Shown here: piece after piece, positions 1 through 48,190 of the stretch
How positions within the stretch are numbered: the stretch's first letter is position 1
Layout of the letters: each line of letters opens with the position of its first letter
Assembly (NCBI GenBank): GCA_902812365.1
Contig: CADDZC010000024.1
Coordinates: 1-48,190, forward strand
Source of the DNA: Acidobacteriota bacterium
GTDB lineage: Bacteria; Acidobacteriota; Terriglobia; UBA7540
DNA: 48,190 nt
Direction of reading: 5' to 3'
The notes under the pieces: model-generated
The model's database searches: none
The model's input: the letters and a program-made list of their open reading frames with translations, nothing else
Told to the model about the DNA's origin: nothing
Position numbers and translations under genes: made by a program

Positions 1-66
1 AATTGGGCCGGCCATCGTAACCGCGAGAGCAGGGCAGGCTCCCCGCCGTTCGGCGGCGCGCGACGA

Positions 67-96
67 TTCCCAAATCTCGGCATCGCAACGTATAAT
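67..96 (+). promoter_or_regulatory. Candidate sigma-70 promoter upstream of leuC
   Basis: A perfect TATAAT -10 hexamer lies at 91-96, with TTCCCA (4 of 6 to TTGACA) 18 bases upstream at 67-72. It points toward leuC and would give a leader of about 115 bases. The -35 match is moderate, so this is a candidate only. Confidence 0.35.
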
Positions 97-215
97 CGGA
101 AGGGGCCCGGGAAGGTCTGGGGGGGGGCCGAGTGTTCGGGTTGCCGGCCGGCGGGGGCGCAAGGGTTAGATCGCCCTCAGGGACCGAGCCCGAAGGTTGC
201 TATCGGATAAGGTTC

Positions 216-1640
216 ATGCCAGCGCGCACGATGTACGAGAAAATTTGGGATGCCCACGTGGTGGTGGAAAAGGCCGGGGAGCCATCCCTCATTTATATCG
301 ACCGGCACCTCATTCACGAGGTCACCTCTCCGCAGGCGTTTTCCGGCCTCAAGGCGGCCGGACGCCGGGTGCGCCGGCCGGACCTCACCTTCGCGGTGAT
401 GGACCACTCCGTACCGACCAAGGACCGCCACCTGCCTGTGCTCGATGCCGGCGCCGCCGCCCAGTTTGAGGCCTTGGCCCGCAACTGCCGCGAGCACGGC
501 ATCCTGCTGTTGGACATGAAGAGCCGCCACCAAGGCATCGTCCACATCATCGGACCGGAGCTCGGCCTGACGCAGCCGGGGCTGGTGATCGTCTGCGGCG
601 ACAGCCACACCTCCACCCACGGCGCGTTTGGAGCCCTGGCTTTCGGCATTGGAACGAGCGAAGTGGAGCACGTGTTGGCAACGCAGTGTCTGGCGCAGTT
701 CAGGTCGAAGACGATGCGGGTGCAGATCAACGGCCGGCGGCCGCCCGGGGTGACGGCCAAGGACCTGATCCTGGCCGTGATCGGCCGCATCGGCACGGGG
801 GGCGGCACGGGCCATGTCATCGAGTACGCCGGGGCGGCTATTCGCGCGCTCTCGATGGAAGGGCGGATGACGGTGTGCAACATGTCGATTGAAGCCGGAG
901 CGCGCGCGGGCATGGTGGCGCCCGACGACACGACGTTCGCCTACCTTGAAGGACGCCCCTTCGTGCCGCGCGGCAAGGACTTCCAGGTGGCGGTGGATTA
1001 TTGGAAATCGCTGGCCACCGATCCGGGGGCGCGGTACGACCGCGTGGTGGAGTTGGACGCCGGCCACATCGCGCCGCAGGTGACCTGGGGAACCAACCCC
1101 GGCATGGTGGCGGACGTGACCGGCCGGGTGCCCGACCCCGCCTGCTTCGCCGATCCGGTCGAGCGCCGCACGGCCGAGCGAGCCCTCGAATATATGGGGC
1201 TCGAGCCGGGAACCCCGATTGAAGAGATTCCGCTCGACCGCGTCTTTATCGGCTCCTGCACCAACTCGCGGCTGGAAGACCTGCGTTTGGCGGCGCGAGT
1301 CCTCGAGGGGAAGCGCATCGCCCCCCGTTTGAAGCAGGCGCTGGTGGTGCCGGGCTCGATGGCGGTGAAGGCGCAGGCGGAACAGGAGGGATTGGACAAG
1401 ATTTTTCGCGCCGCCGGCTTTGAGTGGCGGGACGCCGGCTGCAGCATGTGCATCGCCATGAATGCCGACGTGCTGCCGAGCGGCGAGCGTTGCGCCTCGA
1501 CTTCCAATCGCAACTTCGAAGGCCGCCAGGGGAAAGGCGGGCGGACTCATCTGGTGAGCCCGCTGATGGCGGCGGCGGCGGCCGTGGAGGGCCACTTTGT
1601 GGATATCCGCAAGTGGCCGGAGGCCGTGGCGGCGGAATAG
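216..1640 (+). CDS. leuC: 3-isopropylmalate dehydratase large subunit
   Basis: Large subunit of isopropylmalate isomerase, which interconverts 2- and 3-isopropylmalate in leucine synthesis in the cytosol. The 474 residues match the usual length (about 466). The three cysteines that bind the 4Fe-4S cluster are visible: C348 in GSCTNSR and C409/C412 in CSMC. The substrate-binding stretch [20 protein letters not shown] is intact. I chose the ATG at 216 because the protein then begins [16 protein letters not shown], which lines up with the family N-terminus; the frame stays open upstream to a GTG at 132, but that part is unlike the family. A weak GGATAAGG lies just before the start. leuD follows after 39 bases, so the two subunits are made from one operon. 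A long open frame on the opposite strand is a GC-driven shadow. Confidence 0.97.
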
Positions 1641-1679
1641 GCCGGGATGCTCGCGGCCGTCCGGGAGGGACAAAGAACG

Positions 1680-2330
1680 ATGCGGGCGTTTCACACCCAT
1701 ACCGGTCTGGTGGTGCCGCTCGACCGCGTCAACGTCGACACGGACCAGATCGTGCCGAAGCAGTTTCTGAAGCTGCTCACCAAGGACGGTTACGGCCCCT
1801 TTCTCTTTTATGACTGGCGGTACCTGCCGGGCGGGCAGCCGAATCCGGAGTTTCCGCTCAACGCCCGGCGCTATCAAGGCGCCTCGGTGCTGGTCACGCG
1901 GGCTAATTTCGGCTGCGGATCCAGCCGCGAGCACGCCCCGTGGGCGCTGGTCGATTTTGGTTTTCGCGCGATTCTGGCCCCGAGCTACGGTGACATCTTC
2001 TACTCGAATTGCTTCCAGAACGGGCTTCTGCCGGTGATTCTTGGCGAGGAGCAGGTGGAGGAGGTCTTTCGGCGCACGCTGGCCCGCGAAGGCTACCGGC
2101 TGACCGTCGATTTGGCCGCGCAGCGGATCTCGGACGATGCCGGCCTGGATTACCGGTTTGAAGTGGATCCTTTCCGCCGCGAATGCCTGATGAACGGCTG
2201 GGACGAGATCGGTTTAACGCTGCGTTACGAAGACCGCATCGCGGCCTACGAGAGGGAGCGCCGCCCCGCCGCGCCGCTCTATGGCGGTGAGGTGGACGCC
2301 GCCGCCCGCCGCGAGGCTGAAACGGGCTAG
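1680..2330 (+). CDS. leuD: 3-isopropylmalate dehydratase small subunit
   Basis: Small swivelling subunit that pairs with LeuC to form isopropylmalate isomerase. The 216-residue product has the family hallmarks [24 protein letters not shown] at its N-terminus (seen as HTGLVVPLD and [11 protein letters not shown]) and the [14 protein letters not shown] substrate loop near residues 75-90. The ATG at 1680 has a GGGAGG at 1663-1668 and starts exactly where the family starts; an in-frame ATG at 1647 lacks such a site. The stop codon TAG (2328-2330) overlaps the stop of the convergent pta gene in the palindrome CTAG, so the two transcripts must collide or be antisense at their ends. Confidence 0.97.
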
Positions 2331-3364
2331 CCAGCCCTTCCGGATAACCCGGGCGCCTTCCGCATGGCCAGCGCCTGAATCGCCGTCATGACGACGACAT
2401 CGACGATGGTTTCCGGCTGGCAGCCGCGCGACAGATCGTTGGCGGGCTTCGCCAGCCCCTGCAGGATCGGCCCGATCGCCCGGCATCCGCCGAATCGCTC
2501 GGCTAGCTTGTAGCCGATATTGCCGGAATTGAGATCCGGAAAGATGAAGACGTTGGCGCGGCCCGCCACCGATGAGCCGGGAGCCTTGCGGGCGGCGACG
2601 TCCGGCTCGACGGCGGCGTCCAGCTGCAGCTCGCCGTCGGCGAGAAGCCGGGGGCAGCGCGCCTTGAGCGTGCGGGCGGCTTCGCGGACGGCGGCCACGG
2701 CGGCGTGCTCGGCGCTGCCCTTGGTGGAGAAAGACAGCAGCGCGATGCGAGGCTCCACGCCCAGCAGGAAGCGCGCATGGTGGGCGGTGGCGGCGGCGAT
2801 CTCGGCCAGTTGCGAGGCGGTAGGCTGCGGCACGACCGCGCAGTCGGCGAAGAGGCAGGCGCCCTGTTCGCCCAGGTGGGGATGGGGCGAGATGATGAGA
2901 AAGAAACTCGAGACGAGCGAGAAGTCGGGATGCCGGCCGATGGTGGAAAGAGCAGCGCGCACGGTGTCAGCAGTGGTCGACAGCGCGCCTCCCACCGAGC
3001 CGTCGGCGTCGCCGGCGGCCACCATCAAGCCGGCAAAGAAGCGCGGAATCTTCGCCGTCTCGACGGCCTCGGTCTCCGTCATTCCTTGGGCGCGCCGCCG
3101 CTCGTAGAGGAGGCGGCCGTAGGCGGCGAGCCGGGGGCTCCGCGCCGGATCAACCAGCGCAACCCCATCCAACCGCAGGCCGAGGGTCCGCCAGCGCGTC
3201 TGAATCCTGTCCACGTCGCCGAGAAGGGTGAGACGGGCGAGCTTCTCGTTGAAAATGATCTCGGCGGCGATGAGAGTCCGATCCTCTTCGCCCTCAAACA
3301 AGACAATGTGCCGGGGGTCTTGCCGCGCGCGCGCGCGCAGTTTCTGAATGATCGTCGGATTCAT
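2327..3364 (-). CDS. pta: Phosphate acetyltransferase
   Basis: Converts acetyl-CoA and phosphate into acetyl phosphate and CoA; in the cytosol it links to acetate kinase for overflow metabolism. The 345-residue length is that of the short, catalytic-domain-only Pta form (the E. coli enzyme carries an extra N-terminal half). Family features are [12 protein letters not shown] near residues 24-35, [18 protein letters not shown] around 122-139, the SSFFLI strand near 150, [13 protein letters not shown] in the middle, and [16 protein letters not shown] plus [17 protein letters not shown] toward the C-terminus. No acetate kinase gene lies in the window. The start has no clear ribosome site, so translation initiation may be weak. 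Its stop overlaps that of leuD. Confidence 0.93.
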
Positions 3365-3472
3365 CGAAAGATCGTCTCATGAAAATGACGGTTCATGGCT
3401 CAATCACCCCGCTGCGCGCGCCTGAAGCCCCCGGCCCGGTTTGGCCTGGAGCATCCCGCAGGGCGGCGCGTC

Positions 3473-3916
3473 TCAGGCGGCCGGCAGTGCCGACGTACAG
3501 TTCGGACAGCGGACGGCTGCCAGGGCGATACTGGACTTGCAGAATGGGCATTCCTTGGTCGCGGCGGCAGCCGGCGTCTCCTTCTGCGAGGCGAGACGGT
3601 TCACCCACCGGACCAATACGAACACCGCCAGGCCCACGATCACAAATTCGGTGATCGTGTTGATAAACGCTCCGTAGTTAATCGTCACCGCATGGGCTTG
3701 CCGAGCCGCCGCCAGCGTCGGGTAGTGCCCGCCGCTCAGATTGATATAGAAGCTTGAAAAATCCACGTGTCCGAGCAGCAGTCCGACGGGCGGCATGATG
3801 ATATCATTGACCAGCGAAGTGACGATCTTCCCGAAGGCGATACCCAGGACGATACCGACGGCCATATCCAGCACACTTCCGCGCATCAGAAACGCCTTGA
3901 AATCTTTTGCCATCAT
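3473..3916 (-). CDS. mscL: Large-conductance mechanosensitive channel with C-terminal zinc ribbon
   Basis: MscL opens under membrane tension to release solutes during osmotic downshock. The 147-residue protein has the N-terminal amphipathic helix (AKDFKAFLMRGSVLDMAVG), TM1 at about 15-40 with the constriction region, a periplasmic loop at 50-85 and TM2 at about 83-105. The start at 3916 (or the adjacent ATG at 3913) is preceded by GGAAGGAAAAAGCG. The frame is open a further 48 codons upstream, but that part is not MscL-like. After TM2, where MscL normally has a short cytoplasmic helix, residues 123-140 form CPFC...CPNC, a typical zinc ribbon (C123, C126, C137, C140). This addition is the unusual part; its role is unknown. 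Confidence 0.93.
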   Translation of the reverse strand: MMAKDFKAFLMRGSVLDMAVGIVLGIAFGKIVTSLVNDIIMPPVGLLLGHVDFSSFYINLSGGHYPTLAAARQAHAVTINYGAFINTITEFVIVGLAVFVLVRWVNRLASQKETPAAAATKECPFCKSSIALAAVRCPNCTSALPAA

Positions 3917-4059
3917 CGCTTTTTCCTTCCGGCTGGACACTGAGTATCGGCCTATACTACCCGAGGCGGGCCGGGTCGGCCACTGATTTGTGCCGCGATA
4001 ATCGCGGATCGCCAAAGCCTCTTCGCCGGGCGTCGCCCGGCGCTGCAACCCGGCCATCA

Positions 4060-4977
4060 TCAGCTCTTGTCGTTCGGCGAAGCGGCAGGATATTCGTAAA
4101 ATCCCCGTCCCGTCTTCCGGCCCAGCCAGCCGGCGCTCACCATGCGCTCGAGGAGCGGACAGGGTCGATACTTCGAGTCTTTGAAACCGTCAAAGAGCGC
4201 TCGCATGATGTCCAGGCATACATCGAGGCCGATGAGGTCGGCGAGCTCGAGCGGTCCCATGGGGTGGTTCATGCCCAGCTTCATGACGGTGTCAACGGCC
4301 TGTGCGTCGGCTACCCCTTCCATCAGGCAGTAAATGGCCTCGTTGATCATAGGCATCAGAAGCCGGTTGGAAACGAAGCCCGGATGGTCACTCACCCGCA
4401 CCGGTGTTTTGCCGAGGGAAACGACCAAACGCCGGGCTGTTTCCACCACCTCCGGGTCGGTCTGGAGTCCCGGTACGATCTCGACGAGCTTCATGATCGG
4501 AACCGGGTTGAAGAAGTGAATGCCGACAACGAGCTCGGGCCGCCGTGTGACGGCAGCGAGGCGAGTAATCGAGATGGCAGAGGTATTCGTGGCCAAGACG
4601 ACGTCGGGCCGGCAGTGTCGTTCGATTTCGCGAAGTACGGTAGCCTTGATGTCGAATTGCTCGGTGACCGCCTCGATGACCAGGTCGGCGCCGATCAAGG
4701 CGGCGAGCTCGGATGTCGGCTGAAGGCGCGCGAGCGCCGTCTCACGTTCCTCCGAGGTGAGACGTCCCTTCTCGACGCCTCGGGCGATGGCTCGGGCAAT
4801 GCTTTCCATTCCGACCCGGAGCGAGGCTGTGGACGAGTCGTATAAGAACGCAGTATAGCCATGCCGGATCAGCACCTCCGCGATACCACGGCCCATCGTG
4901 CCCGCCCCGACAACGCCGATCGTACCAGGCGGCTCGCCGCGGAAGCGATCGACGGTGCGATGAAGCGGGTCGGTCAT
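4060..4977 (-). CDS. 3-hydroxyacyl-CoA (3-hydroxybutyryl-CoA) dehydrogenase
   Basis: NAD(P)-dependent dehydrogenase that interconverts 3-hydroxyacyl-CoA and 3-oxoacyl-CoA, probably on short chains. The 305 residues match the stand-alone Hbd/PaaH type. Visible features are the Rossmann glycines GAGTMG at 24-29, the serine in [10 protein letters not shown] (S133), the catalytic histidine in GIHFFNPVP (H154), and the C-terminal dimerisation domain with [17 protein letters not shown] and TGRGFYEY. It lies 41 bases downstream of the thiolase on the same strand, so the pair probably works in sequence either for C4 synthesis or for the end of fatty-acid breakdown. No crotonase or acyl-CoA dehydrogenase is nearby, so direction cannot be told. 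The start has no good Shine-Dalgarno site and may depend on coupling. Confidence 0.93.
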
Positions 4978-5018
4978 GCGTCTGGGAAACCGAGTGGAAT
5001 GAGGACGGGCACCGAGTC

Positions 5019-6197
5019 TCAGCGCTCGACGGCCAAGGCCACGGCGTTACCACCACCGAGACAGAGCGCCGCAATTCCCCGCTGCACCTTGCGCCGCGCC
5101 ATCTCATGGAGCAACGTCACGAGAATCCGCGCCCCAGAGGCTCCGATGGGATGGCCGAGCGCCACCGCCCCGCCGTTAACATTCGTTCTGGCCGGATCCA
5201 GGCCAAGCTCCTGGATGACGGCCACAGCCTGAACAGCGAAGGCCTCGTTGAGCTCGACGAGCTCCACGTCCTGAAGCTTCCACCCGACTTTCTTGAGCAG
5301 AGTTTGGACGGCGCTGACGGGCGCCATCATCACCCACTTTGGCTCCACGCCGCTGACTGCCTGCCCGACGATGCGCGCCATCGGCGCCTTGCCCCACTCC
5401 CGCGCTTTTTCATCCGAGACCACAACCAGGGCCGCTGCTCCGTCGTTCATGCCCGGAGCGTTGCCCGCCGTCACCGTACCGTCAGTTTTAAAGACCGGCT
5501 TGAGGCGGGCGAGCGTCGCCAGGGACGTGTCCTCGCGCGGCGACTCATCTTTGGCCACCTGGAAAGGTTCGCCTTTGCCCCCCGAAATATTGATGGGGAC
5601 GATCTCCTCGCTGAAGCGACAACTGTTGATGGCGTTTACGGCACGCCGGTGGCTTTCGTAGGCGTACGCGTCTTGGCGCTCTCGAGAAATCTTATACCTC
5701 TCCGCCACCAGTTCCGCCGTCATGCCCATGGGAATATGCTCGTACGCGTCCCACAGCCCATCCTGGATCACAGCGTCCACCACTTGGCCGTGACCCAAGC
5801 GGTGGCCCTGGCGGAACTGTGGCAACAGATACGGTGCGTTGGACATGGACTCCATTCCGCCGGCCACAATCGCCTGCGCGTCGCCGGCCTCGATGGCTTG
5901 CGCCGCCAGACCAACGGCCTTGAGGCCGGAGCCGCACACTTGGTTAACGGTCGTGGCCGCAACGCGATGATCGAGACCGGCTCGAAGGCCCGCTTGACGG
6001 GCCGGATTCTGGCCTAAACCGGCAGAAATTACATTGCCCATAATAATTTCATCGACGTCGCTAGAAGCGAGGCCAGCTCGATGTACCGCTTCGCGCACCG
6101 CGCAGGCCCCTAGCTCGACCGCTGGCAACGACGCGAGAACACCTTGAAACTTGCCGATGGGTGTCCGAACAGCAGAAACTATGACCGCTTCGGGCAT
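5019..6197 (-). CDS. Acetyl-CoA acetyltransferase (thiolase)
   Basis: Thiolase that condenses two acetyl-CoA to acetoacetyl-CoA or cleaves 3-oxoacyl-CoA. With the ATG at 6197 the protein has 392 residues, the usual length, and starts [17 protein letters not shown] as the family does. The three catalytic residues are present: C88 in [11 protein letters not shown]349 in [12 protein letters not shown] and C379 in CLGGG. Another ATG lies 18 bases upstream at 6215, but a perfect TATAAT on the same strand (6222-6217) abuts it, so a transcript from that site would begin after the upstream ATG; this favours 6197. The gene precedes the 3-hydroxyacyl-CoA dehydrogenase on the same strand. Substrate class (AtoB/PhaA-like biosynthetic or broader) cannot be fixed from sequence alone. 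Confidence 0.94.
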
Positions 6198-6352
6198 GCC
6201 AATTTGTCCCGCCATGATTATAACATCCTGTTTTTCCCTTAAGTTGAATGAGGCAACAATGTTATACTGCGTCGAGAGATATGGTCGCTTGGGCAGGAAA
6301 GCCGTGGTGAAGTGTGCCCGATACTCGTAAGAGGTCTTGGGGAGTGGCTGCT

Positions 6353-7381
6353 ATGTCCTGGGAGATGGCCGTCGTCCGAGTTGTATTTGTAGCCGTGCTG
6401 GTTGTCACGTCTTATCATTTACGGCCGTTCCAATGGGGTGCCCTCGGCTCATGTCTTCTCGGGTTAGCTCTCGGAATTTTCTTCGTGGTCTTCGAGATGC
6501 GGCTGGAGAAGATCAGCCTGAAGCGCCTGATCGGCGCCGGCATTGGATCGACACTAGGCATCCTTGCGGCCCTCATGATCAGCCACCTTCTGAGCCTCAC
6601 ATCCATCGAGAAGACCTCCGTATCGTTCGTACAAGTGGCTCTGCTTCTGATGATGGCATATGTCGGGTTGATCCTCGGCGCGAATAAGGGAGAGCTGCTC
6701 AACCTGGCAGCAATGGGCGGGTTGTTTGGAGGCGAGCGGCAGCCGAAGCGGACCGTGAAGATTCTTGATACCAGCGTCATCATCGACGGGCGGATCCTCG
6801 ATATTTGCGAGACGGGCTTTGTCGAAGGCGTACTGATGATCCCCCAGTTTGTGCTGCGCGAGTTGCAATTGGTGGCTGATTCGTCTGATTCGCTCAAGCG
6901 GAATCGGGGCCGTCGCGGCCTCGACATTCTGCAGCGGATGCAAAAAATGAATGGCGTGCAAGTAGAGATTGTGGAAGATGATTTTCCTCAGGTCCGTGCC
7001 GTGGACCTGAAGCTGATCGAGTTGGCCAAGCTGCACGAGGGCAAGATCGTGACCAATGATTTCAATCTGAACAAGGTCGCGCAACTTCAGGGGGTCCCGG
7101 TTCTAAACGTGAACGAGCTGGCCAACGCCTTGAAACCCGTTGTGTTGCCGGGCGAGACTATGCGCGTGTTCATTCTCAAGGAAGGCAAAGAATACAATCA
7201 GGGGGTCGCTTACCTGGACGACGGCACGATGGTCGTGGTGGACAACGCACGGAAAATGATCTCCAAGACCATCGACATTGCCGTTACGAGCGTCCTGCAG
7301 ACGACGGCAGGCCGGATGATCTTCGGCCGATATGACGAACGGCAGCAGAGTTCGCAGCGGTTAGAAGCCGTCCATTCCTGA
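6353..7381 (+). CDS. PIN/TRAM-domain integral membrane protein (YacL-like)
   Basis: The 342-residue protein has four predicted membrane helices (about 7-24, 28-47, 58-80, 88-109), then a PIN nuclease-like domain from residue 134 and a C-terminal TRAM domain at about 262-325. PIN acidic residues are in place: D139 in KILDTSVIIDGRI, E170 in LRELQ and D236 in VTNDFNL. Such proteins are expected to act on RNA at the membrane, but their substrate is not established. I chose the ATG at 6353 for its GGGGAG at 6339-6344; a GTG at 6314 is possible. Downstream lie ispD and ispF, the same order as yacL-ispD-ispF in Bacillus, which supports the family call. Confidence 0.9.
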   Translation: MSWEMAVVRVVFVAVLVVTSYHLRPFQWGALGSCLLGLALGIFFVVFEMRLEKISLKRLIGAGIGSTLGILAALMISHLLSLTSIEKTSVSFVQVALLLMMAYVGLILGANKGELLNLAAMGGLFGGERQPKRTVKILDTSVIIDGRILDICETGFVEGVLMIPQFVLRELQLVADSSDSLKRNRGRRGLDILQRMQKMNGVQVEIVEDDFPQVRAVDLKLIELAKLHEGKIVTNDFNLNKVAQLQGVPVLNVNELANALKPVVLPGETMRVFILKEGKEYNQGVAYLDDGTMVVVDNARKMISKTIDIAVTSVLQTTAGRMIFGRYDERQQSSQRLEAVHS

Positions 7382-7445
7382 CAGCAGGTTTACGGGTCGG
7401 CCCGAAATCCTGCTTCTCGACCCCTGGCTTGCTCCCTCTTCCTTC

Positions 7446-8156
7446 ATGAGCGTCCTCGCCATTATACCTGCCGCCGGCGTCGGCATCCGGATGGGTGGCG
7501 GAATTCCCAAACAATTTCTTTGTCTCGAAGGCACGCCGATTTTCGTCCATACCCTCAGGAAGTTCGCTGCCTCTGAAGTGATCGATCATATTCTCCTAGG
7601 CTTACGTGCGGAGGACACGGAGCGGGTGCGAGCCGCTCTCGAGAGTGAGGGGCTGGCGAAGCCCGTCAGGTTGGTGACTGGCGGCCCCAGTCGTCAGCAG
7701 ACCGTGCGCCGCGCTCTCGACGAGGCTCCGGAGGGAACCGAACTGGTGGCGGTTCACGATGCCGTCCGGCCATTCGTTTCCCTGGATCTGATCCGGCGCG
7801 TCGTGGAGACGGCGCGCCAGACCAGCGCTGCCATCCCGGCGGTCCCAAGTGTTGATACTGTTAAGCAAATCGAGCGGCAGATTGTTCTCGGGACGATCCC
7901 TCGCGAGCGAGTGGTCCTGGCTCAAACGCCGCAAGTGTTTCGCTATGACGTTTTGCGAGAAGCATTTGACCGTGCCCAGGCGGATGGTTTCCATGCCACC
8001 GACGAAGCGAGTTTGGTCGAACGGCTAGGGGTGAAGGTAACAGTGCTGATGGGCTCCCCCTGTAACATCAAGATTACGAAACCCTCAGACCTCCCGGTCG
8101 CACGTCTCTACTTGGCGCAAGAAAGAGAGCGAGGAAAGTCGGAAAGTGAGCCATGA
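7446..8156 (+). CDS. ispD: 2-C-methyl-D-erythritol 4-phosphate cytidylyltransferase
   Basis: Third enzyme of the MEP isoprenoid pathway: joins MEP and CTP to give CDP-ME. The 236-residue length is typical. The nucleotide-binding N-terminus PAAGVGIRMGGGIPKQF carries R15 and K22, the GGPSRQQTVRRAL loop follows, and HDAVRPF holds the metal-binding aspartate D105. AQTPQVFRYDVL and ATDEASLVE complete the signature, with NIKITKPSDL at the end. The stop overlaps the ispF start in ATGA (8153-8156), so the two consecutive-but-one pathway enzymes are translationally coupled. Start codon has no strong ribosome site. Confidence 0.96.
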   Translation: MSVLAIIPAAGVGIRMGGGIPKQFLCLEGTPIFVHTLRKFAASEVIDHILLGLRAEDTERVRAALESEGLAKPVRLVTGGPSRQQTVRRALDEAPEGTELVAVHDAVRPFVSLDLIRRVVETARQTSAAIPAVPSVDTVKQIERQIVLGTIPRERVVLAQTPQVFRYDVLREAFDRAQADGFHATDEASLVERLGVKVTVLMGSPCNIKITKPSDLPVARLYLAQERERGKSESEP

Positions 8157-8794
8157 AAGCCCGGCGAAAACCAATTCGCGGTGCAGGCCAGCGGCGTCGC
8201 TCCGCACAAACACGAAGCAGGGAGACTCAATCCATCACTCCTCCGATTCCGACTTCGTTCCGCGTCGGTTTGGGCAACGACATTCATCGCTTGGCATACG
8301 GCCGGCGGTTGGTACTGGGCGGCGTAACCATTCCCAGCAAGAAGGGTTCGGTGGGGCATTCCGATGGTGACGCACTCGCGCACGCGATCTGCGACGCGTT
8401 GCTTGGGGCAGCCGGCAAAGGTGACATCGGCCGGCACTTTTCCGATCGCTCTTCTAAATGGCAGGGGGTCTCAAGCCTGCTGTTCCTCCGCCACGTCAGA
8501 ACGGTACTGGATAACGCCGGGTTGGCGATCATCAATCTCGATTGCACGGTGGGCTTGGAGCGCCCTCGACTCACTCCGTATATGACCCGCATGCAAAAGA
8601 GGTTGGCCTCCGCTCTGCGCATTCGGGGGGATCAAATCAGTATCAAGGCCAAGAGCGGTGAGGAGATTGGCGCGGTTGGTCGCGGTGAGGCTGTTCGCGC
8701 CGACGCGGTGGCTCTGGTTTGCGACCTCCGTCGGACACTTTGCCCTCACCACAGCCGGAGCGCGGATCCTTCGGTAGCTTCGAGCGCCCGTTAA
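8153..8794 (+). CDS. ispF: 2-C-methyl-D-erythritol 2,4-cyclodiphosphate synthase
   Basis: Zinc enzyme that cyclises CDP-ME 2-phosphate to MEcPP in the MEP pathway. The core starts near residue 36 (RVGLGNDIHRL). The metal ligands D43 and H45 and, 34 residues later, H77 (in HSDGDALAHA) match the spacing of the E. coli enzyme. DALLGAAGKGDIGRHFSD and the KAKSGEEIGAVGRGE segment complete the family pattern. The product is 213 residues against the usual 157-160, because of a very basic N-terminal extension of about 35 residues and a C-terminal tail of about 20. The extension may be an artefact of coupled starting, since no later in-frame ATG precedes the core. The stop TAA overlaps the stop of the convergent gene in TTAA. 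Confidence 0.95.
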   Translation: MKARRKPIRGAGQRRRSAQTRSRETQSITPPIPTSFRVGLGNDIHRLAYGRRLVLGGVTIPSKKGSVGHSDGDALAHAICDALLGAAGKGDIGRHFSDRSSKWQGVSSLLFLRHVRTVLDNAGLAIINLDCTVGLERPRLTPYMTRMQKRLASALRIRGDQISIKAKSGEEIGAVGRGEAVRADAVALVCDLRRTLCPHHSRSADPSVASSAR

Positions 8795-10044
8795 GGGCGA
8801 CCGTCGCGGCTGTGCGGGCGCCAATCACTTTGGTGCGAGGTTCGCTGTCTTCGAAGCCGGGCAGGCGGGTATGGCGGCGGATCCACTAGGCGCACTAGTT
8901 CCGAGGCTGGAATCAACTGGATGTCGTGCCGCTCCAACGCAGGCAGAAAGCGGGCGAGGGCTTCAATGGTGGTGAGGTGCGGATGGCCGATCGCTAGCGC
9001 CGCCCCTTCCTGGCGGATCACCCGGCAGAATCGCTCCAGTTGGCCCAGGGTATAGGCCACCGTCTCAGTGTCATCAATGAAGACCGCGCGGTAAAATGAA
9101 GGCACCCCTACAGCTCGCGCCTGGCGGAGCGCCACCGTACGGGGAGTGGTGCGACTGTCAATAAAATAAAGATGGCGCCGGACCAGCGTTTGCATCACCT
9201 CTCGCATCAGCTCGGGATCGGTTGTGGCACGTGATCCCATGTGGTTGTTCACTCCGCCCGCGTACGGAACCGAGGCGAGATCGACGTCGATGAGGCGAGT
9301 CACTTCAGCGGGCGTCATACCGACCCGAATCAACCGTGGGTCGACAGGCGTTGACAAAGGCCTCTCCGGCTCCATCGGCAAGTGGAGCATCACGGCGCGG
9401 CCCTGCCGATGCGCCTGCTCGGCCGTCTCAATCGAGTAACGAAGTCCAGGCAAAACTGAAAGCGTGATAGGAAACGGGAGTGCCAGGAGCCTCCGAGCAA
9501 CGTCGAGGTTAGCTCCGAGATCGTCAATCACAATCGCGGCTCTTAGAATGCGAGGCACTTCGCGGAAGCGCCAATGGGCGAATGGCTCAGAGCCCTTCCA
9601 AAGTGACACTTCCAAGACGCAACGGGCTTCGCTCGGTGGCGACCGCCGAACCGTGAGCTGCAGGCCGTCTTCCCTAGCTTGCCGCTCGATTGTACTGAGC
9701 ACCCGCTCAATGACCGGCTCCTGCACCAGAACTTCGGTAAAATATCCTGGCGGTGTCCGGCAAACGAGTGAGGACGGGCCTTTCAGCCACAGGGCGGCTC
9801 CCCCGACGCGCGCCATAAGGCGGCCGTAACGACCAACAACTTGGCGGATATTCTCAGGCGAGGTAGCGGTTCCGGTGGGAGCAAGCCAGCGGCGCGGCCT
9901 TCGATGTAATCCGCGCCCCGGCCGATACACTAACAGCAGAACAAATGTCGCAGCGACCGCAATGATACCGGCAGCGACCGCGATCCTCTCTGATCTGCCG
10001 TATCGCCGCCCGGAGTGACTTCTGGACTTTCTCGACTGTGCCAC
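8791..10044 (-). CDS. Divergent polysaccharide deacetylase (YibQ-type)
   Basis: A 417-residue protein with a basic N-terminus, one membrane anchor at about 21-42, a linker region, and a divergent polysaccharide deacetylase domain from about residue 165. Typical motifs are AAIVIDDLG, SVLPGLRYS, MLHLPMEP, GGVNNHMGSRAT, LYFIDSRT and AIGHPH. The domain is a relative of NodB carbohydrate deacetylases and is expected to sit in the periplasm; its substrate is unknown. It lies 87 bases downstream of the S41-type gene on the same strand, a pairing seen often (CtpA and YibQ-like), which suggests a shared role in cell-wall turnover. The C-terminal 25 residues are rich in Arg and Pro. Its stop overlaps the ispF stop. 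Confidence 0.88.
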   Translation of the reverse strand: MAQSRKSRSHSGRRYGRSERIAVAAGIIAVAATFVLLLVYRPGRGLHRRPRRWLAPTGTATSPENIRQVVGRYGRLMARVGGAALWLKGPSSLVCRTPPGYFTEVLVQEPVIERVLSTIERQAREDGLQLTVRRSPPSEARCVLEVSLWKGSEPFAHWRFREVPRILRAAIVIDDLGANLDVARRLLALPFPITLSVLPGLRYSIETAEQAHRQGRAVMLHLPMEPERPLSTPVDPRLIRVGMTPAEVTRLIDVDLASVPYAGGVNNHMGSRATTDPELMREVMQTLVRRHLYFIDSRTTPRTVALRQARAVGVPSFYRAVFIDDTETVAYTLGQLERFCRVIRQEGAALAIGHPHLTTIEALARFLPALERHDIQLIPASELVRLVDPPPYPPARLRRQRTSHQSDWRPHSRDGRP

Positions 10045-10131
10045 CGACCGAAGATGTCTTCAGCCCCACCGCTCTGGCACGGAATATTCGGGGAATTCAG
10101 CTTGGTCGCAAACCATCGCCAGTTTCGCGTT

Positions 10132-11424
10132 TCAAGCCGCCTTGGCTGGGGCGGATTTCTGTTTGAGAATGTCAATCGCCTTCTGCAAAGTCTGATCGTT
10201 CTTACCTCCAAACTGATCTGGCGATAATTCCTCCTCAAGCCCAGCCTCATCCTCGCCGTTCGACACAACAATGTTTGGGGTGACACCGTTATCCTGGATG
10301 GCCTTGCCATCCGGCCCATAATATTTGGCGATCGAGAGCAACAAAGCGGAGCCGTCACCCACGGGGATCAGCTTTTGCACGACGCCGACGCCGAAGCTGG
10401 GCGTACCCACGACATCACCGCGCTTGTCACCAAGAACCGCATCCGCGATCAACTCAGCCGGCCCGGCGGTAGAGCGATTGATAAGAACAGCCAGAGGCAA
10501 CCGGCACACCTGCGCCCAGGGCTTCGCCGTAATGTCCTGGCGCGGGCTTCGCTGGCCGTAAGTATAAGCGATCAAACCCTTATCAATGAACAGGCTCGCG
10601 GTTTTAACAGCTTCATCCACTCGGCCACCAGCGCAATTCCGCAAATCCAGCACCATTTTCGTCGCACCCTGGGCGGAAAGCTCTTTGAGCTTGGTCGCCA
10701 CCAGTGATGCCGTACCCGGATCAAAACTCTCAACCCGAATGTAGCCCGTACTGCTACCCTGCATCTTGGCCACTACAAGAGGGTCCTTCAGCACCTCGCG
10801 AATCAGTACGCTTCGCTGAGGTTCACCCCGAGCTTCACGCACCACCCAGACCGTTACCGGCGTACCGGGTGCGCCGTGGAGCATGCGTTGCAATTGAATA
10901 ACTGAAAGTTCGCGTGTAGGGGAGTCGTCGATGCGGTCGATCAAGTCTCCGGGTTTGATACCGGCTTTGTCGGCAGGGCTCCCCGGGAGCACGGACACCA
11001 CCGGCGAATATCCGTACCGTTTCGAAAGAAATAGACCCACGCCCGCCGGACCCGGATCCGGGTGTTGCAGATATTCCTGATACTCCTGAGGCGACAAGTA
11101 GGTGCTGTAAGGATCAAGGGCTTCGAGGAGTCCCCGGATAGCGCCGTCGGTGACTTTCTGGAGGTTCGGTTCCGTCACATAATCGCTATTAATCCTCGAA
11201 AGTACTTCGCTGTACACCCCGAGATCCCGGTATGTTTCATCGTTGCGGGTGGGATCAGTCTTGCCCAGCAGGCCACCGACAAGAATATAAAACACGATCA
11301 CACACGAAGCCGTGATGAGTACCAGACGCAGTCGACTGCTCATGCTTGTTCTCACTTTGCTTACCCGCCCCATTAAATCGGGCGCCGTTGGTGCTCTATC
11401 CACCGGAGTCCGCCGCGCAAACAT
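10132..11424 (-). CDS. S41 (C-terminal processing protease) family protein lacking the catalytic Ser and Lys
   Basis: The 430-residue protein has the CtpA architecture: N-terminal anchor at about 32-53, a helical region with VTDGAIRGLLEALDPYSTYLSP, a PDZ domain at about 122-205 (VLPGSPADKAGIKPGDLI) and the S41 core (GYIRVESF, MVLDLRNCAGG, PLAVLINRSTAGPAEL). The start at 11424 has GGGGGAGG seven bases upstream. In active CtpA enzymes the nucleophile is the first Ser of TASASE and the general base is the Lys of YGKG, 25 residues later. Here these positions read STAGPAE and FGVG, that is G321 and V346, exactly 25 apart. Both catalytic residues therefore seem to be gone, so the protein is probably a scaffold or binding protein. 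It is transcribed with the downstream deacetylase gene. Confidence 0.88.
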   Translation of the reverse strand: MFARRTPVDRAPTAPDLMGRVSKVRTSMSSRLRLVLITASCVIVFYILVGGLLGKTDPTRNDETYRDLGVYSEVLSRINSDYVTEPNLQKVTDGAIRGLLEALDPYSTYLSPQEYQEYLQHPDPGPAGVGLFLSKRYGYSPVVSVLPGSPADKAGIKPGDLIDRIDDSPTRELSVIQLQRMLHGAPGTPVTVWVVREARGEPQRSVLIREVLKDPLVVAKMQGSSTGYIRVESFDPGTASLVATKLKELSAQGATKMVLDLRNCAGGRVDEAVKTASLFIDKGLIAYTYGQRSPRQDITAKPWAQVCRLPLAVLINRSTAGPAELIADAVLGDKRGDVVGTPSFGVGVVQKLIPVGDGSALLLSIAKYYGPDGKAIQDNGVTPNIVVSNGEDEAGLEEELSPDQFGGKNDQTLQKAIDILKQKSAPAKAA

Positions 11425-11485
11425 AATTTCGCCTCCCCCAGTATACCATCCGGGGAAGCCCTCGTCGTCAATTTCTTGGCAGGTG

Positions 11486-11641
11486 TCAAGCCCGTTTCTT
11501 TCGCTCTCGGGAGGCGCCGATCTTGGGAAGCCGCAGTGTACTGGGCAGCGAAGCCCCGGCGCGCCGGGCGCGGAGCTCGGATTTCAGCAGGTCCAACTTT
11601 CGGGTCGTACGCTTGCCCAGTTTTTGATTGAGGAAGCGCAT
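11486..11641 (-). CDS. Small, very basic ORF of unknown function
   Basis: A 51-codon frame between the RDD gene and the S41-type gene, on the same strand as both. The product is strongly basic, with many Arg and Lys, starting MRFLNQKLGKRTTRKLDLLK and ending in RERKKRA. The run from residue 1 to 27 could form one amphipathic helix. An in-frame stop lies just upstream, and the ribosome site is poor (AGAAAG). I do not recognise it; it is not ribosomal protein S21. It may be a real small gene or chance coding in an otherwise empty 250-base gap. Confidence 0.3.
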   Translation of the reverse strand: MRFLNQKLGKRTTRKLDLLKSELRARRAGASLPSTLRLPKIGASRERKKRA

Positions 11642-11675
11642 CGCTTTCTATGCCGCGGGCTCTTGTCAGCCACCA

Positions 11676-12884
11676 TCAGCGTTCACGGACCGAGATCAGG
11701 TAGGTTCCAGATATGCGGTCGTGCCAACCGAAACCATCACTATCCATGAGCGCCCATACAAACCCCAACATGAGTGCCCCGGCTGACACTACATAGCCAG
11801 TGGCGCGCCAGAGCGACTCCGATACAGTGGGGAGCTCTCCACCAACATTGCGGATTGCTAGCCCCCTCCACGCTTCACCCGGCGTTTGAAATGTAAAGAT
11901 GCTGAATAGCGCAAAATAGACAAAGACCAGGAAGCTCGAGACGAACAATAGCACGACGAGGTCCAGAGTCTGACGTTTGAAACTGCCACCCGCCTTCAGA
12001 AAGATCAGCACGAAGATGGCGCCGGCGGCGAGCAGAGCTGAACAGTCGGCGAGACCCGCCTTGAGGCGCTCGTCAAACGGAGCAACCGGCAACACCCGCG
12101 GCTCAGCAGCAACCTCCTGATCCAGTGACGGAGAGAATAACTTGGCCCGCGCACCGGCGGAGTTAAGGCCTTCGTCGCAAGATGTGAGTGCCCAGTCCGC
12201 TGCTCGGCCGCTGGGCTCCTTTCCAGCAGTGGGATCATGCCGCTGCCAAGGAACCGAATCCAACCTCGCGTCACACGGCGTTACAGAAGTGTGGAGCGAC
12301 AAAGAGCCTGTCGCCCCTTCAGCTACCTCGACACGTCCGCTCTCACCAGATGGAAAGGGAAGTGAGTCGTCAAACTCAAATTCCAAGCTCAGGCCTGCAT
12401 GGTGCTCGCCACCCATACCCGCTCGACGTCGCCGAAACTCCGTCAAACGGCTGGCTAGGTTATCCGCCCGAACTTGCGCATCTGGTTCTGCCGGGTGAGG
12501 CCTGACGGGCAACTCGGCCTCCGAACTTGCCGTAGGCAACCAAAACTCGGCAAAGTCAGATTTCGTCGGTACCGTCTCGGCTGCTGCACGCTGATGCGTC
12601 ACAGGTAATCGAGAGTTAACAGACCGCCCAGTTGACAAGCCGCCTGACGCCGCTACAGCTGTTGCCGCCGTGACTCGGCCGTTGCCTCCCGCCGAAAGGT
12701 TCGATGGAACTGCGTCGGAAACATTCTCGAGCGGTCGATCTGTGCTCGCCTCTGTTGTGAGTGAGCGACCGCACCTCTTGCATCGCCCCATTCCTGGGAA
12801 GCTAACAAAACCACACTTGGGACACTTCACAAGCTGACCGGTAACCTCCCGTGAAGCTTCGCATCCCTCTCCCGCTTGCATCAT
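11676..12884 (-). CDS. RDD-family membrane protein with N-terminal zinc ribbon
   Basis: A 402-residue protein with three parts. Residues 21-38 are a zinc ribbon (C21, C24, C35, C38 in CPKC...CKRC). Residues 45-265 are low-complexity, polar and probably disordered. The C-terminal 130 residues form an RDD domain with three to four membrane helices (LLAAGAIFVLIFL, VVLLFVSSFLVFVYFALF, VVSAGALMLGFVWALM), TPGEAWRGLAIR between them, and WHDRISGTYLI at the end. The first arginine of the usual RDD motif is not obvious. RDD proteins are membrane proteins of mostly unknown function, some acting in ion transport. The start could be the ATG at 12884 or 12881. It is divergent from lptD, with only 53 bases between the two starts. 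Confidence 0.8.
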   Translation of the reverse strand: MMQAGEGCEASREVTGQLVKCPKCGFVSFPGMGRCKRCGRSLTTEASTDRPLENVSDAVPSNLSAGGNGRVTAATAVAASGGLSTGRSVNSRLPVTHQRAAAETVPTKSDFAEFWLPTASSEAELPVRPHPAEPDAQVRADNLASRLTEFRRRRAGMGGEHHAGLSLEFEFDDSLPFPSGESGRVEVAEGATGSLSLHTSVTPCDARLDSVPWQRHDPTAGKEPSGRAADWALTSCDEGLNSAGARAKLFSPSLDQEVAAEPRVLPVAPFDERLKAGLADCSALLAAGAIFVLIFLKAGGSFKRQTLDLVVLLFVSSFLVFVYFALFSIFTFQTPGEAWRGLAIRNVGGELPTVSESLWRATGYVVSAGALMLGFVWALMDSDGFGWHDRISGTYLISVRER

Positions 12885-12923
12885 AGCAAAAGCGCAGATG
12901 AAAGCAAAGGAGGTTCGAGTAAA

Positions 12924-12944
12924 ATGAGGTTTTATTCATGTTGA
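12924..12944 (+). promoter_or_regulatory. Six-codon leader ORF overlapping the lptD start
   Basis: A near-perfect Shine-Dalgarno (AAAGGAGG, 12906-12913) stands ten bases before ATG at 12924. That ATG opens a frame of only six codons ending in TGA at 12942-12944, seven bases into lptD (ATG at 12938). The lptD start itself has no ribosome site of its own. Ribosomes would load at the leader and restart at lptD, a coupling arrangement. It is seen in sequence; the regulatory role is inference. Confidence 0.4.
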
Positions 12945-15442
12945 GACCGTGGAAGCCGACGATTGATTTCCGGAGAGCTGGCCGTATTTGGGCCCTATGC
13001 TGGGCTCTCGCCACGGTTCCTTGCGTAATCGTAGGTGCCAGTGTTTTGCCCTCCAACGCATGCGCTCGTGCCCGGCCCTCGCGCTCGCCCGCGAGGGATT
13101 CTCTATCGCTCATCGCCTGGCCCAAGGTTCGCGAGGAACCGGTGGCTGCACTTTTGGCAACGGAACCTGGCGATCCTGGGAATGTTGTAACAATCCGTGC
13201 CGATTCGCAACAGAAAATCAAAGGCCTATATCGATTGGCCGGTCATGTTCACATCAGCTATCGAGATCTCGAAGCCACCGCTGACACGGCGACTTATGAT
13301 GAGACGACCGGCGAGGTAGAGGCACTGGGCCACATTGTCGTACGCGACTCCCAAGCTTATCTTGAGGCCGAGCAGGCCGACTACAACATGATCAGCGGGA
13401 AGGGCCAGTTCGAGTACGTAAGCGGTTACTTCCACTCGCCCACTCGGTCTGCCGCCCACACCTTTGTCAGTGAAAACCCTTTTTACATCCGAGCGCGGGA
13501 ACTGAAGCGGCTGGATGAGAACCGTTACCTTCTGCGGGACGCCAGCATTACAACGTGTGAACATCCAGATGACGGTTGGTCGCTTCGTGTCCGCCGGGCT
13601 CGATTGGACGTAGACGACAGGGTTGTTAGCTACGGCGACGTCTTCCACCTGTGGCGCATCCCCCTATTCTACGCGCCGGTGCTTATCCACTCCGTCGCCC
13701 CAAGGCCGCGCCGGTCGGGATTTCTGCTGCCGAGCGTAGGGAATTCCTCTCAGAAGGGCGCTATCGTCGGCGAGGGATTCTATTGGGCCATCAACCCGAG
13801 CGCTGATCTGCTACTGGGTGTGGAGAACTTCAGCAAGCGAGGAATCGCCCGCACGGCCCGATTTCGCGCTCGCCCCAATGGCACGAGCGACCTCACCGTG
13901 GACTACTTTGGCCTTACTGATCGCGGCGTCAACACGCTGGTTCCGGTGAACCCGTCGGCTGTGATCCCAGCGGCGACTGCATCCTTGGTGCCGGGCCATC
14001 TGAAGGTGTCCGGCAACAGCGTGCGTGCTGTGGGCAAAGCTGACGATCTAGGTCGTGGTTTCCGCGGCGTACTCGATGTCGATTACGTGAACAACCTCGC
14101 CTTCCGGCTGACCTTCACCGATAACTTTACGCAAGCCGTCAATTCTGAAGCCCACCAGACAGGTTTCGCCACCAAGAACTTCGGCGCATACAGCCTTAAC
14201 TTTTACGCCTCTCGATACCAGGACTTTCTTTCTTCCCAACAGGTTCCGGGCAACTCCATCATTATTGAGAAGATGCCGAGCGTGGATTTTTCAGGGATGG
14301 AAGATCAGATCAGGCACTCGCCATTCTTCTTTTCGTTCGATGGTTCGGCCAGCGGAGTCGCCCGCGCTCAATCAGGCCTGGACACGAACCTCGCCGAGCG
14401 CTTGGATTTTGCTCCTCAAATCACCCTGCGCTCGAGGCCGCTTGGCGGCTTCTATATCACCCCGTCACTAGCAGTGGAGCTGACTCATTACGGCACTAGT
14501 CTCAATTCGCAACATACCCCGGTTACACGGGTGCTCGGAGACTTGTCTGTTGATTTGCGGCCTCCCTCACTCGAAAGGGTTTTTCCTAAAAGCCTTTACA
14601 ATCGTCGCATTAAGCACGTCGTCGAATCAGATATTCAATACCATCTGGTACGAGCCCCTGATCCGGAGGACATCTCCAGCATTGTGAGGTTCGACGAAAT
14701 GGACGTTCTGACGGAGACTAATGAGATCGAGTATTCGCTGACCAATACGCTTCTTGCCCGCTCCGACACGCCCGAGGACCGCCACGGTGAAACGCTGAAG
14801 CCTCAGGCGCGCGAAATCCTCTCGTTGCGTCTATCCCAGAAGTACTATTTTGATCCCACGTTTGGCGGTGCCCTGCGTCCCGGTTTCAATGTCTTTGAAC
14901 CCACTCTCTCGCTGACCGGCTTCGCGTTTGCCAACGGGCGCAGGCTCTCTCCGCTAATCTCGGTTCTGAAGATCGGTCCCTCTTCAAACTATGACACGGA
15001 GCTTCGCGCCGATTTTAGCCCCAATGGAGCCGGGGTCCTTAACGTGGGCGTTTCCTCCAGCATGCGACACGGTTCTACTAGCCTGTCGGTGACCGATTTC
15101 TTTGTCAATCACACGGCTTCCTTACCTGAACAGCTCGCCTCGATCTCGGCGGTCACCAACCTGCCCTCGTTCAACTTGCTGAGGGCGATTTTGAGTTATG
15201 GGAACCCAACCCGTAGAGGATTCAGCGGGCAGTTCGGTATTGATTACAACATTGCTCAGGAAATTGCCAACCAAGTTGTAGGTCAGGTCGGTTACAATTT
15301 TTCGTGCCTTGGATTTGACATCGGCTATCGGCGCTTTGCTCTCGGACCGCTGCGCAGTGAGAACCAGTACCGCCTTGAGCTTTCCCTTTCGAACGTGGGA
15401 TCATTTGGAAACCTGAGGTCGCGCGAACGGTTATTCCGGTAG
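12938..15442 (+). CDS. lptD: LPS-assembly protein LptD (OstA/Imp)
   Basis: Outer-membrane barrel that inserts lipopolysaccharide into the outer leaflet, working with LptE. The 834-residue protein has an N-terminal hydrophobic segment (about 17-36) that serves as signal sequence, an OstA/LptA-like beta-jellyroll at about 84-190 (VTIRADSQQKIKGLYRLAGHV, ATADTATYDETTGEVEALGHI), then the LptD barrel domain with the hallmark IPLFYAPVLIHSV and RRSGFLLPSVGNSSQKG near 240-275. The C-terminus has alternating strands typical of a barrel. The conserved cysteines of the proteobacterial disulfide switch are not obvious. This gene is the best evidence for a diderm organism. No lptE is adjacent. Translation may depend on the overlapping six-codon leader at 12924. 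Confidence 0.9.
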   Translation: MLRPWKPTIDFRRAGRIWALCWALATVPCVIVGASVLPSNACARARPSRSPARDSLSLIAWPKVREEPVAALLATEPGDPGNVVTIRADSQQKIKGLYRLAGHVHISYRDLEATADTATYDETTGEVEALGHIVVRDSQAYLEAEQADYNMISGKGQFEYVSGYFHSPTRSAAHTFVSENPFYIRARELKRLDENRYLLRDASITTCEHPDDGWSLRVRRARLDVDDRVVSYGDVFHLWRIPLFYAPVLIHSVAPRPRRSGFLLPSVGNSSQKGAIVGEGFYWAINPSADLLLGVENFSKRGIARTARFRARPNGTSDLTVDYFGLTDRGVNTLVPVNPSAVIPAATASLVPGHLKVSGNSVRAVGKADDLGRGFRGVLDVDYVNNLAFRLTFTDNFTQAVNSEAHQTGFATKNFGAYSLNFYASRYQDFLSSQQVPGNSIIIEKMPSVDFSGMEDQIRHSPFFFSFDGSASGVARAQSGLDTNLAERLDFAPQITLRSRPLGGFYITPSLAVELTHYGTSLNSQHTPVTRVLGDLSVDLRPPSLERVFPKSLYNRRIKHVVESDIQYHLVRAPDPEDISSIVRFDEMDVLTETNEIEYSLTNTLLARSDTPEDRHGETLKPQAREILSLRLSQKYYFDPTFGGALRPGFNVFEPTLSLTGFAFANGRRLSPLISVLKIGPSSNYDTELRADFSPNGAGVLNVGVSSSMRHGSTSLSVTDFFVNHTASLPEQLASISAVTNLPSFNLLRAILSYGNPTRRGFSGQFGIDYNIAQEIANQVVGQVGYNFSCLGFDIGYRRFALGPLRSENQYRLELSLSNVGSFGNLRSRERLFR

Positions 15443-15707
15443 CGAAACGTTTTGTGCGGCCGCGTCAAGGCCCGAACCCGGAGCGGAGATGACCTATCAA
15501 CGAGCGGTCAGATGGGGCGTAGTGGCAAGCATCCCGCACTATGCGAATCTATATCGAGTACAGTCAGTTTCGCGTCCGAACGTGAGTAACAATCTAGTTG
15601 TATATCTCAGCACCCTCACGCGTTAAATGGTAGATTGTTCAACACGATGGATTTACAGATTGCGTCGTGAAAAGATAGAATTTGTGAGACTTCACCGAGG
15701 TGACGTG

Positions 15708-16145
15708 ATGAAGAATGTTCTTTCCCTAACCATCGGAGCGACCTGTATGGCGGTTCTAAGTTGGGCTGCGCAAAGACCGGATAAACCAGCGGCGAGCGAA
15801 CGAACGGAACGAGGTCGGTATTTGGTGGACCAAGTCGCCAAGTGCAGTGAGTGCCACACGCCGCGCACGGCAGATGGTGAAGAAGACCTTTCCCGCTATT
15901 TAGAAGGGGCGCCGGTCTGGTTTACCCCTAACTTTCAAGCCCCACAAAACTGGGCATTTCGAGCGCCGGCACTTGCCGGGCTTCCCGGTTTCACCGATGC
16001 GGATATGACAAATATTCTCGAGAAGGGGTTAACGCCACAGGGCGATCCGATACGGCCGCCGATGCACGTTTACCACATGAATCACGACGACGCCGTGGCA
16101 GTTGTAGCCTATTTGCGGTCGCTGCGAGCCGGTCCGAGCGAATAA
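15708..16145 (+). CDS. Small secreted c-type cytochrome
   Basis: A 145-residue protein with a signal peptide at 1-21 (cleavage likely after SWAAQ), one haem c site CSECH (C46, C49, H50), and a probable axial ligand M119 in PPMHVYHMNHDDA. The closing YLRSL helix is typical of class I cytochromes. GRYLVDQVAKCSECHTPR resembles the cytochrome subunits of membrane-bound dehydrogenases, so it probably carries electrons in the periplasm. The ATG at 15708 has CCGAGGTGA upstream; in-frame codons back to 15627 code for nothing signal-like. No dehydrogenase partner lies beside it. The upstream 265 bases hold no clear gene, only a 45-codon frame at 15489-15626. Confidence 0.87.
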   Translation: MKNVLSLTIGATCMAVLSWAAQRPDKPAASERTERGRYLVDQVAKCSECHTPRTADGEEDLSRYLEGAPVWFTPNFQAPQNWAFRAPALAGLPGFTDADMTNILEKGLTPQGDPIRPPMHVYHMNHDDAVAVVAYLRSLRAGPSE

Positions 16146-16364
16146 GCCAGAAATTCGAATCGCGCCCTCGACTGTGCGTTCACAGGCACCACCGTCAGAA
16201 ACCGGTTCGCTTTTGTGACGGACCTCGGCCTCTTCGAGCAGATTAGATGCCACTTCCTGACATGCGGGCAGCAGCCAGGAAGTGTCCGGACCCGAGGGCC
16301 CGCGGACAATGAGGCGATCGAAGAGGAATTCGGCCAACTCTTGTTCTGTAAAACTTCGGGCCAT
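16029..16364 (-). CDS. Small hypothetical protein overlapping the cytochrome gene
   Basis: A 111-codon frame whose ATG at 16364 has one of the best ribosome sites in the window (AAGGAGG, about six bases upstream). The first 80 residues (MARSFTEQELAEFLFDRLIV...) look like a normal soluble protein with an N-terminal helix. The last 37 codons run antisense through the end of the cytochrome gene, a convergent overlap of 117 bases, and read like antisense sequence. The real protein may be shorter, if a frameshift removed its stop. I do not recognise a family. Confidence 0.45.
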   Translation of the reverse strand: MARSFTEQELAEFLFDRLIVRGPSGPDTSWLLPACQEVASNLLEEAEVRHKSEPVSDGGACERTVEGAIRISGLFARTGSQRPQIGYNCHGVVVIHVVNVHRRPYRIALWR

Positions 16365-16495
16365 CGAGTTCCTCCTTCCTCCAAGCGCAGGTAAAATCAT
16401 CCTGGTTTGAAAAGCTGGCCCATGATACCGCTTAACGGGTGAGGTAACGAGTCGCCTCGAAGCGTGGGACGGACTCGAGATAGAATTCAAAATCT

Positions 16496-16768
16496 ATGGA
16501 TGAGCGGGACTTTTTCGACGAAACGCAGACGGTCAAGCCGGCGCGGCTGAACTGTGATAAGTGTCATCAAGTCGACACCTACGAAGTGCGTTGGATTGTC
16601 CGCACCAAGAAAAAAGTGCTGCCGAGTTCAGCCGGCGACGCTGACCGCGCACAGTTCGCCAAGGCGCGCTCCTATATGACGCGCATTGATGACTTCATGC
16701 AGTGCACGAATCCTCGGTGCCGAAAGCGTTTCGAGATTTCCGGGTTGCAATCGGTCGTGTTTCTGTAA
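16496..16768 (+). CDS. Small CxxC-pair protein, unknown function
   Basis: A 90-residue soluble protein. C20 and C23 (CDKC) pair with C70 and C75 (CTNPRC) across a basic middle segment, a pattern that fits one zinc site. The middle (VRWIVRTKKKVLPSS) is strongly basic, so nucleic-acid binding is possible but not shown. The start is an ATG at 16496 and lies 131 bases from the divergent small gene at 16364. I do not recognise the family. Confidence 0.6.
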   Translation: MDERDFFDETQTVKPARLNCDKCHQVDTYEVRWIVRTKKKVLPSSAGDADRAQFAKARSYMTRIDDFMQCTNPRCRKRFEISGLQSVVFL

Positions 16769-16820
16769 TGCAATCTTGCCGCAATTCAGGCACACCGGAG
16801 ATAGCCAACAAGACGGACGA

Positions 16821-17600
16821 TCAGAGCCCCGGCCCAGGCTCGCGGGGCGAGGCCAACGGACCAGCGGGTTGCTCGGACGGCGGCTCAACTTCGTCGCGAT
16901 AGAAGCTGAGGGGTTGTGCAAGCTGCAACTCGAAATTGGTGCCGACAGGCAGCATAATATCTTTGCCTCGCGTCGCCAGCACCCAGACCAGTCCACCCAA
17001 CGCTCCGGCGGCGCTGCCGATCCCGAGTCCTTTGCCGACGCTATGCGTGCCGACGCCGGCGATGGTACCGATTTCGGCTCCTGTAATTGTCGTTTCTGCC
17101 ACTCTCCCGGCATCGTCCGCCTTCGACGACTCGCCCTCCACTTTCGATTCTTTGCGCTGGAAGCCTTCCTTGCCGTTGCCCGCAAAGCCTGACAGCGTAG
17201 CGCGCAGGGGGCGCGTCGTACCGTTAGGAAGCGTGACGTTGATGAAGCGGATGCCGAGCTGAGCCCTTCCCTTCACGCGGCCGGGGCGTACGACCTGCGT
17301 AATCTCACCCTTGACCCAGCTTCCAGCAGGAATCACGATGCGATTGTTCACAGTAATCGGGTAAATGGTGTCACAATAGACGGCCTGACCCACATAGGCT
17401 GTCCGTGAAGTAACGGCGTTGCGAAGCTCGAGCGGTATGGTCGTATTCGCCGGCACAACGATTTGGTTGCTTGACGCACCCACCGCGCCGGGCGCTTCCG
17501 CTATCCCCTCAGAGCTTACTGGGGGTGAGTTTTGGCCGAGCGTCCGGGGCAGCGCTACGGCCGACATAAATATTACCAACCACCAAAATCGAATCAGCAT
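16821..17600 (-). CDS. Secreted glycine-zipper protein, unknown function
   Basis: A 259-residue protein with a signal peptide (about 1-22), a short linker, a beta-rich domain at about 46-135 (VPANTTIPLELRNAV, RIVIPAGSWVKGEI), a charged insert, and a glycine-zipper hydrophobic hairpin near 175-215 (GAEIGTIAG, GIGSAAGALGGL) followed by LPVGTNFELQLAQPL. The same domain order recurs in the C-terminal half of the lipoprotein at 38042-39076, so the two are paralogues over this region. The start has AAGGAGGGATCGCCT before the ATG. Probable envelope location. The function is unknown. Confidence 0.75.
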   Translation of the reverse strand: MLIRFWWLVIFMSAVALPRTLGQNSPPVSSEGIAEAPGAVGASSNQIVVPANTTIPLELRNAVTSRTAYVGQAVYCDTIYPITVNNRIVIPAGSWVKGEITQVVRPGRVKGRAQLGIRFINVTLPNGTTRPLRATLSGFAGNGKEGFQRKESKVEGESSKADDAGRVAETTITGAEIGTIAGVGTHSVGKGLGIGSAAGALGGLVWVLATRGKDIMLPVGTNFELQLAQPLSFYRDEVEPPSEQPAGPLASPREPGPGL

Positions 17601-17909
17601 AGGCGATCCCTCCTTATTACCGAGCGCTGGAGCTTGCGACGTAGGATGGAGAATCAGCCGTCGAGGTTGCTTCTGAGGCTCCGTCGGGTCAAGGGCTAAA
17701 GATTGCGAGCCGTATCTAATCGCCTAGTTCTTCGCCTGCCAAGTTTAAGGTGCAATTTGGAACCTTCATCCACGCGCACAAGCCCATGAACCGCGGTTCG
17801 GCTTAAATAGTTCAACCGTTGGCGCAACCTCTGGCCGCAGCCTCCCAGAAGCCGAAAACGCCATCATACGTTGCCCTCCGGACCACCTCTGGCGGGGTTT
17901 GCGTTCCCG
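17601..17909. other. Intergenic stretch between two minus-strand genes
   Basis: About 310 bases upstream of the secreted glycine-zipper gene and downstream of glmM. It must hold the promoter of the former, and has its ribosome site (AAGGAGGGATCG) at the left edge. I found no tRNA, convincing terminator or open frame in it. Confidence 0.5.
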
Positions 17910-19265
17910 TCATTTCCCCAGGGTTGCTTCAATGGCGGCAGCAATGCGCGCGGCGTGCCGCCGCACTAACTGGGCGTCCTCAGCTTCAACCATGACGCGC
18001 GCCACAGCCTCTGTTCCCGAGTATCGCACCACGACGCGACCGCGCTCGCCCATCTCACGACGGCAAGCTTCTGTCGCCCGGACGACGGCGGGAATCGATT
18101 CCAACGGTTGTTTCTCGCGAACGGGCACGTTATGGATGATTTGGGGAAAGGGCTTAAAGCCGCGAAGCAACTGCGAAAAGCAGTCCCCACTTTCGCTCAT
18201 CACGCGCAGGACTTCCAGTAGCGTAATAATCCCATCTCCGGCCAGCGAAATATCAGAAAAAATTATATGGCCAGAAGGCTCGCCGCCTAAGTTAATGCCT
18301 AATTTGAGCATTTCCTCGAGGACGTATTTATCGCCAACTCCGGTACGCCTCAGTTTGATGTGGTGCCTGGCCAGCGCGAACTCCAAGCCGAGGTTAGTCA
18401 TCAAGGTTCCTACGACCGCGTCACCCTTTAATGAACCTCGGGAACGAAAGAAAGGTGCCACCGCGTAAAGCACATGGTCGCCATCGGCTACATGTCCTTC
18501 GCTGGTAGCAAAAATAGCTCGGTCGGCGTCACCGTCAAAGGCCACGCCGAGGTCAGCCGTTGAGGTACGAGTGATCTGAGCCATGGTTTGCGGATGGAGC
18601 GAACCGCAACCCAGGTTAATATTGCGACCGGTCGGCGTGGCATGTAGCACCTGGGCGTGGATACCCAATCTGCTGAGAAGCGCTGGCACAACGGCGCTCG
18701 CCGCGCCGTTAGCGCAATCCACAACCAGTCGCCAGCGGGATAACGATGGATTGTGGACGACAAGATCGGCAAGAAAGGCAAGATAGTCCTCACGAAGCTC
18801 AGGAATGGGAGTGAGATCGCGATCAACCTCCGGGGGTCGAGGATGAGGCCGCTCGAGCGCTCTTTCTACTTCCAGCTCCAGCTCGGAGGAGATTTTCGTG
18901 CCTCTAGCGGTCAGAACCTTGATGCCGTTGTCCTCAAATGGATTGTGAGATGCCGACACCATGACGCCAGCCGCAAACCGGTGATGGCGGGTGAGGAAGG
19001 CGACTCCGGCGGTGGGAATGACTCCGGCGTAATGTACGGATACGCCCGCCGACACGAGTCCTTGCGCCAGGGTTCGAGAAATTCGCGCGCTCGATTCCCG
19101 CGTGTCCTCGCCCAGTACAACCCGTAACGGCCGGTCAGTCACATGCGTTTCAAGCACCGCAGCTAGCGCACGTCCCAGCTTCCAGACCGTTTCGCGGTCC
19201 AGGGGATAACGATCCGCCAAACCGCGGACGCCGTCTGTACCGAATAACCGCGCTCCCATGCTCAT
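17910..19265 (-). CDS. glmM: Phosphoglucosamine mutase
   Basis: Converts glucosamine 6-phosphate into glucosamine 1-phosphate for UDP-GlcNAc, peptidoglycan and LPS synthesis. The 451-residue protein starts MSMGARLFGTDGVRG, as the family does. The phosphoserine is S106 in VSASHNP, the metal loop is DGDADR in VAFDGDADRAIF, the sugar-binding loop is GGEPSGHII, and the phosphate-binding loop is RYSGTE near the C-terminus. I used the ATG at 19265; 19259 is equally possible, and codons further upstream are not family-like. It lies about 200 bases downstream of parB on the same strand but probably has its own promoter. Confidence 0.96.
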   Translation of the reverse strand: MSMGARLFGTDGVRGLADRYPLDRETVWKLGRALAAVLETHVTDRPLRVVLGEDTRESSARISRTLAQGLVSAGVSVHYAGVIPTAGVAFLTRHHRFAAGVMVSASHNPFEDNGIKVLTARGTKISSELELEVERALERPHPRPPEVDRDLTPIPELREDYLAFLADLVVHNPSLSRWRLVVDCANGAASAVVPALLSRLGIHAQVLHATPTGRNINLGCGSLHPQTMAQITRTSTADLGVAFDGDADRAIFATSEGHVADGDHVLYAVAPFFRSRGSLKGDAVVGTLMTNLGLEFALARHHIKLRRTGVGDKYVLEEMLKLGINLGGEPSGHIIFSDISLAGDGIITLLEVLRVMSESGDCFSQLLRGFKPFPQIIHNVPVREKQPLESIPAVVRATEACRREMGERGRVVVRYSGTEAVARVMVEAEDAQLVRRHAARIAAAIEATLGK

Positions 19266-19468
19266 GTGTGTAACTTGAGCTCTTCGGAAAAAGCTACCTG
19301 TTGACCTGAAGGCAGAGCACCCCGGATTCTCGGCCGGAACAACTGCTGTCCCGCACAATCTCCACCATTAACGATCGGCTGAGTTGCTCTTCTCGGGCCG
19401 GTTGACGAGAATAGACACATTATTTCGCTCGCCGAAATCCGCGCTCCGGCCGGCCTCGAGGGAGTAGA

Positions 19469-20293
19469 TTACGTCTCGCTTTCCAGTACCTCAAGGATCC
19501 GTCGCAACGCCCGGATGACCTCCTCCCGCTCGATGATCTTTTGCCGAAACTTTAGGGTGAGACTGAACTCCTTGGTGGGCGGCATAAAACTGAAAACGGC
19601 ATTGCGAGGCTTGCGGGAGGGCTGGCGCTCTTCGCGTGCCTGGTCGCGATTGAGCACGCCGGCGGCGAAACGCCGCACGGTTTCCTTCATCTTCAGGGCG
19701 CTTGGCTGGCGGGCGACCTGGAGCAGTTCTGACTTCGAAAGCACTCCGAGCTGGATGCACTGACCCTTAATCTCGTCCGGAATAGACCGCAACCTGAGAA
19801 TCTCCGTCACTGAGGAGCGTGCTTTGCCGATCCGCTCGCCGATCTGCTCGTGCGTCAGGCCGAACCGTTCCACGAGACGCTGGATGCCGTCGGCTTCTTC
19901 AAAAGGGGTTAGGTCTTTGCGCTGCAGATTTTCGACTAGAGCCAACTCCAGGGTTTCAGCGTCGTCAACGTCTTTCTCGATGCAAGGAATCTCTCGCAGT
20001 CCGGCGGCGCGGGCAGCGTGATAGCGCCGCTCGCCGGAAATGATCAGGTAGCGCCCCGAGTCGCGGAGCGGCCGCACCAGCAATGGCTCAAGTACGCCCT
20101 TGTCGCGCACGGACTCGGTGAGACCGTGCAGATCACCGACATCCTTGCGCGGCTGCTCGGCATTGGGCTGCAGTTGCTCCAGGGGAATCATCCTTCCGAT
20201 GGCCGCCCCGCTCCGCGAGATGATGTCCTCCACGTAATGCGCGTCGTGACGCATCCTGATCACCGCGGGCAAACCCGATCGCCTGTCAGACAC
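19469..20293 (-). CDS. parB: Chromosome-partitioning protein ParB
   Basis: CTP-dependent DNA clamp that loads at parS sites and spreads to organise the origin region. The 274-residue protein has the N-terminal CTP-binding region with GERRYHAARAAG, ALVENLQRKDL, and a central helix-turn-helix (TPFEEADGIQRLVERFGL, QIGERIGKARSSVTEILRL). The likely start is GTG at 20293: it has GGGAGGTG seven bases upstream and overlaps the parA stop by eight bases. Longer in-frame starts extend into parA and read unlike the family. I found no convincing parS sequence in the window. The C-terminal dimerisation region is short but present (IEREEVIRALRRILEVLE). Confidence 0.95.
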   Translation of the reverse strand: MSDRRSGLPAVIRMRHDAHYVEDIISRSGAAIGRMIPLEQLQPNAEQPRKDVGDLHGLTESVRDKGVLEPLLVRPLRDSGRYLIISGERRYHAARAAGLREIPCIEKDVDDAETLELALVENLQRKDLTPFEEADGIQRLVERFGLTHEQIGERIGKARSSVTEILRLRSIPDEIKGQCIQLGVLSKSELLQVARQPSALKMKETVRRFAAGVLNRDQAREERQPSRKPRNAVFSFMPPTKEFSLTLKFRQKIIEREEVIRALRRILEVLESET

Positions 20294-21047
20294 GTTGCAG
20301 CACCTCCCGCGCAAGATTCTGGTAGTCCGCCGCCCCGGATGAATCGGGGGCATAAGTGAAGATCGTTTCCTTATAAGCCGGGCTCTCTTCGAGCCGTACG
20401 TTCTTGCCGATCAGCGTCCTGAACACCTTCGCACCGAACACCCGGCGCACTTGTTGTTGAATGTCGCGGGCCAGATTGGTCCGCTTGTCATAAAGCGTCA
20501 ACACGACGCCCAGCAATTGCAAGTCCGGGTTCGGACGCGCTCGAATGCGTGAAAGGGTTTCGAGCAGATCGTCGGTTCCTTCCATCGCGTAGTAAGCCGC
20601 CTGGATAGGAACGAGTAAGTGTGTTGCTGCCACCAGGGCGTTGACCGTAATTATACCGAGCGCCGGCGGGCAATCGATGACGATAAAATCGTAGTCTTCG
20701 CGGCAAGCGGCTAGCGCATCTTTCAGCCGATACGGACCGTCGAACTGACCCACCAGCGTAGCTTCCAGCTTGGCGAGGGCAATCTTCGATGGCACCACGC
20801 ATAAATTGGCCCACGAGGTGGGTTTGATAATTTCGGTAAGGTTCACTTGGTGGTCCGCCAGCGCGTCATACACGGAATAGCTGATCTCTTCGATAGGAAA
20901 AAAAGTGAGGGTCGTGTTAGCCTGGGGATCAAGATCGACGAGCAGCGTCCGCTTCTTCTTAAGGGCCAGGGCGGCGGCAAGATTGACGGCTGTGGTGGTT
21001 TTTCCCACTCCACCTTTTTGGTTCGCGATCGCGATAATGATGGACAT
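20286..21047 (-). CDS. parA: Chromosome-partitioning ATPase ParA
   Basis: Soj/ParA ATPase that moves ParB-bound origins. The 253-residue protein begins MSIIIAIANQKGGVGKTTTA, with the deviant Walker A box at 10-18, switch I at DLDPQANTT, and the Walker B region in FIVIDCPPALG. The start at 21047 gives the standard family N-terminus; the frame is open for 23 more codons with no family resemblance. parB follows with an eight-base overlap, so the two are coupled. Compact size indicates the chromosomal type without an N-terminal DNA-binding domain. Confidence 0.96.
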   Translation of the reverse strand: MSIIIAIANQKGGVGKTTTAVNLAAALALKKKRTLLVDLDPQANTTLTFFPIEEISYSVYDALADHQVNLTEIIKPTSWANLCVVPSKIALAKLEATLVGQFDGPYRLKDALAACREDYDFIVIDCPPALGIITVNALVAATHLLVPIQAAYYAMEGTDDLLETLSRIRARPNPDLQLLGVVLTLYDKRTNLARDIQQQVRRVFGAKVFRTLIGKNVRLEESPAYKETIFTYAPDSSGAADYQNLAREVLQRV

Positions 21048-21203
21048 CGTTCGCTGCCCGAGTCCCGTTATCCAAGGCGCGGCCGGCAAGCCGCGGGGGC
21101 CGCGGTGTTCAACCACCCGTCACCTTGCACCCATAACGCGCGACACGCCAGCTTCGGAATCACTGACCCTTGACGGGGATCAATGATCCCCTGACAACGG
21201 CCA

Positions 21204-21689
21204 TCACATCTTATATCGCCCCATATCCTCGTCTCCCAGGTTCTCAAGCCACTTGCGCAGTTCCTCGCTGTCGATCTTGTCAGAGGCGGCAGCCGAGACT
21301 TTGGAATTCTTCAGCACTTCATCTTCAACGTAGATGGGGCAATCCACCCGCAGCGCCAGCGCCAGCGCGTCGCTCGGACGCGAATCAATCGAAAGTGTCT
21401 CACCGTCCCGCTCAATCCAGATCAGCGCGTAAAACGTATCATCTCGTAAATCGTTAACGACCACCTTATGAACACGTGTTTCCAGGCCTACTAGCAGGTT
21501 CTTGATCAGGTCGTGAGTCATCGGCCGAGGGGTCGAGACCTTCTCAATCTCCAGGGCGATCGCATTCGCTTCGTAAATACCCACCCAAATCGGCAACACC
21601 GCGGATCCCTTGACGTCTTTTAGGATCACAATCGGCATGTGAGTCACCGGGTCCATCATCAGACCCCGGATTTTCATTTCGACTTCCAT
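21204..21689 (-). CDS. Bifunctional nuclease domain protein (DUF151)
   Basis: A 161-residue soluble protein of the BFN/DUF151 family. Typical stretches are VILKDVKGSAVLPIWVGIYEA (here seen as LPIWVGIYEANAIALE), RPMTHDLIKNLL and IDSRPSDALALALR. Members have been reported to have nuclease activity, but the cellular role is unsettled. The start ATG at 21689 has GGGGG eight bases upstream. It lies 40 bases downstream of miaB on the same strand, so the two probably share a transcript; miaB and bfn neighbours are common in this kind of genome. Confidence 0.9.
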   Translation of the reverse strand: MEVEMKIRGLMMDPVTHMPIVILKDVKGSAVLPIWVGIYEANAIALEIEKVSTPRPMTHDLIKNLLVGLETRVHKVVVNDLRDDTFYALIWIERDGETLSIDSRPSDALALALRVDCPIYVEDEVLKNSKVSAAASDKIDSEELRKWLENLGDEDMGRYKM

Positions 21690-21729
21690 TGTGCCCCCTT
21701 CGTGCAGATTGCGGGCGCCGAGGACCGTC

Positions 21730-23175
21730 CTATGCGCCAGCACCCTGTTCCTCCCTGGTGACCTCCGACCTCGCCGCCTTCACGCCCACCAGACTGTTGG
21801 CCCCGGCCCCGGTCACCAGTATCCTGATGTATCGACCGACCAGGTCAGATTCACCCGGAAAATTGACGATCTGATTGCTGGTGGTGCGCCCAACCGCCTG
21901 GCCGAGGCGCGCCTGGAATCCTTCCACTAAAACCTCAAATTCCTTTCCGACCCGTGCCTGATTCCGGCGCAACTGAATCTCGCGCTGGTGCTGCTGCAGC
22001 ACTTCCAAGCGCCTTCCTTTCTCTGTCTCAGGAACGGAATCGCCCCAAACAAGGGCCGCCGTCTTCGGTCGGGGCGAGTATTTAAAAGAAAACACCTGAT
22101 CGTAGCCAACGTTGTCCAGAAGCGAGAGAGTCTCCTCGAAGTCCCGCTCGGTTTCGCCGCAGAAGCCGACAATGATGTCGGTCGACACGCTGATTGCGCG
22201 CCGCGCGTTCCGGATGCACATGATCTTTTCCAAGTATTCTTCGCGGGTATAGGTGCGTCGCATACGACGCAATACGGCATTTGAACCCGACTGCACGGGT
22301 AAGTGGATGTGGTTGCAAAGTGAGGGATGAGAATCAATTGCTGCCACAATCTCGGGAGTAAAATCCTGCGGGTGCGAGGTAGTAAAGCGCACGCGCCGCA
22401 CCCCGGGCATCTCCGCTACCCGTATCAACAGTTCACTGAAGCTGAGGTGGGCGGGGGAGGGATCGCGATAAGAATTGACCGTTTGGCCGAGCAGTTGGAT
22501 CTCCGTGTAGCCCTCGTCGGCAAGGCGTCGGCACTCCGCCAGAATCTTCGAGCTGGGGCGACTCCGCTCCGCTCCCCGCGTCTGCGGCACTACGCAGTAA
22601 CTGCAGGCCTTATCACATCCCTCGATAATCGTCACGTAAGCGCGAAAGGGATTATCGCGACGCGTCAATTCGGTCTCAAAGCACTGGTCGGCATCGAGCG
22701 AAAGCCCAGTTACGCGCCGTTGCCCGGACTCCAGCCGTTCGAGCAATGCGGGGAGATGGGAATAACTGGCCGAACCACACACCAAATTCACTTGGGGAGC
22801 GCGCTCGAAAAAGGCCTCTCCCTCCTGCTGCGCAACGCAGCCCAGGACACCAACGATCCTGTCCCGACCGCCACGTTTCCTGAACGCCCCCAGCCGAGAG
22901 AAGACTTTTTGCGCTGCCTTCTCACGGATGCTGCACGTGTTATACAGTATCAGGTCAGCATCATCGGGGTTTTTCACAGGCCGGTAGCCGCGCGCCACAA
23001 GCACACCAGCCACCTTCTCCGAGTCGTGCACGTTCATCTGACAACCGAATGTTTCAAGGTAAAAGGTCTTGCCCTTTGCAGCCCCAACCGAGCCCTCGCG
23101 CATCGGGCTCGAAGCGGTCGACAAAGAACGCGACATCGTGATAGCAGGTAAGATCTGGACGAGGTTACTGCCCAT
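21730..23175 (-). CDS. miaB: tRNA-2-methylthio-N6-dimethylallyladenosine synthase
   Basis: Radical-SAM methylthiotransferase that modifies A37 of tRNAs reading UNN codons. The 481-residue protein has the N-terminal UPF0004 domain with cluster cysteines C45, C81 and C113, the radical-SAM triad C187, C191 and C194 in CDKACSYC, LLGQTVNSY, LPVQSGSN, and a C-terminal TRAM domain (about 420-480). The start at 23175 has GGAGAGG just upstream; the frame remains open to 23460, but this part is not conserved-looking and is probably untranslated. A second start at 23103 is possible. Confidence 0.94.
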   Translation of the reverse strand: MGSNLVQILPAITMSRSLSTASSPMREGSVGAAKGKTFYLETFGCQMNVHDSEKVAGVLVARGYRPVKNPDDADLILYNTCSIREKAAQKVFSRLGAFRKRGGRDRIVGVLGCVAQQEGEAFFERAPQVNLVCGSASYSHLPALLERLESGQRRVTGLSLDADQCFETELTRRDNPFRAYVTIIEGCDKACSYCVVPQTRGAERSRPSSKILAECRRLADEGYTEIQLLGQTVNSYRDPSPAHLSFSELLIRVAEMPGVRRVRFTTSHPQDFTPEIVAAIDSHPSLCNHIHLPVQSGSNAVLRRMRRTYTREEYLEKIMCIRNARRAISVSTDIIVGFCGETERDFEETLSLLDNVGYDQVFSFKYSPRPKTAALVWGDSVPETEKGRRLEVLQQHQREIQLRRNQARVGKEFEVLVEGFQARLGQAVGRTTSNQIVNFPGESDLVGRYIRILVTGAGANSLVGVKAARSEVTREEQGAGA

Positions 23176-23507
23176 AGAACCTCTCCGTCCTCTACAACAG
23201 TATAGAACGAAAGCAAGACGAGCAAGTAGTTCCTTTTCATCGGATCGCGCCGCGCTTTCCTCCAGTTTGGTATCCGGCTCAACCGGTTGCCGATGGAGAT
23301 GGCGGCGCTGTCTTTCGGCGGCCAGGTCCACATCTTCTCGGCCAGGAGATGGACTTGACGAACTCTGTGCGGACTCGTCGCCTCTTGCGGGAGTCCGCCG
23401 TTTTGGAGAAACTGTAAAAGTGAGTGCGGTTTCGAGAATCCAAGACCGCTGACTGAGCATGGCCCGCTACCCTATTGAGAACAATACAGCGGGCAGCAAG
23501 GCGAGGA
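23176..23507. other. Divergent intergenic region with two inverted repeats
   Basis: About 330 bases between the divergent miaB and membrane-protein genes. It contains a perfect 8-base inverted repeat GCGGACTC/GAGTCCGC (23369-23376 and 23391-23398, 14-base loop) followed by TTTT, and GCCCGCT/AGCGGGC (23462-23468 and 23488-23494) just before the membrane-protein start. Either could be a regulatory site or terminator. Open frames here look like shadows. Confidence 0.4.
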
Positions 23508-24590
23508 ATGATGGCGACTGCAACCATGACGATCCCGCTTCGAACGCCGGCGCACTCCCAGTGGATCATTTCAGAGCGGACCGACCTTCTGTGGTTCACC
23601 GTCGGGGGCGCGGCCGCAGCCTATATCTTTTGGGCGCTCTGGCGCTTCGCGCACGCTCCCTTGCTCCTGCTAGTTGCGATTTGGGCCATTGTATTCGATG
23701 AGACTCACGGGTTCGCCACGATATCACGCACTTATTTCGACGCTGAGGAACGCGCGAAACGAGGCCGCTGGCTGTGGGTGAGCCTCGCCTTCTTCTTCGC
23801 CGTCGGGCCCCTCATGATTCTGCTCCGGTTGGGGGACTGGCTCGAACTGGCAACCGAACTGTGGGGTTACTACCACATCTTCAAGCAGCATTACGGCTTC
23901 ATGATGATGTACAAGAAGAAGAATCGCGACTTCGCTCCCGAAGATATGAAATTGGACAAAGCTTTTTTTGCGGTCGCTTTCTATTATCCCTTCCTGACTT
24001 ACCCGCTCCACGACCGACAAGCTGCTGATCTGCTGCCATTTCCGATACAGCCCTCGGGGGCGCGGATTTTCGAGAGTACGCTGTTGTTTTCTCTGATCCT
24101 GGTCACGCTAGTCTACATAGCGCGTCAAGTGCAGAAGTGGTACGAAGGCCTGGCGGTTGATTGGCCGAAGCAGATTCTTTTTGCCACCGCGATTCCGGTT
24201 AACTACTTGCTCTTCCGCAGCCGCATGCCCTTGCTCGGAGTATACGCTGCCGCCACTATTTTTCACAATGTCCAGTACCACCGCCTGGTCTGGTTTTACA
24301 ACCAGAACAAGTACGGACACGATCGAGATCGGGCGCGGCGCTACGGCTTGGCCACACTGGTCAATAGCCGGTGGTTATGTTACGTCGCGGCAGCAGCCCT
24401 GTACGCTGTAATCTTTGATGTCGTACCGCGCTTCGTTCTCAAGGACGGTGTCGGTCTGATGAACATCGGGACACGTAATGAGATCATCTTTTCGTTCTTC
24501 GCCGCACCCGGATTGCTCCACTACTGGCTCGACGGGCATATCTGGAAGGTGCGCAAGGATCCCGAACTCCGTGAGTACTTGCGACTTTAG
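23508..24590 (+). CDS. Multi-pass membrane protein with paired-histidine motifs, unknown function
   Basis: A 360-residue protein with about eight hydrophobic segments and little periplasmic mass. I do not recognise the family. At segment ends sit repeated histidine pairs: DETHGF, HIFKQH (H-X4-H), HNVQYH (H-X4-H) and HYWLDGH (H-X5-H), along with many Trp, Tyr and Asp. Such paired histidines at membrane edges are how di-iron membrane oxygenases and desaturases bind metal, so a metal-dependent oxidase or hydroxylase is one possibility. The exact desaturase spacing is absent. The start is taken at the tandem ATGs 23508/23511, where GCGAGGA is very close. It stands alone, with no obvious operon partner. 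Confidence 0.7.
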   Translation: MMATATMTIPLRTPAHSQWIISERTDLLWFTVGGAAAAYIFWALWRFAHAPLLLLVAIWAIVFDETHGFATISRTYFDAEERAKRGRWLWVSLAFFFAVGPLMILLRLGDWLELATELWGYYHIFKQHYGFMMMYKKKNRDFAPEDMKLDKAFFAVAFYYPFLTYPLHDRQAADLLPFPIQPSGARIFESTLLFSLILVTLVYIARQVQKWYEGLAVDWPKQILFATAIPVNYLLFRSRMPLLGVYAAATIFHNVQYHRLVWFYNQNKYGHDRDRARRYGLATLVNSRWLCYVAAAALYAVIFDVVPRFVLKDGVGLMNIGTRNEIIFSFFAAPGLLHYWLDGHIWKVRKDPELREYLRL

Positions 24591-24846
24591 GGGCGCGGGC
24601 ACGGCATAAACGTAGTCCATTCCGGGGGAACCACAGAGACCAAGTTCGGCGCGCGTTTGGCGGTCAAAGGAGGACGCGGAGACCCAAAGGCGTCCTCTTT
24701 CCTGCACCTTCTGGAAGACCACCCTTAACAGGCTCGTGCGGTTACGATTCTAAATGTTTTTCGACAAGCTACCCCAGGCGGCCTCACAAAAGCCTCATTC
24801 GAAATGATCTCGAAGAAAGTTGTGCCGAAGAGCGGCGGGATGTCTC

Positions 24847-25983
24847 TCAAAACAACCGGAACGTGACCTCAGCCAGCATCCGCACGGCCACGGGCACGCC
24901 ATTACGCTCGGCTGGCTTAAACTTCCATGTCTTGACCGTATTGACAGCATTTTCGTCAAGACCAAGTCCGAGCGGCCGAACGACCTGCACATCCTTCACG
25001 TTGCCTTGAGCGTCAACGATCAGCGACAACACAACCGTGCCTGAGAATTTGGCTTTGCGGGCTTCTTCCGAATAGGGAGGATCTGGCTCATAAATAGGTA
25101 TGGGTGCGCTCACGCCGCCGCCCACTTCGAACACTCCACCGCCCGTGCCCGCTCCTTCGCCTGGTCCGTACCCGGCACCATTGCCCGCACCGGCACCAGT
25201 GCCGTTCCCGTTGCCGACGCCACCCCCTGTACCCGAACCATTCGAGGGCGGAGCCGGGATACTGGTCGGATCACCAAAATTCGTCGTCTGCATTTGGGGC
25301 AGCTTCAGTTCAGGCGGACCGAGCAAGGTGGCTTGCATGGGCAGCTTGGGCGCCAGATTAGGAATCTTAACGGTGGGCGGCGTGAATTGCTTGACTGAAA
25401 ACTTCGGAATGTTCGCCTTGGGAGCGGGCATCGGAGTCCGCTCGCCACCACCGCCTCCCCCACCAGCCTTCTTGGGAGCCGGTGGCAGTTCAGGCAGCGA
25501 AAGGCTGATGTTGACGAAATTTTCTTGTGGCTTCTTCGGACGTACCCACCCTACGAGGACAGGTATCACTAATGCGGCAATGACGACCGCGTGGAGGACT
25601 AGCGAATTGAGCCATGAGACTGGCTGCTGTCGATAGTCCTCAAAAATGTCGGGGACTTCGATCGTTTTGGGCAGCAAATGAAGCTTGCGACCCAGACGCA
25701 GCAGCCAGTAATGGGAAAGGTCGGGCAGCAGCCGGAGTTGGGACGGCAAATCGCGCCACCAAGGCTGCATTTCCACCACTGGGAGCGTTATCTCGCCCCG
25801 GTAATACTGTTTCGGGACGGTTATCTTGGGTTCCCGGAACCAGTCGCGGATTTGTTGGAGCAAGGAGACGATGACGTTGGGCGACTCTATGAAGACCGGA
25901 CGGTACTCAACCTCGGGAAAACGGTTCTCCTGAGGCGGCGATTGACCTACGCCGGTTTTCACCTGAGTATCCGTAGTTGGCAT
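24847..25983 (-). CDS. TonB-family energy transducer with long N-terminal cytoplasmic part
   Basis: TonB passes proton-motive force to outer-membrane receptors. The 378-residue protein has a C-terminal TonB domain at about 295-378 (YSEEARKAKFSGTVVLSLIV, AVNTVKTWKFKPA), a glycine- and proline-rich spacer at about 155-290 with runs of Gly and Gly-Asn-Gly, and one membrane helix at about 124-147. Usual TonB proteins start with the membrane helix; here 120 soluble residues precede it (PEVEYRPVFIESP, WWRDLPSQLRLLP). The ATG at 25983 was chosen over a TTG six bases upstream. A TATAAT on this strand ends 11 bases before the ATG. The nearby glycosidase genes suggest it may energise uptake of glycans, but no receptor gene is in the window. 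Confidence 0.87.
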   Translation of the reverse strand: MPTTDTQVKTGVGQSPPQENRFPEVEYRPVFIESPNVIVSLLQQIRDWFREPKITVPKQYYRGEITLPVVEMQPWWRDLPSQLRLLPDLSHYWLLRLGRKLHLLPKTIEVPDIFEDYRQQPVSWLNSLVLHAVVIAALVIPVLVGWVRPKKPQENFVNISLSLPELPPAPKKAGGGGGGGERTPMPAPKANIPKFSVKQFTPPTVKIPNLAPKLPMQATLLGPPELKLPQMQTTNFGDPTSIPAPPSNGSGTGGGVGNGNGTGAGAGNGAGYGPGEGAGTGGGVFEVGGGVSAPIPIYEPDPPYSEEARKAKFSGTVVLSLIVDAQGNVKDVQVVRPLGLGLDENAVNTVKTWKFKPAERNGVPVAVRMLAEVTFRLF

Positions 25984-25994
25984 GGACAAGTGTT

Positions 25995-26000
25995 ATTATA
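25995..26000 (-). promoter_or_regulatory. Consensus -10 element close to the tonB-like start
   Basis: TATAAT on the minus strand lies 11 bases before the ATG at 25983. A transcript begun at the normal distance would have a leader of only a few bases, that is, be nearly leaderless. No good -35 hexamer stands at 16-18 bases, and no Shine-Dalgarno is seen between. Confidence 0.35.
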
Positions 26001-26171
26001 CCTAGCCGAGCGATCTTCCGGCGATGGGCAGCCAACCCTGCCCTTCCGGGAGATGTTGTGAGCGCCGGTGGAGTTGCCTCGTAATTTCCTTTCTGCCCTA
26101 AACTCCACCCTGACCCTACTTAATTTTAGCACGGCTCCCCTCGTTCGGCGGAAGATGGCGATCTCTCGCAG

Positions 26172-28745
26172 CTACGTAATTTCCAGCGTCACTTGGGTTC
26201 TTCCGACGAGAACCGACTTTGCCAGTACGACGCGGTCGGCATGCAGCTCGCCGAGCGAAGTTGATTTGAGTCGCTGCCTATCCGGTGGATGAACGTGGAC
26301 AACCACATCGGCGGCAAAGCTGGTGGGTAACCGCAAGTCAACCCTCCAGTGCGGCCCGCCCTCCCGCGCGGCGATCCATTCGGTCGTCCAGCCTAGTCGA
26401 CCAAATCGCGTCGGGCAGTTTTCGACGTGGATGCGCTCCCCCGCGTCGAACCAGTGTTTGGGAGCCGCTTTTTGCAGGTGAACGACGTCTCTATCGTGCT
26501 CTTCGTAACAAAGCAACCATCGCAGGCCGAGCGCGGCCTGTAACTCGCTGTTGATCACTGCCGACCAGGCGTATGGGCTTCCCTCCCCCGGAAAATTGCC
26601 CGGCAGCAACGCGTCTTCGGGGGCGTAGCGGCTGCCGGAATCCATGGCGTAACACAAGTTGCCGTAAAGAGCGAGAAGAAAGGGGGGGTAATCGTCCTGG
26701 CGAATGCGACCGGCAAGCGTGCCGTGCTCCATGAAATTCGATGTGCGCGGGTAATCACCGTCCGTGTTCATGCCCATCAGTTGTTCGCCTGCGAGCGCGC
26801 GATGCCGGAAGTGGCCTTCATCGAGGTCAGCGTCTCCCCAGTCAGCGGTCCACCAGTCCATCATGTACCGATGGTTCTCATAACTGGAAAGTTCGGTCGG
26901 CCGGCGTTGCGTGTCGAACACCGTCAAGGGCGTGATGCCCGCGCTCTTCATTGCCGGGTTTCGGTCGGCGAGCGTCTTGGCAAGTGATCGTTCGATGTCG
27001 GCGCGCATCTCGGTGGCCGTCGCCGCTATCTTGGCCGCCTCGGAACGCAACGCTTCGTCTTGATGTTCATTTCCGGCGCGATCCAAACTACGCGCGTGCT
27101 CGCGTAACCCGCGCCAAATCCAGGCAGCATTCTGATAGTAGTAAGGATGGGAATCGGGAAAGTCGTCACGGGGATCACCATTGTCGGCTTCGGGCGAGCC
27201 CCAGATCAATCCGTGGCGGGGATCGTCCACGGGGAACGTTTCCTTACTGTACCGATAGCGGTTTAGGACAAACTCGATCATACGCCGCAGCGTCGGAAGG
27301 CGCCGACGCAGGGCGTCGACATCGCGCGTGTAATCGTAGGCGCGAGCTGAGTTTTCTAAAAAAACTCCGGTATTGAGCGGAGCCTCCACCTGATCCTGCG
27401 TATTATAAAGAAAGTTGCCGTCCGGCAGGATGTAGTGTTGGAGATAATGTTCGAAATAAGGTTCAACCTCGTCCGTCAAATTCCAAACCTGCTGGGCCCA
27501 CACGAATTCGTAGTGAGCCACCGGGAAAAGGGCATGGCTGCGCTCTGGAATTTTAGTGTAAGCACCCTCACCAATCTGATAGGTCGGTTCCAGCCCGCGG
27601 TAACTCGATCGCGAGAGCACAATGCCGGCACGCGCCGCGTCCAGCAACCACTCGTCGGGAATCTCCACCTTCATACGGTCTTCAAAAAAATGATGCCATC
27701 GGTTCCAAACGCCCACCAGCGCCGTAAAGAAATCCTCCGCCGAGCCGTTCCAATAATAGTCAGTGAACCGGGTACGGGGCAGTGCCTGGTTGGCGTTGGC
27801 ATCACCGGCCGGAATCAAGCTTCCGGTCTCACCGGGTGGCACCATGACGCGCATGCGTGCCATCGGGCGCGAATCAGCGCCGAGAGGAAGCAAGGCCATC
27901 ACTTCGTACCCCACTTGAAACTTGGGGTTCCACACGCCGATATCCGCGGCCGGAAGATAGCCGCCGAGCAGCGTTCGCTTGCTGTAACCGGGAACGTACT
28001 CGTAAAGGTACTCCGACGGCAAAAAGCGGCGAGGGTCAAACAGGCGGCCCGTGAGGTCGGGCGCCCACAGCGATTGAGAATCGGAGCCGAATTGTCGCGA
28101 TTTACCGTCCGCTTCGAGCCACAAGGATTTCTCAGGCCCCGACTCTTCGTTGGCCACCAGCGTCCAGCCGATGAACTCCGCCCCTAACGCGGCGACATTC
28201 TCGTAACACGGGTCTTCGGCGGAATTGAGGATATATTCGCCGACTTCATCCGGTCCCGGGACATAACGCGCCGGGCGCTCAAACTTGACGCCGTGAGGAG
28301 TATTGATGGGCCGGGGACGAATCTTCGAGAGGTCTCCGATCCGCTTGGGGATATGGGCGATCTGACCGGCCTGTGTTACGTAGCAAATGGCGCCCTGGTG
28401 GGTCACGTGCTTCTCAAAGACGGCCGTCGCCACCCCGTTCAACCAGGGAAGAACGGCCACCAAGTGCCAGCCGGCGATCGCCTCGCCAACCTTCAGCGTC
28501 CTGGACTCCTCGCCCAGTTGCGACACGACCTCGCCGGGCCTAAACGAAGTCACGCGTGGCGACTGGGCGAGCTGCTGGCGCTCGCCCGGCAGCAAGAGGT
28601 TGTATTCGTTGGGAATTCGCCCCGGATGATAGCGCCCCTTGGGGACCCCTGGTGAGCTCGGCCGCGAGGGATGAGTCATCACCTGGCGCGCAACGCCTAT
28701 GGCAGGTGCGGCGGCGGCGGCTTTCAAAAATGCACGTCGTTTCAT
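26172..28745 (-). CDS. Tat-exported six-hairpin glycosidase-like protein
   Basis: An 857-residue protein with a twin-arginine signal (KRRAFLK at residues 2-8, then a run of alanines), so it should be exported folded. After a beta-rich N-terminal half there is an alpha-helical part from about residue 350 with tryptophan- and aspartate-rich loops typical of (alpha/alpha)6 glycosidases, such as LIWGSPEADNGD, MDWWTADWGDADLDEGHF and GMNTDGDYPRTSNF. I cannot name the GH family; glucoamylase-, trehalase- or GH78-type relatives are candidates, and the catalytic acids are unassigned. It is divergent from the lipoprotein and rhamnosidase genes, 104 bases away, and lies upstream of the tonB-like gene on the same strand. 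Confidence 0.75.
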   Translation of the reverse strand: MKRRAFLKAAAAAPAIGVARQVMTHPSRPSSPGVPKGRYHPGRIPNEYNLLLPGERQQLAQSPRVTSFRPGEVVSQLGEESRTLKVGEAIAGWHLVAVLPWLNGVATAVFEKHVTHQGAICYVTQAGQIAHIPKRIGDLSKIRPRPINTPHGVKFERPARYVPGPDEVGEYILNSAEDPCYENVAALGAEFIGWTLVANEESGPEKSLWLEADGKSRQFGSDSQSLWAPDLTGRLFDPRRFLPSEYLYEYVPGYSKRTLLGGYLPAADIGVWNPKFQVGYEVMALLPLGADSRPMARMRVMVPPGETGSLIPAGDANANQALPRTRFTDYYWNGSAEDFFTALVGVWNRWHHFFEDRMKVEIPDEWLLDAARAGIVLSRSSYRGLEPTYQIGEGAYTKIPERSHALFPVAHYEFVWAQQVWNLTDEVEPYFEHYLQHYILPDGNFLYNTQDQVEAPLNTGVFLENSARAYDYTRDVDALRRRLPTLRRMIEFVLNRYRYSKETFPVDDPRHGLIWGSPEADNGDPRDDFPDSHPYYYQNAAWIWRGLREHARSLDRAGNEHQDEALRSEAAKIAATATEMRADIERSLAKTLADRNPAMKSAGITPLTVFDTQRRPTELSSYENHRYMMDWWTADWGDADLDEGHFRHRALAGEQLMGMNTDGDYPRTSNFMEHGTLAGRIRQDDYPPFLLALYGNLCYAMDSGSRYAPEDALLPGNFPGEGSPYAWSAVINSELQAALGLRWLLCYEEHDRDVVHLQKAAPKHWFDAGERIHVENCPTRFGRLGWTTEWIAAREGGPHWRVDLRLPTSFAADVVVHVHPPDRQRLKSTSLGELHADRVVLAKSVLVGRTQVTLEIT

Positions 28746-28849
28746 CGCCGATGTAGTATAAGACCGTCGTCAACCCGGCGCTCCCATCCCTCTTGGCGAA
28801 GGACCTGGCAAATCTGCTATGATCGGTTGCCTTTTGGAAGGAGAGCGCC

Positions 28850-29464
28850 ATGCGCCGCGGTATCCTGTTCCTGGCCATTTTGGTCTTGATGAGCAGCTCA
28901 TGCGGTCGCCACCGGGACGAAAGGCTCCTCGGACGATGGGTGTCGCTCGAGCGCGCTAAAGGAGAAATCGCCACGGTAGTCGAGTTCCGCTCCGGAGGTT
29001 CGCTCGTGTCTTCCTTCGAGACTTTGATCGATTACCGGTACCAGTTGGGAAACAACGTCCTGCTCCTAACGACGATTGGCTCCATCCCCGGTGAACCTCC
29101 CGAACAAAGTTTTCAAGTCAGCCTCAGTGGCGACCGGCTGGTGCTGACCAACCTTGCCGACAATACAGAGGAACACCTGAAACGCAGCGGCCCGGCGCCT
29201 GCCGACGCCTCCTCCCTGGTTGGCGAATGGCAGTCGGACCCGGCCGGCGATCAGCCCCTTTTCATGGACTTCAAGAGCGACGGCACCCTGTCTCTGCGGC
29301 GGGTGATTCGCTCGAGCCAGGGCCGATATACCATCAACGGCGACTCCCTCACGGTGACACCAGGGGGCCAGCCGTCCCAACAGGGCACCTATCGCTTCGA
29401 GGGCGATCAACTCGTGATGATTTCAGCCGATGGTCAGAAGATTCGGTACCAGAGGTTGGAATAG
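28850..29464 (+). CDS. Lipoprotein with two tandem lipocalin-like repeats
   Basis: A 204-residue lipoprotein: signal 1-17 and lipobox ending at C18 (LMSSSCG). Two similar beta-rich units follow. The first, about 26-110, has LLGRWVS and YRYQLGNNVLLL; the second, about 122-204, has LVGEWQSDP, FKSDGTLSL, GRYTINGDSLTV and YRFEGDQLVMIS. Each unit resembles a small lipocalin-like binding fold and the pair looks like an internal duplication. GGAAGGAG precedes the ATG, and a candidate TATGAT -10 lies at 28818-28823. It is 45 bases upstream of the rhamnosidase gene, so it may help bind or hold the same substrate. The function is unproven. Confidence 0.8.
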   Translation: MRRGILFLAILVLMSSSCGRHRDERLLGRWVSLERAKGEIATVVEFRSGGSLVSSFETLIDYRYQLGNNVLLLTTIGSIPGEPPEQSFQVSLSGDRLVLTNLADNTEEHLKRSGPAPADASSLVGEWQSDPAGDQPLFMDFKSDGTLSLRRVIRSSQGRYTINGDSLTVTPGGQPSQQGTYRFEGDQLVMISADGQKIRYQRLE

Positions 29465-29509
29465 ACCGGGCCGCCCTCCGAGAGGACGATCTTGGGGGCA
29501 TCAAAACGG

Positions 29510-31891
29510 ATGGCTGCCGCTTCTTCTCGCCGGACGGCGTTCGCGGTCCTGTTTTTTGGGGTTTTCCTGCCTGCTTCCGGCCTGCATTCCGCAAGCCTCG
29601 GGCCGGACTTGCTCAGCCGGCGATGGAGAGCCTTCTGGATCACCTGCCCTGACGTCCTGCCTCGCGAGTTCGGCGTTTGTGAATTTCGCAAGACCTTTTC
29701 AGTGAACTCCGCTCCGCACCATTTCGTGATTCACGTGAGCGCTGATAATCGCTACGAGCTTTACGTGAACGGTGTGCGGACGCTCGAGGGTCCGGACCGC
29801 GGCGATTTGGATCATTGGCGATTCGAGACGCTGGACATCGCCCCGCTTCTCGGCGCCGGGCGGAACACCCTGGCCGCCGTCGTGTGGAATTTCGCCGAAG
29901 CGGCTCCCATGGCCCAGATAACCCACGAAACCGGCTTTATTCTCGAGGGTGAGGCCGGCGCGGGAGCGGCCGTTAACACCGATTCAACCTGGAAAAGTTG
30001 GCCTGATCCCTCTCGCCGAATGATTCCCGCCGATCAGCAACCGGTTCGCGGTTACTTCGTTGTGGGGCCCGGCGAGCGCGTCGACGGCACCAGGTATCCC
30101 TGGGGGTGGCAGGAGACGGATTTCGACGATTCCAGCTGGAGGCCCGCGCGGCGGATTTCCATCGGCGGCCCGCGCGGCATTCAAGATAGCCCGTCGCGTT
30201 GGATGCTCGTACCCGATCAGCTTCCCCAGCAGGAGGAGAGGCTTCAGCGGCTGTCGCGCATTGTCCGCCAGAGCGGGGCCGGGGCCGGGGAGGCATTTCT
30301 GGGCGGCACGGCACCCCTAACCATCCCGGCGAACTCCCACGCTACGATTCTGTGCGATCAGACCTTTGAGACGACCGCTTACCCCGAGCTTGTCACCAGC
30401 GGCGGCCGCAACGCAGAAATCACTCTCACCTATGCCGAGGCGCTTTCTGGCAAGAATGGCGAGAAGGGCAATCGCAGCGAAATTCGCAACAAGGAGATGC
30501 GGGGATTTCACGACGTTTTCCTACCCGATGGCGGCCAGCACCGGCTCTTCCGGCCTCTCTGGTGGCGCACCTTTCGCTACATACAGGTCGATGTCACGAC
30601 CCGATCCGACCCCGTCATCCTCGAAGATTTGCGCGGCCTCTTTACGGCTTACCCCTTCACCGAGCGTGCCGCCTTCACCAGCGACGATCCGGTGCTCGCC
30701 AGAATCTGGGATGTAGGCTGGCGCACCGCGCGGCTGTGCGCGCATGAGACTTACATGGACTGTCCCTATTACGAGCAGCTCCAGTACGCTGGCGACACCC
30801 GCATCCAGGTGCTGATTTCGCTCTCCATGACGGGCGACGACCGCCTGGCGAAGAACGCCATTGAGCTGCTCGGCGACTCCCGCACCCCCGACGGTTTAAC
30901 CCAGAGCCGCTATCCGTCGCGCTTGCCGCAGTACATTCCGCCGTTCTCGCTCTTTTGGATCAGCATCATGCATGACGTGTGGTGGTATCGGGGCGACGCG
31001 GATTTTTTGCGCCGCTTCTTGCCGAATGCGCGCGGCGTGCTCGAATGGTTCCGCCAGCGCCTTTCACCCTCCGGTTTGCTCGGCCGGCTCGACTGGTGGA
31101 ATTTCGTCGATTGGGCGGCTGATTTTCCCGACGGCGTCCCGCCACTCGAGTCCGACGGGCAGTCGTCGATTCTGAGCTTGCAGTTCGCCATCGCCCTGCG
31201 CGAAGCCGCCGACTTGGAGTCCGCCTTCGGCATCGTCCCGCACGCCGAATACGATCGCGCCCTCGCCGGCCGGGTGGCCAAGGCTGTGTACCAAACCTGC
31301 TGGGACGCACACCGGCAGCTGATCGCCGACACCCCCGCGCGCCGACACTTCAGCCAGCACGCCAATATTCTGGCGGTGTTAGCGGACGCTATTCCGCCCG
31401 ACCGCCAGGCTGCTGTCATGCGAACCGTCCTGTCCGATGCCACGCTAACTCCCTGCTCTTACTACTTCCGCTTTTACCTGTTTCGGGCCATGAAGAAAGC
31501 GGGGCTGGCCGATGCATACTTGAGCCGGCTCGGTCCGTGGCAGCACATGCTCGATTTGGGCCTCACCACCTTCGCCGAGACGCCCGAACCGACGCGGTCC
31601 GACTGCCATGCCTGGAGCGCCCATCCCAACTTCGACCTGCTGGCCACCGTCGCCGGCATCGAGCCGGCGGCTCCCGGATTCGCCCGAGTCAACATCGAGC
31701 CTCATCTGGGGCCTCTGACTTATCTTGCCGCCACATTACCCCACCCTAGGGGCGAGATCGCCGTGCGTTACCGGCGCTCGGGAGCTCACTTGACGGCTGA
31801 GGTCGCCTTGCCGGCCGGGCTTTCCGGTCGGTTCGTGTGGCGGGGCAAACGGGCGGCGCTGCGCGGCGGCCGCCAGAGCCTGACGTTCTGA
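29510..31891 (+). CDS. Secreted alpha-L-rhamnosidase family protein (GH78-like)
   Basis: A 793-residue exported enzyme expected to release alpha-linked L-rhamnose. A signal peptide covers about 1-28. Beta domains follow: an N-terminal galactose-binding-like domain (YELYVNGVRTLEGP), then FDDSSWRPAR and the rhamnosidase concanavalin-like domain with QTFETTAYPELVTSGG. From about residue 395 comes the (alpha/alpha)6 barrel with DCPYYEQLQYAGDTR, a variant of the GH78 acid motif (usually DCP...ER..W.GD), DWWNFVDWA, and ETPEPTRSDCHAWSAHP near the end. A C-terminal beta domain closes it. ATG at 29510 gives a clean signal peptide; TTG at 29492 is possible. The substitution in the acid motif leaves exact specificity open. 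Confidence 0.85.
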   Translation: MAAASSRRTAFAVLFFGVFLPASGLHSASLGPDLLSRRWRAFWITCPDVLPREFGVCEFRKTFSVNSAPHHFVIHVSADNRYELYVNGVRTLEGPDRGDLDHWRFETLDIAPLLGAGRNTLAAVVWNFAEAAPMAQITHETGFILEGEAGAGAAVNTDSTWKSWPDPSRRMIPADQQPVRGYFVVGPGERVDGTRYPWGWQETDFDDSSWRPARRISIGGPRGIQDSPSRWMLVPDQLPQQEERLQRLSRIVRQSGAGAGEAFLGGTAPLTIPANSHATILCDQTFETTAYPELVTSGGRNAEITLTYAEALSGKNGEKGNRSEIRNKEMRGFHDVFLPDGGQHRLFRPLWWRTFRYIQVDVTTRSDPVILEDLRGLFTAYPFTERAAFTSDDPVLARIWDVGWRTARLCAHETYMDCPYYEQLQYAGDTRIQVLISLSMTGDDRLAKNAIELLGDSRTPDGLTQSRYPSRLPQYIPPFSLFWISIMHDVWWYRGDADFLRRFLPNARGVLEWFRQRLSPSGLLGRLDWWNFVDWAADFPDGVPPLESDGQSSILSLQFAIALREAADLESAFGIVPHAEYDRALAGRVAKAVYQTCWDAHRQLIADTPARRHFSQHANILAVLADAIPPDRQAAVMRTVLSDATLTPCSYYFRFYLFRAMKKAGLADAYLSRLGPWQHMLDLGLTTFAETPEPTRSDCHAWSAHPNFDLLATVAGIEPAAPGFARVNIEPHLGPLTYLAATLPHPRGEIAVRYRRSGAHLTAEVALPAGLSGRFVWRGKRAALRGGRQSLTF

Positions 31892-32027
31892 CCTGAGGCG
31901 CGCGGGCGAAACATCCGCCCCACGACGACCCGCGGCAGCCCCGCTGGCTCAGCTTCCTCGCACAGCCGGCGTGCCTATTTCCCCCTTTCGTTCATTCGAA
32001 GCGACCCGGGTGTCGCTTCCTGCCCGC

Positions 32028-32849
32028 TTACGCTCCTGGCCGGCCAAGGATATAAAAGCACCGTCCTCCCGTAGCGCTGGCGGGAGGCGCGAAATCAAGC
32101 ACGTCGTATCCTCGGGCGAAATAATGTTCGAAAACCCGGCGCGCCTCAAGCCTCCAGCGTCGCGCCAAGGGAAGGGCTTCGGCGCGCATCCGATCCGTGT
32201 GGGAAGGAATTTCGAACAGAAGGCGCGGTGCCGTAAGCCCGAGGCGGAGCCGGCGATTTTCAAGGAGTTGGCGGGAATTGAGCGCAGTTTCATTGGCGCG
32301 CGGCAGGCTTAGATCGACGGCGGGCGCGTGGCGGCGGCGCAGGCGGCGAGCGACAGAAGCGGAGGCAATCGGCCAATTCACCACCAAGCGGTCGCTGGCC
32401 AGCCCTTTCTCGATGGCGCTCGGGAAGCGTCCATAACAGTCGCGAACGTACTCCTCTACCCGCCCTCCGAGGCGGGTCAGGTTGAGCGCAGCATTGCGGC
32501 TTTGCAGCGGATCATATGTCCAGCCGATCGCCTCGAGGCCCCGCCGGAGGGCGATCTGGCGATGTGCCAGTTTCATCTGCCAGCCCAGGCCTCGATCGCG
32601 CCACGGTGGCTCCACCGCCATCATGTGCGACCAATGGATCAAGCGACCATGACGCTGGGCCAGAAAGGCGTACAGAAACCCTACCAAACGCGGGCCGCTG
32701 AACGCCCCCAGCACGACGCCGCCCTGCTTCTGGGTGACGGAGAGCAACTCGGCTGAAGCTCCGAGCGTTCCCCAAACGGATTGCTGGATGCGTTCGCAGC
32801 GGCGAAACTCTTCCGGGGATTTGAGAAGGCGGATTCGGGTCTGGAGCAT
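32028..32849 (-). CDS. GNAT acetyltransferase-superfamily protein (COG3375-like)
   Basis: A 273-residue GNAT-fold protein. The acyl-CoA-binding stretch is visible as VEPPWRDRGLGWQMKLAH near residues 79-96, followed by GWTYDPLQSRNAALNLTRLGG. These stretches match the GNAT gene at 42501-43253 almost block for block (WTYDP, N-A-x-x-N, R-LG, DRL), so the two are paralogues. Known relatives include a succinyl-CoA:D-amino-acid N-succinyltransferase. This copy has no racemase neighbour. The start has no clear ribosome site. Confidence 0.75.
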   Translation of the reverse strand: MLQTRIRLLKSPEEFRRCERIQQSVWGTLGASAELLSVTQKQGGVVLGAFSGPRLVGFLYAFLAQRHGRLIHWSHMMAVEPPWRDRGLGWQMKLAHRQIALRRGLEAIGWTYDPLQSRNAALNLTRLGGRVEEYVRDCYGRFPSAIEKGLASDRLVVNWPIASASVARRLRRRHAPAVDLSLPRANETALNSRQLLENRRLRLGLTAPRLLFEIPSHTDRMRAEALPLARRWRLEARRVFEHYFARGYDVLDFAPPASATGGRCFYILGRPGA

Positions 32850-32927
32850 GGCCGCGTGCTCGAACCGGCAAGGAATGCAGGCTCCACGCCAGCGCCCGGT
32901 TTGGGTGAGCGGAGCCGGCCCGCGATG

Positions 32928-33140
32928 CTATTCTCCGCACATGCCGCGCCGAGGAGCGCCGCACGGGCACGGACCTGGTTCGGCATCGGCCGGCGCCGAG
33001 CCGGCCACTGCAAACAGCGACAGCAGCTTCTCGACGTTGGGGCTTTCACAGGACGCACAGCGCACCGCGGGCGCGCCCGCGTTGAGGATTTTCTCAAACT
33101 GAGCGCCGCAATCCCGGCATCGATACTCGAAAATAGGCAT
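32928..33140 (-). CDS. FmdB-type zinc-ribbon protein
   Basis: A 70-residue protein starting MPIFEYRCRDCG, the signature of the FmdB putative regulatory family. C8, C11, C28 and C31 form the zinc ribbon. A cysteine-rich tail follows (GPCPCGAPRRGMC), which is not part of the standard domain. GGAGG stands just before the ATG at 33140. FmdB was named for a putative formamidase regulator, but members are of unproven function. Confidence 0.85.
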   Translation of the reverse strand: MPIFEYRCRDCGAQFEKILNAGAPAVRCASCESPNVEKLLSLFAVAGSAPADAEPGPCPCGAPRRGMCGE

Positions 33141-33297
33141 GGCAGCCTCCGCCCACTCATCTTAGTTTAGTCCGAAGCGCCGAGTGGCGGCAAGGGAGCG
33201 GACGGGCCGAGGCCGCATCGAGCCCGCGGCGGCACCCGAGACGAAGCGCGCCCTCATTTTTTCATGCTTTTTTTAGGGCTTTCGGGCGCGAAATCGC

Positions 33298-33326
33298 TTG
33301 ACAGGCGCTTTTTTATTGCTTAGAGT
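33298..33326 (+). promoter_or_regulatory. Sigma-70 promoter of the HU-like gene
   Basis: Perfect TTGACA at 33298-33303, a 17-base spacer, and TAGAGT (4 of 6) at 33321-33326, with a T-rich tract immediately upstream that could act as an UP element. Transcription would begin near 33333, giving a leader of about 50 bases before the ATG at 33382. Confidence 0.6.
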
Positions 33327-33381
33327 GCCGCTAGTCCATGGTTGCACGAGCCACAATTCTAGTCCAGGAGAGGAAAACGCA

Positions 33382-33681
33382 ATGGCGAAAGTGATGACCA
33401 AGTCTCAGGTCGTAGCGCATCTGGCTGCCAAGGCAGCGCTTCAAAAGAAGGTCGTAGCGAAGCTGCTCGAGGAGCTGGTGGCTTTGGCGGTGAAGGAAGC
33501 CAAAAACTCCGGGCAGTTTGTGATACCGGGGCTGGGCAAAGCCGTCAAGGCGAATCGTAAAGCTCGCATGGGACGCAATCCGCAGACCGGTGAGGCCATC
33601 AAGATTCCGGCCAAGACCGTGGTCAAGTTCCGGCTGTCGAAAGCATTCAAGGACGCTGTCGTTCCTCCTAAGAAAAAGTAA
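33382..33681 (+). CDS. HU-family DNA-binding protein
   Basis: A 99-residue basic nucleoid protein of the HU/IHF family. It begins MAKVMTKSQVVAHLAAKAAL, has the helical body KKVVAKLLEELVALAVKEAK, and the DNA-clasping arm RMGRNPQTGEAIKIPAKTVVKF. The tail ends in PPKKK. GGAGAGGAAAACGC precedes the ATG at 33382. Upstream in-frame codons back to 33298 overlap the promoter and are not translated. A strong promoter and terminator-like repeat around the gene suggest a monocistronic, highly expressed gene. Confidence 0.93.
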   Translation: MAKVMTKSQVVAHLAAKAALQKKVVAKLLEELVALAVKEAKNSGQFVIPGLGKAVKANRKARMGRNPQTGEAIKIPAKTVVKFRLSKAFKDAVVPPKKK

Positions 33682-33694
33682 GGGTTCTCATCCG

Positions 33695-33731
33695 CCAGCG
33701 GCGGGCCGGGAGTGAGGCAGCCCGCTGCTGG
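33695..33731. terminator. Hairpin between HU-like and glucose-dehydrogenase genes
   Basis: CCAGCGGCGGG (33695-33705) and CCCGCTGCTGG (33721-33731) form an 11-base stem with one G-U pair and a 15-base loop, in the gap between two convergent genes. It could end both transcripts, although no clear U-tract follows. Confidence 0.45.
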
Positions 33732-33798
33732 CTTCAGGGCGCCGCCCGGGGTCCTCGCCCGCCGGCGCCTGCCGCTCGGGCAGCTCCGGGGGAGCGGT

Positions 33799-34608
33799 TC
33801 AGCCTCCGGTGGCGAACCCCGGGTAGAGGCACATGCCGCCGTCGACGAAGAGCGTCGTGCCGACCACGTAATCTGACTCGTCCGAGGCCAGCCACACGGC
33901 CGCCCGCGCAATGTCCTCTGGCAGTCCAACTCGCCCATAAGGAATCAGTTCCAGGAGCTTGGCTTCCGCCTCCGGGGTTTCCCACGCGGCGCGGTTGATA
34001 GGAGTCTTGATCGCGCCGGGAGCGATGCTATTGACGCGAATCCGGTGAGGGGCAAGTTCCTGGGCAATCGATTCCATGAACATCATGATGCCGCCTTTGG
34101 AAGCGGCGTAGTTGACGTGTCCGGCCCAAGGTATCACCTGGTGGACCGAGCTCATGCAGATAATCTTGCCGGCCGCTTTCGAAACCGACGGCACCACGCC
34201 GCGGCGCAAAAACTCCCGCGCCGCCTCCCGCGCGCACAGGAAATAACCGGTGAGGTTGGTGGCGATAACCTGGTTCCATTGATCCAGAGTCATTTGCGTA
34301 AAGGCGGAGTCGCGCTGGATGCCGGCATTGTTCACCAGGATGTCGAGCGTGCCGAATTCTCGCCGGGCCGCGTCGAACATGGCCAGGACCTGGGTTTCTT
34401 GGCTGACATCGGCCTCAAGGGCCACCGCCACGCCGTTCGCGCTGTGAATCTCGCTCACCACCTGGCGGGCCGAAGCCGGGTTCCCGACGTAATTGACGAC
34501 CACCGCCGCCCCGGCCCCCGCCAGCGCCTTGGCAACTGCGGCGCCAATGCCGGAGCTGGCCCCGGTAACGAGCGCCTTCTGTCCTTTCAGCGGTTGATAG
34601 TCGGCCAC
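33799..34608 (-). CDS. Glucose 1-dehydrogenase-type SDR
   Basis: NAD(P)-dependent short-chain dehydrogenase, probably oxidising glucose to gluconolactone. The 269-residue protein has the cofactor loop TGASSGIG at 15-22, NNAG at 93-96, and the catalytic set S154, Y167 and K171. SSVHQVIPW, GAIKTPIN and the ending GGMCLYPGF match Bacillus glucose 1-dehydrogenase unusually well. The GTG start at 34608 has GGAGGGGATC upstream. It is convergent with the HU-like gene. Substrate assignment rests on motif likeness; other sugars or polyols are possible. Confidence 0.87.
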   Translation of the reverse strand: MADYQPLKGQKALVTGASSGIGAAVAKALAGAGAAVVVNYVGNPASARQVVSEIHSANGVAVALEADVSQETQVLAMFDAARREFGTLDILVNNAGIQRDSAFTQMTLDQWNQVIATNLTGYFLCAREAAREFLRRGVVPSVSKAAGKIICMSSVHQVIPWAGHVNYAASKGGIMMFMESIAQELAPHRIRVNSIAPGAIKTPINRAAWETPEAEAKLLELIPYGRVGLPEDIARAAVWLASDESDYVVGTTLFVDGGMCLYPGFATGG

Positions 34609-35443
34609 GATCCCCTCCTGACTGCCCCGGTTCCAGGGTAGTCTTCTGAAGATACCGAAACTTCAGCCAATATGTAAGTCCCGTCGCGGCGGGCTCCAGG
34701 TGCGGATGACCCGCACCGAAGAGGTGCTGAGGCCGTATCTCTTGAAGGGCCAGGGGTCAGGGCCGGCCGGCCCAACGGTGGCCGGGCACAGAGCCTTCGG
34801 GCGATGGAAAATATCACGGGCTGGTTATATATCGGGCAGATAAAGGCAATTACACTGCGGTGAGGGAATTTGGGGTTATACTGGTGTGTCTGATCTGAAC
34901 CCCAAAGTCATACAGAACGTCATAAGAGTTGGCGGCGCATCTTAAAACGGCATTAAAGCCAGCGAAGGGTCGAGTAGCGGGTTTTTCGCCCAGGCAGGCT
35001 TAGCCTGTCCGCAGCGAGCGGGCATCTGATTGTGGCTAGCGACCAGAAACGACGAGCGCTGTTCCGCCTGATTTTACTTCTCGGGCTGGTCGTGGCGATC
35101 CGGGAAGCCCTCGAAATCGCCCATCTCGGCGACGACGTGTCCAATGACGGCATGGTGGTTTCATGTTTTCAGCAAGCCGTCCACGGTGCGTTGCCAGGGC
35201 GCGTGAATCGCGAAAAAAGAGGCCGGTGCGGAGTCTGCGCGGTTCCTGTGAGTCCGCCCCGCCCGCCTCGCGTCGTCGAACCACCCTCGAAAGCAGGGCC
35301 CTTCCTGATTCTGTTATTCAGCTTGCAGCGTAAATAGTCTCCCTGGGTTTTATTGGGTGGGAAGCCGTTTGGTGTGGAGGCCTCGTGTTCACGTGAGGCC
35401 ATTCGCCCTTCGACCGTCCAGCGGCAAAGAACAGGGAGGACCC
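34609..35443. other. Long gene-poor gap upstream of the sigma-like gene
   Basis: About 830 bases with no gene I can support. A perfect 9-base inverted repeat TTTGGGGTT/AACCCCAAA lies at 34869-34877 and 34898-34906. An open frame on the plus strand from GTG at 35032 could code 101 residues with one hydrophobic stretch (LFRLILLLGLVVAI), but it has no ribosome site and an odd composition. The last 65 bases hold the inverted repeat at 35379-35400. Confidence 0.5.
35379..35400. promoter_or_regulatory. Palindrome upstream of the sigma-like gene
   Basis: GGCCTC and GAGGCC flank a 10-base centre containing CACGT. It lies 44 bases before the start of the sigma-like gene, a position fitting an operator or a short hairpin in the leader. 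Confidence 0.35.
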
Positions 35444-36112
35444 ATGGAACTGAATCGACCGCGCGCGGAAACGTGCTCGGGCTTGGTGGAGATGCACGGC
35501 GGCAGTGGAGACGGCGCCGAGAGCCCGCAGGATGTGGCCGAGGTGATCGGTGCCGTAGTGGAGACGTGCCTAAAGCGATTTCGCCGGTGGCAGATACCGC
35601 CCAATTGGGCTTTCGGCGACTGGATCAAAGAGATGGCTGGTCAGGGCCACGTGGCGGCGTGGGAGGCCCTCGGACAATACGATGCCACGCGCGGGCTCGG
35701 TCCGGCAACCTTTGTGATGTGTCGGGTGATGGCACGCTGCCTCACTCGGTACCGTCAGGAGTGGGCGTTTGCCGGACGGTGTGAGGAATTATCGGCGGAG
35801 CCGGGTGATTCGGCTAAGGAGTGGGGCCGTCGTTATCCCCATCAAAACGAAGCTCGTATCTGGGAGCACCAGGACCTGGTCCGGGCGGTCAATCAGCTCA
35901 AAGAGCTGGATCGCTGGATTTTGAAGCAATTGTTCTGGGAAGAGCGGCGCGAAGAAGACGTCGCCGAGGAACTGGGAGTGAGCCAGCCGGCCGTCAGCAA
36001 ACGCAAGCGCACAATTTTGGGCAAGCTGCGCCGATTATTGACCAGTTCGGAGAGCGAGTCTGCCGCCTGCTGGACACCCAAGGCGCGGGCGGAAGCCTCC
36101 CCGTCGACGTAA
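35444..36112 (+). CDS. Sigma-70-like RNA polymerase factor
   Basis: A 222-residue protein with the two-part layout of a small sigma factor. Residues 55-108 resemble region 2 (AWEALGQYDATRGLGPATF, then a basic helix), and 153-197 form a region-4 helix-turn-helix (LKELDRWILKQLFW, VAEELGVSQPAVSKRKRTIL). It lacks regions 1 and 3. The N-terminal 30 residues and the tail are non-conserved-looking. GGGAGGACCC precedes the ATG at 35444. The next gene, the cysteine-ladder protein, begins 85 bases later on the same strand, so they probably form one unit. No anti-sigma factor is adjacent. It could also be a non-sigma DNA-binding regulator with a similar fold. Confidence 0.75.
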   Translation: MELNRPRAETCSGLVEMHGGSGDGAESPQDVAEVIGAVVETCLKRFRRWQIPPNWAFGDWIKEMAGQGHVAAWEALGQYDATRGLGPATFVMCRVMARCLTRYRQEWAFAGRCEELSAEPGDSAKEWGRRYPHQNEARIWEHQDLVRAVNQLKELDRWILKQLFWEERREEDVAEELGVSQPAVSKRKRTILGKLRRLLTSSESESAACWTPKARAEASPST

Positions 36113-36197
36113 AGCCGGCTTCAAGCCGGTGCCGTTCAGCACCACCCGAGAGGACCAAATTCGGATTCTTGATCCCTCGGTGCCCAAAGGAGACACC

Positions 36198-37562
36198 ATG
36201 CCGAATACACCTGAGGAAACACGACTGACGGAATTGCAGCAAACCGGGGAAGCTATCGGCAAATTAGCCAAAGACCCCGCCGCGTTTAATCGGACGGCGG
36301 AAGCGTTCCTGGCCGAGAACGTCGAGGCCTTCCAGGCCGAGCTTTCGCGGCTCGGGCTGCTGCCTTTTTGCATCCTGATCTGCCGCTGGTTCTGCAGCAA
36401 GCATTGTGTGCTGATTTGCTCGCGGCTGTGTCGCGAACCGATCAATCCGCAAGTGCTCACCATCGCCGAGATGCGCGATTTTGCCCTTGTCACTCAACAA
36501 CTTACGGCAAATGAGGGCTTGCTCAAGCAGTTTCTGGACGCCGTGGACAAGCAGGATGTGGACACGTTTAACAAGTTGCTGGCCGCGCAAAGGTGGCAGC
36601 CCTTCTGCCATCAGCTTTGCCACCTGCTCTGCTCCGTTCGCTGCCGCAGAGTTTGCAGGATTTTCTGCCCACCCGGCCCTATGATTACTGAGGTGGGGCT
36701 GATCCCAGCCTCGCAGATTGATCCGAGCGGGCGCGCCGCTGGGCCGAGCCTGCCACCCGGACCGACCTCTAGTGACAACAAGGCCGCCGGAGTCGGCGAC
36801 CACCCTTTCGGCGGATGGGTTAACATCAAAGGAGTCTTCAACATAGCCAACCCATTTCAGTATAAGGTGGAGTTTGCCACCTCCCCCGCCGGCCCCTGGA
36901 CCCCCATCCTGCAAGCCATCACCGACTACCACTGGTGCCATGGCGGGCCCTTGGTTTCCTATAGTCGGGTGCCGGACGCCAGCGGCTGGTACAACGTCGC
37001 TGATATGGACTGTGACGGGCTGGATTACCTCACGGACTGGCTCACTCCAAATGACAGAGATAAGCTTTATTATCTTAAACTTACAGTCAGAACAGCCGCC
37101 CTCGTGGAGTTCGCCAGTCCCCTCGTCCCGGTGCGCATTGATAACGGAGCGCCGCTTCCGGCGCCGCCCCTTATAGATCTTCAGCTTCAGGCACCGGATG
37201 GAACTCGCCGCAAACTGGGGTGCTGCGAGACCGTCCAGCAAGGCAAAGGAAACCTGGTCGTGATTACCCTCCAAGCCTGGGACGAGAACTTCAGCCATAT
37301 CGATGTCGAGCTGCTCGGTGGCTGCAACGCCAGCTTCCCGATTGTCGATACAGGAGGAACGGCGCTGTCCAAGACCTATAACGGCAACGTGGCGGATACA
37401 GGCTACCCCATGCCCACTGAATTCCTTTGGGACCCCTGGAAGGCCGGAATACCCCCTTGCTGCTATTTGCTGGACGTCGTCATCACCGACCGCGTCATCG
37501 CCAACAACACTTGGTCAGGAGGCCATTCGGCGCAGGGTTGGCACTCGATCACCATCGCCTAA
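36198..37562 (+). CDS. Protein with two six-cysteine C-X3-C helices, unknown function
   Basis: A 454-residue protein I do not recognise. It has no signal peptide. Residues 20-80 and about 100-160 are two copies of one unit: a helical lead-in (AEAFLAENVEAFQAEL and QFLDAVDKQDVDTFNKLL), then PFC and six cysteines exactly four residues apart: C58, 62, 66, 70, 74, 78 in copy one and C137, 141, 145, 149, 153, 157 in copy two. Residues 160-180 are a Pro/Gly linker. From 200 on come two beta-rich domains with further cysteines (DMDCDG, GCCET, GGCNAS, PCCYLL). If helical, each ladder puts six thiols on one face. Metal binding, thioether or disulfide chemistry are possible; none is shown. AAAGGAGACACC precedes the ATG, and a strong hairpin terminator lies 42 bases after the stop. 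Confidence 0.8.
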   Translation: MPNTPEETRLTELQQTGEAIGKLAKDPAAFNRTAEAFLAENVEAFQAELSRLGLLPFCILICRWFCSKHCVLICSRLCREPINPQVLTIAEMRDFALVTQQLTANEGLLKQFLDAVDKQDVDTFNKLLAAQRWQPFCHQLCHLLCSVRCRRVCRIFCPPGPMITEVGLIPASQIDPSGRAAGPSLPPGPTSSDNKAAGVGDHPFGGWVNIKGVFNIANPFQYKVEFATSPAGPWTPILQAITDYHWCHGGPLVSYSRVPDASGWYNVADMDCDGLDYLTDWLTPNDRDKLYYLKLTVRTAALVEFASPLVPVRIDNGAPLPAPPLIDLQLQAPDGTRRKLGCCETVQQGKGNLVVITLQAWDENFSHIDVELLGGCNASFPIVDTGGTALSKTYNGNVADTGYPMPTEFLWDPWKAGIPPCCYLLDVVITDRVIANNTWSGGHSAQGWHSITIA

Positions 37563-37604
37563 GTCGAGCCTCAAGCCCGCCGCGAGGCATAAACATAGCC
37601 AGGA

Positions 37605-37630
37605 GGCCCCGGAAAGCCGGTTCCGGGGCC
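37605..37630 (+). terminator. Hairpin terminator after the cysteine-ladder gene
   Basis: A perfect 10-base stem GGCCCCGGAA/TTCCGGGGCC with loop AGCCGG, located 42 bases after the stop codon. Only a poor U-run follows (CTGTTTG), so it might be Rho-assisted. Confidence 0.6.
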
Positions 37631-38041
37631 CTAAGCTGTTTGAAATGTAGAATTTCTTAAGCCCCGATGGCCTTGAAGACCCTGATAGCCTAAAATCCCC
37701 GCTTCGCGGCCTAATCCCCATCCGCCCGAGCGTAATGGTGGGGCAGCGTCTGGGTTCCCAACCGAGTTGAGGCCTCCAGACGGCGAATATTGGAGCCGTC
37801 AAGGAGGTCAACGATCGCCAGCGCACTCCCTAGATGGCCATTATGTCTATTATAATCAGTTCTTTGCACGGACAAAATCGCAGTTAAAATCGGGCTTTTA
37901 GAACACCACGCGATGTGTATATACGGTCCCTGACGGCGCGGAGCCTTGGTACAACTGGAACTCCCGGCTCCCGCCGGACATCCCCTTGCGCAAGGGGTGA
38001 ATCCAAGATGGGGAGTACTCGGCCAGTGGAGGGAGGCGACG
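37631..38041. other. Gene-poor stretch before the BON lipoprotein
   Basis: About 410 bases without a supportable gene. An AT-rich patch at 37841-37860 contains TATAAT on both strands (37851-37856 on plus), but no matching -35 on either side. Reading frames through it look like shadows of the downstream lipoprotein gene. The right end holds the ribosome site GGAGGGAGG for that gene. Confidence 0.45.
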
Positions 38042-39076
38042 ATGGGAAAACCGGTTTTACGCACCACTCTGCTTGTCCTCGCGCTGTCAGTCGTCTGGAC
38101 CGCCTGCAACGTCTTCAATAAGGCTCCCGATGATGGCGCCATTACTGCTGACATTGAGGCGAAGCTCTATCAGGACCCCACGCTGAAAACGCGCGATATC
38201 AAGGTAGACACGCAGAAAGGCGTGGTGGTGCTCAGCGGCACGGTCAACGCCGACAGTGAGAAGTCGGCCGCTGAGACCATCGCCAACCATGTCCCCGGCG
38301 TGAAGCAAGTGATTGATCAACTATCCGTTACGGCGCAGCAGGCGGCTGCCGCGCCCGTTGTGGCCCCGCCCGCGCCCGAACCCGCTAGTCCACCCCCAAC
38401 TCCCCGGCGCGCCCATCATCGTGTTGCGGGTACGCCCACCCGTCGGGCGCCGGCCGAGACCAGCGTCATTCCACAGCCGCCGGCCGCTTCCGAGTCCACA
38501 CCCGCCCCGGTGGTCGAGCGCCCGCCAGCCACCGATTCCCGGCCCGTCGAGCCGCCCCAGACCGTGACCATCCCCGCGGGAACGGTGGTTACCGTGCGCA
38601 TGATCGATAGCATTGACTCGAAGACGAGCCAGCCCGGCCAGGAATTCGCTGCCAGCGTCGCTGCCCCCGTTGTGGCCGGCGATAAGGTGGTGATTCCCCA
38701 GGGCGCCAACGCCACGATCCGCCTGGTGAGCGCCTCGCAATCGGGCAAGTTCGAGGGTCGTCCGGAAATTAAACTGGAACTGGCCTCGCTGAGCACCAAT
38801 GGGACCACGTACAGCGTGGCGAGCGGCTACTATGTAGCCCAAGGCAACTCGCGGGGAAAGCGCACGGCGGAGGCGATCGGCGGCGGATCGGCCCTTGGCG
38901 CCATCATCGGTGCCATCGCTGGAGGACGCAAGGGCGCGGCCATTGGGGCCGGGGCCGGAGCGGCCGCTGGCACGGGCGTGGAAGCGGCGAGCGGCCGCAC
39001 CGAAGTTAAAATTCCGTCTGAAACCAAAATCGACTTCACCCTGAAAGCGCCCCTCGTGATTACCCTGAGCCGATAA
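38042..39076 (+). CDS. BON-domain lipoprotein with glycine-zipper C-terminal half
   Basis: A 344-residue lipoprotein: signal 1-21 with lipobox ending at C22 (WTAC). A BON domain at about 32-97 (TADIEAKLYQDPTLKTRDI, VVVLSGTVN) is expected to bind membrane surfaces. A Pro/Ala-rich disordered linker spans about 100-185. The last 160 residues hold the same domain as the secreted protein at 16821-17600: IPAGTVVTVRMIDSI, a second strand set with VIPQGANATIRL, then the glycine zipper (GAIIGAIAGGRKGAAIGAGA) and IPSETKIDFTLKAPL. GGAGGGAGG precedes the ATG at 38042. Envelope integrity or stress roles are common for BON lipoproteins, but not shown here. Confidence 0.82.
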   Translation: MGKPVLRTTLLVLALSVVWTACNVFNKAPDDGAITADIEAKLYQDPTLKTRDIKVDTQKGVVVLSGTVNADSEKSAAETIANHVPGVKQVIDQLSVTAQQAAAAPVVAPPAPEPASPPPTPRRAHHRVAGTPTRRAPAETSVIPQPPAASESTPAPVVERPPATDSRPVEPPQTVTIPAGTVVTVRMIDSIDSKTSQPGQEFAASVAAPVVAGDKVVIPQGANATIRLVSASQSGKFEGRPEIKLELASLSTNGTTYSVASGYYVAQGNSRGKRTAEAIGGGSALGAIIGAIAGGRKGAAIGAGAGAAAGTGVEAASGRTEVKIPSETKIDFTLKAPLVITLSR

Positions 39077-39864
39077 CGTGTCGCCGGCTTTTTCTTTATC
39101 GCCGACACGCACGTTTCCCCCGGTGATCCTCGGATGTGGGCGTTCGCCGGGCGAGTCCGATGGCGGCAAGGCCACATTGTCCGCTGACGGACATTGCGAT
39201 TCCAAAAACGAACACTCCCAGATCCCCCCGCCTTAACCTTTAGCCCAAAGTAGTCTCAGAGCGACGGTCGCGATGTCAGATGGATCGTAGCGGCGCGTGG
39301 CTGTCGCCAGAATGAGTCACCGGCAGTGTCGATCTCAAACTCGTCGAACGTCGTGGAGGTGGATGCGAGATGGCCTCCGATTTGCTCCGTCGTTCCGGTG
39401 AGCTAGGCAACCGGGCTGCGCCGGCAAGTGGAACCGATCGCTTCCGGCAAGCGTATAGAGAATTGGTGCACGCCATGGTTGCGACACGACGCAAGGGTCA
39501 AGAAAGAAGAAGCTCGAAAGCGGAGGGTAGGAAAATTAACATTCTGTTGATAGGTTGATGACAGGCTAGGGCTAACGAAGCCCGCACTTTGATCGTCTAA
39601 GTGGGGCGAGAAGGCCAAGGGTCATGGGATCGCTGCCGCGTTAGGTTGGGCGGCCTCGGCGGCGGCGATCCCCAGCGAGAAGCGTAAAGACCCGAGCGGG
39701 TCCGGCGCTTTTCGTTTAACCCTGAGCGATTCTAGGCAACTCGCCACGAAAATGCAACCGCCACTCGAACCCGTTGAGAAAGAGGACGTATCGACAAGCA
39801 ACGATCCAACCGGGCCGGAGGAAACTGCGGTGCCAGTCCACCGCGAACCCAGAAAGGAGGAAAA
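39077..39864. other. Gene-poor stretch with several inverted repeats
   Basis: About 790 bases. CGTGTCG/CGACACG (39077-39083 and 39103-39109) directly follows the BON gene and could end it. A 62-codon frame from 39370 has GGAGG ten bases upstream but no recognisable content. From 39591 a frame without any good start codon stays open for 92 codons and ends at 39868 in an ATGA overlap with the next gene. Two hairpins lie inside it: 39628-39639 with 39659-39670, and GACCC/GGGTC at about 39688-39701. Confidence 0.45.
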
Positions 39865-40239
39865 ATGAAGCCATATCGCAATCTCCGACCTGTGACTTTG
39901 ACACTGGTGGCGCTGATCATGGCGAGTATCCCGGCAGGGGCTAAAGCGTCGCGTCACTTCAGCCTCGCCTACGCAGCATCGGTGGGCGGAACGCAGATTG
40001 CTCCCGGGAACTATAACGTCTCATGGGTGCAGCACAGTCCCCAGGCGACAGTCACGTTCATGAAGGGCAAGCAGGTGGTGGCGACCGCCGAGGCGAAGTG
40101 GGTGGAGCGGAACACGAAGTATGAGCGCAACATGGTCGTCTTCGCCAGCAAGCCGGACGGCTCGCGCGCGATTCTCGAGCTCCGGTTCGCCGGAATGAGT
40201 CGGGCGCTGGTGTTCGATAACGCGCCGGCGTCCCCGTAG
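39865..40239 (+). CDS. Small secreted protein, unknown function
   Basis: A 124-residue protein with a signal peptide (about 1-29, ending AGAKA) and a compact beta-rich body: HFSLAYAASVGGTQIAPGNYNVSW, TVTFMKGKQVVATAEAKW, ILELRFAGMSRALVF. The pattern resembles small periplasmic proteins of soil acidobacteria, but I cannot name a family. AGAAAGGAGG stands just before the ATG. The first bases overlap, as ATGA, the stop of an open frame that has no clear start. Confidence 0.75.
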   Translation: MKPYRNLRPVTLTLVALIMASIPAGAKASRHFSLAYAASVGGTQIAPGNYNVSWVQHSPQATVTFMKGKQVVATAEAKWVERNTKYERNMVVFASKPDGSRAILELRFAGMSRALVFDNAPASP

Positions 40240-40359
40240 ACCCGTCGCGGCGCTGCAACCGCCACTCCGCTCCGTGCATCGAAGTTAAATTTACAGCGGT
40301 GCCGGCGGAAAGCAGCGGGCCGGAGGTAACCAGAAGCTGACGCACGCGGTCTAACAGTT

Positions 40360-40384
40360 GGGCAGGCAGACGTATTGCCTGCCC
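40360..40384. repeat. Perfect inverted repeat, short hairpin
   Basis: GGGCAGGC (40360-40367) and GCCTGCCC (40377-40384) form an 8-base stem with a 9-base loop. It stands directly before the long hairpin at 40387-40459, so both may belong to one structured RNA. Confidence 0.55.
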
Positions 40385-40386
40385 GT

Positions 40387-40459
40387 GGTAAGGGGGAAGG
40401 GCTCGGACTCTCCTGATCTCCTCCGGCCGGGAGAGAGCCGGCGGTCCTTTCCCCCTACC
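40387..40459. ncRNA. Long imperfect hairpin, possible structured RNA
   Basis: The outer 14 positions GGTAAGGGGGAAGG (40387-40400) pair with CCTTTCCCCCTACC (40446-40459) with one wobble and one mismatch; an inner stem CTCTCC/GGAGAG extends it. The gap of 420 bases between the small secreted gene and the rhomboid gene holds no other gene. Strand and function are unknown. It may be an attenuator, a small RNA or a processing site. Confidence 0.4.
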
Positions 40460-40657
40460 ATGAGCGGGGCGGATTGTAAGCCCAGCCTTCCCTTCGCGCA
40501 AGCGCCCGGGCCGAAAGCGGTGTCGTCGCCCCCCCGAGAAGGGTGACCTCCCCGAGCCGGGCCCAACCCCAACGATCCTCGCCGATTCGGTTGCTTCTCT
40601 CATCCGGTCTCTTTGCCATCGAACAACACCCTGGCCAGGGGTTACAATGCTCGGTTC

Positions 40658-41362
40658 ATGTTCATTCCGCTGAGTGATCACATCCGGCGCACGAGCTTCT
40701 GGTTCTCCACGCTGGCCCTGATCGCGCTCAACGTGTACGTCTTCTGGCTCGAGTTGCAGTTCGGGCCCGACCTCAATCGCCTCATTTTCTATTACGGCAT
40801 CATCCCGGCCCGCTACACGACGGTGCAGGGGATCGCCACGCTGACACCCGCCGGTTTCTTCGTCCCCATTTTCGCCTCCATGTTCCTGCACGGCGGGTGG
40901 CTCCACCTGCTCGGCAACATGCTCTTCCTGTATGTGTTCGGCCGCAGCGTCGAGGACCGCTTCGGCCATCTCAAATTTCTCCTGCTCTATTTCCTGAGCG
41001 GCTTCGCCGGCGCTCTCTTACACATCTACCTGAACGCGGGCTCCCGGATTCCGAGCATCGGCGCGAGTGGCGCCATCGCCGGCGTGCTCGGCGCCTATTT
41101 TATCAGCTTTCCCCGAGCCCGCATCACCATGACCTTCTTCCCGTTCATCTTCTGGACGTTTGAAATCGCCGCCGTGATCGTGCTCGGGTACTGGTTCTTC
41201 ATTCAGTTCATTTCGGGTTATCAGATGCTGGAGATCGAGTCCGCCACCCAGGGCGGCGGCGTGGCCTGGTGGGCCCACGTAGGAGGGTTTGTGGCCGGCA
41301 TGCTCCTGGCCCTTACCCTGCGCCCGCGCCCTCGGCGTCCGGTCGTGGAAATCTGGGACTGA
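40658..41362 (+). CDS. Rhomboid-family intramembrane serine protease
   Basis: A 234-residue six-helix membrane protein that cleaves within membranes. The catalytic serine is S137 in GASG (IPSIGASGAIAGVLGAY) and the histidine is H207 in WWAHVGGFVAGM. HGGWLHLLGNMLFLYVFG is the typical loop-1/TM2 stretch. After the last helix it ends in a basic tail (LRPRPRRP). The ATG at 40658 has no Shine-Dalgarno; a TACAAT hexamer lies about 11 bases upstream, hinting at a leaderless transcript. It converges on the racemase-like gene 48 bases away. Confidence 0.9.
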   Translation: MFIPLSDHIRRTSFWFSTLALIALNVYVFWLELQFGPDLNRLIFYYGIIPARYTTVQGIATLTPAGFFVPIFASMFLHGGWLHLLGNMLFLYVFGRSVEDRFGHLKFLLLYFLSGFAGALLHIYLNAGSRIPSIGASGAIAGVLGAYFISFPRARITMTFFPFIFWTFEIAAVIVLGYWFFIQFISGYQMLEIESATQGGGVAWWAHVGGFVAGMLLALTLRPRPRRPVVEIWD

Positions 41363-41410
41363 GGCCGGGTCCGGTTCGCCCGAGGACTATGCTCGCGCCC
41401 CGCGACCCTC

Positions 41411-42520
41411 CTAGCGGCCAAACCGTTCCTTTCGCACCGTCAGTTTTTCAATCCGTTCCAGGTTGGGCGTGTAGCCGAGGCCCGGCGTTGGAGGCACGCG
41501 GATCGTGCCCCGGGGCGTGACCGTCACCTCGGGATCAATGATATCCTGCGTCCAATACCGGCGGCTGGCGGAGACGTCTCCGGGGAGCGTGAAGCCCGGC
41601 AGCGTGGAGAGCGCGATGTTATGGGCGCGTCCGACACCCGATTCGAGCATCCCGCCGCACCAGACGGGGATCTTCCGGGCGCGGCAGACGTCGTGGACCT
41701 CCCGCGCGGACGTCATCCCGCCGACGCGGCCCAGCTTGATGTTGATGATCTGGCAGGCGCCCGCCTCGATCGCCTTGCGGGCGTCGTCGGCATTGTGGAT
41801 CGATTCGTCGAGACAGACGGGCGTGGAGATCTCACGTTGCAACCGGGCATGATCCAGAATGTCGTTCCAGTGGAGCGGCTGTTCGATCATGAGCAGTCCG
41901 AAGCGGTCAAAGGTTTTCAGATGTGGCAGGTCCGCCAGCGTGTAAGCGGAATTGGCATCGACGGAAAGCGCGATGCGCGGGAATCGGGCGCGAATCTGCT
42001 CAAGCGGTTCCACATCCCACCCGGGCTTGATCTTCACCTTGATGCGCTGGTAGCCCGCCGCCAGCTCGCGCTCAATCTGATCCAGCAGTTCGGGAATCGA
42101 CTCTTGAATGCCGATCGAGACGCCGCATGGAATCTCCTCGAGAGTGCCGCCGATCAGCCGGCTGAGCGGCCACCCGCGTTGTTGCGCCTCCACGTCCCAC
42201 AGCGCATTCTCGAGGGCCGCCTTCGCCATCTCGTGGCCGCGAATCGGGCGGAAGCGCGCGGCCAGCCGGCTCGCCGACTCCCAGGCCTGCTGCAGGCTCC
42301 AGGGAATCAGAAAATCCCGCAGAACGTGCCACGCGGTTTCGGGAGTTTCATGGTTGTAAAGTGGAGCTTCCCCGCAGGTTACTTCCCCCCAGCCCGTCCG
42401 ATCGCCGACCGCCACCCGCACCAGCACAATGCGGCGCGTGGTGGTACGGCCGAAGCTGGTTTCGAAGAAGCGCACCAGCGGAAGGCGAATCTCGCGCAGC
42501 TCAACGCTTTCGATCGTCAT
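41411..42520 (-). CDS. N-succinylamino-acid racemase / o-succinylbenzoate synthase family enzyme
   Basis: Enolase-superfamily enzyme of 369 residues. The active site is complete: K161 and K163 in [11 protein letters not shown], metal ligands D188 (DAN), E213 (EQP) and D238 (DES), and K262 in NIKLGRVGG, with [13 protein letters not shown] near the end. The spacing matches Amycolatopsis racemase (K163, D189, E214, D239, K263). Members are either menaquinone-pathway OSBS or N-succinylamino-acid racemase. No other men gene is in the window, while the GNAT gene upstream overlaps it by 20 bases, so I favour the racemase. I started at the ATG at 42520, where the protein begins [15 protein letters not shown]; the frame is open 15 codons more. 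Confidence 0.88.
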
Positions 42521-43253
42521 CGGCGGGATCCAACAGATAGTGTGAGAAGCGGTCTCCACGCACAAAGCCGGTTACGATCAGCTTTCGGTTGAACCATTTC
42601 TGGAACTGGGAACGTACCGCCGCCTGAAGGGCGCGGGCCTTCTTCGGCCGTTGCTCGGCCAGGCTCTCGAAATCGTTCGGGATGGCCACTTCCGCGGCCG
42701 GCCGGAGCTGCGGGGAGCGGGCCGGCTTTCCCTCCAGGGCTCGCTTGACGCGTTTCGATGTCAGCCACCACTCGCAAATCAAGCGGTCGGTCGGTAAACC
42801 CTGTTGCAAGCGGCTCGCCACCAGGCCGTAATAGTCCGGCACGTAGCGGCGGGCGATGGCTCCTAAGCGAACGATATTAAAAAAAGCGTTCTTCGCCCGC
42901 ATCGGATCGTAAGTCCATTCCACCAGCCGCACTCCGGCCCGCAGCGCTTCGTCCCGCTGGGCGAGCTTGAGGGCGCGGCCGAGGCCGCGATCCCGGTGCC
43001 CGGCGGCCACGCCCAGCGACAGCGAATGGAGGTAGCGCCGGCCATCGCGCCACGCCGGCATGGCCGCGACGAAACCGACCAACTGCCCGCGGTCGGTGAA
43101 GGCGCCGAGCGCGTGGCCGCCGATCCGGGTCAAGTTCACAAACAGGCGCAGCGGGTAGACTTCGGCGTCGGTATAGCCCCAGATCTCCTTCTGCAGTTCC
43201 ACGCACGCGGCCAGTTCCTCGCGCCGCTGGCAAGGGCGGATCGAATAGGTCAT
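42501..43253 (-). CDS. GNAT acyltransferase (COG3375-like), candidate N-succinyltransferase
   Basis: A 250-residue GNAT-superfamily protein. The CoA-binding stretch is [18 protein letters not shown] near residues 83-100, and the conserved [19 protein letters not shown] follows. It is a paralogue of the protein at 32028-32849. The stop overlaps the racemase-like gene by 20 bases and its start overlaps the mazG stop in ATGA, so three genes are coupled. In Geobacillus a GNAT enzyme next to the N-succinylamino-acid racemase transfers succinyl from succinyl-CoA to D-amino acids; the same role is likely here but not proven. The desuccinylase that completes that pathway is not in the window. Confidence 0.82.
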
Positions 43254-44134
43254 GGCTCAGTGGGCTGCGGACCGGCTTCCGCCGCAGGCTCCCGTTCCTT
43301 GACGGCATTCCAGACCGCCTCCAACTCCTCGGGGCCGCAATCCTCGATCCTCTTGCCGCGCCGCTCGATCTCGCGCTCCATCGCCTGAAAACGCCGCTGG
43401 AACTTCCGGTTGGCGCGGCGCAGGCAGCTTTCCGGATCCGAGCCGGCGTGGCGCGCCAGATTCGCCACGGCAAACAGCAGGTCGCCCACCTCGTCTTCGA
43501 CGGCGCGCGGATTGGCCGCGCCGGACGCCAGCTCGGCCCGCAGCTCGGCGACTTCTTCCCCGATCTTGTCGAGCACATCCCGGGCGGCGCTCCAATCGAA
43601 ACCGGCGGCGGATGCTCGCGCGCCGAGTTCGTGCGCTTCAAGCGTCGCCGGCAGCGCCGAGGGGATGCCCTCCAGGAGCGAAGCGGCCGCGGGGTTCGCC
43701 GCCTTCCTGCCCGGCGGGCTCGGCCCGCTCGGGGGATGATCAGCCGAACCCCGGCGATGTTCCCGTCTCTTAGCGGCGTTCCAGCTCTCGAGCGCCTCGC
43801 CGGCCGTCGCGGCGCGCTTTCCGCCGAAAACGTGGGGATGCCGCCGCACCAATTTGGTTTGGAGCTTTTCGATCACTTCACCGATGTTGAACCGGCCCTC
43901 CTCTTCGGCCATCCGCGCATAGAAGACCACCTGGAGCAGCAGGTCGCCCAATTCTTCCTCCAAGCCCGCGAAGTCCCGCGCATTGACGGCATCGATCACC
44001 TCGTAAACTTCTTCGAGTACCAGTCCTTTGGCCGAATCGTAGTCCTGCGCGCGATCCCACGGGCAGCCTTCCGGACCGCGGAGTTGCGCCACCAGATCGA
44101 CGAGTTTCCGAAAACTCTCTTCGCATCCAGCCAT
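43250..44134 (-). CDS. mazG: Nucleoside triphosphate pyrophosphohydrolase MazG
   Basis: Hydrolyses (d)NTPs to monophosphates and pyrophosphate, cleaning the pool of damaged nucleotides and modulating ppGpp. The 294-residue protein has two MazG domains. The first carries CPWDRAQDYDSAKGLVLEEVYEVIDA and ELGDLLLQVVFYARM; the second has KIGEEVAELRAEL and VEDEVGDLLFAVANLAR. Both show the EExxE and ExxD metal motifs. A Pro/Ala/Gly-rich insert of about 30 residues (about 125-155) separates them. The stop overlaps the GNAT start as ATGA, a tight link that may just reflect compact gene packing. Confidence 0.93.
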   Translation of the reverse strand: MAGCEESFRKLVDLVAQLRGPEGCPWDRAQDYDSAKGLVLEEVYEVIDAVNARDFAGLEEELGDLLLQVVFYARMAEEEGRFNIGEVIEKLQTKLVRRHPHVFGGKRAATAGEALESWNAAKRREHRRGSADHPPSGPSPPGRKAANPAAASLLEGIPSALPATLEAHELGARASAAGFDWSAARDVLDKIGEEVAELRAELASGAANPRAVEDEVGDLLFAVANLARHAGSDPESCLRRANRKFQRRFQAMEREIERRGKRIEDCGPEELEAVWNAVKEREPAAEAGPQPTEP

Positions 44135-44317
44135 AGCCTCGGCCGCTCAAGCCGCGAAGTCTCAATCTAACAGGCGCCCGCCCCGCCCGGCAACCCGTCA
44201 CCGCCCTCAGGTGGCTTCGGATTTCCGCCGAAACACCAGACGAGGCCGGGCCCGTCCCGCCGGCGCTCACCGCGCCCCTCGAGGGCCGGATTCGCGGGCA
44301 GAGCCAAGGAGTCATCC

Positions 44318-44554
44318 GTGATCTATGTCCTAGCCGGTTGGATTCTGGCAGCGTTTGCCGCGGCCCCGGTGGTCGGCAAGCGGGTGCGGCGCCGGATCGC
44401 GAAGGAGCTGGCGATTCTGCAGGCCGAGCGCCGGCTCGCCGCGGCTAAAACCGAGACCGCGCCGCGCCCCCCAACGACGGGGTGGCTTCCGGTGCCCGGC
44501 CGAGGCGGGGCGGCGCGCCCCGGCATCGGCTCGCCGCCCTCCGGGGTTCGCTGA
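44318..44554 (+). CDS. Small membrane protein, unknown function
   Basis: A 78-codon frame starting at GTG (44318) with AAGGAG ten bases upstream. One membrane helix spans about 3-19 (YVLAGWILAAFAAAPVV), then a basic, coiled-looking stretch (RVRRRIAKELAILQAERRL), and a Pro/Gly-rich tail. The tail may be an artefact of high GC. It converges on the deoC gene. Confidence 0.4.
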   Translation: MIYVLAGWILAAFAAAPVVGKRVRRRIAKELAILQAERRLAAAKTETAPRPPTTGWLPVPGRGGAARPGIGSPPSGVR

Positions 44555-44588
44555 CGGCCCTTTCGCCGAGGCCGCCGGGCGGAAGCGC

Positions 44589-45677
44589 TCAGTATCGCGG
44601 GCCGGCCCCCGGAATTTCGGCCGCCGCCTCCGCCGCCCCGGCCAACGACTCCTGGACAATCTTCACGCCGGCGCTCGCGCCGATGCGCGTCGCCCCCGCC
44701 GACACCATCTTCTTGGCATCTTCATAACTGCGGATTCCGCCCGCCGCCTTCACTCCCATCGCCGAGCCCGCCACCCGCCGCATCAATTCAACGTCGTGCA
44801 CCGTGGCGCCGCCCGGACCGAATCCGGTGGAAGTCTTCACAAAATCTGCCCCGGCGCGGCGGGCCAGACAGCACGCCCTCACTTTCTCCTCGTCCGTCAG
44901 CAGGGCGCATTCCAGGATCACTTTGGTGAGGGCACCGCCGCGGTGGCAGGCGTCCGCCACGGCGCGGATGTCCTGCTCCACGCGCTCGTCCCGCCGGCTC
45001 TTGAGGGCGCCGATGTGGATCACCATATCGACTTCCTGAGCGCCGAGTTTCACCGCTTGCTCCGCCTCGAACGCCTTCGCCGTCGTCAGCGTGGCCCCGA
45101 GCGGGAATCCCGCTACCGTGCCCACCTTCACCCCGCTTCCCCGCAGCGCGGCGGCGGCCAGAGCCACCCATGCCGGATTCACGCAAACGCTGGCAAAGCC
45201 GTACTTTCGCGCCTCTTCGCACAGCCGGGCAATTTCAGCCGCGGAAGCCTCCGGCTTGAGCAAAGTGTGGTCGATCAACGGGGCGATTTCGCCGGGAAGG
45301 CCGGAAAGGTCGCCCCCGCCGCTCAGCCGCGAGGCTCCGGCCGATACGAGGCGGCGGGCGCGTTCCGGGCACCGCGCCACACAGCGTTCATCGCAGCCGG
45401 CGCAGCGCGTCTCGTCGCCGGCGGGCGGGCGCGGTTCGCGGGGAGCGGAGTCCGCGAGCTGATCGAGCACCTGCTGGGCAATCTGCTCGATCAGCTCGCG
45501 CCGGCGATCGTCGCCGCCGGCCTCCGCCGGATTCTGGTCCGAGAAGAGGATTCGAACTCCCCGCTCCTGCGCCGCTTCTCGGGCAGCGGCCGTGACCACG
45601 GCGTCGGGAGGCACGCGCAGCTCGCCGTCGGGCGATACGGCGCGCACGTCTTCGGCTATCACAATTCGCCTCGCCAT
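44589..45677 (-). CDS. deoC: Deoxyribose-phosphate aldolase with N-terminal microcompartment-type extension
   Basis: Cleaves 2-deoxyribose 5-phosphate to acetaldehyde and glyceraldehyde 3-phosphate. The aldolase domain is at about 130-362 with D217, the Schiff-base lysine K281 (FVKTSTGF) and K310 (GVKAAGG). The 362-residue length exceeds the usual 220-260 by about 125. Residues 4-46 ([27 protein letters not shown]) resemble the N-terminus of EutQ. Residues 59-76 ([18 protein letters not shown]) look like the amphipathic encapsulation peptides of microcompartment enzymes. C92, C95, C99 and C103 form a tight cluster. DeoC of this kind occurs in sugar-degrading microcompartment loci, but no shell protein is in the window. 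A cupin gene ends nine bases upstream on the same strand. Confidence 0.9.
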
Positions 45678-45686
45678 CGCCGCCCC

Positions 45687-45965
45687 TTAGTCGGAACTCT
45701 TCTCCGCGATCAGGTATTCACATCCCTCAGGACCCATGCGGGCCGAATGGACCGTGTTCGCCGGAACGTCGAAGCGCTCGCCGGCTCTCACCCGCCGCGA
45801 TCGGCCTTCGGCGGTCACGATCATCTCGCCCGCCAAAACGACGTGCGCGGTGGTGACGGCGTGAGTATGCTCCGGATACACGGTGTTCGGGCCGTCACGC
45901 CACACATAGAGGCGATCAAAGCCTTCGGCCCGCCATGGCCGCTCGTACGATTCGCGGTCCCGCAT
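45687..45965 (-). CDS. Small cupin-domain protein
   Basis: A 92-residue single-cupin protein. The metal motif reads YPEHTHAVTTAHVVLAGEM (H33, H35 and probably H41), and the second cupin strand pair is DVPANTVHSARM. It probably binds a metal and a small ligand; no reaction is known. It lies nine bases upstream of deoC on the same strand, so the two are probably co-expressed. A GTG three bases earlier (45968) is an alternative start. Confidence 0.82.
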   Translation of the reverse strand: MRDRESYERPWRAEGFDRLYVWRDGPNTVYPEHTHAVTTAHVVLAGEMIVTAEGRSRRVRAGERFDVPANTVHSARMGPEGCEYLIAEKSSD

Positions 45966-45976
45966 CACGGGCCATT

Positions 45977-47521
<1,545 letters not shown>

Positions 47522-47733
47522 CGCGCTCCCTTGCCCATCGCGGAATATTCTGGCGCGCTCGGGACAGGCCACCGGTGCGGAAAACTCCGGTGACGCAATG
47601 AAGCCGTGATTATAGAGGCCATCGATCACGAGGGTCAAGGAACCGGAACCGGGGGCGGCGTCAATGGCGCATGTTGAGCCCTCGCAGAGAGCAGGGCCGC
47701 AGCGCGGGGACGGGGAGGGTTGCTTGGCGGGTC

Positions 47734-47762
47734 TTGACAAATGGCCTCCAGGTGTCTACGAT
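47734..47762 (+). promoter_or_regulatory. Consensus-like promoter facing the terminal repeats
   Basis: TTGACA (47734-47739), a 17-base spacer and TACGAT (5 of 6, 47757-47762). A transcript would start near 47769 and run into the repeat cluster. An ATG at 47772 would open a 68-codon frame of doubtful coding value. The 47522-47959 stretch holds no other feature I can support. Confidence 0.45.
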
Positions 47763-47959
47763 AGGTTATCAATGCTTTCGTTATCCATTGTCCCCCTCCC
47801 CCCAACCTCCCGACCCCGGGCCGCCGGTGCGGCTGGCGGCGGGAGCCAGGAAGGCCTTGAACTCGACGGGGATTCGCGTCTGGGTTGGGCCGCTTCCGAG
47901 GTTGGGGCCGATGGACGAGGCCGATCCGCGTGGAGATGGGCCCCCCCACCCAGGGGGGT

Positions 47960-48184
47960 GAAGCCACTAGGTTATTGAAAACAAGCAACCTAGCGGCTTC
48001 GCTCGAAAAACGAAGCCGCTAAGTTATTGAAAACACGTAGAGGGGGTTCTGGAAAGCCACTAGGTTTAAGAAAACAATGGAGTTAGTAATAAAACTCCGG
48101 GTCGAATCTACCCGTAAGTTATTGAAGATACGTAGAGACTCGGAGCCCGCCTCTCCAGAAAGCCACTAGGTTGATGAAAAGACA
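47960..48184. repeat. Cluster of degenerate alternating repeats
   Basis: Five copies of a related 24-31 base unit occur. Type A (AAGCCACTAGGTT...GAAAAC) is at 47960-47983, 48053-48076 and 48158-48184. Type B (TAAGTTATTGAA...ACGTAGAG) is at 48012-48042 and 48111-48137. They alternate A-B-A-B-A, with 93-105 bases between like units. A perfect 11-base inverted repeat (47991-48001 with 48011-48021) and an imperfect 14-base one (47960-47973 with 47987-48000) share an arm. The cluster runs to the window edge. Spacing is too irregular for CRISPR. Confidence 0.7.
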
Positions 48185-48190
48185 TGAGAT

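What the first reader, a model, noticed from the sequence alone, without database searches (positions are those of the whole stretch)
36198..37562. Two six-cysteine ladders (C-X3-C repeated five times) in one cytosolic protein
Twelve cysteines occur as two sets of six, each exactly four residues apart (58-78 and 137-157), with alike helical lead-ins and a PFC start, so the unit was duplicated. On a helix all six thiols would share one face. Known CXXXC-lined helical bundles (Csp copper-storage proteins) bind many Cu(I); SCIFF-type RiPP precursors also carry six cysteines, but no radical-SAM gene is adjacent. I know of no described family with this layout plus beta-rich domains.
Basis: partly seen in the sequence, partly recalled or inferred. 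Interest (0 to 1): 0.8.

Follow-up and report, generated by a model that had tools for sequence, protein, structure and literature searches.

The report
Six-rung paired-cysteine helix ladder protein
A soil bacterium carries an undescribed protein in which two helices each carry six evenly spaced cysteines; across its relatives the cysteines are mostly lost as matched pairs, which indicates that the two helices face each other like a six-rung ladder, either bonded by disulfides or clasping metal ions.

Summary
The 454-aa protein has C58-78 and C137-157, six cysteines each, exactly four apart. It matches nothing above cut-off in Pfam, NCBIfam, PHROGs or PADLOC, and no solved structure. I found 17 relatives (27 ladder modules in all) in Acidobacteriota and Actinomycetota soil bacteria. 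The spacing is kept in all 27. Nine relatives carry two modules (four ladders).

New result: lost cysteines are coupled. When ladder A loses position i, ladder B almost always loses position 7-i (15 paired against 2 single; no other pairing of the 720 possible fits better). On a tree this is at least six independent paired losses. So the ladders most likely form an antiparallel helix pair with six Cys-Cys rungs, inside a fused pseudo-dimer of a duplicated four-helix unit. The C-terminal half looks Ig-like, and its relatives occur in proteins with signal peptides; this protein has none.

Whether the rungs are disulfides (preferred) or two-coordinate metal sites is open. Csp membership is not supported. 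The gene is a patchily distributed orphan without conserved neighbours. I call it a new domain family: an extended variant of CX3C-paired helical hairpins.

The parts
36198..37562 (+). CDS of the ladder protein, 454 aa plus stop
   Evidence: five full-length relatives; dN/dS
36187..36192 (+). Shine-Dalgarno-like AAGGAG, 5 nt before the ATG; fixes the start and leaves no signal peptide
   Evidence: sequence
36210..36437 (+). Unit 1 (residues 5-80): three short helices and ladder helix A
   Evidence: AF2 model; duplication
36369..36431 (+). Ladder A, C58-C78, six Cys at i+4
36450..36677 (+). Unit 2 (residues 85-160), homologous to unit 1
36606..36668 (+). Ladder B, C137-C157, six Cys at i+4; coupled to ladder A antiparallel (i with 7-i)
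36678..36812 (+). Linker (residues 161-205), Pro/Gly-rich, low-confidence in the model
36813..37559 (+). C-terminal half (residues 206-454), beta-sandwich/Ig-like; invariant C342-C343, C376, C421-C422
   Evidence: relatives in proteins with signal peptides
35444..36112 (+). Upstream sigma-70 family factor gene; neighbour, not conserved near relatives

Best explanation
The N-terminal 160 residues are a fused pseudo-dimer of a duplicated four-helix unit. Its two long helices (ladders A and B) lie antiparallel, and their twelve cysteines meet as six rungs: C58-C157, C62-C153, C66-C149, C70-C145, C74-C141, C78-C137. Most likely the rungs are disulfides in the working state, forming an unusually long disulfide-locked helical hairpin. 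This gives a rigid, degradation-resistant base for the Ig-like C-terminal domains, which probably bind a surface or polymer outside the cell after release by a non-Sec route or lysis. Shown by computation: the sequence, the duplication, helicity in a confident model, and the antiparallel pairing by coupled loss. Inferred: disulfide rather than metal, extracellular site, binding role.
For: Cysteine losses in 27 modules are coupled i with 7-i: 15 paired against 2 single, versus 1 against 30 for parallel pairing; it ties for best of 720 pairings. On a tree built without the ladder cysteines there are at least 6 independent paired changes and 2 single ones. Four of the six rungs are seen lost as pairs, often one rung at a time, so each rung behaves as an independent unit, as expected of a disulfide. 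The confident helical model has both ladders as continuous helices. A crude helix-pair model can satisfy all six rungs at about 7.6 A interaxial distance with a right-handed twist (3.7 residues/turn, pitch about 100 A). The C-terminal half scores as Ig/adhesin-like (Z up to 8), and its relatives sit in proteins with apparent signal peptides (L010, L011, read by eye). Twin CX3C proteins pair C1-C4 and C2-C3 as disulfides in the same nested way (PMC3759932).
Against: No member shows a Sec or Tat signal peptide (by eye), and the bacterial cytosol is reducing. Paired loss would also fit two-coordinate Cu(I), Ag(I) or Hg(II) sites. Six rungs need an underwound or strongly supercoiled hairpin; straight alpha-helices at a realistic distance satisfy only the central rungs. 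Two modules keep one unpaired cysteine (L020 m1 a4/b3, L055 m2 a5/b2). The Ig-like matches are fold-level and within the range the tool calls common.
Confidence: 0.5

Rival explanations
1. Cytosolic soft-metal store or chaperone: the six cross-helix thiol pairs each hold Cu(I) (or Zn, Hg, Ag) in a file between the helices, working like a Csp3 copper-storage protein without being related to it.
For: No signal peptide seen in any of the members examined; Csp3 also lacks one, and most of its Cu(I) sites have two thiolates (PMC5171941). Digonal pairs would also be lost two by two.
Against: No PF03860 match here or in the own genome and 100 relatives. [quoted passage not shown] a Csp3 subgroup lacks three Cys and a His motif together (PMC10155185). 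No gene of any kind is conserved nearby. No conserved His or Met ligand across modules. Ig-like C-terminal half.
Confidence: 0.32
2. Thiol-redox switch or sensor: reduced and oxidised ladders alter the C-terminal domains or a partner, perhaps the sigma factor encoded next door.
For: A sigma-70 family gene ends 85 nt upstream on the same strand.
Against: No homologue of the sigma gene was found beside the compared relatives. A switch needs one or two pairs, not six.
Confidence: 0.08
3. Cysteine-rich peptide precursor (SCIFF-like RiPP or halocin C8-like bacteriocin).
For: Sub-threshold NCBIfam matches: halocin_C8_dom E 0.06 and up in six of ten modules, Cxxx_AC3_0185 E 0.025 in two.
Against: Scores are far below the curated cut-off (13-14 vs 24 bits). 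The ladders lie in the middle of a folded 454-700 aa protein; no maturation or export gene recurs among the loci.
Confidence: 0.04

Closest known systems
Twin CX3C small Tim proteins and alpha-hairpinins
   Same: Helix-loop-helix with CX3C motifs whose cysteines pair outermost-with-outermost (C1-C4, C2-C3) (PMC3759932, PMC11591084).
   Different: Six consecutive rungs instead of two (six Cys in some alpha-hairpinins); the helices belong to a duplicated eight-helix domain of about 160 aa, not a small hairpin; bacterial; no sequence relation found.
Csp copper-storage proteins (Csp1/Csp3)
   Same: Many Cys on helices at CXXXC spacing; Csp3 has no signal peptide (PMC5171941).
   Different: No sequence match. 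Csp3s are about 108-136 aa four-helix bundles (PMC10155185) with thiols bridging Cu; here two helices carry all twelve Cys, the Cys are lost in cross-helix pairs, and an Ig-like half follows.
Halocin C8-like domain (TIGR04449)
   Same: Cys-rich stretch; sub-threshold match at ladder B.
   Different: E 0.06-0.16, under the cut-off; no bacteriocin context.
Ig-like bacterial surface domains (RbmA, GbpA domain, SiiE, PrgB)
   Same: Fold-level similarity of residues about 315-454.
   Different: Best Z 8.1 over 105 residues at 3.5 A and 7% identity; no sequence relation.

Membership tests
Csp copper-storage family (PF03860) | Match to the DUF326/Csp profile | tested here: not met
   No Pfam match for the protein at E 1; 0 of 101 genomes including the own one match PF03860, control B. 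subtilis rings
Csp copper-storage family (PF03860) | Binds many Cu(I) through core thiolates | not testable with these tools
   Needs ICP-MS or Cu(I) titration
Csp copper-storage family (PF03860) | Cys distributed over the helices of one four-helix bundle | tested here: not met
   All 12 ladder Cys lie on two of the eight predicted helices
Twin CX3C / alpha-hairpinin disulfide hairpins | Antiparallel helices with nested Cys pairing | tested here: met
   Coupled loss i with 7-i, 15 paired vs 2 single; evolutionary evidence only, no coordinates were available
Twin CX3C / alpha-hairpinin disulfide hairpins | Two CX3C motifs (four Cys) in a small protein | tested here: not met
   Two six-Cys ladders in a 454-aa protein
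Twin CX3C / alpha-hairpinin disulfide hairpins | Pairs are disulfides | not testable with these tools
   Needs mass spectrometry
SCIFF / rSAM Cys-rich RiPP | Short precursor beside a radical-SAM maturase | tested here: not met
   454-aa protein; no gene is conserved beside the loci; window neighbours are sigma factor and BON-domain protein
Halocin C8-like domain TIGR04449 | Score above the curated cut-off of 24 bits | tested here: not met
   13-14 bits
Ig-like fold (C-terminal half) | Beta-sandwich with clear structural match | tested here: inconclusive
   Best Z 8.1 in VIA-align, Foldseek best E 0.018; the full-length model has mean pLDDT only 69

The most novel reading that the evidence does not exclude
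A natural six-rung cysteine ladder: an antiparallel helix pair, wound right-handed, zipped by six consecutive disulfides (or a file of digonal metal ions), found in single- and double-module forms across two soil phyla in a leaderless protein that carries an extracellular-type Ig-like half. Either chemistry, at this length between just two helices, would be new to me.
Probability: 0.6. Interest if true: 0.75.

Novelty: new variant of a known kind. Interest (0 to 1): 0.62.

Why it matters
If true, it is the longest run of paired cysteines between two helices that I know of, and evolution has already shown which cysteine faces which. It gives a testable question (disulfides or metal?) with a six-fold internal control, and a natural scaffold for very rigid or metal-lined helices. 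It also poses a cell-biology question: how does a protein without a signal peptide, with an Ig-like half, reach an oxidising place, if it does?

Tried and rejected
Pfam, NCBIfam, PHROGs, PADLOC and PDB sequence searches of the protein gave nothing above cut-off; a profile of the modules matched only designed helical bundles in the PDB at E 3e-4 to 0.1 over 28-50 residues of lead-in helix, which I read as generic helix similarity. D27-like_C (PF13225) appeared at E 0.005-0.09 in some members, below its cut-off; I read this as chance Cys spacing. Phage, plasmid and viral collections: no relative. No shared neighbour gene. Fold search of the helical domain: best Z 5.0, Foldseek best E 0.25; a missing match does not prove a new fold. 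Membrane hairpin considered: ladder helices have Kyte-Doolittle maxima 0.3-1.7 and usually several charges, not convincing. Zn or Fe-S sites built from two adjacent rungs were judged unlikely because single rungs are lost on their own, leaving five. A Csp control for coupled loss could not be made because no Csp sequence was found in the genomes searched. Literature searches for a described cysteine or disulfide ladder between helices of this kind found none in the held library.

Full report
OBSERVATION. The gene at 36198-37562 (+) has a good Shine-Dalgarno site and an ATG start. Its 454-aa product has six cysteines at 58-78 and six at 137-157, each exactly four residues apart. A shuffle test shows this is not chance (85 of 100,000 shuffles have even a four-rung ladder). 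Relatives share the reading frame with dN/dS about 0.07-0.22.

FAMILY. A scan of genome contigs gave five full-length relatives at 44-67% identity: an acidobacterial gp4 MAG, Acidicapsa dinghuensis, a Humibacillus MAG, Solirubrobacter soli and an Actinomycetes MAG. Whole-genome searches added twelve more genes. In all there are 18 genes, 9 with one module and 9 with two; Solirubrobacter soli has one of each. The family is sparse: 0 of 60 near relatives and a few percent or less of genomes in each group sampled. Tree branches mix Acidobacteriota and the Solirubrobacterales sample, so transfer between phyla is likely. No neighbouring gene recurs among the loci compared, and the sampled neighbours are unrelated housekeeping or signalling genes. 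No phage, plasmid or viral record in the collections holds it.

DUPLICATION AND FOLD. Units 1 and 2 (residues about 5-80 and 85-160) are homologous: profile E 3e-20, and 2e-12 without the ladders. An AlphaFold2 model of residues 1-164 has mean pLDDT 90.7 and pTM 0.79, with two copies of (three short helices + one 23-residue ladder helix): helices 55-77 and 134-156 are the ladders. In the less certain full-length model the ladder helices are broken in the middle. No solved structure matches the helical domain well (best Z 5.0).

THE PAIRING. Across 27 modules the four-residue spacing never changes, but single positions are sometimes not cysteine. Actinobacterial single-module proteins lack A6 and B1. 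First modules of several two-module proteins have Arg at A3 and Tyr/Phe at B4. G182 and G1200 lack A5 and B2, and G1200 lacks A1 and B6 as well. Under the rule 'i pairs with 7-i' there are 15 paired and 2 single losses; under parallel pairing 1 paired and 30 single. The rule ties for best of all 720 pairings; the tie only swaps partners between the two rungs never seen lost as pairs. Counting on a tree built with the ladder cysteines masked gives at least six independent paired changes (a1b6 one, a3b4 two, a5b2 one, a6b1 two) and two single changes. The exceptions are L020 module 1 (A4 Ala, B3 Cys) and L055 module 2 (B2 Ala, A5 Cys). The unit is thus best read as a fused pseudo-dimer with its ladder helices antiparallel about a two-fold axis. 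The data do not tell a within-chain hairpin from a swapped dimer.

CHEMISTRY. Losing one rung at a time, both sides together, fits a disulfide best; it also fits a two-coordinate metal. [quoted passage not shown] A crude geometric model shows that two straight canonical helices at a realistic distance bring only the central rungs together; all six need a close (about 7.6 A), right-handed, slightly underwound pair. That model ignores side-chain clashes and is a plausibility check only.

C-TERMINAL HALF AND LOCATION. Residues 206-454 are predicted beta-sandwich. The structural matches are Ig-like, adhesin-like and carbohydrate-binding domains at Z up to 8, which is within the range the tool calls common. 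Profile hits show related domains in other proteins: in L011 after an apparent signal peptide and a propeller-like region, and in L010 after an apparent signal peptide. This hints at an extracellular role. Against it, no ladder protein examined shows a signal peptide (judged by eye). The location is therefore open.

VERDICT. The Csp and RiPP analogies are not supported as membership. What is new is the evolutionary evidence of pairing, which largely fixes the architecture. The choice between disulfide and metal needs the bench.

Noticed in passing
L007, L008, L020, L029, L033, L034, L053, L054, L055: Two-module relatives (four ladders, about 650-710 aa); in all nine, module 1 has lost one or more rungs while module 2 keeps all twelve cysteines in eight.
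   Followed up: yes
window 37221-37226, 37323-37325, 37458-37463 (residues 342-343, 376, 421-422): Five further cysteines, including two CC pairs, are invariant in the C-terminal half of the six full-length proteins aligned first; an odd number.
   Followed up: no
L009, L010, L011, L022: Relatives of the C-terminal domain occur in otherwise unrelated proteins (a propeller-like protein with signal peptide, a protein with a sub-threshold GEVED match, others); this domain has no Pfam name.
   Followed up: partly
window 35444-36112: Sigma-70 family factor directly upstream on the same strand, not conserved beside the relatives.
   Followed up: partly
window 32031-32849 (-) and 42504-43253 (-): Two GNAT acetyltransferase-like genes lie 10 kb apart on the same strand; the second sits beside an enolase-superfamily (MR_MLE) gene and MazG.
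   Followed up: no
window 44355-45977 (+): 541-aa open frame without any Pfam match at E 0.001.
   Followed up: no
L054 (G1665) in the module tree: A module from the Solirubrobacterales sample groups inside Acidobacteriota modules (starred branch), which suggests transfer between phyla.
   Followed up: partly
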